Shown: positions 1 through 38,958 of the stretch, piece after piece
How positions within the stretch are numbered: position 1 is the first letter of the stretch
Layout: each line of letters opens with the position of its first letter
Source: Saprospiraceae bacterium
GTDB lineage: Bacteria > Bacteroidota > Bacteroidia > Chitinophagales > Saprospiraceae
DNA: 38,958 nt
Direction: 5' to 3'
Assembly: GCA_026986005.1 (NCBI GenBank)
Contig: JALSPK010000108.1
Location: forward strand, 1-38,958
Notes under the pieces: model-generated
What the model was told of the DNA's origin: nothing
Databases searched by the model: none
The model's input: only the letters and a program-made list of their open reading frames with translations
Position numbers and translations under genes: made by a program

Positions 1-402
1 ATAGTAAGTTGCGATACCTGCCTTACCACCACCATAAAACCCGAAGAAGACATAAAAATAGAAATTGATTTAACACACAAATCCGGATGTGAGTACCGAT
101 CCGTTTTCACCATCACTATCAGGCAACCGGAGATATACATACCGGATATCTACACCCCCAATGGAGACGGCACCAATGACATCTGGAGTATAAAGACACC
201 GAAAAGCATAGAAATACTATCCTGCAAGATATACGACCGTTGGGGCGATGCGGTATATTCCACCCACGGCAATACAATCGTCTGGGACGGCACATACCGC
301 GGCAAGAAAGTCATGCAAGGCGTATATGTCTATGTGATAAAATACCGTGATGAGCATGGAAAGGAGAGGGTAGTGAGCGGAGATGTGACAGTGGTGAGGT
401 AG
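1..402 (+). CDS. C-terminal fragment of a CHU_C / gliding-associated (T9SS type B) surface protein
   Basis: The frame is open from base 1 and stops at TAG 400-402, so only the last 133 codons are present and the N-terminus lies outside the window. The translation contains IYIPDIYTPNGDGTNDIW, then KIYDRWGDAVY, WDGTYRGKK and QGVYVYVIKY. These are the successive hallmarks of the CHU_C domain that ends many large Bacteroidota adhesins and gliding-associated proteins and acts as a type B sorting signal for the type IX secretion system. The protein is therefore expected to be exported to the cell surface, where it would be retained or released. The DNA is clearly richer in GC, with many C- and G-ending codons, than any other gene in the window. 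The upstream part of the protein cannot be described. Confidence 0.9.
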   Translation: MVSCDTCLTTTIKPEEDIKIEIDLTHKSGCEYRSVFTITIRQPEIYIPDIYTPNGDGTNDIWSIKTPKSIEILSCKIYDRWGDAVYSTHGNTIVWDGTYRGKKVMQGVYVYVIKYRDEHGKERVVSGDVTVVR

Positions 403-408
403 AGTTGT

Positions 409-919
409 CAAGTTCAAAGTTCAAAGGCAAAAGTGAAAAGACAAAAGATAAAAGTAAAAAGATAAAAGTAATAAATGGTGAATTATGAATTATGAATTGA
501 TTAGAAGAGATTGATTTATTGAATTTGGGTGATGTGCGGGATGCGGTTCTCCCGATTTCGGAGTGTAGCGGAGAAATGGGGAGTCAGAGGGTAGCTTGGC
601 AAGAAAAGTTCAAAGGACAAAGGCAAAAGTTTAAAAGTTTGGAAGACAAAAGACGAAAGACAAAAGACAAAAGACAAAAGATAAAAGTAATAAATGGTGA
701 ATTATGAATTATGAATTGATTAGAAGAGATTGATTTATTGAATTTGGGTAATGTGCGGGATGGAGCTACTCCGGTTTCGGAGCGTGCGGAGAAACAGGAG
801 GCTGGGAGGTAGCTTGGCAAGAAAAGTTCAAAGGACAAAGGCAAAAGTTTAAAAGTTTGGAAGACAAAAGACAAAAGACAAAAGAAATTAATGATGAATT
901 ATGAATGGTGAATTATGAG
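409..919. repeat. 218-bp imperfect tandem repeat, about 2.2 copies
   Basis: A unit of 218-219 bp occurs at about 461-679 and again at about 680-897, and a partial copy of its end precedes it at 409-460. Each unit starts with GATAAAAGTAATAAATGGTG and a short ATGAATT-rich stretch. It continues through a GC-richer core around TGCGGGATG and GGTAGCTTGGC and ends in a run of ACAAAAG heptamers. The offset is 219 bp for the start motif (461 to 680) and 218 bp for GGCAAGAAAAG. Short open frames across it are not conserved between copies, so it looks noncoding. Low-complexity ACAAAAG and AATTATGAATT runs are seen between genes in many Bacteroidota. Confidence 0.85.
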
Positions 920-921
920 TT

Positions 922-1059
922 CAAAAACCGGCTTTGAAGTTACGCTATCGCGTGCTTTCAAGTCCTACTTTGCGTCTTCATTTGTAATGTTTCAAATGAA
1001 TATGAAACGCCTTTTAAAGTGGGGCGGTCTTTAAATGGTGTCGCAAATTTATTTGCGAC
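922..1059 (+). repeat. 138-bp hairpin-rich direct repeat, copy A
   Basis: This 138-bp stretch matches 2173-2310 without gaps; I count 10 differences (about 93 percent identity), 8 of them transitions. It carries three consecutive inverted repeats: TTGAA/ACGC...GCGT/TTCAA near its left end, GTTTCAAA...TGAAAC in the middle, and GTCGCAAAT-TT-ATTTGCGAC at its right end, which is perfect in this copy. Together with copy B it brackets the Rpn-family gene in direct orientation. Confidence 0.85.
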
Positions 1060-1088
1060 AAACTAGTGTTTGTTGTTAGCCCAAGGTA

Positions 1089-2105
1089 TCAGTTACTATT
1101 TTCTTTTATGATTTTTTTAACTTTTTCCCTGCTTAAACCGGTAATGTCTGCAAGGAAATCGATGGTAGCACCTTTTTGGTATCCCCTTACTATGACATCA
1201 ATAGTCTTTCTTTCAATACCTTTCTCAATACCTTTCTCGATACCTTTTTCGATACCTTTCTCGATACCTTTTTCGATACCTTTTTCGATACCTTTTTCGA
1301 TACCTTTTTCGATACCTTTTTCGATACCTTTTTCGATACCTTTTTTTTCTATTAATTCATAAGTACTCATAAAATCTTTTTTTACTTTTGGAGGTATTTT
1401 TTCAATTATTTCCAGTAATTGCACTTCTTTTATCTCTACCAACTGTAAGTAGTAAACAATTAATACTTTGCTAAAGTTCCCCATTCCTTCCGGAAATAGG
1501 GTTCCGAAAATATTTTCAGCCTTTTTTATCAACTCAATAGGGTTGTGGCTGTATTTTTGAATCGTAAGAGCTGAAGATAAAAATGAGTTGCCGATATTGA
1601 GTAATTCTTCATCGGAGAATTTTTTCAAATCCAAAAATTTAATGTCAAATTGAGGGATATACTTTTCAATGTCTTCCGGTAGATAAGGAATTAAATCCTT
1701 TAAAGTTTTTAACTCCCATTTCTGTTTACCATGGTAAAGAAGTACAGGAATTATGGGCTCTAAAGGCTTTCCTGCTTTAATCTGCGCCTGATATCCTTCA
1801 ACGACATATCCCAATGTCTGAACATAAGAGTATTTATCGGGATAGCTTTTATGTTCAAGAAGTATAGAAATATAGACACTATGTCCACTGTTTTTAAGTT
1901 TGCACTCAAAGACCAAATCGGCAAAAGTCTCTTTTAGTTTACCGGAAATAAAACTGTTTTGAGTAAATTTTAATGTGTTTAGATCAATGGTGATTAATAC
2001 GTCTTCAGGTAAAAATGTTTTGAAGAAATCCCTCGCAACTTCGATATTGGACATTATCGATTTGAAGAATTTGTCGTGGATATTATTGATATTTTGCTTA
2101 TCCAT
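1089..2105 (-). CDS. Rpn family PD-(D/E)XK nuclease / putative transposase with GIEK repeat tract
   Basis: This 338-residue protein opens with NIHDKFFKSIMSNIEVARDFFKTFLP, typical of the Rpn / Transposase_31 / PDDEXK_2 family. The nuclease core is visible as D63 in FADLVF and E84-x-K86 in LLEHKS. Rpn proteins promote recA-independent recombination, and several cut DNA and act in phage defence. Residues 256-299 are eleven tandem GIEK-type tetrapeptides (last unit GIER), followed by a 39-residue tail with a helix-turn-helix-like stretch, TIDFLADITGLSREKVKKII. The gene stands alone, 30 bp from direct repeat copy A and 68 bp from copy B. An in-frame ATG at codon 246 (base 1370), preceded by an A-rich stretch, could give a separate 93-residue C-terminal product. 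The family call is firm; activity is inferred. Confidence 0.88.
   Translation of the reverse strand: MDKQNINNIHDKFFKSIMSNIEVARDFFKTFLPEDVLITIDLNTLKFTQNSFISGKLKETFADLVFECKLKNSGHSVYISILLEHKSYPDKYSYVQTLGYVVEGYQAQIKAGKPLEPIIPVLLYHGKQKWELKTLKDLIPYLPEDIEKYIPQFDIKFLDLKKFSDEELLNIGNSFLSSALTIQKYSHNPIELIKKAENIFGTLFPEGMGNFSKVLIVYYLQLVEIKEVQLLEIIEKIPPKVKKDFMSTYELIEKKGIEKGIEKGIEKGIEKGIEKGIEKGIEKGIEKGIEKGIEKGIERKTIDVIVRGYQKGATIDFLADITGLSREKVKKIIKENSN
1213..1344 (-). repeat. 12-bp coding tandem repeat, 11 copies
   Basis: Eleven nearly identical 12-bp units (GATACCTTTTTC on the plus strand) encode the GIEK tract of the Rpn-family gene. The unit length is a multiple of three, so gain or loss of units by slippage changes tract length without a frameshift. 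Differences between units are single synonymous changes, for example aatacc against gatacc. Confidence 0.95.
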
Positions 2106-2172
2106 AGGGCAAATATAATATAATTTGTTTGAAATTGATGAAATATCCGGATTTTTTGTATGTTATCCGTTT

Positions 2173-2310
2173 CAAAAGCCGGCTTTGAAGTCACGCTATT
2201 GCGTGCTTTCAAGTCCTACTTTGTGTCTTTATTTGTAATGTTTCAAATGAATTTGAAACGCCTTTTAGAGGGGAGCGGTCTTTAAATGGTGTCGCAAATT
2301 TATTTACGAC
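2173..2310 (+). repeat. 138-bp hairpin-rich direct repeat, copy B
   Basis: This is the second copy of the repeat at 922-1059, in the same orientation and of the same length. Here the middle inverted repeat GTTTCAAA-TGAA-TTTGAAAC is perfect, while the right-hand one has one mismatch (ATTTACGAC). The first hairpin has CACGC/GCGTG where copy A has TACGC/GCGTG, which would keep pairing as U-G in plus-strand RNA. Just beyond it, CCCCC (2322-2326) and GGGGG (2338-2342) could form a hairpin after the end of the minus-strand protease gene, but no convincing T-run follows. Confidence 0.85.
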
Positions 2311-2389
2311 TTAAACAAATCCCCCCGATCTTGCCTTGGGGGTGATATGATGGTAGCTGGGCGGCATCCTCCTTTTGTGATTGGTCGTT

Positions 2390-3730
2390 TTATCTTAGCA
2401 TATCTTTCAGGCGAAACTTAAATACGTGTTTTTTCCCGTTACGAATTATTTTTAAGCGTATTTTTTTATTATCTTTTTTCTTAAAAAGATTGACTAGTTT
2501 TTCATGTGACCAAAATATATAATTAAAATATTGGGCAGAATAAATTCTGTCATTTGGTTTTAGCCCTGCGATATCTGCAGGAGAACCATTGATAATACTT
2601 TTAATATAAAACTGATTGTGATTTTTACCGGTTGCAAAAATATTTATACCGCTTTTGTCATATTTTATAGGCTTGTAATAATCTCTATTTGGTTTGAAAT
2701 AGAGGGTTTTCCTAAAATTATCAATAATAATTGTGAATTTTTTTAAAATGTCATTTCCCAATATTCCGTCTCTTGTCTTATTTATTGTTTTTGTTTTTAT
2801 TGAGTCTATATATTGGAATTTGGATATTTGTCCATGAAATTGAAATTTGCCAAATTCTATATTATCAATTAATCCAATGTAACCATTCAGATTTCCACCG
2901 AGCCCTATTCCCAGCTTTCCAATTATTGTTTTTTTTGGCAATAATAATTTTGAATCAATATTGTCAAGAAACAATAGAGGTATTGAACTCCCCGTATCCA
3001 TTAGGATATTTATATCAGTCACCAAATCATCCTTATTAATTTTAATTTTAGTTTTTATTATGGGTTTATGTCCGACAAAATGAACGGGCATTTCTTTATA
3101 GGATTTTAAGGATAGATTGTAGTCATAGGGATAAACTGTGATTTTTTCTTTTTTATAGTCAATTTTAAGTATAGAGTTTGAGAAAAAAGAAGCACCCAAT
3201 ATTCCTTGAATTCCATTTTCTGCCATATTAAAATTAAAAATGTCGGTTTCGAGCAAGAGTATCGGCATATTTCTCACTATAAAGCTAGGATTTTTCTTTT
3301 CAATATCGTTTTGTGATGACTTTACGTCTAATGTAGTAACGCTATTATTTTTTATGTAGGAATTAAATATTTTTATATTTACAGGGTAAGTAATATAAGC
3401 CTTTATTTTTTTAGTAAAATCAGCTCCATAAACTTCTATTTCTTTTGAAGGAACAATATTAAGCAGCGAAGCTAGAACATTATTAGATAAAATAGTGTGT
3501 TCTGAACCGGTATCAAATATAAATTTGAGGTTTACATCATTCAGTTTTACATTAAGTTCTATCAATCCATTTACGTAGTTAAAAGGTATCTCAATCTTTT
3601 TTCCTTTTTGTAAAAAATAACCATGGGATTGACCAAAAGAGTGAAATCGCGTCAGGAGTAATACTAAAAATAGTAAAACAAACTTGTAAAAGGTATATGT
3701 GTTACTTTTCAGTAAATTATCTGATTGCAT
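2390..3730 (-). CDS. Secreted retropepsin-like aspartic protease with two DTG motifs and a PDZ domain
   Basis: A 446-residue protein with an N-terminal hydrophobic segment (about 15-33, ending near SFGQ) that reads as a signal peptide. It contains two aspartic protease active-site motifs, FDTGSEHT with D73 and MDTGSSIP with D245. Each is followed by a psi-loop-like GILG sequence (about 175 and 322), which suggests two retropepsin-type halves that could form one active site as in pepsin. A C-terminal PDZ domain (about 365-446, with NGSPADIAGLKPNDRI) would bind peptide ends or position substrates. The start codon overlaps the end of the upstream gene by 14 bp, so the two are very probably co-transcribed and this is the last gene of the DUF1800-DUF1501 cluster. 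Periplasmic or surface location is inferred; substrates are unknown. Confidence 0.8.
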   Translation of the reverse strand: MQSDNLLKSNTYTFYKFVLLFLVLLLTRFHSFGQSHGYFLQKGKKIEIPFNYVNGLIELNVKLNDVNLKFIFDTGSEHTILSNNVLASLLNIVPSKEIEVYGADFTKKIKAYITYPVNIKIFNSYIKNNSVTTLDVKSSQNDIEKKNPSFIVRNMPILLLETDIFNFNMAENGIQGILGASFFSNSILKIDYKKEKITVYPYDYNLSLKSYKEMPVHFVGHKPIIKTKIKINKDDLVTDINILMDTGSSIPLLFLDNIDSKLLLPKKTIIGKLGIGLGGNLNGYIGLIDNIEFGKFQFHGQISKFQYIDSIKTKTINKTRDGILGNDILKKFTIIIDNFRKTLYFKPNRDYYKPIKYDKSGINIFATGKNHNQFYIKSIINGSPADIAGLKPNDRIYSAQYFNYIFWSHEKLVNLFKKKDNKKIRLKIIRNGKKHVFKFRLKDMLR

Positions 3731-4730
3731 TCATTTTAATCATTTTTAGTTGTCCTGACTTACTGCCCTGTCTAGCGATAAAAAAATAATTACCCGGTTT
3801 CAAATCAAGTCTGTCAAAGCTAATATTATTTATTCTAGAATCAGGTTTTATTATGCCGTTTGAAATAATCCTACCGTATATATCACTAAGACTGTATATA
3901 ATCGGATCATCATTCTGTGCCACAATATCAACTTTAAAGTCATTTAGAAATGGATTGGGATAAGCTGTTATGATTATGTTTGATTTTGAACAGAACTTTG
4001 CATCTGTATAAGCTTGTTTCCCTATATCATCAGTAATTTTAATTCGGTAATAGGCGTCTTTTTTCGAATTATCTTGATAGCGATACTTCTTTATGGTGTT
4101 TTTTACGGCAATATTGCCGGTATCATGTATTTTTATCCAGTTGTTTTGGTCGTAACTTCTCTCAATTTCAAAAGCTACGGTTTTTGAATCGTTGGTAAGA
4201 GACCATTCTAATTCGGTAAAACCATTTTTTTCATTACAATCTAAGTCAAAATTAACCATTTCTGTAGCTGTTATTGGAGAAACTCCTATTTTTATTTCAG
4301 AAAACCCAACACATTCTCCTCCCCAATTATCTTGTATTGTCAATAATAGATATCGGGTTTTTATTCCATTAAAGCTGAATGCATCGTCTCCTTCATAGAT
4401 GCTTCTTCCGGTCGCTTTATCAAAGGATTTTATTCCGAATTCGCTCCAAGTATTACCATCGAGCGAGTAGTCGATAATTATATCTTTAACACCGTTATCT
4501 AATTGATTTGGGTCATTCAAATTCCAAAGATGTACATCCTCAAGTTTGTAAATATATCCAAGATCATACATTATCCAATGAGATTCACCTCGAACGGTAT
4601 TAGGGTTTTGACTTTTGGTGCATGATATCCAAGCGTCAAACCAAGTAGTGTTGTGTCTGTCGGGATAGCATTGTGAATTAGCTATATTTATGGTAAAAAC
4701 TATTATTATTATTGAAAATATATGTTTCAT
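3717..4730 (-). CDS. Secreted discoidin-like domain protein with T9SS type A sorting domain
   Basis: A 337-residue protein with a signal peptide (1-19, ending IANSQ). Residues 20-150 resemble an F5/8 type C (discoidin) carbohydrate-binding fold, with WIMYDLGYIYKLEDVHLWN, IDYSLDGNTWSEFG and RYLLLTIQDNWGG. A fibronectin-III-like segment follows (about 160-245, FEIERSYDQNNWIKI to YYRIKITD). The C-terminal 80 residues start with ITAYPNPFLNDF and are a type A sorting domain, so export by the type IX system is expected. It lies 28 bp after the DUF1501 gene and overlaps the protease gene, so it looks like the third gene of one transcript. The ligand of the discoidin-like domain cannot be read from the sequence. 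Confidence 0.85.
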   Translation of the reverse strand: MKHIFSIIIIVFTINIANSQCYPDRHNTTWFDAWISCTKSQNPNTVRGESHWIMYDLGYIYKLEDVHLWNLNDPNQLDNGVKDIIIDYSLDGNTWSEFGIKSFDKATGRSIYEGDDAFSFNGIKTRYLLLTIQDNWGGECVGFSEIKIGVSPITATEMVNFDLDCNEKNGFTELEWSLTNDSKTVAFEIERSYDQNNWIKIHDTGNIAVKNTIKKYRYQDNSKKDAYYRIKITDDIGKQAYTDAKFCSKSNIIITAYPNPFLNDFKVDIVAQNDDPIIYSLSDIYGRIISNGIIKPDSRINNISFDRLDLKPGNYFFIARQGSKSGQLKMIKMNAIR

Positions 4731-4758
4731 TTTAACTGTTTTATATTTGAAAATAAAA

Positions 4759-6162
4759 TTAAAAATTCATAAAGCCTATTGGTTTTTGATTTGAATTTAC
4801 ATCATAAAAGTTTGCAATATTAGGAAATAAATCAGGTATAAGACTATCTTGAGCACCAAACCACTGAATTAATTCAGCAAAATATTCATCTGTAGAAAGC
4901 GTGGGGACAAGCACTCCATCCCAAAGCATTAGTGGATTATCGAGGTTTAGAGTAGGGTAGTCCCCAAATATTTTTTTGCCATTGACAGCACCTCCCATTA
5001 CCATAACATTTCCTCCCCATGCATGATCTGTACCATTACCATTTGAAGTAAGGGTTCTACCAAATTCAGACATACTGAAGGTAGTGACGTTGTCCTGCAT
5101 ATTCAATTCGGTCATTGCTTTGTCAAACTCACCAAAACCAATACTAACGTCTCTTAGCATAGCACTTTGATTATCCAATAATTCGTCATGGTGATCCCAG
5201 CCACCATTCTCAATGAAGAATATTTGACGTTTAAAACCCAGTAAGGTATTGGCTTTTATCATTTTTGCTATTGACTTGAATGCTCGCGAAATATCATTGT
5301 TGGAGAATTCTGTGCTTAGATCTTCTGTTTCGTTGATTGCCTCATTATAGTTTTGTATAGCTTTTTTAGAATCCCGTATCACATTCACATAGGATTGTTT
5401 AAATGGATCATTATAATTATGTTCCAGTAGGCTATCAATTCCGCTTGTAAGAGCTTGACCGAAGTTGTTCCAATTTTGATCGCCATAGCCTATTATTCCT
5501 GGGGCTTCATCTTCAAACCCGATAGAAAATTCAATTGTATTTTCACCATTTTGGAAGATGTTTGTTCCTGAAAGCGATATATTCATTGAAATACCGTTAT
5601 CTGCGTTTAAGGCTTTCATATTGTCAGCTATCCTTCCTCCCCAACCTTTGATGACTCTTTTATGAGGTTTACCTGTCATCCATTCTTGTGCTTGATCGAC
5701 ATGTGAAAACAGACCTAGGGGCAAAGGAACAGATTCATCAAGAGCCTGCTGAGCAGTTGTAGGTTGGATTAATGTTCCTATATTTGAAAGAAATGAGATA
5801 TTTCCTCTATTAAATATGCTTTGAATTTCAGGCATTGAAGGATGCAAACCAAATTTTCTGTTTCCTACATTAACTGCATTGATAGACAGAAGTTCGTCCT
5901 TTTCAATTGCTAGATTAGACCTTGTTGTTTTGTAAGTATCGTACTCAGTATCACCTCTTGGTATGAGCATATTGAATGAGTCATTGCCACCACCTTGGAA
6001 GAAGCAAACTAATACTTTATAATCTCCACCAAAACCAGGGGTTGAAATGATAGAGTTTGCGAGAGATTTCATACTTATGATTGATGAAAAAGCTGTTGCA
6101 CCCAATCCAACCTTGCCAATATTACCTATAAATTTTCTTCTTGATATTTTATTTTTTGTCAT
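4759..6162 (-). CDS. DUF1501 domain protein with Tat-type signal
   Basis: A 467-residue protein starting with SRRKFIG (residues 7-13) followed by a hydrophobic stretch, a twin-arginine-type export signal. The family hallmarks are CFFQGGGNDSFNMLIP near the start, ENGGWDHHDELLDNQS in the middle and MSEFGRT with GTDHAWGG towards the C-terminus. DUF1501 proteins are distant relatives of the sulfatase / alkaline phosphatase fold, but their reaction is unknown. It lies 15 bp after the DUF1800 gene. This two-gene pairing recurs in Bacteroidota, Planctomycetota and Proteobacteria and suggests that the two proteins act together outside the cytoplasm. No enzymatic claim is supported here. Confidence 0.92.
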   Translation of the reverse strand: MTKNKISRRKFIGNIGKVGLGATAFSSIISMKSLANSIISTPGFGGDYKVLVCFFQGGGNDSFNMLIPRGDTEYDTYKTTRSNLAIEKDELLSINAVNVGNRKFGLHPSMPEIQSIFNRGNISFLSNIGTLIQPTTAQQALDESVPLPLGLFSHVDQAQEWMTGKPHKRVIKGWGGRIADNMKALNADNGISMNISLSGTNIFQNGENTIEFSIGFEDEAPGIIGYGDQNWNNFGQALTSGIDSLLEHNYNDPFKQSYVNVIRDSKKAIQNYNEAINETEDLSTEFSNNDISRAFKSIAKMIKANTLLGFKRQIFFIENGGWDHHDELLDNQSAMLRDVSIGFGEFDKAMTELNMQDNVTTFSMSEFGRTLTSNGNGTDHAWGGNVMVMGGAVNGKKIFGDYPTLNLDNPLMLWDGVLVPTLSTDEYFAELIQWFGAQDSLIPDLFPNIANFYDVNSNQKPIGFMNF

Positions 6163-6177
6163 TTGTATTGGTTTTAA

Positions 6178-7977
6178 TTATTTTGAAATATTATAGTCGG
6201 GAGAGATCATCATTAGATACAAAGCTAATTGGGCTCTCGTTCTTTTAAATTCTCCTCGTTCTATTTTATTACAATTATTTTTAATTATTCTTCTTGTTCT
6301 ATCTGTTAGCATTCCGTATGTATAAACAATATCTATGTAGTTCAAAAATACTTCAGGATCTCTTGTCATCGGTTCATAATTGTAGAAATCCGTAGATACA
6401 TTGGGAGAATCTCCAAGCCAATTGCTCATCAAGTAACTATATGCGGTCCACTCAAACACATGATTAATATAGCCGATACTGGTTCTTGAATTGTGGATTT
6501 GAAATTCGGGAGCTATTAATTTAGCATCAGCTATGGGGCCATTTGGTTGGAAATAAGGTAAGAAAAAGTTAAAAACGGAAGGAGAAGACAGTATCATCTG
6601 CCCTGCATCCTGCCAAAATCCATATCCAATATTCCAATAATTGCCGTAAGCTTGATCTTTATCTACTGATCTGGCAAATTGAGTATAACGTACAAGTGGT
6701 TCTCTAAGTCTGCCATTTGTCGGATGATTAATCCAAGCACATTCTCTAGCTTCTTCGTCCAATAAAATCGCTTTGACAACAGCTTTCATATCTCCTCTTA
6801 CTCCACTACCATTATCGTTAAAAACCGAAGCTACTCTGTCGACATATTGTGGTGTCGGATTAGATTTGACCATTCTCTGTATAAGCTGCTTGCAAATAAA
6901 AGGACCAACATTAGGGTGATTAAATAAATTGTCTATTGCTAACTCAATATCTTTATTGCCGGAGTTTCCCGTAGGTACTACTACTCCATTTAAAAGGTGT
7001 TTTTCCCCAGGTTCATGCCACTCTTCATACATTTTCATAGGTACTGTTGCATCTGTAATCCAAAGACCATAGCCAAAATCAGGAGAGTCTACCCATTCGT
7101 TGGGCACAATTGCTGCTGGACCCAAACCAGTAAATATTTTAGCCATTTCCTTTATATTGTCATTTGTATAAGTGGCAATGAAATTACCATTGCTATCAGT
7201 TTTCCTAGTGCCGTCATTATTCAATTCATATAATCCTATAGAGAAAAGTTGCATGATCTCTCTAGCGTAATTTTCGTCAGGGTGAACATTGTTTTCGGGA
7301 TCTGATTTTGGATTATTGAAATGACTGAGATAAAAACCCATTGTAGGGTGGTATGTCACTTTTGTTAGAATATCTTTATAATTACCAAATGCATTTTGGG
7401 ATAAAATGTCATAATAAGATGCGACGCCATCACCAAATGCACTCAAATCAGAATTAAATGAAAGGACTAATATTTCACTTAAAGCAAAAGCAACTTTTTG
7501 ACGAACCAAATCATCGTTGAACATATTGTACTCCCACCAATTATACATAAAGTGCGACCAATTTACCCGTTCGTCTATATCAGCAGAATCAACACCATGA
7601 TCATATTCCCATTGATTGGTGACTTCAAATATATCTCTTACATTATCTAGATAGCTTTCTGCAGGAATTTCCAGTTGCAAATCAAGCCAGTTTTCTATAC
7701 CTATTTTTGCGACCTCTTTGATTGTATTAATATCGGCGCCAAGTGTTGCCTGCGATAAAAATCTAGAGGCTTCCATCAATTTAGCATCCATACCAACTCC
7801 ATTAATTGTGTTTTGGGACTTTGCTACAAAAAGTGTAGGATACTCTGTTTTTTCACTACTGGAAGATATTTTAATATCTTTTGAATGTCCTGCACCAATA
7901 TAATCTTCATATTTTTGAGAAAAAGAAAATTGTATGCAAAACAAAAAAATAACGTTGAATAGAAATAATCTTTTCAT
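6178..7977 (-). CDS. DUF1800 domain protein, secreted
   Basis: A 599-residue protein with a signal peptide (1-20, ending FSFSQ). Residues from about 65 on match the DUF1800 family: ASRFLSQATLGADINTIKEV, IENWLDLQLEIP, RQKVAFALSEILVLS, ENYAREIMQLFSIGLYELN, the heme-free helical middle, and LREPLVRYTQFARS with SPSVFNFFLPYFQP. The family function is unknown. It is the first gene of a minus-strand cluster with short gaps (15 bp to DUF1501, 28 bp to the discoidin protein, then an overlap with the protease), so it probably heads the operon. I found no convincing TAnnTTTG promoter in the 165 bp upstream. Confidence 0.92.
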   Translation of the reverse strand: MKRLFLFNVIFLFCIQFSFSQKYEDYIGAGHSKDIKISSSSEKTEYPTLFVAKSQNTINGVGMDAKLMEASRFLSQATLGADINTIKEVAKIGIENWLDLQLEIPAESYLDNVRDIFEVTNQWEYDHGVDSADIDERVNWSHFMYNWWEYNMFNDDLVRQKVAFALSEILVLSFNSDLSAFGDGVASYYDILSQNAFGNYKDILTKVTYHPTMGFYLSHFNNPKSDPENNVHPDENYAREIMQLFSIGLYELNNDGTRKTDSNGNFIATYTNDNIKEMAKIFTGLGPAAIVPNEWVDSPDFGYGLWITDATVPMKMYEEWHEPGEKHLLNGVVVPTGNSGNKDIELAIDNLFNHPNVGPFICKQLIQRMVKSNPTPQYVDRVASVFNDNGSGVRGDMKAVVKAILLDEEARECAWINHPTNGRLREPLVRYTQFARSVDKDQAYGNYWNIGYGFWQDAGQMILSSPSVFNFFLPYFQPNGPIADAKLIAPEFQIHNSRTSIGYINHVFEWTAYSYLMSNWLGDSPNVSTDFYNYEPMTRDPEVFLNYIDIVYTYGMLTDRTRRIIKNNCNKIERGEFKRTRAQLALYLMMISPDYNISK

Positions 7978-8142
7978 GTGTTTCGATTAAAAAATGAAAT
8001 AAAAAATATGTTGCTTCTAAATGTTCAGGGCTAAAGTACGCTTTTTTACTTTAAAAACAAAATGATTTCATAGTAAATAAGGGTGTATGTAGTATATGAT
8101 ACTATTTTATGACAGTTCGCTGCACGGAAAATGAATTATTTT

Positions 8143-8778
8143 TTATTTTTTTTTGTTTAGGTTTAAACTTAGACCCAATGCCGGTGTACCGTTATGAAAT
8201 GAGGGGGTTAAACTTAAGTTTTCATTTAGATCAAAATCAACTAAATGTCTTTGTATATATGCATGAATAGCCTGTACAAGGTAGACAATCCCAAAGGTGA
8301 CCCAATTTCTTTCTTTTGTCAACCTCAATCTGTCTAGCTCTGGTCTTAATAATGTAGCTTGTGAATAGACTTCATTGTTAGCATTTGTATAGGTACAACT
8401 GCCATCGCCATTTTTAATCAAACAATGATATGTCAAATTTGCTTTTCGATATGTTTTCGTTGACATTACTGCTTTATATCCAAACCAACCAAGTCCGGCC
8501 CAAACAATAGGGACATACCAATACTTTTTGTTATATGCTTGACCTGCGCCCGGAAGGATTAATGAATACAGTCCGGCTCTGGCAGGTTTGCCTGAAAACA
8601 ATATTTTAAATGTGTTTTTATTCTTTTTATTGAATAATCCTAGTCTTACAGCTTGAGTGCTATCAACTTCGATGGTATCTTGTTGTATCGTATTTTGCGA
8701 AAAAATATTTGAATGAAAGCTCAAAAGTATAATAAAACAAAATATAAAAAATATTGGAGACAAATAATTCTTCAGCAT
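8143..8778 (-). CDS. DUF5683 domain membrane protein
   Basis: A 211-residue protein from the start chosen here. The upstream in-frame ATG at 8826 would add 16 residues ahead of what is already a complete signal peptide (MLKNYLSPIFF to IFSQ), so 8778 is preferred. The body carries the DUF5683 signature ARAGLYSLILPGAGQAYNKKYW, followed by a membrane segment WYVPIVWAGLGWFGYKAVM and a second one near WVTFGIVYLVQAIHAYIQ. The last 30 residues resemble a beta-strand-rich end (LSLTPSFHNG, LGLSLNLN). DUF5683 proteins are common in Bacteroidota and have no assigned function. The gene stands alone between the DUF1800 cluster and the ABC pair. Confidence 0.85.
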   Translation of the reverse strand: MLKNYLSPIFFIFCFIILLSFHSNIFSQNTIQQDTIEVDSTQAVRLGLFNKKNKNTFKILFSGKPARAGLYSLILPGAGQAYNKKYWYVPIVWAGLGWFGYKAVMSTKTYRKANLTYHCLIKNGDGSCTYTNANNEVYSQATLLRPELDRLRLTKERNWVTFGIVYLVQAIHAYIQRHLVDFDLNENLSLTPSFHNGTPALGLSLNLNKKK

Positions 8779-8970
8779 GATGCTTTTGGGGGTAGTAGAA
8801 AAGAATATTTTATCTATTTGGTTCAATATAATTGATTTAAAAAAAATAATTATTTACCTTTATCATACTGGTACTATTTGAACGCAAATATAACAAAATA
8901 TTATATTGAAATACATTAATGTTTTGTTAAAGGTGATGAACAGTGTCGTTTAAAGTATCAAATCACAATT

Positions 8971-9783
8971 TTAGATATCTCTTTTGTTGAAAAAATAATA
9001 AGAAATTGCAATGAAAATAATCACAAAAACAGTACTGATAGATGCAGCTTCAGTATAGCTGAGCAAAACAAAAAAATCTTTCTTGGGAGAAAAATTTTCA
9101 GCGTATTTATATAATGGTAAAGGAGCAAGATCCTCAATTGCATTCATTGGATAATAAAAAATCCATTTACTTTGTCCAAATAGTTTAATATGTAACCACC
9201 ACCTGAACAATGGCTCAATAAATAATATATAGGAGAAATAAAAAAACATAGATAATCCCGGTTTTTTAATGAGATAAGCTATCATCATCCCAAAAATCAT
9301 ATATGCAAACGTCAATAGAAAAAATCTAGGTATAACATATGCTTGCTTTTCAAAAATCTCTGCCAAATCGTAAGCGTCTTGATGTAAAAGTCCAATTACA
9401 GCGGTAGAGATGAAAAACAAAAGTGTTGCATACAGACTGATTAAAACGGCAATATATACTTTACCCTTGAAGAAGTCAGCTCTAGACATCCCACTAATGA
9501 TATTTTGTCGCATGGTTTTATATTGAATCTCACTAGTGATAAGATAAACGCCTAAATATCCAAGGAAGAAAAAGGAAAGCCAACTGCCGGAATATGCCTG
9601 ATATTCCCATACTTGGGGAAAGGAAAAATAACTATTAGCTCCTGGTAACATAGGGATTTGCATGTTTTTCATTACGAAAATAGCTGTCGGCATAAGTAAT
9701 GAAAAAAATAGTAATAGCATTTGAACTAATGAATTATCCTTATATTTTAATATTTCTAAATTTATCAATTTTGTAATTTTCAT
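8971..9783 (-). CDS. ABC-2 type transporter permease
   Basis: A 270-residue hydrophobic protein with about six membrane segments: near 20-37, 67-87, 112-132, 150-170, 175-195 and 245-265. The stretch TSEIQYKTMRQNIISGMSRADFFKGKV after the second segment is characteristic of ABC-2 permeases of the bacitracin / lantibiotic immunity and Na+ efflux type. It follows the ATPase gene by 44 bp and would form the membrane half of that exporter. The cargo cannot be deduced; no peptide or resistance gene lies next to the pair. Confidence 0.88.
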   Translation of the reverse strand: MKITKLINLEILKYKDNSLVQMLLLFFSLLMPTAIFVMKNMQIPMLPGANSYFSFPQVWEYQAYSGSWLSFFFLGYLGVYLITSEIQYKTMRQNIISGMSRADFFKGKVYIAVLISLYATLLFFISTAVIGLLHQDAYDLAEIFEKQAYVIPRFFLLTFAYMIFGMMIAYLIKKPGLSMFFYFSYILFIEPLFRWWLHIKLFGQSKWIFYYPMNAIEDLAPLPLYKYAENFSPKKDFFVLLSYTEAASISTVFVIIFIAISYYFFNKRDI

Positions 9784-9827
9784 GATTTTTATATTTTTGT
9801 CTTAGTAATAAAGAAGTTGGAATAAGA

Positions 9828-10718
9828 TTAGGTTTTGGTTATGGTTAAAAACTCTTCCTCTAAACTCTGTTTCCTGATTACAAAATGAGAAAGGATTAAA
9901 CCATTATTAAAAGCTTCTTTACTGATTATTTCTGCCGGAATGTTTTTGTCAACGGTACAGGTCCAATATTTATTACTTTTTTTGATTGTATTGATATATG
10001 GACTGTTTTTCATAAATGATTTTAATTTTTCATCATCAAATGCATTAATTTCTACTAAATAATCATCCGATAATAGTTCACCCACCAAGCCGGTTGATAA
10101 AAGCTTTCCATTTTTAATAATGGCAACATGTGAACATATTTTCTCTACTTCATCCAGGATATGCGATGCCATTATGACTGAACGGCCTGATTCTGAAACG
10201 CGTTTTAATATAGTCCTGACTTCTGCTATTCCTTTTGGATCAAGTCCATTTGTTGGTTCATCAAAGATAACGACTTCAGGATTTCCAATCATTGTGGCAG
10301 CGATAGCCAATCTCTGTTTCATCCCTAGTGAATATGTTCTAAATTTGGACGTTTTACGTTGCTCCAAATTAACTAATCTCATTACGCTATCAAAATCAAA
10401 ATTATTAATTCCCTTTATTTTTGCTACGATTTTAAGGTTCTCAATGCCTGTTTTATATGGATAAAAATTTGGGGTTTCTAATATAGCTCCTATTTTTTTT
10501 CTAGGATTAGTCCCAAACTGCCCACCAAACCATTCAAAACTTCCTGAATCTGCTTTTAGAATCGACAAAATCATCCCCAAGGTAGTTGTTTTACCACTAC
10601 CATTTGGTCCTAATATTCCAAAGATATCTCCTTTTTCTACTTTTAAATTTAATTTATCCACAGCTTTGATATGGCCATAACTTTTTGAAAGGTCTCGAAT
10701 ATTTAAAATAGTATCCAT
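9828..10718 (-). CDS. ABC transporter ATP-binding protein
   Basis: A 296-residue ATPase with Walker A GPNGSGKTT (37-45), signature YSLGMKQR (129-136), Walker B VVIFDEP (149-155) and the H-loop histidine in MASHIL (H186). It resembles the CcmA / BcrA-type exporters and pairs with the permease gene 44 bp downstream. The start at 10718 is preferred over an in-frame ATG at 10742, because the latter falls on a promoter-like TACTTTTG (10740-10747 on the complement) and because MDTILNIRDLSKSYG is the usual family N-terminus. It hydrolyses ATP on the cytoplasmic face to drive export of an unknown substrate. Confidence 0.92.
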   Translation of the reverse strand: MDTILNIRDLSKSYGHIKAVDKLNLKVEKGDIFGILGPNGSGKTTTLGMILSILKADSGSFEWFGGQFGTNPRKKIGAILETPNFYPYKTGIENLKIVAKIKGINNFDFDSVMRLVNLEQRKTSKFRTYSLGMKQRLAIAATMIGNPEVVIFDEPTNGLDPKGIAEVRTILKRVSESGRSVIMASHILDEVEKICSHVAIIKNGKLLSTGLVGELLSDDYLVEINAFDDEKLKSFMKNSPYINTIKKSNKYWTCTVDKNIPAEIISKEAFNNGLILSHFVIRKQSLEEEFLTITKT

Positions 10719-10739
10719 ATTTCTTTTGTTTTGATAATT

Positions 10740-10747
10740 CAAAAGTA
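10740..10747 (-). promoter_or_regulatory. -7 promoter element for the ABC pair
   Basis: The complement reads TACTTTTG, matching the Bacteroidota -7 consensus TAnnTTTG, 21 bp before the chosen ATPase start at 10718. No good -33 TTG is seen at the usual distance, so this rests on the -7 box and its position. Confidence 0.45.
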
Positions 10748-10870
10748 GATATTTTAATATGTTATAATAAAATAATCAGATAAAAATCTTAAAAATATAG
10801 ATAAAATAGCATTAACCGGTATTTGAAGTAATATTTTTTAATTTATTTTTAAACAATTGTAACATTGGTC

Positions 10871-10878
10871 TATCTTTG
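10871..10878 (+). promoter_or_regulatory. -7 promoter element for ubiE-porT
   Basis: TATCTTTG matches TAnnTTTG and ends 17 bp before the ubiE ATG. The nearest TTG (10857-10859) is only 11 bp away, too close for a standard -33, so the call depends on the -7 element alone. Confidence 0.5.
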
Positions 10879-10895
10879 CAGCTTAAATACAAAAG

Positions 10896-11633
10896 ATGGA
10901 AAACAAAGCAGAAAAAGTAAAACCATATGATCAAAATGCAGGTAAAAAGAGTCAGATAGAGAAGATGTTTGATAATATCTCTGGCAAATATGATTTATTG
11001 AACCACGTACTAACAATGGGGATAGACAAGGGATGGAGGAAGAATTTAATAAATATGATGGCAAAAACCAAGCCTGAAATAATTTTGGACGTAGCTACAG
11101 GAACTGGAGATTTGGCTATTCTTGCTGCTGAATCTATTGCTGATGTATATGTTAAAGGATTGGATATATCTAAAGGTATGCTGAAAGTCGGAAAGGAGAA
11201 AATCAATAAAAGGAATCTTCAAGACAGAGTAAAAATGATACATGGAGATTCTGAGAATATGCCTTTTGATGATAATTCTTTTGATGCAATCACAGTTGCT
11301 TTTGGTGTTAGAAATTTTGAAAATCTAGAAAAAGGGCTTAAAGAGATGAATAGAGTTTTGAAACCTGAAGGTAGCTTATTTATTTTGGAATTTAGCAGGC
11401 CTAAGAATGCACTTTTTCGTTATGGGTTCAATATTTATTTTAAATATGTTCTCCCTTTTATAGGGAAAGTTACTTCTAAAGACCCAAAAGCGTATAAATA
11501 TCTATTTGAATCAGTACAGGCATTTCCTGCATATGAAGATTTTTTAAATATTTTGAATAATGCCGGATTTATATCAAATAATTATAAAATACAGTCGTTA
11601 GGAATCTGTTCAATATATAGTGGAAAGAAATGA
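10896..11633 (+). CDS. ubiE: Demethylmenaquinone methyltransferase UbiE/MenG
   Basis: A 245-residue class I methyltransferase. MFDNISGKYDLLNHVLTMGID near the N-terminus and the SAM-binding LDVATGTGDLAI (64-75) are classic UbiE/MenG motifs; AFGVRNFENLEKGLKEMNRVLKPEG and LEFSRP follow. It methylates demethylmenaquinone to menaquinone with S-adenosylmethionine, the last step of menaquinone synthesis in Bacteroidota, which normally lack ubiquinone. The length is usual for the family. Its TGA overlaps the ATG of the next gene (ATGA at 11630-11633), so the two are translationally coupled. Confidence 0.95.
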   Translation: MENKAEKVKPYDQNAGKKSQIEKMFDNISGKYDLLNHVLTMGIDKGWRKNLINMMAKTKPEIILDVATGTGDLAILAAESIADVYVKGLDISKGMLKVGKEKINKRNLQDRVKMIHGDSENMPFDDNSFDAITVAFGVRNFENLEKGLKEMNRVLKPEGSLFILEFSRPKNALFRYGFNIYFKYVLPFIGKVTSKDPKAYKYLFESVQAFPAYEDFLNILNNAGFISNNYKIQSLGICSIYSGKK

Positions 11634-12343
11634 ATAAAAAATTAATTATACTATTTAGCTTATTTTTTTTGATAAATACAGGAATATTTGCACAAAGATC
11701 CGGTATGAGATCATTGATGAATTTTTCGCATCATAAGGTGAAACCATATTATTTTGGTATATCATTGGGATATAATAAATCAGATTTACTGCTTAAAAAA
11801 TCTGAATATTTTGTAAAGGAATCAAAGTATTTGATTGTTGAGCCCAGTAAAGGTGTTGGCTTTCATGTTCAGATGATTGTGAATTTGAAATTGGGGAATG
11901 ACTTTGACTTACGTGTATTGCCGGGGTTCTCTTTTGCCGATAAGAAGATAGATTATTATAATAATTTGTCGGGTGAGATTGTGAAAGACAAAAGATTTGA
12001 GGCGGTATATATAGATGTCCCTTTTTTGGTCAGATACAAGTCTCAACCATACAACGATATGAGAGCTTATGCGATAACAGGGATAAAATATACATATGAT
12101 GTAAACTCTAATTCCAAAGCGAGAAATAATCAGGATTTAATTAAAATTTCACCCCATGATTTTCAGTTTGAAATAGGTGCTGGCTTTCAATTCTTTTTCC
12201 CGTATTTTATATTTTCACCGGAACTTAAGATTTCAACGGGTATAGGTAATGTATTGCTCTACGATAATGAATTGAAGGAATCAAAGGTTTTGGAAAAAGT
12301 ATTGACAAATTTATTTTCAATTTCATTTCATTTTGAAGGGTAA
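11630..12343 (+). CDS. porT: PorT-family outer membrane protein of the type IX secretion system
   Basis: A 237-residue protein with a signal peptide (1-21, ending GIFAQ) and a predicted beta-barrel: alternating hydrophobic strands such as YYFGISLGYN, GFHVQMIVNLKLG, FDLRVLPGFSF, VYIDVPFLVRYK and FQFEIGAGFQFFF. It fits the PorT family in size, the conserved IDVPFL segment and gene context, because porT/sprT commonly follows ubiE in Bacteroidota. PorT is needed for type IX secretion, the route that exports the sorting-domain proteins in this window. The 4-bp overlap with ubiE indicates co-expression. A generic outer-membrane barrel annotation is the fallback. Confidence 0.82.
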   Translation: MNKKLIILFSLFFLINTGIFAQRSGMRSLMNFSHHKVKPYYFGISLGYNKSDLLLKKSEYFVKESKYLIVEPSKGVGFHVQMIVNLKLGNDFDLRVLPGFSFADKKIDYYNNLSGEIVKDKRFEAVYIDVPFLVRYKSQPYNDMRAYAITGIKYTYDVNSNSKARNNQDLIKISPHDFQFEIGAGFQFFFPYFIFSPELKISTGIGNVLLYDNELKESKVLEKVLTNLFSISFHFEG

Positions 12344-12353
12344 AGGCAGTTAG

Positions 12354-12968
12354 TTATATTATTAATGCGGTTTGATTTCCTATATTGAATATGCTGTCTA
12401 AAATGCTTGCATTAGGCACAAATCCGATTTTATATTCAAAAACCTGCGGATATTTTTTTATATTTGAATTTTTAATATTTTTCAGATCTTTAACAGGATT
12501 GAATTTATCTCTGCTATCATCAAAATCATTGTGGTATTCTGCAATATATTCTTTTGTGAAGTTTATGGGAGTATCTATTTCAGTGATTTTTGTAATAAAT
12601 GCTCTTAATTCATTGTTCAACTCAAATAAGCTATTGTGTTTTTTATTGAAAATATCCATTAAGTCATCAAAATAAAAGTCAAAATAAGGAGCAGAGCCAT
12701 AACATGTTTTAATAGTGTTTTTGAGATTTGGTATCCAATTTTTATCGTAAGATATTTGTACGTTAGTAAAACGGAGATTTCTGTTTTTACCTTTTTTTAA
12801 AGGTATGGATATAGTTAATGGACCATTTTGCGATAGTATTATAAATCTATTTCTGTAAGTTCTTTTATTGTAATTGTCATATCGCTCAATAAAGACTTCA
12901 GAGGCTTTGTCAATTTTGCTCCAAATATAAATTGGGGCTAAAATTTGGTTTTCTATTACTAATTTCAT
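12354..12968 (-). CDS. WbqC family protein
   Basis: A 204-residue protein with the WbqC-like pattern: LAPIYIWSKIDKASEVFIERYDNYNKRTYRNR, then ILSQNGPLTISIPL, WIPNLKNTIKTCYGSAPYFDFYFDDL and LFELNNELRAFI. WbqC-family genes often sit in O-antigen clusters but the biochemical role is not established. The start at 12968 is preferred over an upstream ATG at 12995 because a TACTTTTG promoter element lies between them and because MKLVIENQILAP is the family N-terminus. It converges on porT with only 10 bp between stop codons. Confidence 0.85.
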   Translation of the reverse strand: MKLVIENQILAPIYIWSKIDKASEVFIERYDNYNKRTYRNRFIILSQNGPLTISIPLKKGKNRNLRFTNVQISYDKNWIPNLKNTIKTCYGSAPYFDFYFDDLMDIFNKKHNSLFELNNELRAFITKITEIDTPINFTKEYIAEYHNDFDDSRDKFNPVKDLKNIKNSNIKKYPQVFEYKIGFVPNASILDSIFNIGNQTALII

Positions 12969-12972
12969 TGTG

Positions 12973-12980
12973 CAAAAGTA
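12973..12980 (-). promoter_or_regulatory. -7 promoter element for the WbqC gene
   Basis: The complement reads TACTTTTG and lies 4 bp before the chosen ATG (12968). This implies a nearly leaderless transcript and argues against the ATG at 12995. No clear -33 TTG is present. Confidence 0.4.
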
Positions 12981-13254
12981 ATGATTAAAATGCATAGATT
13001 AAAATTCAGGTTAAATGTTAAATGAAATTCATGAAAAGATAAAAAAGATATTCATTTCATTTTTTTTAATAAAATACATTTTGTGAAAATTGTGATTTAT
13101 AATAATATATTATAATCTGCTGTTTCTAAATGATATTGCGATATATTTATTTAAAAGAAATCAAGTTTGTGTTAGTGTGTCTAAGCCTTGGGTTACTAAT
13201 AGATTATTTGAATTGATTAAATATTGCATTTTTTTTTAAACTATATTGGGGAAA

Positions 13255-13288
13255 TTGGCATATAATATGACAATAAATGTTAATTTTG
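13255..13288 (+). promoter_or_regulatory. Promoter for the SWIM gene
   Basis: TTG (13255-13257) and TAATTTTG (13281-13288) are 23 bp apart, at the long end of the Bacteroidota -33 / -7 spacing. The -7 box ends 25 bp before the ATG at 13314. Confidence 0.5.
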
Positions 13289-13313
13289 TACGGTTGCTAA
13301 ATTTGAAGTGAAA

Positions 13314-14966
13314 ATGAGATTATTGATTCCATTTATTAAATTGGATAGTTTTTTTACAGAAGACATGTATGTCAAAGGGGAGACTATGATAGACAATAAG
13401 GATATTTCCTTGTTTACTGAGTTGTATAAAGGCAAGGTATTAGTCGTCTTTAAAGATTCTAATAAGGTTGAAATGCGTTTCAATAAAGAGAGTATTGTTG
13501 ACGTGAATTGTACTTGTGATGTATATAGGATAAAAAAAGCTTGTCCGCATTTGGTTGCGGCATCGTTGGAAGTGAGAAAAAAAGTAGATAAATTGATCGA
13601 AAAGCCGAAAGTGAGAAAGAATAGAGTAGTAAGGAAAAATAAAAGTAGGTTAAACGATATTATCAAAGGTCTTGAGGTTGATGAATTGAAAGGTTTTATC
13701 AAATCATATGCAAGCAAGGATAAAAACTTCCGGTTGTTCTTTGAAGCCTTTTTTATGAATAAGTTGAAAGATAATAATATTCAAAGTTCGTATGGAAGTT
13801 TATTGGATGAAGTACTACCTCCTTCTTCGGATGTTAATGTTAAGTTTACCAGACAACAAATTTCACTTTTAACTGATATATCAAAAGATTTAATCAATCA
13901 ATACAAAGATGAAATAAGTCTAAAAAGATTTATAGATGCTTTTGAGATAATAAAGCACTTGTTGAATAAATTGTCCTATGTTACAAGCAAGATTAACCAT
14001 GAAAAATTGAATAATTTATTATTTGAAATGCATGAATCATTTTTCATGATGTTTGATGATGGACTTGCTCCGGAGTTGAAGATAAAAGGATATGATTTTA
14101 TATATGAAATGATAGAGAAATCTTATTATTTTTATCAGAACAAAAATGATTTGATTCATTTATTTTTATCCACTTCTCCTCTGCAAGAAGATATGGATAG
14201 ATTTATAGAAGTACTTAGAAAAAAGATTATTGTTATACGTGATGATTTTCAAAAGAAGTATTATATTACGTTTTATATTGGGTTGAAAAAGAGGTACGGT
14301 AAACTTGAAGAGGATTGGTACAAATTGTATTTCAATGATATGACAGACTTCATGGAAATAGCTAAATTTATGTTAGATGAGGGATTTTCAGTTGAGCATG
14401 AACAGTTATTAAAAGAGCTATATTCGGATGGTGTTATTAGTAAAAGGTTGTTTTTGGATAGTCAGTTGAGGACGTCATTGATTTTAAAAGATTGCGAAAG
14501 AGTAGGATATCTGGCTTTTGATATCTATGAGAATACAGGAGATTTTAGATACTTGAAGAGAACAAAAGATTGTGTCGATTCTTTTTCGAAATCTGTTGTA
14601 AGAAAGATATCGAAGCTGGTAGAGGAAAAAGCAGAGGAGTCTGATATGTTGACATGGCTTGTTATGACAAAAAACAGAAAGGATCTTTTGAAATACTTAC
14701 ATGAAAAGAATGACATAGGGTTGATTCAAAGGTATGAGTTGGATATATTTGCTAATCGTCCCGAGGAACTGGAAAAGCTGTACTTGAATTTTATTCACGA
14801 TTATCTCGATTCGCATTTTGGAGAGAAAAGTGCGATTTATGTTAAAGAACTTCTTTACCATCTAAGAAAATTAGAAGCCAAGAAAATTGCATTTAATATA
14901 GAAAAAGACTTGTTTGATACTTTCAGTACAAGGAAAAGATTCCTAAGAGATTTAATGGGATTTTAA
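13314..14966 (+). CDS. SWIM zinc-finger protein of unknown function
   Basis: A 550-residue protein. Near the N-terminus VNCTCDVYRIKKACPHLVAA gives C66-x-C68-x8-C77-x-H79, the CxCxnCxH pattern of a SWIM zinc finger, a domain that binds DNA or proteins. A basic stretch follows (KPKVRKNRVVRKNKSR, about 97-112). The remaining 430 residues are leucine- and lysine-rich and probably helical, with no helicase, transposase or nuclease motif that I recognise. SWIM domains often sit ahead of SNF2 helicases, but none is encoded here. ATG 13314 is preferred to GTG 13308 because of the preceding AAA and the usual ATG start. It lies upstream of tRNA-Glu, which has its own promoter. Confidence 0.75.
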   Translation: MRLLIPFIKLDSFFTEDMYVKGETMIDNKDISLFTELYKGKVLVVFKDSNKVEMRFNKESIVDVNCTCDVYRIKKACPHLVAASLEVRKKVDKLIEKPKVRKNRVVRKNKSRLNDIIKGLEVDELKGFIKSYASKDKNFRLFFEAFFMNKLKDNNIQSSYGSLLDEVLPPSSDVNVKFTRQQISLLTDISKDLINQYKDEISLKRFIDAFEIIKHLLNKLSYVTSKINHEKLNNLLFEMHESFFMMFDDGLAPELKIKGYDFIYEMIEKSYYFYQNKNDLIHLFLSTSPLQEDMDRFIEVLRKKIIVIRDDFQKKYYITFYIGLKKRYGKLEEDWYKLYFNDMTDFMEIAKFMLDEGFSVEHEQLLKELYSDGVISKRLFLDSQLRTSLILKDCERVGYLAFDIYENTGDFRYLKRTKDCVDSFSKSVVRKISKLVEEKAEESDMLTWLVMTKNRKDLLKYLHEKNDIGLIQRYELDIFANRPEELEKLYLNFIHDYLDSHFGEKSAIYVKELLYHLRKLEAKKIAFNIEKDLFDTFSTRKRFLRDLMGF

Positions 14967-14983
14967 TTTTTTTTATTAATTAT

Positions 14984-15014
14984 TTGAAAAATAAAAATAA
15001 TAGTTTTACCTTTG
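14984..15014 (+). promoter_or_regulatory. Promoter of tRNA-Glu
   Basis: TTG (14984-14986), a 20-bp spacer and TACCTTTG (15007-15014) form a near-consensus Bacteroidota promoter. It ends 17 bp before the tRNA and follows the stop of the SWIM gene. Confidence 0.7.
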
Positions 15015-15031
15015 CAGCGCTTTAATGAAAT

Positions 15032-15103
15032 GGCCCGTTCGTCTATCGGCTAGGACGCCAGGTTTTCATCCTGGTAAGAGGGGTTCGATTCCCCTACGGG
15101 CTA
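15032..15103 (+). tRNA. tRNA-Glu (anticodon TTC)
   Basis: The cloverleaf is readable. Acceptor GGCCCGT pairs with ACGGGCT (a G-U first pair), the D arm is GTCT...GGAC, the anticodon stem is CCAGG/CCTGG with loop TTTTCAT and anticodon TTC at 15065-15067, and the T arm is AGGGG-TTCGATT-CCCCT. A discriminator A ends the gene. CCA is not encoded and must be added after transcription. Confidence 0.97.
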
Positions 15104-15104
15104 C

Positions 15105-15136
15105 AAAAGGAGATAAGAGATTGTCTCCTTTTTTTA
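15105..15136 (+). terminator. Rho-independent terminator after tRNA-Glu
   Basis: AAAAGGAGA (15105-15113) pairs with TCTCCTTTT (15124-15132) around a 10-nt loop, and the T-run continues to 15135. The stem is symmetrical and could also slow transcription of the minus-strand operon that ends at 15166, although the minus-strand T-run is short. Confidence 0.85.
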
Positions 15137-15165
15137 TTTTTTGTGCAGACACTATTTGCTAAGCT

Positions 15166-16125
15166 TTAATTTACTCTATTTAAAGCCTTCCCATTTAGAA
15201 AAGATTCTATGTTTTCTTTAACTCCACTCATCAATCTTTTTCTCGATTCTACACTTGTCCAAGCTTGGTGAGGTGTGATTAAACAATTTTCACAATTCAA
15301 TAATGGATTATTTTCAAGAGGTGGCTCTGTAGATAATACATCTAGACCGGCAGCTTTTATTGTATTATTGTCAAGAGCTGATTTTAAGTCATTTTCATTG
15401 ATCATCTTGCCTCTGGCTGTATTTATTATTAATACATTTTCTTTCATTTCTGAAAGAGTGCTGCTATTAATTATTTCTGTATTTTCCTTTGTGAGTGGTG
15501 CGTGAAGTGAAATGATATCGCTTAGCCTGAACAGTTTTTGAATTGTTACATGTTTGACATAATCAGGATAACCTTTGTTTGGGTTTTTTCTGTTTGCGAT
15601 AATTTTCATGCCAAATGCATGTGCTATTTTTGCGACTTCCGATGCTATTTTACCAAATCCATAAAGGCCTAATGTTTTACCTGAAATTTCAGTAATAGGA
15701 TAATCCCAAAAGGTAAAATAATCACTATTTACCCATCGTCCTTTTTTTACTTCATTGTTATTATATTCTACTTTGTTTGTAAGTCCAAAAATCAACGAAA
15801 ATACATGTTGTACTACTGATTTTGTGCTATAATCTTTCACATTGCTCACCAATACTCCTTGTTTTTTTGCAAAAACAATATCTATATTGTCAAACCCGGT
15901 TGCAGATTCGCAGATAAATTCAAGTTTTGGTAATAAAGATAATATTTTACGATCAAATTTACACTTGTTTATTACTACTATTTCCGCATTTTCAGCTCTT
16001 TTTACAATTGATTCGTACTTAGTATTTTCATATACTTTTAGATTTCCTAATTTTTGAATTTCATCCCAGTCTAAATCTCCGGGATTCATTCCTTTACTGT
16101 CCAATACAACAATATTTTTCTTCAT
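15166..16125 (-). CDS. D-2-hydroxyacid dehydrogenase, NAD(P)-dependent
   Basis: A 319-residue enzyme of the D-isomer 2-hydroxyacid dehydrogenase family. The nucleotide-binding loop is GLYGFGKIA (153-161), with Ala at the usual third glycine. The catalytic residues are visible as R238 in NTARG, E267 in STEPP and H286 in TPHQAW. SATGFDNID (about 74-82) is the conserved substrate-domain loop. Members reduce 2-keto acids such as hydroxypyruvate or glyoxylate. The sequence most resembles the glycerate dehydrogenase-like branch, but the substrate cannot be fixed by reading. It follows rimO by 37 bp and is probably the last gene of a three-gene transcript. Confidence 0.92.
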   Translation of the reverse strand: MKKNIVVLDSKGMNPGDLDWDEIQKLGNLKVYENTKYESIVKRAENAEIVVINKCKFDRKILSLLPKLEFICESATGFDNIDIVFAKKQGVLVSNVKDYSTKSVVQHVFSLIFGLTNKVEYNNNEVKKGRWVNSDYFTFWDYPITEISGKTLGLYGFGKIASEVAKIAHAFGMKIIANRKNPNKGYPDYVKHVTIQKLFRLSDIISLHAPLTKENTEIINSSTLSEMKENVLIINTARGKMINENDLKSALDNNTIKAAGLDVLSTEPPLENNPLLNCENCLITPHQAWTSVESRKRLMSGVKENIESFLNGKALNRVN

Positions 16126-16162
16126 TTAGATATTATTTTATTTTGCATGTTTTTCCAAAAGC

Positions 16163-17461
16163 TTAAATTTGGACTTCACCGTACAAATCAAAGTCTTCGG
16201 CATCTGTTATTTTGACATTCACGAAATCTCCTATTTTCAAGATACTATCAGTTTGAATTAATACTTCATTATCTACTTCCGGACTATCGTATTGAGTGCG
16301 ACCTATATAGTAGTTACCTTCTTTTCTGTCGATTAATACCTTAAGCTTACTGTTGATTTTTTCTGTATTTTTGTTGTATGATATTTCGCGTTGAACCTCC
16401 ATTAGCAAAGATATTCTATGTTGCTTTTCTTCATCGGAGATATCGTCTTCCAGCAAAAAAGCAGTAGTGTCTTCTTCATGAGAGTATTCAAATGCACCAA
16501 CTCTATCAAATTTATTCTCTCTAATAAAGTCTAATAATTCTTCAAAATCTGACTCGGTTTCACCAGGGAAGCCAACGATAAAAGTAGTTCGTATCGCGAT
16601 ATCAGGTATGACTTTTCTCGCATATGTGATTATATCGAGGGCATCTTTTTTAGTCGCAAACCTCTTCATTTTTTTTAATATGGAATCACTGGTATGTTGA
16701 AGAGGAATATCTAGATAATTACATATTTTATCGTGTTTTGCCATAGTGTCAATTAGCTCCATTGGAAAGCTTCCGGGATAAGTATAATGTAATCTAATCC
16801 ATTGCAAGTTTTTTATTTTTACCAGTTCATTCAATAGTTTTGAAATCGATCTCTGCCCATAAATATCAAGACCATAATAAGTCAATTCCTGTGATATTAA
16901 TATCAATTCTTTAACGCCTTTATCAACCAACTTTTTTGCTTCTAATACTAAATCTTCAATTTCTCTTGATTTGTGTTTTCCTCTCATTAAGGGAATAGCG
17001 CAAAAAGCACAACTTCTGCTGCAACCTTCTGCTATTTTCAAATAGGCATAATGAGGTGGGGTAGTAGGCAGTCTTTCCCCGAGTAGATTTTTTTTATAAT
17101 CGATATTAAATTTTGCCAAGACGTCAGAAATATTTGTACCGAAATAGCCATCAACCTCAGGTATTTCTTTTGCAAGGTCATCCTTGTATCTTTGAGATAG
17201 GCATCCGGTAACATAAAGGTTTTTTATTTCTCCTCTTTTCTTTAATTCAACAAAATCAAGGATTGTATTTATAGATTCTGCTTTAGCATCATGAATAAAG
17301 CCGCAGGTATTGATAATAATGGTATCTGTATCAATATCCCCTTTCTCATGAGACGCATCATATCCATCATTTTTCAAATGAGTGATAATATTTTCCGAAT
17401 CTATAAGGTTTTTTGAACACCCAAGAGTTATTACTGTTGTCTTTGTTTTTTTTGTTTTCAT
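16163..17461 (-). CDS. rimO: Ribosomal protein S12 methylthiotransferase RimO
   Basis: A 432-residue radical SAM enzyme. The N-terminal UPF0004 domain has the three cysteines of the auxiliary cluster: C15 in LGCSKNLIDSE, C53 in NTCGFI and C87 in VTGCLSQ. The radical SAM cluster is C147-x3-C151-x2-C154 in GCSRSCAFCAIP. A TRAM domain ends the protein (about 365-432). SKNLIDSE and the CAIPLMRG context mark RimO rather than MiaB. It adds a methylthio group to an aspartate of ribosomal protein S12. It lies 13 bp after the lipoprotein gene. Confidence 0.95.
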   Translation of the reverse strand: MKTKKTKTTVITLGCSKNLIDSENIITHLKNDGYDASHEKGDIDTDTIIINTCGFIHDAKAESINTILDFVELKKRGEIKNLYVTGCLSQRYKDDLAKEIPEVDGYFGTNISDVLAKFNIDYKKNLLGERLPTTPPHYAYLKIAEGCSRSCAFCAIPLMRGKHKSREIEDLVLEAKKLVDKGVKELILISQELTYYGLDIYGQRSISKLLNELVKIKNLQWIRLHYTYPGSFPMELIDTMAKHDKICNYLDIPLQHTSDSILKKMKRFATKKDALDIITYARKVIPDIAIRTTFIVGFPGETESDFEELLDFIRENKFDRVGAFEYSHEEDTTAFLLEDDISDEEKQHRISLLMEVQREISYNKNTEKINSKLKVLIDRKEGNYYIGRTQYDSPEVDNEVLIQTDSILKIGDFVNVKITDAEDFDLYGEVQI

Positions 17462-17474
17462 TCAATGTTTTTAA

Positions 17475-18752
17475 CTATTTACTTGCTGTATTGCCATAAT
17501 TACCATACAGCTTTGGCCAGCCACCTTTTAATAATCCAGAGTTATCTCCTTTGAAGCATTTTATTTCAAACTTACATACTACTATAATATCTCCATTTCT
17601 ATTTAGGGTGAAACTGTGGAATTGTTCGTCTGATGAAAGTCCGGTATCTTCTTCTGGTTCATAGTGTTGCTCCCACAGTATCTTTCCATTGTTATCAATT
17701 GCGGTAAGTAGCTTTGAAAAATTCATACTAATTGAATTGCCTTCATCACTCAACACGGGAGCATTTGCTGCTAAACCTTCAAATTCCCAATCTTTTTTTA
17801 ATTTAGTATTCCAAATACTTCCATTTGCTCCTGTTTTTTCAATAGTGGAAAAGGATGAAAACACATTCCCTTTAGTATCTACGCTTAGATTGCTTATTAT
17901 GATATTTTGATTCGTTTCTGAAATCCAGTTTTGATTGCCAAGAGCTGAAATTGAGAACACATATTGTTTACTATCTTTTGTCATTGCAAAAAGAAGATTA
18001 GAATTGTCATCAATTGCAATATCTTTGAATCTTCCATTTACCCCTTCGGTGGTAAAATCCTCCGGAGCAAGCCAGTTCCATATTTTTTTTGCGTTGTCAC
18101 CGGTATCCCGATATTTTAGAATAGCAAAATTTGATTTGCCGATTTCTGCTAAAACTCCAATGTAAATGTCATTTCCGTTTATACTCATAGCAAACGGAAA
18201 ATTAATTGAGTCTGAATCGGAATACTTTATTTTTGTTTCCCACACTAAGTTTCCATCAAGATTAAAGGCTTTTAAATAATTAACGCCTAAAAAATTGTTT
18301 TCTAAATAATCAGTGGTATATATTCGATCATTTGTTACAGCTATTATGTTCCCATTAATTGCGTTTTCGGTACTCCATAGTTCTGTACCTGTTTCAGCAT
18401 CTGCACAAGCGATGGACGTTCCTCTGGAATAAAATAATTTATTGTTTGAATATATTAATCTAGAAGAGATACCATTTCCATTTTTTGACCAAACCTTCTT
18501 GCCTGATTGATCTAGTTTTACAAAATCATCCTTGGAATGACTAGAAACAATTGCGTAAATGTTACTTTTTTCATCTATTGCGGGTACAGGATTTGGCAAA
18601 GAATTCATATAAACATCACCTACAGAATATGTCCATTTCAATCGGTCTGTTTTGTTGTCAGGTGGTTTGATATTATTCAAATCACAAGATGTATAAGATA
18701 CAATTAATACTACAAGCAATAAAAATAAGGGAGTTGTTTTTTTCATTTTCAT
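17475..18752 (-). CDS. Lipoprotein with PQQ-like beta-propeller repeats
   Basis: A 425-residue protein with a lipoprotein signal: hydrophobic residues 8-22 and lipobox SYTSC (Cys near 23). The body has repeated outer-strand motifs such as FVKLDQSGKKVWSKNG, CADAETGTELWSTEN, AFNLDGNLVWETKI, SALGNQNWISE and AIDNNGKILWEQHY. The recurring 'DxxGxxxW' pattern is that of PQQ-like (BamB-type) beta-propellers. The ligand or partner is unknown. It heads the operon with rimO and the dehydrogenase. Its ATG directly abuts a TTA/ATT microsatellite that forms its presumed 5' leader. Confidence 0.82.
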   Translation of the reverse strand: MKMKKTTPLFLLLVVLIVSYTSCDLNNIKPPDNKTDRLKWTYSVGDVYMNSLPNPVPAIDEKSNIYAIVSSHSKDDFVKLDQSGKKVWSKNGNGISSRLIYSNNKLFYSRGTSIACADAETGTELWSTENAINGNIIAVTNDRIYTTDYLENNFLGVNYLKAFNLDGNLVWETKIKYSDSDSINFPFAMSINGNDIYIGVLAEIGKSNFAILKYRDTGDNAKKIWNWLAPEDFTTEGVNGRFKDIAIDDNSNLLFAMTKDSKQYVFSISALGNQNWISETNQNIIISNLSVDTKGNVFSSFSTIEKTGANGSIWNTKLKKDWEFEGLAANAPVLSDEGNSISMNFSKLLTAIDNNGKILWEQHYEPEEDTGLSSDEQFHSFTLNRNGDIIVVCKFEIKCFKGDNSGLLKGGWPKLYGNYGNTASK

Positions 18753-18782
18753 TATTATTAATACTATTATTATTATTATTAT
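18751..18782. repeat. ATT trinucleotide microsatellite upstream of the lipoprotein gene
   Basis: Around ten ATT/TTA units, interrupted once by AAT ACT, run from the start codon of the minus-strand lipoprotein gene outward. Length change here would alter the leader and promoter spacing rather than the protein. Confidence 0.8.
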
Positions 18783-18948
18783 CTCGCGAAGATAGATTTT
18801 ATCATATATTGTGTCTGCATAAAAACATTGAAATTTTTAAATTTCTACTATTTTCTTGCTGATATACTAAGCCTTGATTGAATTTTGTATCTATAAAAGC
18901 TGCATTTTGTTTTTCAAAATCCTATGATGGCTTAGTAATATCTACATA

Positions 18949-21900
18949 TCATAGTTTTAATAATATCATTTTTATCCTATATGCAAGCCAATACATAACG
19001 GGTACAATAATTAAAGTCAAGAATGTTGCAAAAATGAGTCCATAAATAACAGTCCAAGCTAAAGGGCCCCAAAACTGAACATTGTCTCCACCATAAAATA
19101 TTTGAGGATCTAAATCGGAAATTAAAGTAAAGAAATTAAAATTAAATCCATATGCCATAGGCAACATACCCAATACTGTGGTTATCGCAGTCAATAATAC
19201 CGGTCTTAGCCTTGTAGTCCCTGCTTCGATAATACCTTCTTTTACTAAATCTAAAGGTAGTTTGTTGTCCGGTAACCCCAACTCTTCTCGTTTCCTTTTT
19301 ATAGAAAGATTTATATAATCTATCAAGACAATAGCATTGTTTACAACTACTCCTGCTAGTGATATAATTCCAATACCTGTCATGATGATAACAATATCTT
19401 GGCTATTTACGATCAATCCTAAAAAAACACCAATCGTACTGAACAGCACTGAAAACATAATAATAAAAGGAGAAATAATTGAATTAAACTGTGCAACAAG
19501 AAGTAAGAATATTAGAAACAGGGCAATTCCAAATGCATTTGTAAGAAATTCTGTGTTTTCTGCCTGTTCCTCTTGCTCTCCGGTAAATGTATATTCATAA
19601 CCATTTGGCATTTTATAAGTAATCATCAATGCTTTAATTCTGTCTACTATTTCATTTGCATTGTATCCTTTCAATACGTTTGAATATACAGTAACAACCC
19701 TTTTTAAATTTTTTCTCTTTACTGAAGAAAAAGTAGAAGAGTATGATACGTTGGCAACTGCCGAAATTGGGACCTGGACAATTCTTCCATTGGCAGGGTT
19801 TCTAAAAGTTACTTTTTGGTTTAGCAAATCGTTTATTTTATATCTGCTATCTTCAGACATTCTTAACATAATAGGATATTCATCTTCACCTTTTTTGAAT
19901 TTTGATATCTCTTTACCAAAAACAGAAGTCCGGATAGCATCGGATATTGAGTATGTTGACAAGCCGTATCTTCTAGCAGCTGCTCTATCTATATTAATTA
20001 ATATTTCAGGTTTTCCGATTTTTATATCAGCTTTCAGTTCTTCTATACCCGGTATATTTTGTTTGTCAATAAAATTTATAATATCTTGAGATGTAAAAAG
20101 AAGTTTGTCTATATCGTCTCCATTTATTTCTATATTAATGGGTTTGCCGGTAGGAGGTCCTCCTTTATCTTTATCTACAATAACAATCGCGCCGGCTATT
20201 CCGTAAACATTGCTTTGAATGGCTTTCATCGCATCATATGATGAAATATCTCCTCGCAAATCATCAGCAATAAAAGCTATAGTTATTCTAGCCTTATGGG
20301 GTGAAGATCCGGGTTCTTGAGGGCCATTAGGGTCTCCTGTGTTCTTGCCTATTTGAACCAATACTGACTCTACTATATCTTTGTAGGGTTCAATCGCTTT
20401 GTTTATTCTTTGTTCAAAAATCTTAACGGTTTTATCAGTCTCATTTATATCTGTGCCCATTGGTAATTCTATAAATACATTGACGAAATTGGGGTCGGTT
20501 TCAGGAAAGAATACAACCTTAGGCTTGACTATTCCGAGCAGAGACATCGAAAAAAACATCAATATAATTGTTCCAAAGAAAAGTATGATAGGCATAAATT
20601 TCTTTAGAGAGAATCGAATAAAAATATCATAAGTTTTCTCCATCCAAGGTAAGACATGATTTTTAAATACCTTTGTCAAAGGAGAAAAAGCATAATGGTT
20701 GAGAATAGAAATCAATAAAGCAAAAGCCAAGAGGTTTCTAAGCCAAAAAACTCTAATAAAATGAAAGGATATTGATGTCAAAAGAAGAACCAAAAGTAAT
20801 ATATAGAAATTTTTGATTTTTCTTTTCTTTGTTTTAATGTCAATATCCTCTTCTACAATCATAAGTTTATATGTCAAAACGGGGTTGATGACTAAAGCTA
20901 CAAATAAGGAAGAAAGAAGTACTACGATTAGAGTAAATGGCAAATAAAACATAAAACTACCAATAACACCGGGCCAAAAAGCTAATGGTAAAAAAGCCAC
21001 TAGAGTAGTAGCCGTTGATATAATAATGGGTACAGCAACCTCTCCTGCTCCATATTTAGCAGCGTCCCACTTGCTATATCCTTGCTGCATATGCCTGTAA
21101 ATATTTTCAACAACAACAATCCCATTGTCTACTAACATACCTAATGCTAAAATAAGAGCAAAAAGCACAATCATACTTAATGTTGTTCCGAAAATATCTA
21201 AAAACATTATTCCCATGAGCATAGATAATGGTATAGCAATCGCAACAAAAGTAGCATTTCTCAAACCTAAAAATAACATTAAAATCAATAAAACAAGTAT
21301 CATTCCCGATATTATACTGTTTTCGAGATTAGATACAGACTTTCGCGCTTTTATAGATTGGTCATTGAAAACAGTAATTTCCAGATCCTTTGGAAAAATG
21401 TTATTTTTTGCATTTGATACAATGCTTTTTATCTCGTCTGAAGCTATTATTAAATTCTCTCCGGCTCTTTTGATTACATCAAGGGAAAAAACAGGATGTC
21501 CATTATTCCTTGCGATGCTCGTCCTGTCTTTGAAATCAAAATCAACTGTAGCTATATCTTTAAGGTAAATGGGCTTCGCAAATAAAGATTTAACAATGAG
21601 ATTGCCCATGTCTTTAACATTTTTATATTCACCTACAATCCTTATATTTGATCTGAAACCGTTTTTTAAATATTCTCCTGCTGACATTGTTAGATTCTCG
21701 CTTTTAAATGCATTTTCAATATCTCTATATGATACTTTTAATGCATTTGTCTTAGCTATGTCAACATTTATTTTTACTTCTCTTTCTTGTGCTCCTTTAA
21801 TCACTACATCAGATATTTGATCGAGCCCTTCAATTTGATCTTCAAGGTACTCTGCAAAACTTTTTAGCTCATCATTATTGTATTTACCCGATATGTTTAT

Positions 21901-22359
21901 AGTCATTATAGGGATTTCAGAAAGGTTCAAATCTTTAACCATTGGCTCAGCTGTCAAATCATTGGGTAAATCAGGTTTGGCATTGTCTACGGCATCTTTG
22001 ACCTTTTGTTTAGCGTCTTCCAATTCTATATCTGATTCAAACTCTGCGATAATAAATGAAACATCTTGCATTGATGTGGAACTTACATTCTTGATACCTG
22101 TTATTGTGTTCAGTTTTTTCTCAATAGGCCTTGAAATAAGATTCTCGATATCTTCTGCAGAGTTTCCATAATACATTGTTGTAATAAATATTTGCGGCCA
22201 GTCTATTTCAGGCATCATCTCCTTTGGAATATCTCGATAAGATTTTAGCCCAAACATGATTATCATGAGAGTGAGTAAAAGGATGCTGGTTGCATTTTCT
22301 AATGCAAAATTTGTTAGCCAAAAACTCCTAAGGTTTATTTTCTTTTTAATATCGCTCAT
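18949..22359 (-). CDS. RND efflux pump inner-membrane permease
   Basis: A 1136-residue RND transporter. It has the usual first segment and porter domain, the TM4 signature LALGMLVDNGIVVVENIYRH (D411), the second porter domain, and the TM10 region GVVVNNAIVLIDY (about 1003-1015). It is about 90 residues longer than AcrB-type pumps. The extra part follows TM6 (about 505-590) and contains two additional hydrophobic stretches. AcrB's second TM4 aspartate is Asn412 here and its TM10 lysine is Asn, so the proton relay differs from AcrB, as in some other RND branches. It is the last gene of the tetR-tolC-adaptor-pump operon, 2 bp after the adaptor stop. Substrate unknown. Confidence 0.93.
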   Translation of the reverse strand: MSDIKKKINLRSFWLTNFALENATSILLLTLMIIMFGLKSYRDIPKEMMPEIDWPQIFITTMYYGNSAEDIENLISRPIEKKLNTITGIKNVSSTSMQDVSFIIAEFESDIELEDAKQKVKDAVDNAKPDLPNDLTAEPMVKDLNLSEIPIMTINISGKYNNDELKSFAEYLEDQIEGLDQISDVVIKGAQEREVKINVDIAKTNALKVSYRDIENAFKSENLTMSAGEYLKNGFRSNIRIVGEYKNVKDMGNLIVKSLFAKPIYLKDIATVDFDFKDRTSIARNNGHPVFSLDVIKRAGENLIIASDEIKSIVSNAKNNIFPKDLEITVFNDQSIKARKSVSNLENSIISGMILVLLILMLFLGLRNATFVAIAIPLSMLMGIMFLDIFGTTLSMIVLFALILALGMLVDNGIVVVENIYRHMQQGYSKWDAAKYGAGEVAVPIIISTATTLVAFLPLAFWPGVIGSFMFYLPFTLIVVLLSSLFVALVINPVLTYKLMIVEEDIDIKTKKRKIKNFYILLLVLLLTSISFHFIRVFWLRNLLAFALLISILNHYAFSPLTKVFKNHVLPWMEKTYDIFIRFSLKKFMPIILFFGTIILMFFSMSLLGIVKPKVVFFPETDPNFVNVFIELPMGTDINETDKTVKIFEQRINKAIEPYKDIVESVLVQIGKNTGDPNGPQEPGSSPHKARITIAFIADDLRGDISSYDAMKAIQSNVYGIAGAIVIVDKDKGGPPTGKPINIEINGDDIDKLLFTSQDIINFIDKQNIPGIEELKADIKIGKPEILINIDRAAARRYGLSTYSISDAIRTSVFGKEISKFKKGEDEYPIMLRMSEDSRYKINDLLNQKVTFRNPANGRIVQVPISAVANVSYSSTFSSVKRKNLKRVVTVYSNVLKGYNANEIVDRIKALMITYKMPNGYEYTFTGEQEEQAENTEFLTNAFGIALFLIFLLLVAQFNSIISPFIIMFSVLFSTIGVFLGLIVNSQDIVIIMTGIGIISLAGVVVNNAIVLIDYINLSIKRKREELGLPDNKLPLDLVKEGIIEAGTTRLRPVLLTAITTVLGMLPMAYGFNFNFFTLISDLDPQIFYGGDNVQFWGPLAWTVIYGLIFATFLTLIIVPVMYWLAYRIKMILLKL

Positions 22360-22361
22360 GT

Positions 22362-23519
22362 CTATTTATTTTCTTTTACCATTTCAATATCTACTAATTC
22401 TCCTTCGACAATACTGCGAGCACCTTTTGTTATCAATGTATCACCTTCTGATAAACCTGTCTTGATGACAGTTTTGCCATCATACTCCTCTCCAATTTCA
22501 ATGTATCTCTTTATAGTCTTATGCTTATCTTTTACGGTTACAACAAATGGTTTGCCACTAATTTCATATTGAATCAAATCGCTTGGAATTACAATTACAT
22601 CTTGAAGAGACAAATCATTTATAAGCAATATTGCCAATAGATTGGGCTTTAAGATATTGTTAGGGTTTTTCATCTGAACTTCGACAGCAAAAGTCCTGTT
22701 TGCCGGATTGATAGTGCTTCCTATCCTAGATATTTTATTATTTGTTTCAAAATTTAAAGCAGGAAATTTAATGTCTATTGCAGTTCCTGCTTTTACAGAC
22801 TTCAAATATGATTCCGGGGTATCTGCAATCACTTTTACCTTTCTTGTATTAAGAATTAATAATAGAGGATATCCGGGAGAGACTATCTCACCAGTTTCTA
22901 CTCTTTTACTGTCAATAACACCATAAGTAGGTGCATAGATGTTGGCTTTACGCAATTGATGGTTTATGGTAGCGATTGCCTTTTCCAATCTTTCTTTATT
23001 GTTTTTAGAGCTGAGATATTGCATCTCGGAGCCTATGTTTTGACTCCACAACCTTTTTTGTCTTTCAAATACATCTTTTGCCAATTCATAAGACTTTTTG
23101 AGCTCTTCCAATTTGTTGTCGATATCGCTCACATCTATTTTTGCAATTAATTGACCTTTCTTCACTTTATCTCCATTTTCAACATATATTGCTATTAGCC
23201 TTCCGGGAATTTCTGCACTTACTTTAGTTACTTCATCAGATTGAACAGTTCCTTGTATTTCGGAGTACTTATCAAAAGTTGATTTTTGTACGATTATACC
23301 ATTAACCAAAGTTTTTCTCTTTAATTCAGGCTGAATACTATCAATTTTATGCTGAAGAATTTTAATTTCATTTTTAAGATTCAGAGCTTCATTCTTCTTG
23401 TTCTTAATCATCTCCTGTAAACTTGATAGGTCGTTTGGAATTGGCTGAACTTCATTTTTCTTTTTGCAAGAAAATATTAATAGACTTAGAATGAAAATGA
23501 TGGATAATAATTTATTCAT
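22362..23519 (-). CDS. RND efflux periplasmic adaptor lipoprotein
   Basis: A 385-residue membrane-fusion protein. Lipobox LIFSC (Cys18) predicts a lipid anchor. A coiled coil at about 30-70 precedes the lipoyl-type segment VSAEIPGRLIAIYVENGDKVKKGQLIAKI (about 102-131). A hairpin coiled coil follows (about 134-195), then the returning lipoyl half YAPTYGVIDSKRVETGEIVSPG, and a beta-barrel with membrane-proximal domain. The N-terminal coiled coil ahead of the lipoyl half is common in Bacteroidota adaptors. It bridges the pump and the TolC-like channel encoded on either side. Confidence 0.93.
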   Translation of the reverse strand: MNKLLSIIFILSLLIFSCKKKNEVQPIPNDLSSLQEMIKNKKNEALNLKNEIKILQHKIDSIQPELKRKTLVNGIIVQKSTFDKYSEIQGTVQSDEVTKVSAEIPGRLIAIYVENGDKVKKGQLIAKIDVSDIDNKLEELKKSYELAKDVFERQKRLWSQNIGSEMQYLSSKNNKERLEKAIATINHQLRKANIYAPTYGVIDSKRVETGEIVSPGYPLLLILNTRKVKVIADTPESYLKSVKAGTAIDIKFPALNFETNNKISRIGSTINPANRTFAVEVQMKNPNNILKPNLLAILLINDLSLQDVIVIPSDLIQYEISGKPFVVTVKDKHKTIKRYIEIGEEYDGKTVIKTGLSEGDTLITKGARSIVEGELVDIEMVKENK

Positions 23520-23546
23520 TTGCTTTTTATTTATTGTTTTATAAAA

Positions 23547-24914
23547 TCAAAAACCTAGGGTAGAGAAGAGTTTTGTTTTGGCAACAAGCAATTTGTATTT
23601 TGCTTTTAATACATTTGCTTGAGCTCGGTACAAACTTTGTTCTGCTTGTGTTAGCTCAACACTTGAACCAACCCCCTCTTTATACTTTATTTTTGAGGTA
23701 TTATATATTCTTTCTGCTAATGCTAGATTTGCTTGTCTAGTGTTTAATGTCTTTATGGCATTATTGTATGCTAGTCTAGCATTGTTAACTTGGAGTTCAA
23801 TAGCACTTTTGAGACTGGTTAAATCATTTTCTGCCATTTGAAGTGATAATTTTGCCCTTTGTATTTTAGCCTTTCTTCCCAATCCATCAAAAATATTTAT
23901 TTTGAGTGACAGACCTACAAGAGAGGTTGGAAACCACTTGAGATCATCTTTGTTATTGCCTACCATTTTCTGGCTATAACTTCCAAAGCCGATTAATGTC
24001 GGGAGGTATTGGGATTTGTATCGTTCTATATTTAAGTTTTGTAGCTCCAGACTTTTTCTCAAAGTCAAAAAATCGGGCCTGCGTTCAAAATTCAAATTGT
24101 CAAAAAGTTTGGATTCATCAATTGAACTTAAAAGTGTATTTATATTATCGGATATTTCTAATGTGTCATTTATAGGGAAACCTATTGTTAATTTTAAAAC
24201 ATTTTTTACGATTATCTCCTGATTTTTAATATTCTCCCTTTCAACTTTTAGATTTTCCAAAGAAAGGTGCACTCTATCAACATCAAGTTGTTCTACAAAG
24301 CCTTCCTTATACATTTGTTGCATTTCATCCTTTAATTTTGAAAGGTTTTTTATGTTTTTGTCGAGTATTTTAATGTTCTCTTTGATTAAAAGAGCCGGGA
24401 GATATGCTTCCTTTGTTTTATCTTTTACGGATTTTATTGATGCTTCAAGCTGTTGATTAGAAAATTTTTCGTACACTTTTGAAGTTTTTAACGCAACAAT
24501 ATACTCACCGCTAAATAAAATTGAATTCAAATTGGCTCCCAATGTCAAGTTATGAGTTTGTCCGAATTTTGCTTCAAAAAATCTATCGCTTGTTTGAGGT
24601 GGTGGATGATTAATCAATTGTTCCTGTGCTAATACCCCATATACTGAAGGACTGATGAAATCCGGTAGTAGCTGTGTAGGTATGTCAAAGAAGTAGTTGT
24701 AATCTCCGCTGATAGACAGTTTGGGAAGACCAATTGCTCTAGTCTCTACCTTTTGCTCTTTGGCATCCAAGACTTTTAGTCTTGCATTGATTATCTCTGG
24801 ACTATTATTAGTAGCATAAGAAATGGCTTCATCAATACTAAATGATATCTTACTTTGGCAATAAACCGTTTGAGTCAGTAAAATAACTATTATTGGTATT
24901 TTAAAAAAATTCAT
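23547..24914 (-). CDS. TolC family outer membrane efflux protein
   Basis: A 455-residue protein with a signal peptide (1-19, ending VYCQ). It carries the duplicated outer-membrane efflux protein fold: ISFSIDEAISYATNNSPEIINARLKV near the start and RRPDFLTLRKSLELQNLNIERYKSQYLPTL in the second half, with long helices and ending YKEGVGSSVELTQAEQSLYRAQANVLKAKYKLLVAKTKL. It forms the exit channel of the tripartite pump. It starts 5 bp after the tetR stop and ends 27 bp before the adaptor start. Confidence 0.93.
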   Translation of the reverse strand: MNFFKIPIIVILLTQTVYCQSKISFSIDEAISYATNNSPEIINARLKVLDAKEQKVETRAIGLPKLSISGDYNYFFDIPTQLLPDFISPSVYGVLAQEQLINHPPPQTSDRFFEAKFGQTHNLTLGANLNSILFSGEYIVALKTSKVYEKFSNQQLEASIKSVKDKTKEAYLPALLIKENIKILDKNIKNLSKLKDEMQQMYKEGFVEQLDVDRVHLSLENLKVERENIKNQEIIVKNVLKLTIGFPINDTLEISDNINTLLSSIDESKLFDNLNFERRPDFLTLRKSLELQNLNIERYKSQYLPTLIGFGSYSQKMVGNNKDDLKWFPTSLVGLSLKINIFDGLGRKAKIQRAKLSLQMAENDLTSLKSAIELQVNNARLAYNNAIKTLNTRQANLALAERIYNTSKIKYKEGVGSSVELTQAEQSLYRAQANVLKAKYKLLVAKTKLFSTLGF

Positions 24915-24919
24915 GTATT

Positions 24920-25519
24920 TTAGTTTTTATCTAAGTTTAAATAATATTTAATTCCTTCAAATGACAAAATACCATATATATGATACTCAAAAAACTGAGT
25001 GATTAACTTCTCGTGATTTTCCTTTTTAAGATTGAAAATTGAAAGATTTGAAAAAAGCTGTAACTGCATAATATAAAATGCCGATAAAATTTTTGGATTA
25101 ATCTCATTTCTATACAATCCTTCAACAATTCCCTGTTCCAAATTTTTTTGTACTACTGATGAAATATACTTAAAATGAAATTTGTCAATTTCTTGCCATG
25201 ATTCATTATAATACTTCTTCAAATCATTCAGTATGCTATTATGTGAATCTTTGTACATATTGATCATAGTTTTGGAAATACTTACCATTACATCTATTGA
25301 ATTATTAGAGTTTTTTAGGATTCGTTCAATGATGATTTTTTCATCCTTGATCTTTCTTTTAACTATGATTTTTATCAAATTGCTTTTATTTCCAAAATAT
25401 TCATAGAGAGTCCTTTTAGATATTTTCAATCTTCTAGCTATTTCGTCCATTGTGATAGACTTTATGCCATTACTCATGAAAATATTAGAGATATTAGATA
25501 TAAGTATTTGCTTATCCAT
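24920..25519 (-). CDS. TetR/AcrR family regulator of the efflux operon
   Basis: A 199-residue regulator with an N-terminal TetR helix-turn-helix, IKSITMDEIARRLKISKRTLYEYFGNKSNLI (about 19-49), and an all-helical ligand domain. It is the first gene of the operon and 5 bp ahead of the tolC-like gene. Such regulators usually repress their own operon until a pump substrate binds. A 10-bp-arm inverted repeat lies 48 bp upstream of its start and is the obvious candidate operator. Confidence 0.93.
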   Translation of the reverse strand: MDKQILISNISNIFMSNGIKSITMDEIARRLKISKRTLYEYFGNKSNLIKIIVKRKIKDEKIIIERILKNSNNSIDVMVSISKTMINMYKDSHNSILNDLKKYYNESWQEIDKFHFKYISSVVQKNLEQGIVEGLYRNEINPKILSAFYIMQLQLFSNLSIFNLKKENHEKLITQFFEYHIYGILSFEGIKYYLNLDKN

Positions 25520-25545
25520 TTTATATTTTGAAATTTTATCGCCGG

Positions 25546-25553
25546 CAAATGTA
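25546..25553 (-). promoter_or_regulatory. -7 promoter element of the efflux operon
   Basis: The complement reads TACATTTG, a TAnnTTTG match, 26 bp before the tetR start. The position of the expected -33 element falls inside the inverted repeat at 25567-25594. Confidence 0.45.
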
Positions 25554-25566
25554 TAATTCTTTATCA

Positions 25567-25594
25567 GAAAACTTTAATAATTGCTAAAGTTTTC
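25567..25594. promoter_or_regulatory. Candidate TetR operator palindrome
   Basis: GAAAACTTTA (25567-25576) and TAAAGTTTTC (25585-25594) are perfect 10-bp inverted arms around an 8-bp spacer. Size and symmetry fit a TetR dimer site. The position overlaps the -33 region of the presumed efflux promoter, where binding would block RNA polymerase. Confidence 0.6.
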
Positions 25595-25648
25595 AAGAAA
25601 ATATCGTGTTTTTACGACGAAATGGTCAAAAATCAGGATGAAATGTGG

Positions 25649-27640
25649 TTACTTTTTAGTTGTATTAATTTTTTCCAATACAAAAGAAGTTCTACTCGGA
25701 ATATAAGCTCTCAAATAGTTTTTTTTATTAATATTAGCTGTTTCATACGTAAAAGTATCCATAATTCTTGAGTGACCAATGAACTTTTCATTATCTGAAT
25801 TCAATATAATTCTGTACTTTCCTTTACTCACTACAAAGCCATAATTCGTAAATGAATGGATAGGATTGAAGTTGAAAACAAATATATGTTCACCTCGTTT
25901 AAAAATCAAAACTTGATCTTTTTCATTGCTAACAATTAGTTCGATTTCCTTTTTGAGTATATTATTACTTTTGAGGAATGCGATCGTTTTTCTGTTGAAT
26001 AAATTCAGATAATAATAAGCAAGATTTTTGTCTTCAGCTAGATTCCACTGTCTTTTAGCGAAATCATAGCTCCAATTATTACCTTCTCTTGGGAAGTCAA
26101 TCCATTCGGGATGACCAAATTCATTACCCATAAAATTCAAATACCCGCCTTTAGCAGTTCCAGCTGTCATGAGCAAAATCATCTTATGTAAAGCAATGGC
26201 TCTTTCCGATTTCAGACTAAGGTTGTTTATCTCCATATGATTATAAATATCTTTGTCAGCAAGTCTGAATATAATAGCTTTATCTCCTACCAAAGCTTGA
26301 TCATGAGACTCCGAATAATTAATTGCAGGTTCATCTTCTCGTTTATCAGTCAGACGATAAAATATTTCACCTACGCTCCACTCTTCATCTTTTTGCTCTT
26401 TTATTATTTTTATCCAATAATCGGGTATCCCCATCGCAAGTCTAAAATCAAACCCCAAACCTCCTTCATTTGCAGGTAATGCAATGCCCGGCATTCCACT
26501 CATATCTTCAGCTATAGTTATAGCATCAGGGTTTATTGTGTGTATTAATGTATTGGCAAGTATTAGATAGTTTATAGCATCTTCATCTAAATTGTTATCA
26601 AAATACTGTTCATAGGATATAAAATCAGTTTCCAATCCATGATTTAGATATATCATACTGGTTATACCATCTAGCCTAAAACCATCAAAATTGTATTCTT
26701 CAAGCCAAAATTTGCAGTTGGATAGTAAAAAATGTAAAACTTCATTTTTAGAATAATCAAAACATCTGGAGTCCCATGCTTTGTGATATCCTCTTTCGCC
26801 TTTATGAAAGAATTGGTATTCAGTCCCGTCATAATTGCTAATGCCTTCTATTTCATTTTTTACGGCGTGAGAATGAACCAAATCCATAATCACACTTATG
26901 TTGTGTTTATGAGCTTCATCAATGAGTTTCTTCAAATCTTCCGGTGTGCCAAATCTTGAAGATACTGCAAAAAAACCTGATACGTGATACCCGAAAGAAC
27001 CATAATATGGATGCTCCTGAATTGCCATTAGCTGAATAGTGTCATACCCTGCTTTTATGATTTGCGGTAAAATCTCTTTTCTGAAGTCATTGAAACTATT
27101 TACTTTTGGCTCTATTGAGGACATTCCAATGTGGGCTTCGTATATGAAGATGTTTTTCTTCTTTTCAGGTGATTTGTATTTTTGCTTATAAGGGATATTT
27201 GGTTGCCAAACTTGTGCATTAAATATTTTAGTTTTATCATCCTGAACCACTCGTTTTGCATATGCCGGAATTCTATCTCCTTTACCATTTTCCCAAGAAA
27301 CGTGAAGACGATACAAATCTTTATGTTTTAATGTATTCGAATTTAGATATATTTCAAAAAGACCATTTTCTTTTTTTTGAAGTTTGAACTTATCAATAGG
27401 TTTCCAGTCAGAGAAATCACCAATTAAAAACACCTCTTGTGCATTTGGAAGCCAGTCCCTATAGATTTGATGTTTTTCTGACAAATGTAAACCGTAAAAT
27501 AGATGAGCATTGGCAAAACTTGCTAAATCTTTGTTTTGTGTGAGCGATTTCTCCTTCTGCAAAACATTAATCATTCTACGAGAAATTATTTTTTCATAAG
27601 GTTTTAGAAATGGGTCATTCTTTACAATTTCAATATCCAT
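25649..27640 (-). CDS. glgB: 1,4-alpha-glucan branching enzyme, GH13_8-like (eukaryotic type)
   Basis: A 663-residue glycoside hydrolase with an N-terminal CBM48 domain (about 50-150, VFLIGDFSDWKP) and a GH13 barrel. Catalytic residues are D324 in DGFRLDGITSM, E378 in ITIAEDMSGMP and D447 in SESHDQALVGDK. GYLNFMGNEFGHPEWIDFPR and the LPANEGGLGFDFRLAM stretch match the GH13_8 branch that includes eukaryotic glycogen branching enzymes, not the E. coli GlgB type. It makes alpha-1,6 branches in glycogen. Other glycogen genes are not next to it. It lies 70 bp downstream of the EI24 gene. Confidence 0.9.
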   Translation of the reverse strand: MDIEIVKNDPFLKPYEKIISRRMINVLQKEKSLTQNKDLASFANAHLFYGLHLSEKHQIYRDWLPNAQEVFLIGDFSDWKPIDKFKLQKKENGLFEIYLNSNTLKHKDLYRLHVSWENGKGDRIPAYAKRVVQDDKTKIFNAQVWQPNIPYKQKYKSPEKKKNIFIYEAHIGMSSIEPKVNSFNDFRKEILPQIIKAGYDTIQLMAIQEHPYYGSFGYHVSGFFAVSSRFGTPEDLKKLIDEAHKHNISVIMDLVHSHAVKNEIEGISNYDGTEYQFFHKGERGYHKAWDSRCFDYSKNEVLHFLLSNCKFWLEEYNFDGFRLDGITSMIYLNHGLETDFISYEQYFDNNLDEDAINYLILANTLIHTINPDAITIAEDMSGMPGIALPANEGGLGFDFRLAMGIPDYWIKIIKEQKDEEWSVGEIFYRLTDKREDEPAINYSESHDQALVGDKAIIFRLADKDIYNHMEINNLSLKSERAIALHKMILLMTAGTAKGGYLNFMGNEFGHPEWIDFPREGNNWSYDFAKRQWNLAEDKNLAYYYLNLFNRKTIAFLKSNNILKKEIELIVSNEKDQVLIFKRGEHIFVFNFNPIHSFTNYGFVVSKGKYRIILNSDNEKFIGHSRIMDTFTYETANINKKNYLRAYIPSRTSFVLEKINTTKK

Positions 27641-27709
27641 TTTAGCACATATTTTAATAATAAATATAAAAAAAGCAAATAAAATAAATTGATTCTTTCC
27701 AGAAGAACA

Positions 27710-28459
27710 TTACCTCTCATGTTCATTGATCTTTTCGACGACTGATATTGTGGCAGCAGCTACACTCAACGCGGGTGCTAAGAAAAATCCTATGATAGGA
27801 ATCATCAAAAGAAGAGTAAAAGGAATGCCATTTCCTAATGTGAGACCTTTATTCACTCTTACAAAATTAATTCTTTCCTTAACATTGAAGTACCTTTCTA
27901 GTGCCCAATCAAAATTTCCATATCCTCCGTAAAAAGCCTGGATTATAAAGGCAATTATTGGGATGAAAGGGCTAAATAAAGGGAATAAACCAAGTAAAAA
28001 CAATGCCACCATCCATTTTAACTCCTTATATACTAATCTCAATGAAATCCTGAAACCACGATAAATATCTTTGATTAACTTCGGAAAATTGAAAACTGAA
28101 TAACCTTGTTTTTGTCCTGTTAGATGTTCTTCTATTCGCTCCGATATCGGTCCTAAAAACGGAATGAATAATATAAAAACAATATATTTATATATGAATA
28201 GCCCTAATACTAAAATACTAGCTCCACTTATAAATTTAGCAAAACCAATTACATATTCGCTTCCCCATTCAAATGGATAAAGCCTGATGATAGAAGTAGA
28301 AAAAATATCTATCAATGAAATAGAGAATAAAATCAACCCCCCACCAAAAATAATACTCATGAACCCTGTTAAAATAACAAATTTCCACAGTTTGAGTTTA
28401 CCCATAAGATTGAAAGCTCTAAAATAATCTTTAATACCTCTAGTTATAGCGTTGATCAT
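27710..28459 (-). CDS. EI24 / CysZ-like membrane protein
   Basis: A 249-residue protein with four to five hydrophobic segments (about 26-50, 75-105, 145-170, 210-235). Family features are GIKDYFRAFNLM at the start, FIPFLGPISERIEEHLTG in the middle, and FYGGYGNFDWALERYFNVKER before the last segment. EI24-domain proteins include the CysZ sulfate channel, but many Bacteroidota members are uncharacterised, so transport of sulfate is only a possibility. The gene probably shares a transcript with the branching enzyme gene 69 bp downstream. Confidence 0.8.
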   Translation of the reverse strand: MINAITRGIKDYFRAFNLMGKLKLWKFVILTGFMSIIFGGGLILFSISLIDIFSTSIIRLYPFEWGSEYVIGFAKFISGASILVLGLFIYKYIVFILFIPFLGPISERIEEHLTGQKQGYSVFNFPKLIKDIYRGFRISLRLVYKELKWMVALFLLGLFPLFSPFIPIIAFIIQAFYGGYGNFDWALERYFNVKERINFVRVNKGLTLGNGIPFTLLLMIPIIGFFLAPALSVAAATISVVEKINEHER

Positions 28460-28554
28460 ATTGCAAAAATATAAAAAAAATATAGAAGTTCAATCTCTTT
28501 ATCGGTTATTTGTCATTGACAAGAAAGTTTTAGACAAAAGAATCAATTAAAAGT

Positions 28555-28630
28555 TAGTGTCTGTCTATAAGGTGCTTGATTTTTGAAAAATACTATTTTT
28601 GAATTTTAATGACTTTATAGACAGACACTA
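28555..28630. mobile_element. MITE-like element, 76 bp
   Basis: It begins with TAGTGTCTGTCTATAA and ends with its perfect complement, a 16-bp terminal inverted repeat (18 of 19 when extended). The left interior, GTGCTTGA and TTTTGAAAAATA, matches the inner side of one end of the element at 31558-31721, so both derive from the same insertion sequence family. TA at both tips would fit a TA target duplication. No transposase is encoded. Confidence 0.75.
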
Positions 28631-28679
28631 AATAGCTTGTCTATAACTTACCTTACTACTCAAACTGCAGAAAAACTAC

Positions 28680-28711
28680 GATATCAAGAGGGGCTTACTT
28701 GATATCTTTTT
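28680..28711 (+). terminator. Terminator-like hairpin without an upstream plus-strand gene
   Basis: GATATCAAG (28680-28688) pairs perfectly with CTTGATATC (28698-28706) around a 9-nt loop, followed by TTTTT. It has terminator form for plus-strand transcription, yet the neighbouring genes on both sides are on the minus strand. It could end a small RNA or be a remnant of a lost element. Confidence 0.45.
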
Positions 28712-28917
28712 AAAATAGAATTTGGATGGTCTTAAAAATACATTCTTTACTCTTTTTGCTTCGATACCCTACAATACCAAACCTTGTATTTAGGACGACA
28801 TTATGGTAGCCATTGTATTTGGAGGCTTGATTTCTTCCTTTAGGGTTTATTCTACGCTTGTCAAGAAAGGATTAAGGAGCGAGTATTGCAAAACTTATCT
28901 TATCTCATCATTAAATT

Positions 28918-31443
28918 TTAGTATTTTATAAATGCTTTCACTATAGAATTATGCCTCGTTATTATTACCATTTTATATATGCCATTTTCTAGGTTTTTTA
29001 TATCTATTTTCGTAGTTCTATTAAATGATTTAACTCTTTTCCCATCTAATGAATAGATAATTATTGAATTGATTTTTTCAATATTAAAAGCTTCAATATT
29101 TAAAAAGTCAGATGCCGGATTAGGATAAATTATTATGGAACTTATATTGGGATTATTGTTGCTAGTCGTTTTTTCAATATCAGAGGTGTATCTTGGCAAT
29201 ATCTGGTATCCTTCGGTAAATGGCATTGTGTCATCAAATTGGTTTCCAATTCCCGTTACGTTAAACGTATAATCAGGTGCAGCAATTCTAGATAATTCTA
29301 CATCATTGTCTATTCTCATTATATATTCATTAGTGCTATTTGTAACTATAACATTGAAGCTGCTTCCATCTGCTTTCCATTCTGAAGGATTCTTGATTTT
29401 TAAGTTTTTTATTGTGATTAACTGAGATTCTGTTTCTTCTCCAAGTTTTGTTGTTTGTTTGGCTTTGAATATTTGATGACCTGAACTGATTAGAATTATT
29501 GTATCGGGTTTTATCTGGAGTAATCCCTTGTATTGATCTATTTTACCTTTAATACTAATATAATCTCCCTCATTAACTGTGTATCCAAATTTTTTGGTGA
29601 CGCTGAATACTCCTATTCCGTCATTTAATTCGTCAATCATTGTAAATTGTAATCCTGCAGGTCTGAGATTAATCCCGTACACCAAGCCTCTTAACTCACA
29701 ATTTGTACCTACAGATATTCCTTTTCCGTCATTATCAACTTGAGTTACCTCATTTATCTTTTTTATTGGATATCCTACAGCTGAATACGGGTTTATATCT
29801 GCTATATACCTAGGAAGCAATTGATATCCATCAAAAAGAGGGTGTGTTTTGTCGTATTGTCCACCAAGTCCTGTTATGTCGAATGTGCCTACAGGGTGCG
29901 CTTTGCCAAAAATATCTGTATCAGCATCTATCCTAATATTAAATGTGTCTGTTGAATTAGTTACTTTTACATTAAACCCACTTCCTGAGTTTGTCCATCT
30001 AGTATAATCAAGGAGTGTCACGTCTTTAATTTTTACTAACTCACCTTCTGTGGTCTCATCCAACTTATTTGTGATAATAGCTTGGTTTAAAATGCTATCT
30101 TTTTGTAATAAAACAACAGAATCTAATCTTACTTGAGTTAATCCTTTGTATTGATCCATTTTGCCCCAAAGGGAAACTTTATCTCCTTCATGGAGCGAGT
30201 ATCCAAAATCTTTGTCATGACTATACGTCCAGACTCCCTTGTTGGTATCATCCTTTATAACAAATTGTAAACCATTAGAGTTGAAATTAATTCCATAAAC
30301 TGTTCCCGATATGTATGGATTATAGTATTTATTTTTAATTCTGCCCATTGAATCTATTTTAGTAAGTGTATCCATGTCATAAGTGCAATAGTTCAATCCT
30401 CCAGGGTTTGCATGAATCTCATGGCCTTTGTATTTGAAACCGGCAAATACAGGGGATGCCTGCCAGTTGACACCTTCATTATTATCTGTGTTAGCATCGC
30501 AAAGAGATAAAGAGTATCCTTGTCCATCCGCTTTGTCAGGCCAGTCTCCTTTCTCATAATATTCAACTCTATCAATGATATTATTTGCTACATCAAATAG
30601 TACTATGGTATCTGCTTTGTTGTTTAGTCCTCCTATTCCCCAGCTGAATGAAGATGCATTGAAATAGGAATGTATCAAGTTAGGGTTGCTGGAAAAGACG
30701 ATTGTTTTATATGGTTGTAGTGAGTATGAAGGCAATGTAAAATTAATGGTTTTTGTTATTATTTTATAACCCTGTATATTAATGGTGTCTTTGCTATTGT
30801 TGAAAATTTCAATAAATTCTAAACTATCTTTACCTACGCCATCATTGTACATTATTTCATTTATTACTAAAGAAGTACCTGTAACTTTCTCATTACATAA
30901 AACAGAATTGGCAAAGCCCGGAGTACCAAAGGTCTCTATATCGTTAATGGTTTTATTCAAAGAGCTAACTGAGGCTTTCCAAAACTTTCCATCTGCGTTG
31001 TCTTTTGTGAAATCGCATAATTCAAGAGAAGGTCCATCTCCGTCGGGAGCACTACCCCAATCTCCTTCATCATCATAACTTACAGAATCAACTGTAACAC
31101 CAATACTGTCTACCAATATTATCGTTTCCCCTTTATTTTTTAATCCGCCTTCATCCCATACGATTGCATTTAATCCAAAATCGTTGATTAATGCACTATC
31201 TTTTGCTAATATTAAAAATGTTTGTGGTGGCATTAATTCCGAATCAAATCTATGTTTAATCCCTTTGCTGAATTCGTATCCGGTCATGTCAATCGTATCA
31301 TCAGAGGAGTTGAAAATCTCTATGTATTCATATAGATCATCTTGATCAGGAGAATTGTAGTTTATTTCTGTAATTATAATTTGTGAGTAAATATTAATAG
31401 TTATAAAAATTGTTGCGATAATACTAAAAAATAATTTTTTCAT
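28918..31443 (-). CDS. Lamin tail domain, OB-fold-like repeat, T9SS type A secreted protein
   Basis: An 841-residue protein with a signal peptide (1-20, ending NIYS). Two lamin tail domains follow: one from ITEINYNSPDQDDLYEYIEIFN (about 23-150), and one from VINEIMYNDGVGKDSLEFIEIFN (about 192-325). Two longer repeats come next, each with VYGIN, LQF, FGY, EGD, G-KxDQYKGL, a middle with FNVxVTNST, and a YQLLPRY ending (about 375-550 and 585-755); they look like OB-fold domains. The C-terminal IIIYPNPASDFLNIEAF stretch is a type A sorting domain. Bacteroidota proteins of this design are often annotated as extracellular nucleases, but I see no catalytic domain. It is flanked by MITE-like elements on both sides. 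Confidence 0.85.
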   Translation of the reverse strand: MKKLFFSIIATIFITINIYSQIIITEINYNSPDQDDLYEYIEIFNSSDDTIDMTGYEFSKGIKHRFDSELMPPQTFLILAKDSALINDFGLNAIVWDEGGLKNKGETIILVDSIGVTVDSVSYDDEGDWGSAPDGDGPSLELCDFTKDNADGKFWKASVSSLNKTINDIETFGTPGFANSVLCNEKVTGTSLVINEIMYNDGVGKDSLEFIEIFNNSKDTINIQGYKIITKTINFTLPSYSLQPYKTIVFSSNPNLIHSYFNASSFSWGIGGLNNKADTIVLFDVANNIIDRVEYYEKGDWPDKADGQGYSLSLCDANTDNNEGVNWQASPVFAGFKYKGHEIHANPGGLNYCTYDMDTLTKIDSMGRIKNKYYNPYISGTVYGINFNSNGLQFVIKDDTNKGVWTYSHDKDFGYSLHEGDKVSLWGKMDQYKGLTQVRLDSVVLLQKDSILNQAIITNKLDETTEGELVKIKDVTLLDYTRWTNSGSGFNVKVTNSTDTFNIRIDADTDIFGKAHPVGTFDITGLGGQYDKTHPLFDGYQLLPRYIADINPYSAVGYPIKKINEVTQVDNDGKGISVGTNCELRGLVYGINLRPAGLQFTMIDELNDGIGVFSVTKKFGYTVNEGDYISIKGKIDQYKGLLQIKPDTIILISSGHQIFKAKQTTKLGEETESQLITIKNLKIKNPSEWKADGSSFNVIVTNSTNEYIMRIDNDVELSRIAAPDYTFNVTGIGNQFDDTMPFTEGYQILPRYTSDIEKTTSNNNPNISSIIIYPNPASDFLNIEAFNIEKINSIIIYSLDGKRVKSFNRTTKIDIKNLENGIYKMVIITRHNSIVKAFIKY

Positions 31444-31557
31444 GATGCTTTTTGTTTAATGATTTTTGTAAAAGTATTTATTTATTAACTATTTTCAAAA
31501 AATATTATGAATATTTGATATAATTAACATTTTAATAGTTTTAACACAAGTCCTAAA

Positions 31558-31721
31558 TAGTGTCTGTCCATAAAATCAATTAAATTCAAAAATATTCTTT
31601 TTGCGATATTTTTACTTTATTCAAATTACTGATGCTAAGGCATCACTAATTCTCAGAAAGACAAAAATCTCATCAAAAATCTTTATTTTTCAAAATTCAA
31701 GCACTTTATAGACAGACACTA
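31558..31721. mobile_element. MITE-like element, 164 bp
   Basis: The left end TAGTGTCTGTCCATAA and the complement of the right end TAGTGTCTGTCTATAA differ at one of 16 positions. The right end continues inward as AGTGCTTGAATTTTG and GAAAAATA, matching the left interior of the 76-bp element at 28555-28630. A small internal hairpin TGATGC-TAAG-GCATCA lies near the middle. No coding capacity; probably the deleted remains of an insertion sequence. Confidence 0.75.
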
Positions 31722-31979
31722 AATAATCACAGCATGAAAACCTTAGAAACATAATATTTTGTTTTTATTAATTATTTATTTCAACGATTTGATACACTTG
31801 TTTCAGTCACTTATACAAAAATGCAAATATCGTAAAAAGAATTATTTTTATATCTGAAGTATTTGTTGTAGACACTATTTTGATGAGGTTTATAATTATT
31901 TTTCATTTTAGTTGGTATACGATAATTGAGTTAACATAAAATTAATATTAAAAAATTATATATATTAAAAAAATAAATT

Positions 31980-31987
31980 TATTTTTG
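31980..31987 (+). promoter_or_regulatory. -7 promoter element of the TonB receptor gene
   Basis: TATTTTTG matches TAnnTTTG and ends 32 bp before the ATG at 32020. No TTG is found at the proper -33 distance. Confidence 0.4.
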
Positions 31988-32019
31988 TGGCAATATTAAC
32001 CAAAACAAAATTATTACTT

Positions 32020-34749
32020 ATGAAAAAACTATTAACTCTTTTAGTTATTTTAATGATTACAGGGTTTATGTATGGACAAGGTTCCATAAATGGAAAAGTA
32101 GTCGATAATGCCGGAGATCCTCTAATTGGAGCTTCTGTATTTATTGATGGAACTACTACTGGTACAATTACTGATGTAGACGGTAGTTTCAGTATGAAAA
32201 GCAATAGCGCTATGGTGAAACTTGTTGTTTCATATATCGGCTTTGTGACAAAAAAAGTTGATGTAAATGTGAATGGGAAAACAAATGTTGGAACAATTGC
32301 GTTGGAATCAGATGCTGTAATGTTGTCTTCAATCGAAGTCGTCGCTTCGTATGCAGTAGAAAGGAAAACTCCGGTTGCTTTTGTTTCAGTTGAGAAGAAG
32401 CAGATCGAAAAAGTACTAGGTTCTAGAGATATTCCTTTGATGATGAATCTTACTCCTTCGGTTTACGCTACTGAACAAGGTGGTGGAGCAGGAGATGCTA
32501 GAATTAATGTAAGAGGATTTAATCAAAGAAATGTTGCTATTATGATTAACGGTGTTCCTGTTAATGATATGGAGAATGGATGGGTATACTGGTCAAACTG
32601 GGACGGTATTTCTGATGCGACTTCTTCAATTCAGTTGCAAAGAGGATTGAGTGCTGTTAACTTAGCTACTCCGTCAATTGGTGGAACAATGAATATAGTC
32701 ACAAGTCCAGCCGACAAAAAAATGGGAGGTGCTGCTAAACTTGAATACGGTTCAGGTAACTTCTTAAAGTCAACAATTGGACTTAATTCGGGACTAATTA
32801 ATGATAAGTTTGCGGTAAGCATGAGTTTGGTGCGTAAAGTAGGTCAAGGTATTGTTGACAAGACTTGGACAGATGCATGGGCTTATTATTTAGGAGCATC
32901 TTACAAAATTAATGCTAAACACAAATTGGAGCTTTTTGGAATGGGAGCACCTCAAAGACATGGACAAAATCTATATAAGCAAAATCTAGCAGCTTATGGA
33001 CACGATTTTGCCAAAACAATTAAGGATTATGATCAAGCTGCATTTGATGCATTTCCGGAAGCAAAGGGGATTTCAAACAATCCGTCTGAATCAAGGTATT
33101 ATAATGAAAACTGGAACAAAGTATCTCCTGATTACAAAGGACAACAAGCAGTTGGTTCTAAGAAATTTGATAGACACGATCCTAATTTTATAAATGAGAG
33201 AGAGAATTTTTACCACAAGCCTCTAGTTAATCTTAACTGGTACGCAGATTGGTCAGATAAAGTTTCACAATATACCACTGTTTATTGGTCAGGTGGAATC
33301 GGTGGAGGTTCCGGAACAATGGGTAAAATGAAATATAATTATCACGTTGGAGTAAAAAGTCCATCAAGAATTGTTGATTGGGACGCCACAATAAAACAAA
33401 ATGCTGAAAATACTGATAGTGAATCTAAAGGGATTTTGAGAAATAGTAGAAATAACCAAACAACTATTGGAGCTATTTCCAAATTTAAGATTAAATGGAA
33501 TAGTAATTTGAATTCTACTGTAGGTATCGATTGGAGAACAGCTAATATTGAACATTACAGAGAAGTTAGAGATTTACTAGGTGGAACATATTTTACTAAG
33601 ACTAGTGATGAGTTTAACCCTAATCAAAAAGTGGGATTAGGAGAAAAAGTAGCATATAACTTTACTAACAATGTTGATTGGTTAGGAGGATTTGCTCAAA
33701 CTGAATACAATCAAGGTCCATTTACAGTTTATGGTATGGCAGGATATTCCGTTATTAAATATGATTACACTAATCACTTTAAAAAAGACAGTCTTGAAAA
33801 AGAACTATATGTATCAACTGATAATATTTCAGGATTGCAGGTGAAAGGTGGTGCGAATTACAGATTGACCGAAAATTTAAATGTTTATGGTAATGTAGGG
33901 TATGTAAACAAAGTGCCTATTTTTGATGCTGTGATTAATGATAGAGACGGAGCAAAAGCTAAAGACCCCAAAAATGAGAAATTCCAAGCTTTTGAATTGG
34001 GAACTAATTACTTTACAGCTGACGGAACATTTAAAGCTAGACTTAGTGCATATTATACAAGTTGGAAAGATAGAACAAAGTCTATTGGGGTTTATGATCC
34101 TGAAACGGACGAAGATGGATTGGTATTCATTACAGGGATGAATCAATTGCATAAAGGAGTTGAATTAGATTTGCAATATTCTCCTATTAAAATGATTCAA
34201 TTGGGCCTAACGGCTTCATTGGCTGATTGGCACAATACAAATAATGTAAAAGGTGTATTTGATCCTGATTTATCGGGGCCAAAACCTGAAGAAGAACTTA
34301 ATTTTTATGTTGATGGCTTAAAGATAGGTGATGCTCCTCAAAGTCAATATGTTGGTCTAGTTAAGTTTTTCCCGATAGAAGGTTTAGATATTGCTGCTAT
34401 TTATAGTTATTATTCCAATTTTTATGCAGATTGGGATCCGTTCTCAAGAAAGGATGAAGGAGATAAATCTCAAAGTTGGAAATTGCCAAATTACTCATTG
34501 CTTGATTTTCACGTAAACTATAAACTACCTATCGAATCAAAATTAGGTGTAACAATATTTGCGCATATTTTCAATGCATTGGATAAAATATATATTAGTG
34601 ATGCAACTGATAATAGTAAATACAATGCTTATAAATTAAAAGATGATAATGGAAATAAATATATTGTAAATCCACATAAAGCTGATGCAGCAGAAGTATT
34701 CTTAGGTTCTCCAAGAAAATTCAATGTTGGACTAAAAGTTACTTTCTAA
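32020..34749 (+). CDS. TonB-dependent receptor with carboxypeptidase-regulatory-like domain
   Basis: A 909-residue outer-membrane receptor. The ATG at 32020 gives a clean signal peptide (MKKLLTLLVILMITGFMYGQ); an upstream in-frame GTG lies inside the promoter. Residues 21-100 form the CarboxypepD_reg-like domain (INGKVVDNAGDPLIGASVF, GTITDVDGSF). The plug follows, with INVRGFNQRNVAIMINGVPVNDMENGWVYWSNW and the GLSAVNLATPSIGGTMNIVTS end. A 22-strand barrel is expected from about 230 to the terminal phenylalanine. Such receptors import substrates with TonB energy. The ligand is unknown; the neighbouring cobalamin riboswitch unit is suggestive, but this gene has its own promoter and terminator. 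Confidence 0.93.
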   Translation: MKKLLTLLVILMITGFMYGQGSINGKVVDNAGDPLIGASVFIDGTTTGTITDVDGSFSMKSNSAMVKLVVSYIGFVTKKVDVNVNGKTNVGTIALESDAVMLSSIEVVASYAVERKTPVAFVSVEKKQIEKVLGSRDIPLMMNLTPSVYATEQGGGAGDARINVRGFNQRNVAIMINGVPVNDMENGWVYWSNWDGISDATSSIQLQRGLSAVNLATPSIGGTMNIVTSPADKKMGGAAKLEYGSGNFLKSTIGLNSGLINDKFAVSMSLVRKVGQGIVDKTWTDAWAYYLGASYKINAKHKLELFGMGAPQRHGQNLYKQNLAAYGHDFAKTIKDYDQAAFDAFPEAKGISNNPSESRYYNENWNKVSPDYKGQQAVGSKKFDRHDPNFINERENFYHKPLVNLNWYADWSDKVSQYTTVYWSGGIGGGSGTMGKMKYNYHVGVKSPSRIVDWDATIKQNAENTDSESKGILRNSRNNQTTIGAISKFKIKWNSNLNSTVGIDWRTANIEHYREVRDLLGGTYFTKTSDEFNPNQKVGLGEKVAYNFTNNVDWLGGFAQTEYNQGPFTVYGMAGYSVIKYDYTNHFKKDSLEKELYVSTDNISGLQVKGGANYRLTENLNVYGNVGYVNKVPIFDAVINDRDGAKAKDPKNEKFQAFELGTNYFTADGTFKARLSAYYTSWKDRTKSIGVYDPETDEDGLVFITGMNQLHKGVELDLQYSPIKMIQLGLTASLADWHNTNNVKGVFDPDLSGPKPEEELNFYVDGLKIGDAPQSQYVGLVKFFPIEGLDIAAIYSYYSNFYADWDPFSRKDEGDKSQSWKLPNYSLLDFHVNYKLPIESKLGVTIFAHIFNALDKIYISDATDNSKYNAYKLKDDNGNKYIVNPHKADAAEVFLGSPRKFNVGLKVTF

Positions 34750-34772
34750 TTTCATACTAGATTATAAATTTT

Positions 34773-34805
34773 AAGCCATCTCGTTTTTCGGGATGGCTTT
34801 TTTTT
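34773..34805 (+). terminator. Rho-independent terminator of the TonB receptor gene
   Basis: AAGCCATCTCG and CGGGATGGCTT form an 11-bp stem (one T-G pair) around TTTTT at 34773-34799, followed by a T-run to 34805. It separates the receptor gene from the riboswitch unit. Confidence 0.9.
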
Positions 34806-34831
34806 AATATTTTATTTATTAATTATATTTC

Positions 34832-34861
34832 TTGATATTTAGTTTTTTTTCTTTATCTTTG
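34832..34861 (+). promoter_or_regulatory. Promoter of the cobalamin riboswitch unit
   Basis: TTG (34832-34834), a 19-bp spacer and TATCTTTG (34854-34861) match the Bacteroidota -33 / -7 consensus. Transcription would start just ahead of the aptamer's P1 stem. Confidence 0.7.
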
Positions 34862-34865
34862 TACT

Positions 34866-35026
34866 GATATTAGTTTCCGATGGGAATATAAAGGGAATCA
34901 GGTGAGAATCCTGAACTGTACCCGCAGCTGTAAAGTCTGTATTTGTCGTGATTATTTATCCACTGTTTTTTATAGTTAAATGGGAAGGAGATTGCGATAG
35001 GACAAGTCAGAAAACCTGCTAATATC
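34866..35026 (+). promoter_or_regulatory. Cobalamin (B12) riboswitch
   Basis: GATATTAG (34866-34873) and CTAATATC (35019-35026) form a perfect 8-bp P1 stem. Inside are the conserved pieces of the cobalamin aptamer in order: AGGGAATCAGGTGAGAATCC, CTGTACCCGCAGCTGTAAAG, CCACTG, TGGGAAGG, and the B12 box CAAGTCAGAAAACCTGC. Cobalamin binding is expected to lower expression of the downstream gene. The 161 bp between aptamer and ATG show no strong U-run terminator, so control at translation is possible. Confidence 0.95.
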
Positions 35027-35187
35027 TGTTGATATTTCATTTGTGCTTCGGGAAAAAAGTACTTTGGAGTGATTATATTAATATTGGTTTGTTGTGGATT
35101 TGTTTGCCTAACTGATATTGATTTTCCATTCTGAATTCTGTATGCACTTCTGTTTTATCATTGAATTTTATTATTTAATTAAAAACA

Positions 35188-36831
35188 ATGATTATGAAGT
35201 TATTTATTACAAGTTTATTAGTTTTTTTATTTACTTTTCTAGGGACTAGCCAGACGGTTTCTTCATTTGAAGATGCTGACATTCCTATTGACTCTTTTTG
35301 GAATGGTAGCGATCTAAAGGGAGTTTTCGTTGACGGAGGAAATATTTTTGTCAATAAATTTGATACTACTTATAACCTGTGGTCTGGAGGCTGGGCTATT
35401 TCCAGCATGAGAGATGATAGTACAGCTGGATATGCCAATATATATAGTGCGATTCCGGCAAAAGCATCAAGGGGAAACAATTATGCCATTGGCCAACAAA
35501 ATGCCGTTATAAATGCCGATCTTTACGATGAGGTCTTGTATCAAGGTTTGTGGATTACTAATACTACATATGCCTATTTGAGTATGAAAAACGGAGATTC
35601 ATTTGCCAAAAAGTTTGGCGGTGAGACAGGAGAGGATCCAGATTTTTTCAAATTGAGAATTTATGGCATTAAATTGGGGAAGGTTGATTCTACAAATTAT
35701 GTTGATTTTTATTTAGCTGATTTTACAGATGTAGATAGTACTCAAGATTATATTGTTGATTCGTGGGAATATGTTGATTTATCATCATTGGGCTATGTTA
35801 GTGGTTTATCTTTTGAGTTGTCATCTAGCGATGTTGGTCAATGGGGAATGAATACCCCAGCTTTTTTTGCTGCTGATAAGATAAAAATAAGTTATAAGCC
35901 GGAAGAAGAAGCTAGTGTAGCTACTTCATTTGAAAGTCATAATATGGATTTAGACTCATCTTGGTATAGTATTGAAAGAGGATATTTTACTAGTGCCCCC
36001 TATGATTTTGAAAGTAAGTATGATACTACATACAATTTTTGGTCGGGAGGATTTGCGCTTTCAACAATGCGAAACGATAGTACAGCAGGGTTTTCCAATC
36101 TTTATGGAGCGATTGCCGGAGGTGCTTATGATGGCATAACTTACGCAGTTGGTCAAAACAATGCTAAATTTTATAGCCGTATGGCTGATACTAAGCCAAT
36201 AATCGAGAGTATTAAGATTTGCAATACCACCTATGCTTACCTAAGCATGAAAAATGGGGATTCATTTGCAAAAAAGTTTGGAGGAGATACAGGCGATGAC
36301 CCTGATTTTTTCAAATTGAGAATTTATGGTATTTATTCTATTTCCGGTATTGTTGATTCATCAAAATATTTGGATTTCTATTTGGCAGATTATAGATTTG
36401 ATGATAATTCCAAAGATTACATTGTAACAGATTGGACAGAAATTGATATTGCAGAAGCTTTGGGAAAACCTACGGGATTAGCTTTTGAGTTGTCATCTAG
36501 TGATGTAGGCGGGTTTGGGATGAATACACCTGCTTTCTTTGCAATGGACAAAATTTCTTATGACCTTACTTCAGGCATTATTGATTATAACGAAGGTGTT
36601 AAGTTTGATATCTATCCTAATCCTGCGATTGATGTTGTTAATGTTAATACATCTATTGGAAATGGGAAATATGAGATTTTTAATATGTATGGTTCCTTAG
36701 TTTTGAATGGTCAATTGAGCAAAGGTGATGTGATCGATGTTAGAGGTCTTAACGCAGGCTCATATATAATTGTAGTGTCAGATGGAATAAATAGAAGTGC
36801 AAGAAAAATAGTTGTTGCGAGTAAGAAATAA
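35188..36831 (+). CDS. Tandem DUF4465 protein with T9SS type A sorting domain, riboswitch-controlled
   Basis: A 547-residue protein with a signal peptide (1-21). Two DUF4465 domains follow, about 25-236 and 245-460. Both contain WSGGxA, AYLSMKNGDSFAKKFGG, DPDFFKLRIYGI, DFYLAD, ELSSSDVG and MNTPAFFA almost unchanged. Residues 472-547 (FDIYPNPAIDVVNVN) are a sorting domain, so type IX export is expected. The gene is directly downstream of a cobalamin riboswitch, predicting expression when B12 is scarce. From memory, DUF4465 proteins occur in Bacteroides B12 uptake loci and relate to surface cobalamin-binding proteins (BtuH), which would fit a role in capturing corrinoids; I cannot verify that here. 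Confidence 0.88.
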   Translation: MIMKLFITSLLVFLFTFLGTSQTVSSFEDADIPIDSFWNGSDLKGVFVDGGNIFVNKFDTTYNLWSGGWAISSMRDDSTAGYANIYSAIPAKASRGNNYAIGQQNAVINADLYDEVLYQGLWITNTTYAYLSMKNGDSFAKKFGGETGEDPDFFKLRIYGIKLGKVDSTNYVDFYLADFTDVDSTQDYIVDSWEYVDLSSLGYVSGLSFELSSSDVGQWGMNTPAFFAADKIKISYKPEEEASVATSFESHNMDLDSSWYSIERGYFTSAPYDFESKYDTTYNFWSGGFALSTMRNDSTAGFSNLYGAIAGGAYDGITYAVGQNNAKFYSRMADTKPIIESIKICNTTYAYLSMKNGDSFAKKFGGDTGDDPDFFKLRIYGIYSISGIVDSSKYLDFYLADYRFDDNSKDYIVTDWTEIDIAEALGKPTGLAFELSSSDVGGFGMNTPAFFAMDKISYDLTSGIIDYNEGVKFDIYPNPAIDVVNVNTSIGNGKYEIFNMYGSLVLNGQLSKGDVIDVRGLNAGSYIIVVSDGINRSARKIVVASKK

Positions 36832-36859
36832 GACTTATAACGATAAGTCGGAATGGGGG

Positions 36860-36898
36860 AAGGTGGAAGTTTTTTACTTCCGCCTTCTATTTTTTTTT
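36860..36898 (+). terminator. Terminator between the DUF4465 gene and the next T9SS gene
   Basis: AAGGTGGAAGT (36860-36870) and ACTTCCGCCTT (36876-36886) pair over 11 bp (one T-G) around TTTTT, followed by a T-rich run to 36898. Only 14 bp separate it from the next ATG, so the downstream gene probably depends on read-through, since no separate promoter fits in the gap. Confidence 0.8.
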
Positions 36899-36912
36899 AA
36901 TAATTCATTATT

Positions 36913-37887
36913 ATGGAAAGGAATATTGTGTTTTTATTATTTTTATTCAAATTTTGCCTATTATCAGGACAATTTGCCCCTGTGGTTGGTGAAGAAGGCT
37001 CTACCGCAATAAGTAAGGATAGTTCCCTGATCATAAATTGGGCAAGTAAAGGAATAGTCCAAAGAGGATATGTAGATATTAGTGACAAAAGTAAAGGTAA
37101 TGTAATACAAGGTAGTATCGAAAAATCCTATGGCAAAGCAGATAATGTGACGGTAAGCCTTGGTGATAGTGGGGTAGTGGTACTTGAATTTAATCCGCCA
37201 ATTGTCAATGGTGAATCGTGGGATTTTGCTGTTTTTGAAAATTCATTCGATGATACATTCCTTGAATTAGCTACAGTAGAAGTTAGTTCAGATGGTGAGA
37301 GATTTGTGATGTTTCCTCCTGTGTCATTGACAAAATATGATACACAAGTCGGTTCGTTTGGTTTATTGGATGCTACAAAAATCCATAATCTTGCGGGGAA
37401 ATATAGAGGTGGTTATGGTACTCCTTTTGACTTGGATTCATTGCCTGAAAGTGACTTCCTTGATAAGGATAATATTGTATACGTTCGAGTGACTGATGTC
37501 GTTGGAAGCATAAATCCTTTATATTCTAGAGAGGATTCGTTTGGTCATCCCATCAACGATCCGTTTCCGACTCCATTTGAATCCGGAGGATTTGACCTTG
37601 ATGCTGTAGGCGTAATTCATGAGAAAGTACCAAATTCGAATTTGAATTTATCATTGAAAAGCATAATCGTATATCCTTCACCTGTGATGGATGTGTTAAA
37701 CATCAAAACTACTTACAATGTGAAGAGTCAACTACATATACTTGATATTAACGGACATTATATGATGTCTAGCACTATTACTAACAAGTGTTTAGTAGAT
37801 GTTTCTGATTTTCCTGACGGTATCTATTATGTGGTAATATATAACGATGACAAAGCAGCTGAGTTAGCTTCATTTATCAAAATATAG
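36913..37887 (+). CDS. T9SS type A secreted protein in the cobalamin riboswitch unit
   Basis: A 324-residue protein with a signal peptide (1-19, ending LLSGQ). The main domain (about 20-240) has VSLGDSGVVVLEFNPPI, SWDFAVFENSF, LATVEVSSDGERFVMFPP, AGKYRGGYGTPFDLDSLP and GGFDLDAVGVIHE. I know this layout from uncharacterised Bacteroidota surface proteins but cannot attach a function; the last motif resembles a sugar- or metal-binding beta sandwich edge. The C-terminal IIVYPSPVMDVLNIKT stretch is a type A sorting domain. It follows the DUF4465 gene by 81 bp across a terminator hairpin. The shared strand and small gap suggest partial co-expression under B12 control. Confidence 0.8.
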   Translation: MERNIVFLLFLFKFCLLSGQFAPVVGEEGSTAISKDSSLIINWASKGIVQRGYVDISDKSKGNVIQGSIEKSYGKADNVTVSLGDSGVVVLEFNPPIVNGESWDFAVFENSFDDTFLELATVEVSSDGERFVMFPPVSLTKYDTQVGSFGLLDATKIHNLAGKYRGGYGTPFDLDSLPESDFLDKDNIVYVRVTDVVGSINPLYSREDSFGHPINDPFPTPFESGGFDLDAVGVIHEKVPNSNLNLSLKSIIVYPSPVMDVLNIKTTYNVKSQLHILDINGHYMMSSTITNKCLVDVSDFPDGIYYVVIYNDDKAAELASFIKI

Positions 37888-37892
37888 TTTTA

Positions 37893-38958
37893 TTAATCGT
37901 TGTTTTTTATGATAAGATTTAGTGTATCAGTTTGTAATCTCGTTTTCAACCATTTTTTTAGCTTTGTTAAATCCTCAGTAGATTGATTTTGATTAAATTG
38001 TATTATTACAGTTTGTATTGTATCTGTTTCATTGTTTTCTATGTTCAAAATCGGGCTATTTGTTAGCAATATGGAGTTAATATCTTTGAAATTTGTTTTT
38101 GCTTCTGCACCTATCCTATTTAAAGAAACTAATGATTTTTTGGATACCCGTAATTTTTCTTCTAAAGATTTTATTATATTGTCTAACCTGTTTTCTTGCT
38201 CAAGCGACTTATTGTGCATGTCCTTTATTATTTCTTGTCTTAAGCTCTCTCTTAATTCTTGAACCAACTCACTATTAAGATTATCGTTCGTCCCTCCTTG
38301 AATAACTGTTAAAAAGCTATTTTCAAGGTTGTAGTTTTTTAAATTTGATTTGATTCGATCAATAGTTGAATCCTGCAATACTTTACCGTAAAGAGTAATA
38401 TTGATTTCCTTAGGTTCTTTGTTGAAATACAAGTCTTTTGAAATAATCAATGTGTTATTAAAGTTGAACTCTCTGGTTAGGAAAAGGTCAACATTACGTT
38501 CAAAGGTGTTCTTTTTTACCATTTTAATCGCTGTGAGAACAGATGGAATAATCACTAAAATAATTAAAAATATTATAATTCTTTTTGCTCTTTTCTCAAT
38601 TTTCTCATCCAAATATTTTTTCTTTCTAATTCTTAAGATTCTTATGACTAAGTATGTGCCAAATGCTATAAAAACACTGTTAATGGCAAACAGGTATAAT
38701 GCACCAAAGAAGAAATTGTAATTGCCGGTTGCTAATCCAAAACCGGCTGTACTTAGAGGTGGCATTAAAGCTGTTGCAATTGCAACTCCTGGTATTACAT
38801 TATTCTTTTCTTTTCTAGTATATGCGATAATACCTGCAAAACCACCTGAAAAAGCTATCAGGACATCCCAAACAGCTGGAGTAGTCCTAGAAAGCAATTC
38901 TGATTGAATTTTGTTTAAAGGGGAGATGTAAAAGTATAAAGCTGATGCTAAGACACTT
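37893..38958 (-). CDS. DUF389 membrane protein, N-terminus outside the window
   Basis: The frame stays open to the window edge, so the start is missing; the TTG at 38897 is an internal Leu codon, not a start. The visible 354 codons include the DUF389 signature LSRTTPAVWDVLIAFSGGFAGIIAYTRKE and VIPGVAIATALMPPLSTAGFGLATGNYNFFFGALYLFAIN, with several membrane segments. A last one follows at RIIIFLIILVIIPSVLTAI. The final 200 residues are soluble and include a helical, charged stretch (NSELVQELRESLRQEIIKDM). DUF389 proteins are found from bacteria to archaea and have no established function. It converges on the T9SS gene with 5 bp between stop codons. Confidence 0.9.
   Translation of the reverse strand, partial: SVLASALYFYISPLNKIQSELLSRTTPAVWDVLIAFSGGFAGIIAYTRKEKNNVIPGVAIATALMPPLSTAGFGLATGNYNFFFGALYLFAINSVFIAFGTYLVIRILRIRKKKYLDEKIEKRAKRIIIFLIILVIIPSVLTAIKMVKKNTFERNVDLFLTREFNFNNTLIISKDLYFNKEPKEINITLYGKVLQDSTIDRIKSNLKNYNLENSFLTVIQGGTNDNLNSELVQELRESLRQEIIKDMHNKSLEQENRLDNIIKSLEEKLRVSKKSLVSLNRIGAEAKTNFKDINSILLTNSPILNIENNETDTIQTVIIQFNQNQSTEDLTKLKKWLKTRLQTDTLNLIIKNND

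Follow-up and report, generated by a model that had tools for sequence, protein, structure and literature searches.

B12 is scarce, and many B12-requiring bacteria are unable to make it. The published work considered here on its capture proteins centers on lipoproteins of gut Bacteroides, and the cobamide loci of B. thetaiotaomicron (btuB, btuG, btuH, btuJ, btuK, btuL) are among the closest described systems. Eight divergent DUF4465 proteins, the BtuJ family, bind B12 and three B12 complexes have been solved (PMC13398666, PMC12751083), and C-terminal export motifs are reported in 38% of 824 sequences of the family (PMC12751083). A B12-binding tyrosine in the HI loop is reported in 97% of DUF4465 homologues. 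The BtuH fold had no known structural homologues according to its 2022 description. Among the matches listed from the open-access literature there is nothing on type IX-exported B12-binding proteins beyond the motif count in PMC12751083, and nothing on the protein here designated P2.

The locus described here lies in a 38,958-nucleotide stretch of DNA from a Saprospiraceae bacterium, which was analyzed as a whole and is referred to as the window. A cobalamin riboswitch precedes two genes, whose products P1 and P2 carry type IX sorting tails. We consider it quite likely that the locus encodes the exported half of a system for taking up B12, and the gene pair is probably its outer, scavenging part. 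The B. thetaiotaomicron loci likewise combine a riboswitch with BtuB, BtuG and accessory proteins for capture, whereas this genome splits the parts over two riboswitch units and its accessory proteins are type IX-tailed. The features are as follows.

34773-34799, forward strand: intrinsic terminator ending the upstream TonB-receptor gene (11-pair stem, loop of 5, T run)
34832-34861, forward strand: promoter, TTGATA near -33 and TATCTTTG (TAnnTTTG) near -7 (from the sequence)
34854-35037, forward strand: cobalamin riboswitch aptamer, complete (RF00174, 99.9 bits)
35038-35187, forward strand: leader from aptamer to gene P1 (conserved block at 35029-35067)
35188-36831, forward strand: P1, exported tandem-DUF4465 protein, 547 aa (open reading frame and Pfam)
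35368-35883, forward strand: DUF4465 (BtuJ-type) domain 1 of P1 (159.1 bits)
36028-36555, forward strand: DUF4465 domain 2 of P1 (149.4 bits)
36610-36816, forward strand: type IX C-terminal sorting domain of P1 (PF18962, 42.5 bits; TIGR04183, 41.7 bits)
36832-36849, forward strand: short hairpin past the P1 stop (also in loci L013 and L014)
36858-36888, forward strand: intrinsic terminator between genes P1 and P2 (13-pair stem with a T run; hairpin also in L013 and L014)
36913-37887, forward strand: P2, exported protein, 324 aa (open reading frame and Pfam)
36973-37623, forward strand: N-terminal domain of P2, distantly related to the B12-binding domain of BtuH (model and profiles)
37669-37854, forward strand: type IX C-terminal sorting domain of P2 (PF18962, 37.5 bits)

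A covariance-model search of the window matches RF00174 over model positions 1-189 of 189 (E 5.3e-24), and its 99.9 bits, where the gathering score is 31.5, rule out a chance riboswitch; the sole other window match at gathering score is a tRNA. The complete aptamer of the initial annotation is thus borne out, as is its promoter, with TATCTTTG at 34854-34861 and TTGATA at 34832. Its "perfect" helix P1 holds for the inner nine pairs, which are unbroken, but not for the outer end, where a mismatch precedes two further pairs and Rfam flags a few non-standard ones. The motif TAnnTTTG, which we take to be the Bacteroidota -7 consensus, was examined in 33 related riboswitches: by a manual count, 25 have it at -4 to +1 relative to where the aptamer begins, and 29 have it somewhere between -60 and +20, against 4.6% of random 81-base windows from the same related loci. 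The predicted transcription start falls on the opening bases of helix P1, and the terminator at 34773-34799 sets the TonB-receptor gene apart from the riboswitch unit. Folding of the leader gave a z of -0.92 and did not single out a switching element.

P1 is a known kind of protein, but exported and doubled. Pfam finds two stretches of DUF4465 (PF14717; 294.9 bits against a cut-off of 25), which share 59% identity, followed by a Por_Secre_tail (PF18962) above its cut-off of 27 bits, in agreement with the tandem-DUF4465 T9SS protein first annotated. Like BtuJ1, BtuJ2 and other DUF4465 proteins (IPR027828), it sits in a B12-uptake setting with a cobalamin riboswitch upstream, and its sequence matches 9hmu at E 4.9e-20 and 9fct at E 4.3e-19, both of them structures with B12 bound. 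Unlike BtuJ1 and BtuJ2, it has two DUF4465 copies per chain, a type IX tail instead of a lipoprotein signal, and no receptor gene in its unit. The HI loops also differ, since the motif GMNTPAFF in both copies has phenylalanine in place of the usual tyrosine (Tyr245 of BtuJ1). This counts against the proposed role, although phenylalanine is common at this position in the group to which P1 belongs (23 of 33 motifs), and NTP-x-Tyr is usual among DUF4465 members but no strict requirement. By analogy, the published biochemistry of the family strongly supports P1 as a B12 capture protein, and the "unassigned function" originally given to it is outdated.

Putative further parts of an uptake system are encoded elsewhere in the same genome. 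A second RF00174 riboswitch lies ahead of a BtuB-like TonB receptor, for which NCBIfam gives TonB-B12 as the best match (102.8 bits, under the cut-off of 599.7), and of a BtuG-like DUF5074 propeller (70.1 bits, above the cut-off of 27.2). Also in favor of B12 uptake, the genome encodes methylmalonyl-CoA mutase and an IcmF-like frame, and CbiC was not found in it; on the opposing side, neither was a MetH activation domain. As expected of type IX cargo, P1 and P2 have signal-peptide-like starts (judged by eye) and tails over the cut-off, and SprA is encoded in the genome.

The new part of the locus is P2. Its Por_Secre_tail makes it the second T9SS protein, as annotated, and is its only Pfam match, with no further family at E 0.01. 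NCBIfam returned only the tail and, by way of it, two tail-bearing enzymes far under their cut-offs, and 76 aligned P2 relatives gave just scattered weak matches in Pfam; on these results P2 was rejected as a member of a known family. The alignment of relatives, comprising the window protein and 75 of 80 loci (the partial L087 and the near-copies L023, L035, L048 and L070 being left out), contains 37 invariant columns, which suggest a ligand or metal site. None of 79 P2 proteins has a lipobox-like pattern in its first 30 residues.

An AlphaFold2 model of P2 (pLDDT 94.7) finds its best fold match in the C-terminal, B12-binding domain of BtuH2 (7biz residues 318-592; Z 12.3, rmsd 3.2, 159 aligned), followed by the BtuH domain of BtuG1 (BtuGH; 8blw, Z 11.0) and then by CBM32 (Z 9.8). 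The profiles support the fold match, that of P2 aligning to the BtuH family profile (32 rows, two duplicating others) at 94.7% with controls at most 1.3%, which points to the P2 domain as a distant homologue of the BtuH domain. A relationship of P2 to DUF4465, BtuG or BtuB was rejected, as profile comparison gave these a probability of 1.1, 0.2 and 0.2, respectively. We name it BtuH-like, not BtuH, because a single-sequence match to the BtuH2/BtuG1 C-terminal region is lacking; neither 7biz nor 8blw appears in the PDB-sequence results of P2 phmmer and P2-profile hmmsearch. In contrast to BtuH2 and BtuGH, whose domains are about 270 residues or more, that of P2 has about 220, lacks recognizable corrin-ring contacts and a PKD or propeller partner in its chain, and is joined to a type IX tail without being a lipoprotein. 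BtuH2 N399 and F401 align with N90 (invariant) and F92 (near-invariant) of the P2 domain, an Asn-x-Phe also present in relatives outside B12 loci, and the contacts H476, Y510, W511 and W577 lack an evident equivalent in P2. Equating BtuH2 Q333 with Gln7 of the P2 profile was rejected, as only a forced alignment gives it and the structural range disagrees.

Operon context and the BtuH2-like model make a role of P2 in B12 capture likely, with binding as its predicted basis. The main alternative, which we regard as unlikely though deserving of weight, is that P1 captures B12 and P2 is a non-binding structural or docking partner, which might for example anchor P1 or BtuB/BtuG, or recognize a glycan at the surface in the manner of CBM32-like jelly rolls. 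The likeness to CBM32 carbohydrate modules and the unrecognized corrin-ring contacts fit such a partner, as does the published finding that the accessory BtuL and BtuK2 of B. thetaiotaomicron showed no B12 binding. The wider superfamily is also found in non-B12 settings: five weak P2 relatives align to the BtuH profile slightly above P2 itself (96.6 versus 94.7), none of their five loci has a cobalamin riboswitch, and the scanned neighbors of four encode a malic enzyme, a lactone oxidase or a citrate transporter. Homology alone is therefore no proof of binding. Against a purely structural role, the top structural match is itself a B12-binding domain, the invariant columns suggest a ligand or metal site, and P2 shares one open reading frame with DUF4465 in three loci (L016, L027 and L038, the latter two near-identical).

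A survey of co-occurrence, proposed with the initial annotation, was run in relatives. Among 295 genomes of the same class, DUF4465 is present in 81 and P2 in 90, and 70 carry the two together, an association with an odds ratio of 62 (p 2.5e-37, shared ancestry uncorrected). In this count, 14 genomes whose P2 matches were all weak, below 57 bits, were scored as lacking P2. Same-strand genes no more than three positions from P2 were counted in 78 of 80 P2 loci (L079 and L083 were dropped, their P2 gene being lost in overlap filtering), with near-duplicate loci kept and clusters named from representatives. A BtuB-like cluster lies near P2 in 53 of these loci, a BtuG-like cluster in 50, DUF4465 in 28, a BtuG-like exported propeller in 22, and a DUF4465-P2 fusion in 3; at least one of these is present in 65. 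Against a B12 role, 13 have no such B12 gene, and a formiminotransferase-cyclodeaminase gene lies upstream of P2 in six loci.

A riboswitch is found upstream of P2 in 45 of 69 loci tested, 40 of them via their genomes and 29 more by covariance model: it immediately precedes the P2 operon in 31 of the 40 (11 of these assignments being settled in a separate follow-up check) and in 14 of the 29. The 24 loci scored as lacking one include some short contigs, as well as L019 and L033, where position matches proved not to be riboswitches of those loci. These loci speak against the B12 link, as do 4 of the 40 P2-bearing genomes in which no RF00174 match was found. The 11 loci L082-L092 were checked by letter pattern only, with one match (L088).

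The gap between the genes bears on whether the riboswitch governs P1 alone, P2 being expressed otherwise and functionally unrelated. Such a split fits the strong terminator between the genes, but only 24 bases separate its end from the P2 start. Moreover, in 28 relatives DUF4465 and P2 are separate genes lying side by side, and in 22 of these the gap is below 50 bases or the genes overlap. We think such separate control quite improbable. The terminator, which the initial annotation did not mention, means that joint expression is not assured; this conserved element suggests that P2 is less abundant than P1. Still more improbable is that the unit mainly hoards cobamide, its released proteins keeping B12 from neighbors instead of feeding the producer: the type IX tails imply export and published B12 release by BtuH2 is very slow, but BtuB-like and BtuG-like genes are linked in relatives, as uptake predicts, and vesicle-mediated B12 uptake of B. 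thetaiotaomicron is reported to need BtuJ.

For the favored B12 uptake system, we propose that scarcity of B12 would, judging from the riboswitch family, permit expression of the unit, with the terminator probably holding P2 below the level of P1. Signal peptides would take both proteins across the inner membrane and type IX secretion across the outer one, and their tails and the SprA gene suggest a final place at the cell surface or free nearby. As in the proven family, the two BtuJ-type domains of P1 could bind up to two B12 molecules, and the BtuH-like domain of P2 probably also binds B12 or aids its handover. The next recipients of B12 would be the products of the other riboswitch unit, a BtuB-like receptor and a BtuG-like lipoprotein. 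The initial proposal of capture factors is thus strongly supported for P1 and likely for P2, and the suggested counterpart to lipoprotein capture factors fits well, BtuJ being the equivalent of P1 and the BtuH domain that of P2.

More tentatively, and with somewhat more doubt than confidence, we suggest that P2 is the founding member of a still unnamed family of B12 binders exported by the type IX system, with members in about three in ten of the sampled genomes of the class. Together with exported BtuJ-type proteins they would be released B12 carriers, a protein counterpart of siderophores and haemophores, with environmental Bacteroidota exporting carriers where gut Bacteroides use lipoproteins and vesicles. 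If P1 and P2 bind B12, they would form a parallel exported capture system in Bacteroidota outside the gut. The unannotated P2 family would gain a testable function and provide a second, remote instance of the BtuH fold, and the comparison could reveal which residues turn a common jelly roll into a B12 binder.

Minor observations concern individual genes. The 314-aa gene of the Bacteroides-type locus L155, considered as BtuH1 in a search of 149 genomes, proved thioredoxin-like. Gene P1 has another ATG at 35194.

The window spans contig C108 from end to end; the contig belongs to a draft genome of 3.8 Mb with 96.9% completeness. Covariance and domain matches confirmed the positions that the initial annotation assigned to the cobalamin riboswitch, to both coding regions, P1 and P2, and to their type IX sorting tails. 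The features of the region are as follows.

31987-34749, TonB-dependent receptor (domain match), the gene directly upstream
34854-35037 (+), cobalamin riboswitch, RF00174
35188-36831 (+), P1, tandem-DUF4465 protein
36832-36849 (+), smaller hairpin
36858-36888 (+), intercistronic terminator, a 13-pair stem and T run, ending 24 bases 5' of the P2 start
36913-37887 (+), P2

A terminator-like hairpin of its own closes the receptor gene, and the riboswitch therefore opens a new unit. The receptor also has a carboxypeptidase-regulatory-like domain, and members of the same cluster (c25) lie upstream of the riboswitch unit in three loci with P2 relatives (L013, L014 and L017); it is a possible uptake partner of the unit. 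Another type IX-tailed protein, with two lamin-tail stretches, is encoded at 28918-31443. A block at and after the aptamer end (35029-35067) is identical in the window, L013 and L014 and can fold in part into a short hairpin; it is a candidate switching element of the riboswitch.

Both hairpins between P1 and P2 also occur in L013 and L014. A promoter within the gap between terminator and P2 would hardly fit, and the simplest reading of the sequence is partial read-through, which would give more P1 than P2. Where relatives have adjacent, separate DUF4465 and P2 genes, these overlap or are less than 50 bases apart in 22 of 28; L089, one of these, likewise carries a hairpin and T run.

P1 consists of two DUF4465 domains (59% identity between copies) followed by the sorting tail. 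A single-sequence search of the PDB with P1 returned the DUF4465 structures 9hmu (4.9e-20), 9fct (4.3e-19) and 9i2l (2.5e-07), all B12 complexes according to the available text of the papers on them. As described in the accessible parts of PMC13398666, eight DUF4465 members with identity down to 16% bind B12; the loops involved include a conserved HI loop with a tyrosine kept in 97% of homologues. The word "tandem" is absent from the paper. C-terminal export motifs are reported for 38% of 824 family sequences (PMC12751083). The likely function of P1, like the secretion of proteins of this family, is therefore of a known kind. Both P1 copies carry the HI-loop motif GMNTPAFF, with phenylalanine at the tyrosine place. 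Of 33 such motifs in DUF4465 genes adjoining P2 relatives (hand-counted, window included; 28 of 32 proteins gave the motif), 23 have Phe, nine Tyr and one Leu. Of 81 DUF4465-bearing genomes, 11, this one among them, have two DUF4465 matches side by side. P1 is very probably an exported B12 capture protein.

No Pfam family matches the P2 domain (36973-37623) of the window protein, 76 aligned P2 sequences have only scattered weak Pfam matches, and other matches to P2 within the genome cover only its sorting-tail end (from query residue 200 onward). An AlphaFold2 model from the 76-sequence alignment (pLDDT 94.7, pTM 0.92) matched, in a Foldseek search of PDB chains, only the two chains of 7biz (BtuH2 with B12) at E <0.001. 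VIA-align 2 gave Z 12.3 against 7biz (residues 318-592, the BtuH2 C-terminal domain), 11.0 against BtuG1 (8blw, residues 393-660, its BtuH domain) and 9.8 against the CBM32 of AlyQ, with remaining structures lower. BtuH itself has a modest likeness to the alginate lyase AlyQ, according to the available text of PMC8941943, and the P2-BtuH likeness is thus partly that of a general jelly roll.

Profile comparison of P2 against BtuH (32 rows) gave probability 94.7 and E 5.7e-8 (single comparison) over 50 confident columns, with controls at 0.3 (reversed), 1.3 (best of 30 column shuffles) and 1.0 (highest among 41 other families of neighbours). Two residues of the P2 domain in the confident stretch, Asn90 (invariant) and Phe92 (90% or more), align with Asn399 and Phe401 of BtuH2 (numbering worked out here), which the available text of PMC8941943 places at the phosphate and the lower ligand of B12. 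Five weak P2 relatives (49-56 bits) match both P2 (probability 99.1) and BtuH (96.6) and share the Asn-x-Phe, yet stand outside B12 settings: the four scanned for neighbours adjoin malic enzyme, lactone oxidase or citrate transporter genes, and none of the five loci has a cobalamin riboswitch by a search that found it in 4/4 positive loci (three Bacteroides-type loci and this genome's BtuB locus). P2 and BtuH therefore fall within one larger superfamily, and that P2 binds B12, which we moderately favor, is argued from context and homology together. A BtuH2 orthologue lies at 8918-10714 of L156 (E 1.3e-206 to 7biz), in a genome called Bacteroides-type from its gene order, and BtuH domains occur in 30 of 149 genomes of that genome's order. 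The gene at the BtuL position of this locus (10725-12911) matches a Receptor L domain at 40.9 bits.

Scanning genome contigs yielded 149 P2 relatives, the best 80 of which were kept; the closest among the matches listed are from Saprospiraceae MAGs (76% and 73% identity). A frequent locus order runs from riboswitch through BtuB-like receptor, DUF4465 or exported propeller, P2 and BtuG-like DUF5074 protein; alternatively, the receptor is 3' of P2. In 78 loci, with cluster names taken from representatives, the immediate upstream neighbor is DUF4465 in 28 (a lower bound, since these were sought with the window's own domains), propeller in 21 and receptor in eight, and the downstream neighbor is BtuG in 33 and receptor in 21. 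DUF4465 and P2 share a single reading frame in L016 and the near-identical L027 and L038, and frame lengths suggest fusions in G166 and, in reversed order, G281.

RF00174 was present in 36 of the 40 genomes behind 40 P2 loci and directly upstream of the P2 operon in 31 (20 by a letter pattern at that position, with the covariance model confirming the other 11). Fourteen of 29 further loci have one, always upstream and on the P2 strand, several of the other 15 being short contigs, for a combined 45/69 (near-copies counted). Among 295 genomes of the class, uncorrected for kinship, 81 have DUF4465 and 90 have P2; of these, 70 have both, 20 P2 alone and 11 DUF4465 alone. In 47, DUF4465 lies within 5 kb upstream of P2 on the same strand. 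A role for P2 in B12 acquisition is highly likely.

The genome has two RF00174 copies, the second (contig C21) preceding a TonB receptor, whose longest frame overlaps the aptamer and so probably starts at an inner Met (by eye), and a DUF5074 protein with a lipoprotein-like start (by eye). L013 and L014 likewise have the P1-P2 unit behind its own riboswitch without a receptor, and a second riboswitch in each genome; in L015 and L017 a single riboswitch is common to receptor, DUF4465 and P2. SprA is encoded (2023 bits). The genome appears to use B12, given methylmalonyl-CoA mutase (1050.6 bits, over cut-off), an IcmF-matching frame (855.6 bits, below cut-off, truncated at the edge of the locus) and a corrinoid protein. 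Neither the MetH activation domain nor CbiC turned up in this 96.9% complete draft, and inability to make B12 would rest on one absent marker, CbiC, in a draft genome. In F. psychrophilum, a TonB-dependent transporter preceded by a cobalamin riboswitch is described in the available text of PMC9723704, which mentions no exported capture protein; the literature covered also included PMC10404256 and PMC12578637.

The whole model, in which riboswitch-controlled P1 and P2 form the type IX-exported half of a B12 uptake system, is likely, and it supports the proposal of the initial annotation. The kind of system is known. What is new is the exported doubled form of DUF4465, the P2 family and the link of that family to BtuH, and no paper on these was among the open-access literature matches listed.

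The 24 propeller proteins are BtuG-like (profile probability 97.7, E 1.5e-12, 312 columns), and the one member checked for a sorting tail (L022, 8619-9896) has it. Such a propeller lies near P2 in L022 and 21 other loci, in 21 directly upstream, DUF4465's place elsewhere, and may represent an exported BtuG. A formiminotransferase-cyclodeaminase gene (cluster c11) is 5' of P2 in L033, L047, L048, L056, L065 and L091, and no cobalamin riboswitch is near P2 in the first five, those examined. At least 10 P2-like matches per genome (family f4) occur in G042, G089, G126, G159, G190, G220, G248, G301 and G325, mostly weak and often repeated within 500-1500 aa frames; they represent a putative expanded protein family with a common domain core. 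L064, on a contig titled Woesearchaeota archaeon, has the riboswitch, BtuB-like, P2 and BtuG-like set, and is probably a misbinned Bacteroidota contig.
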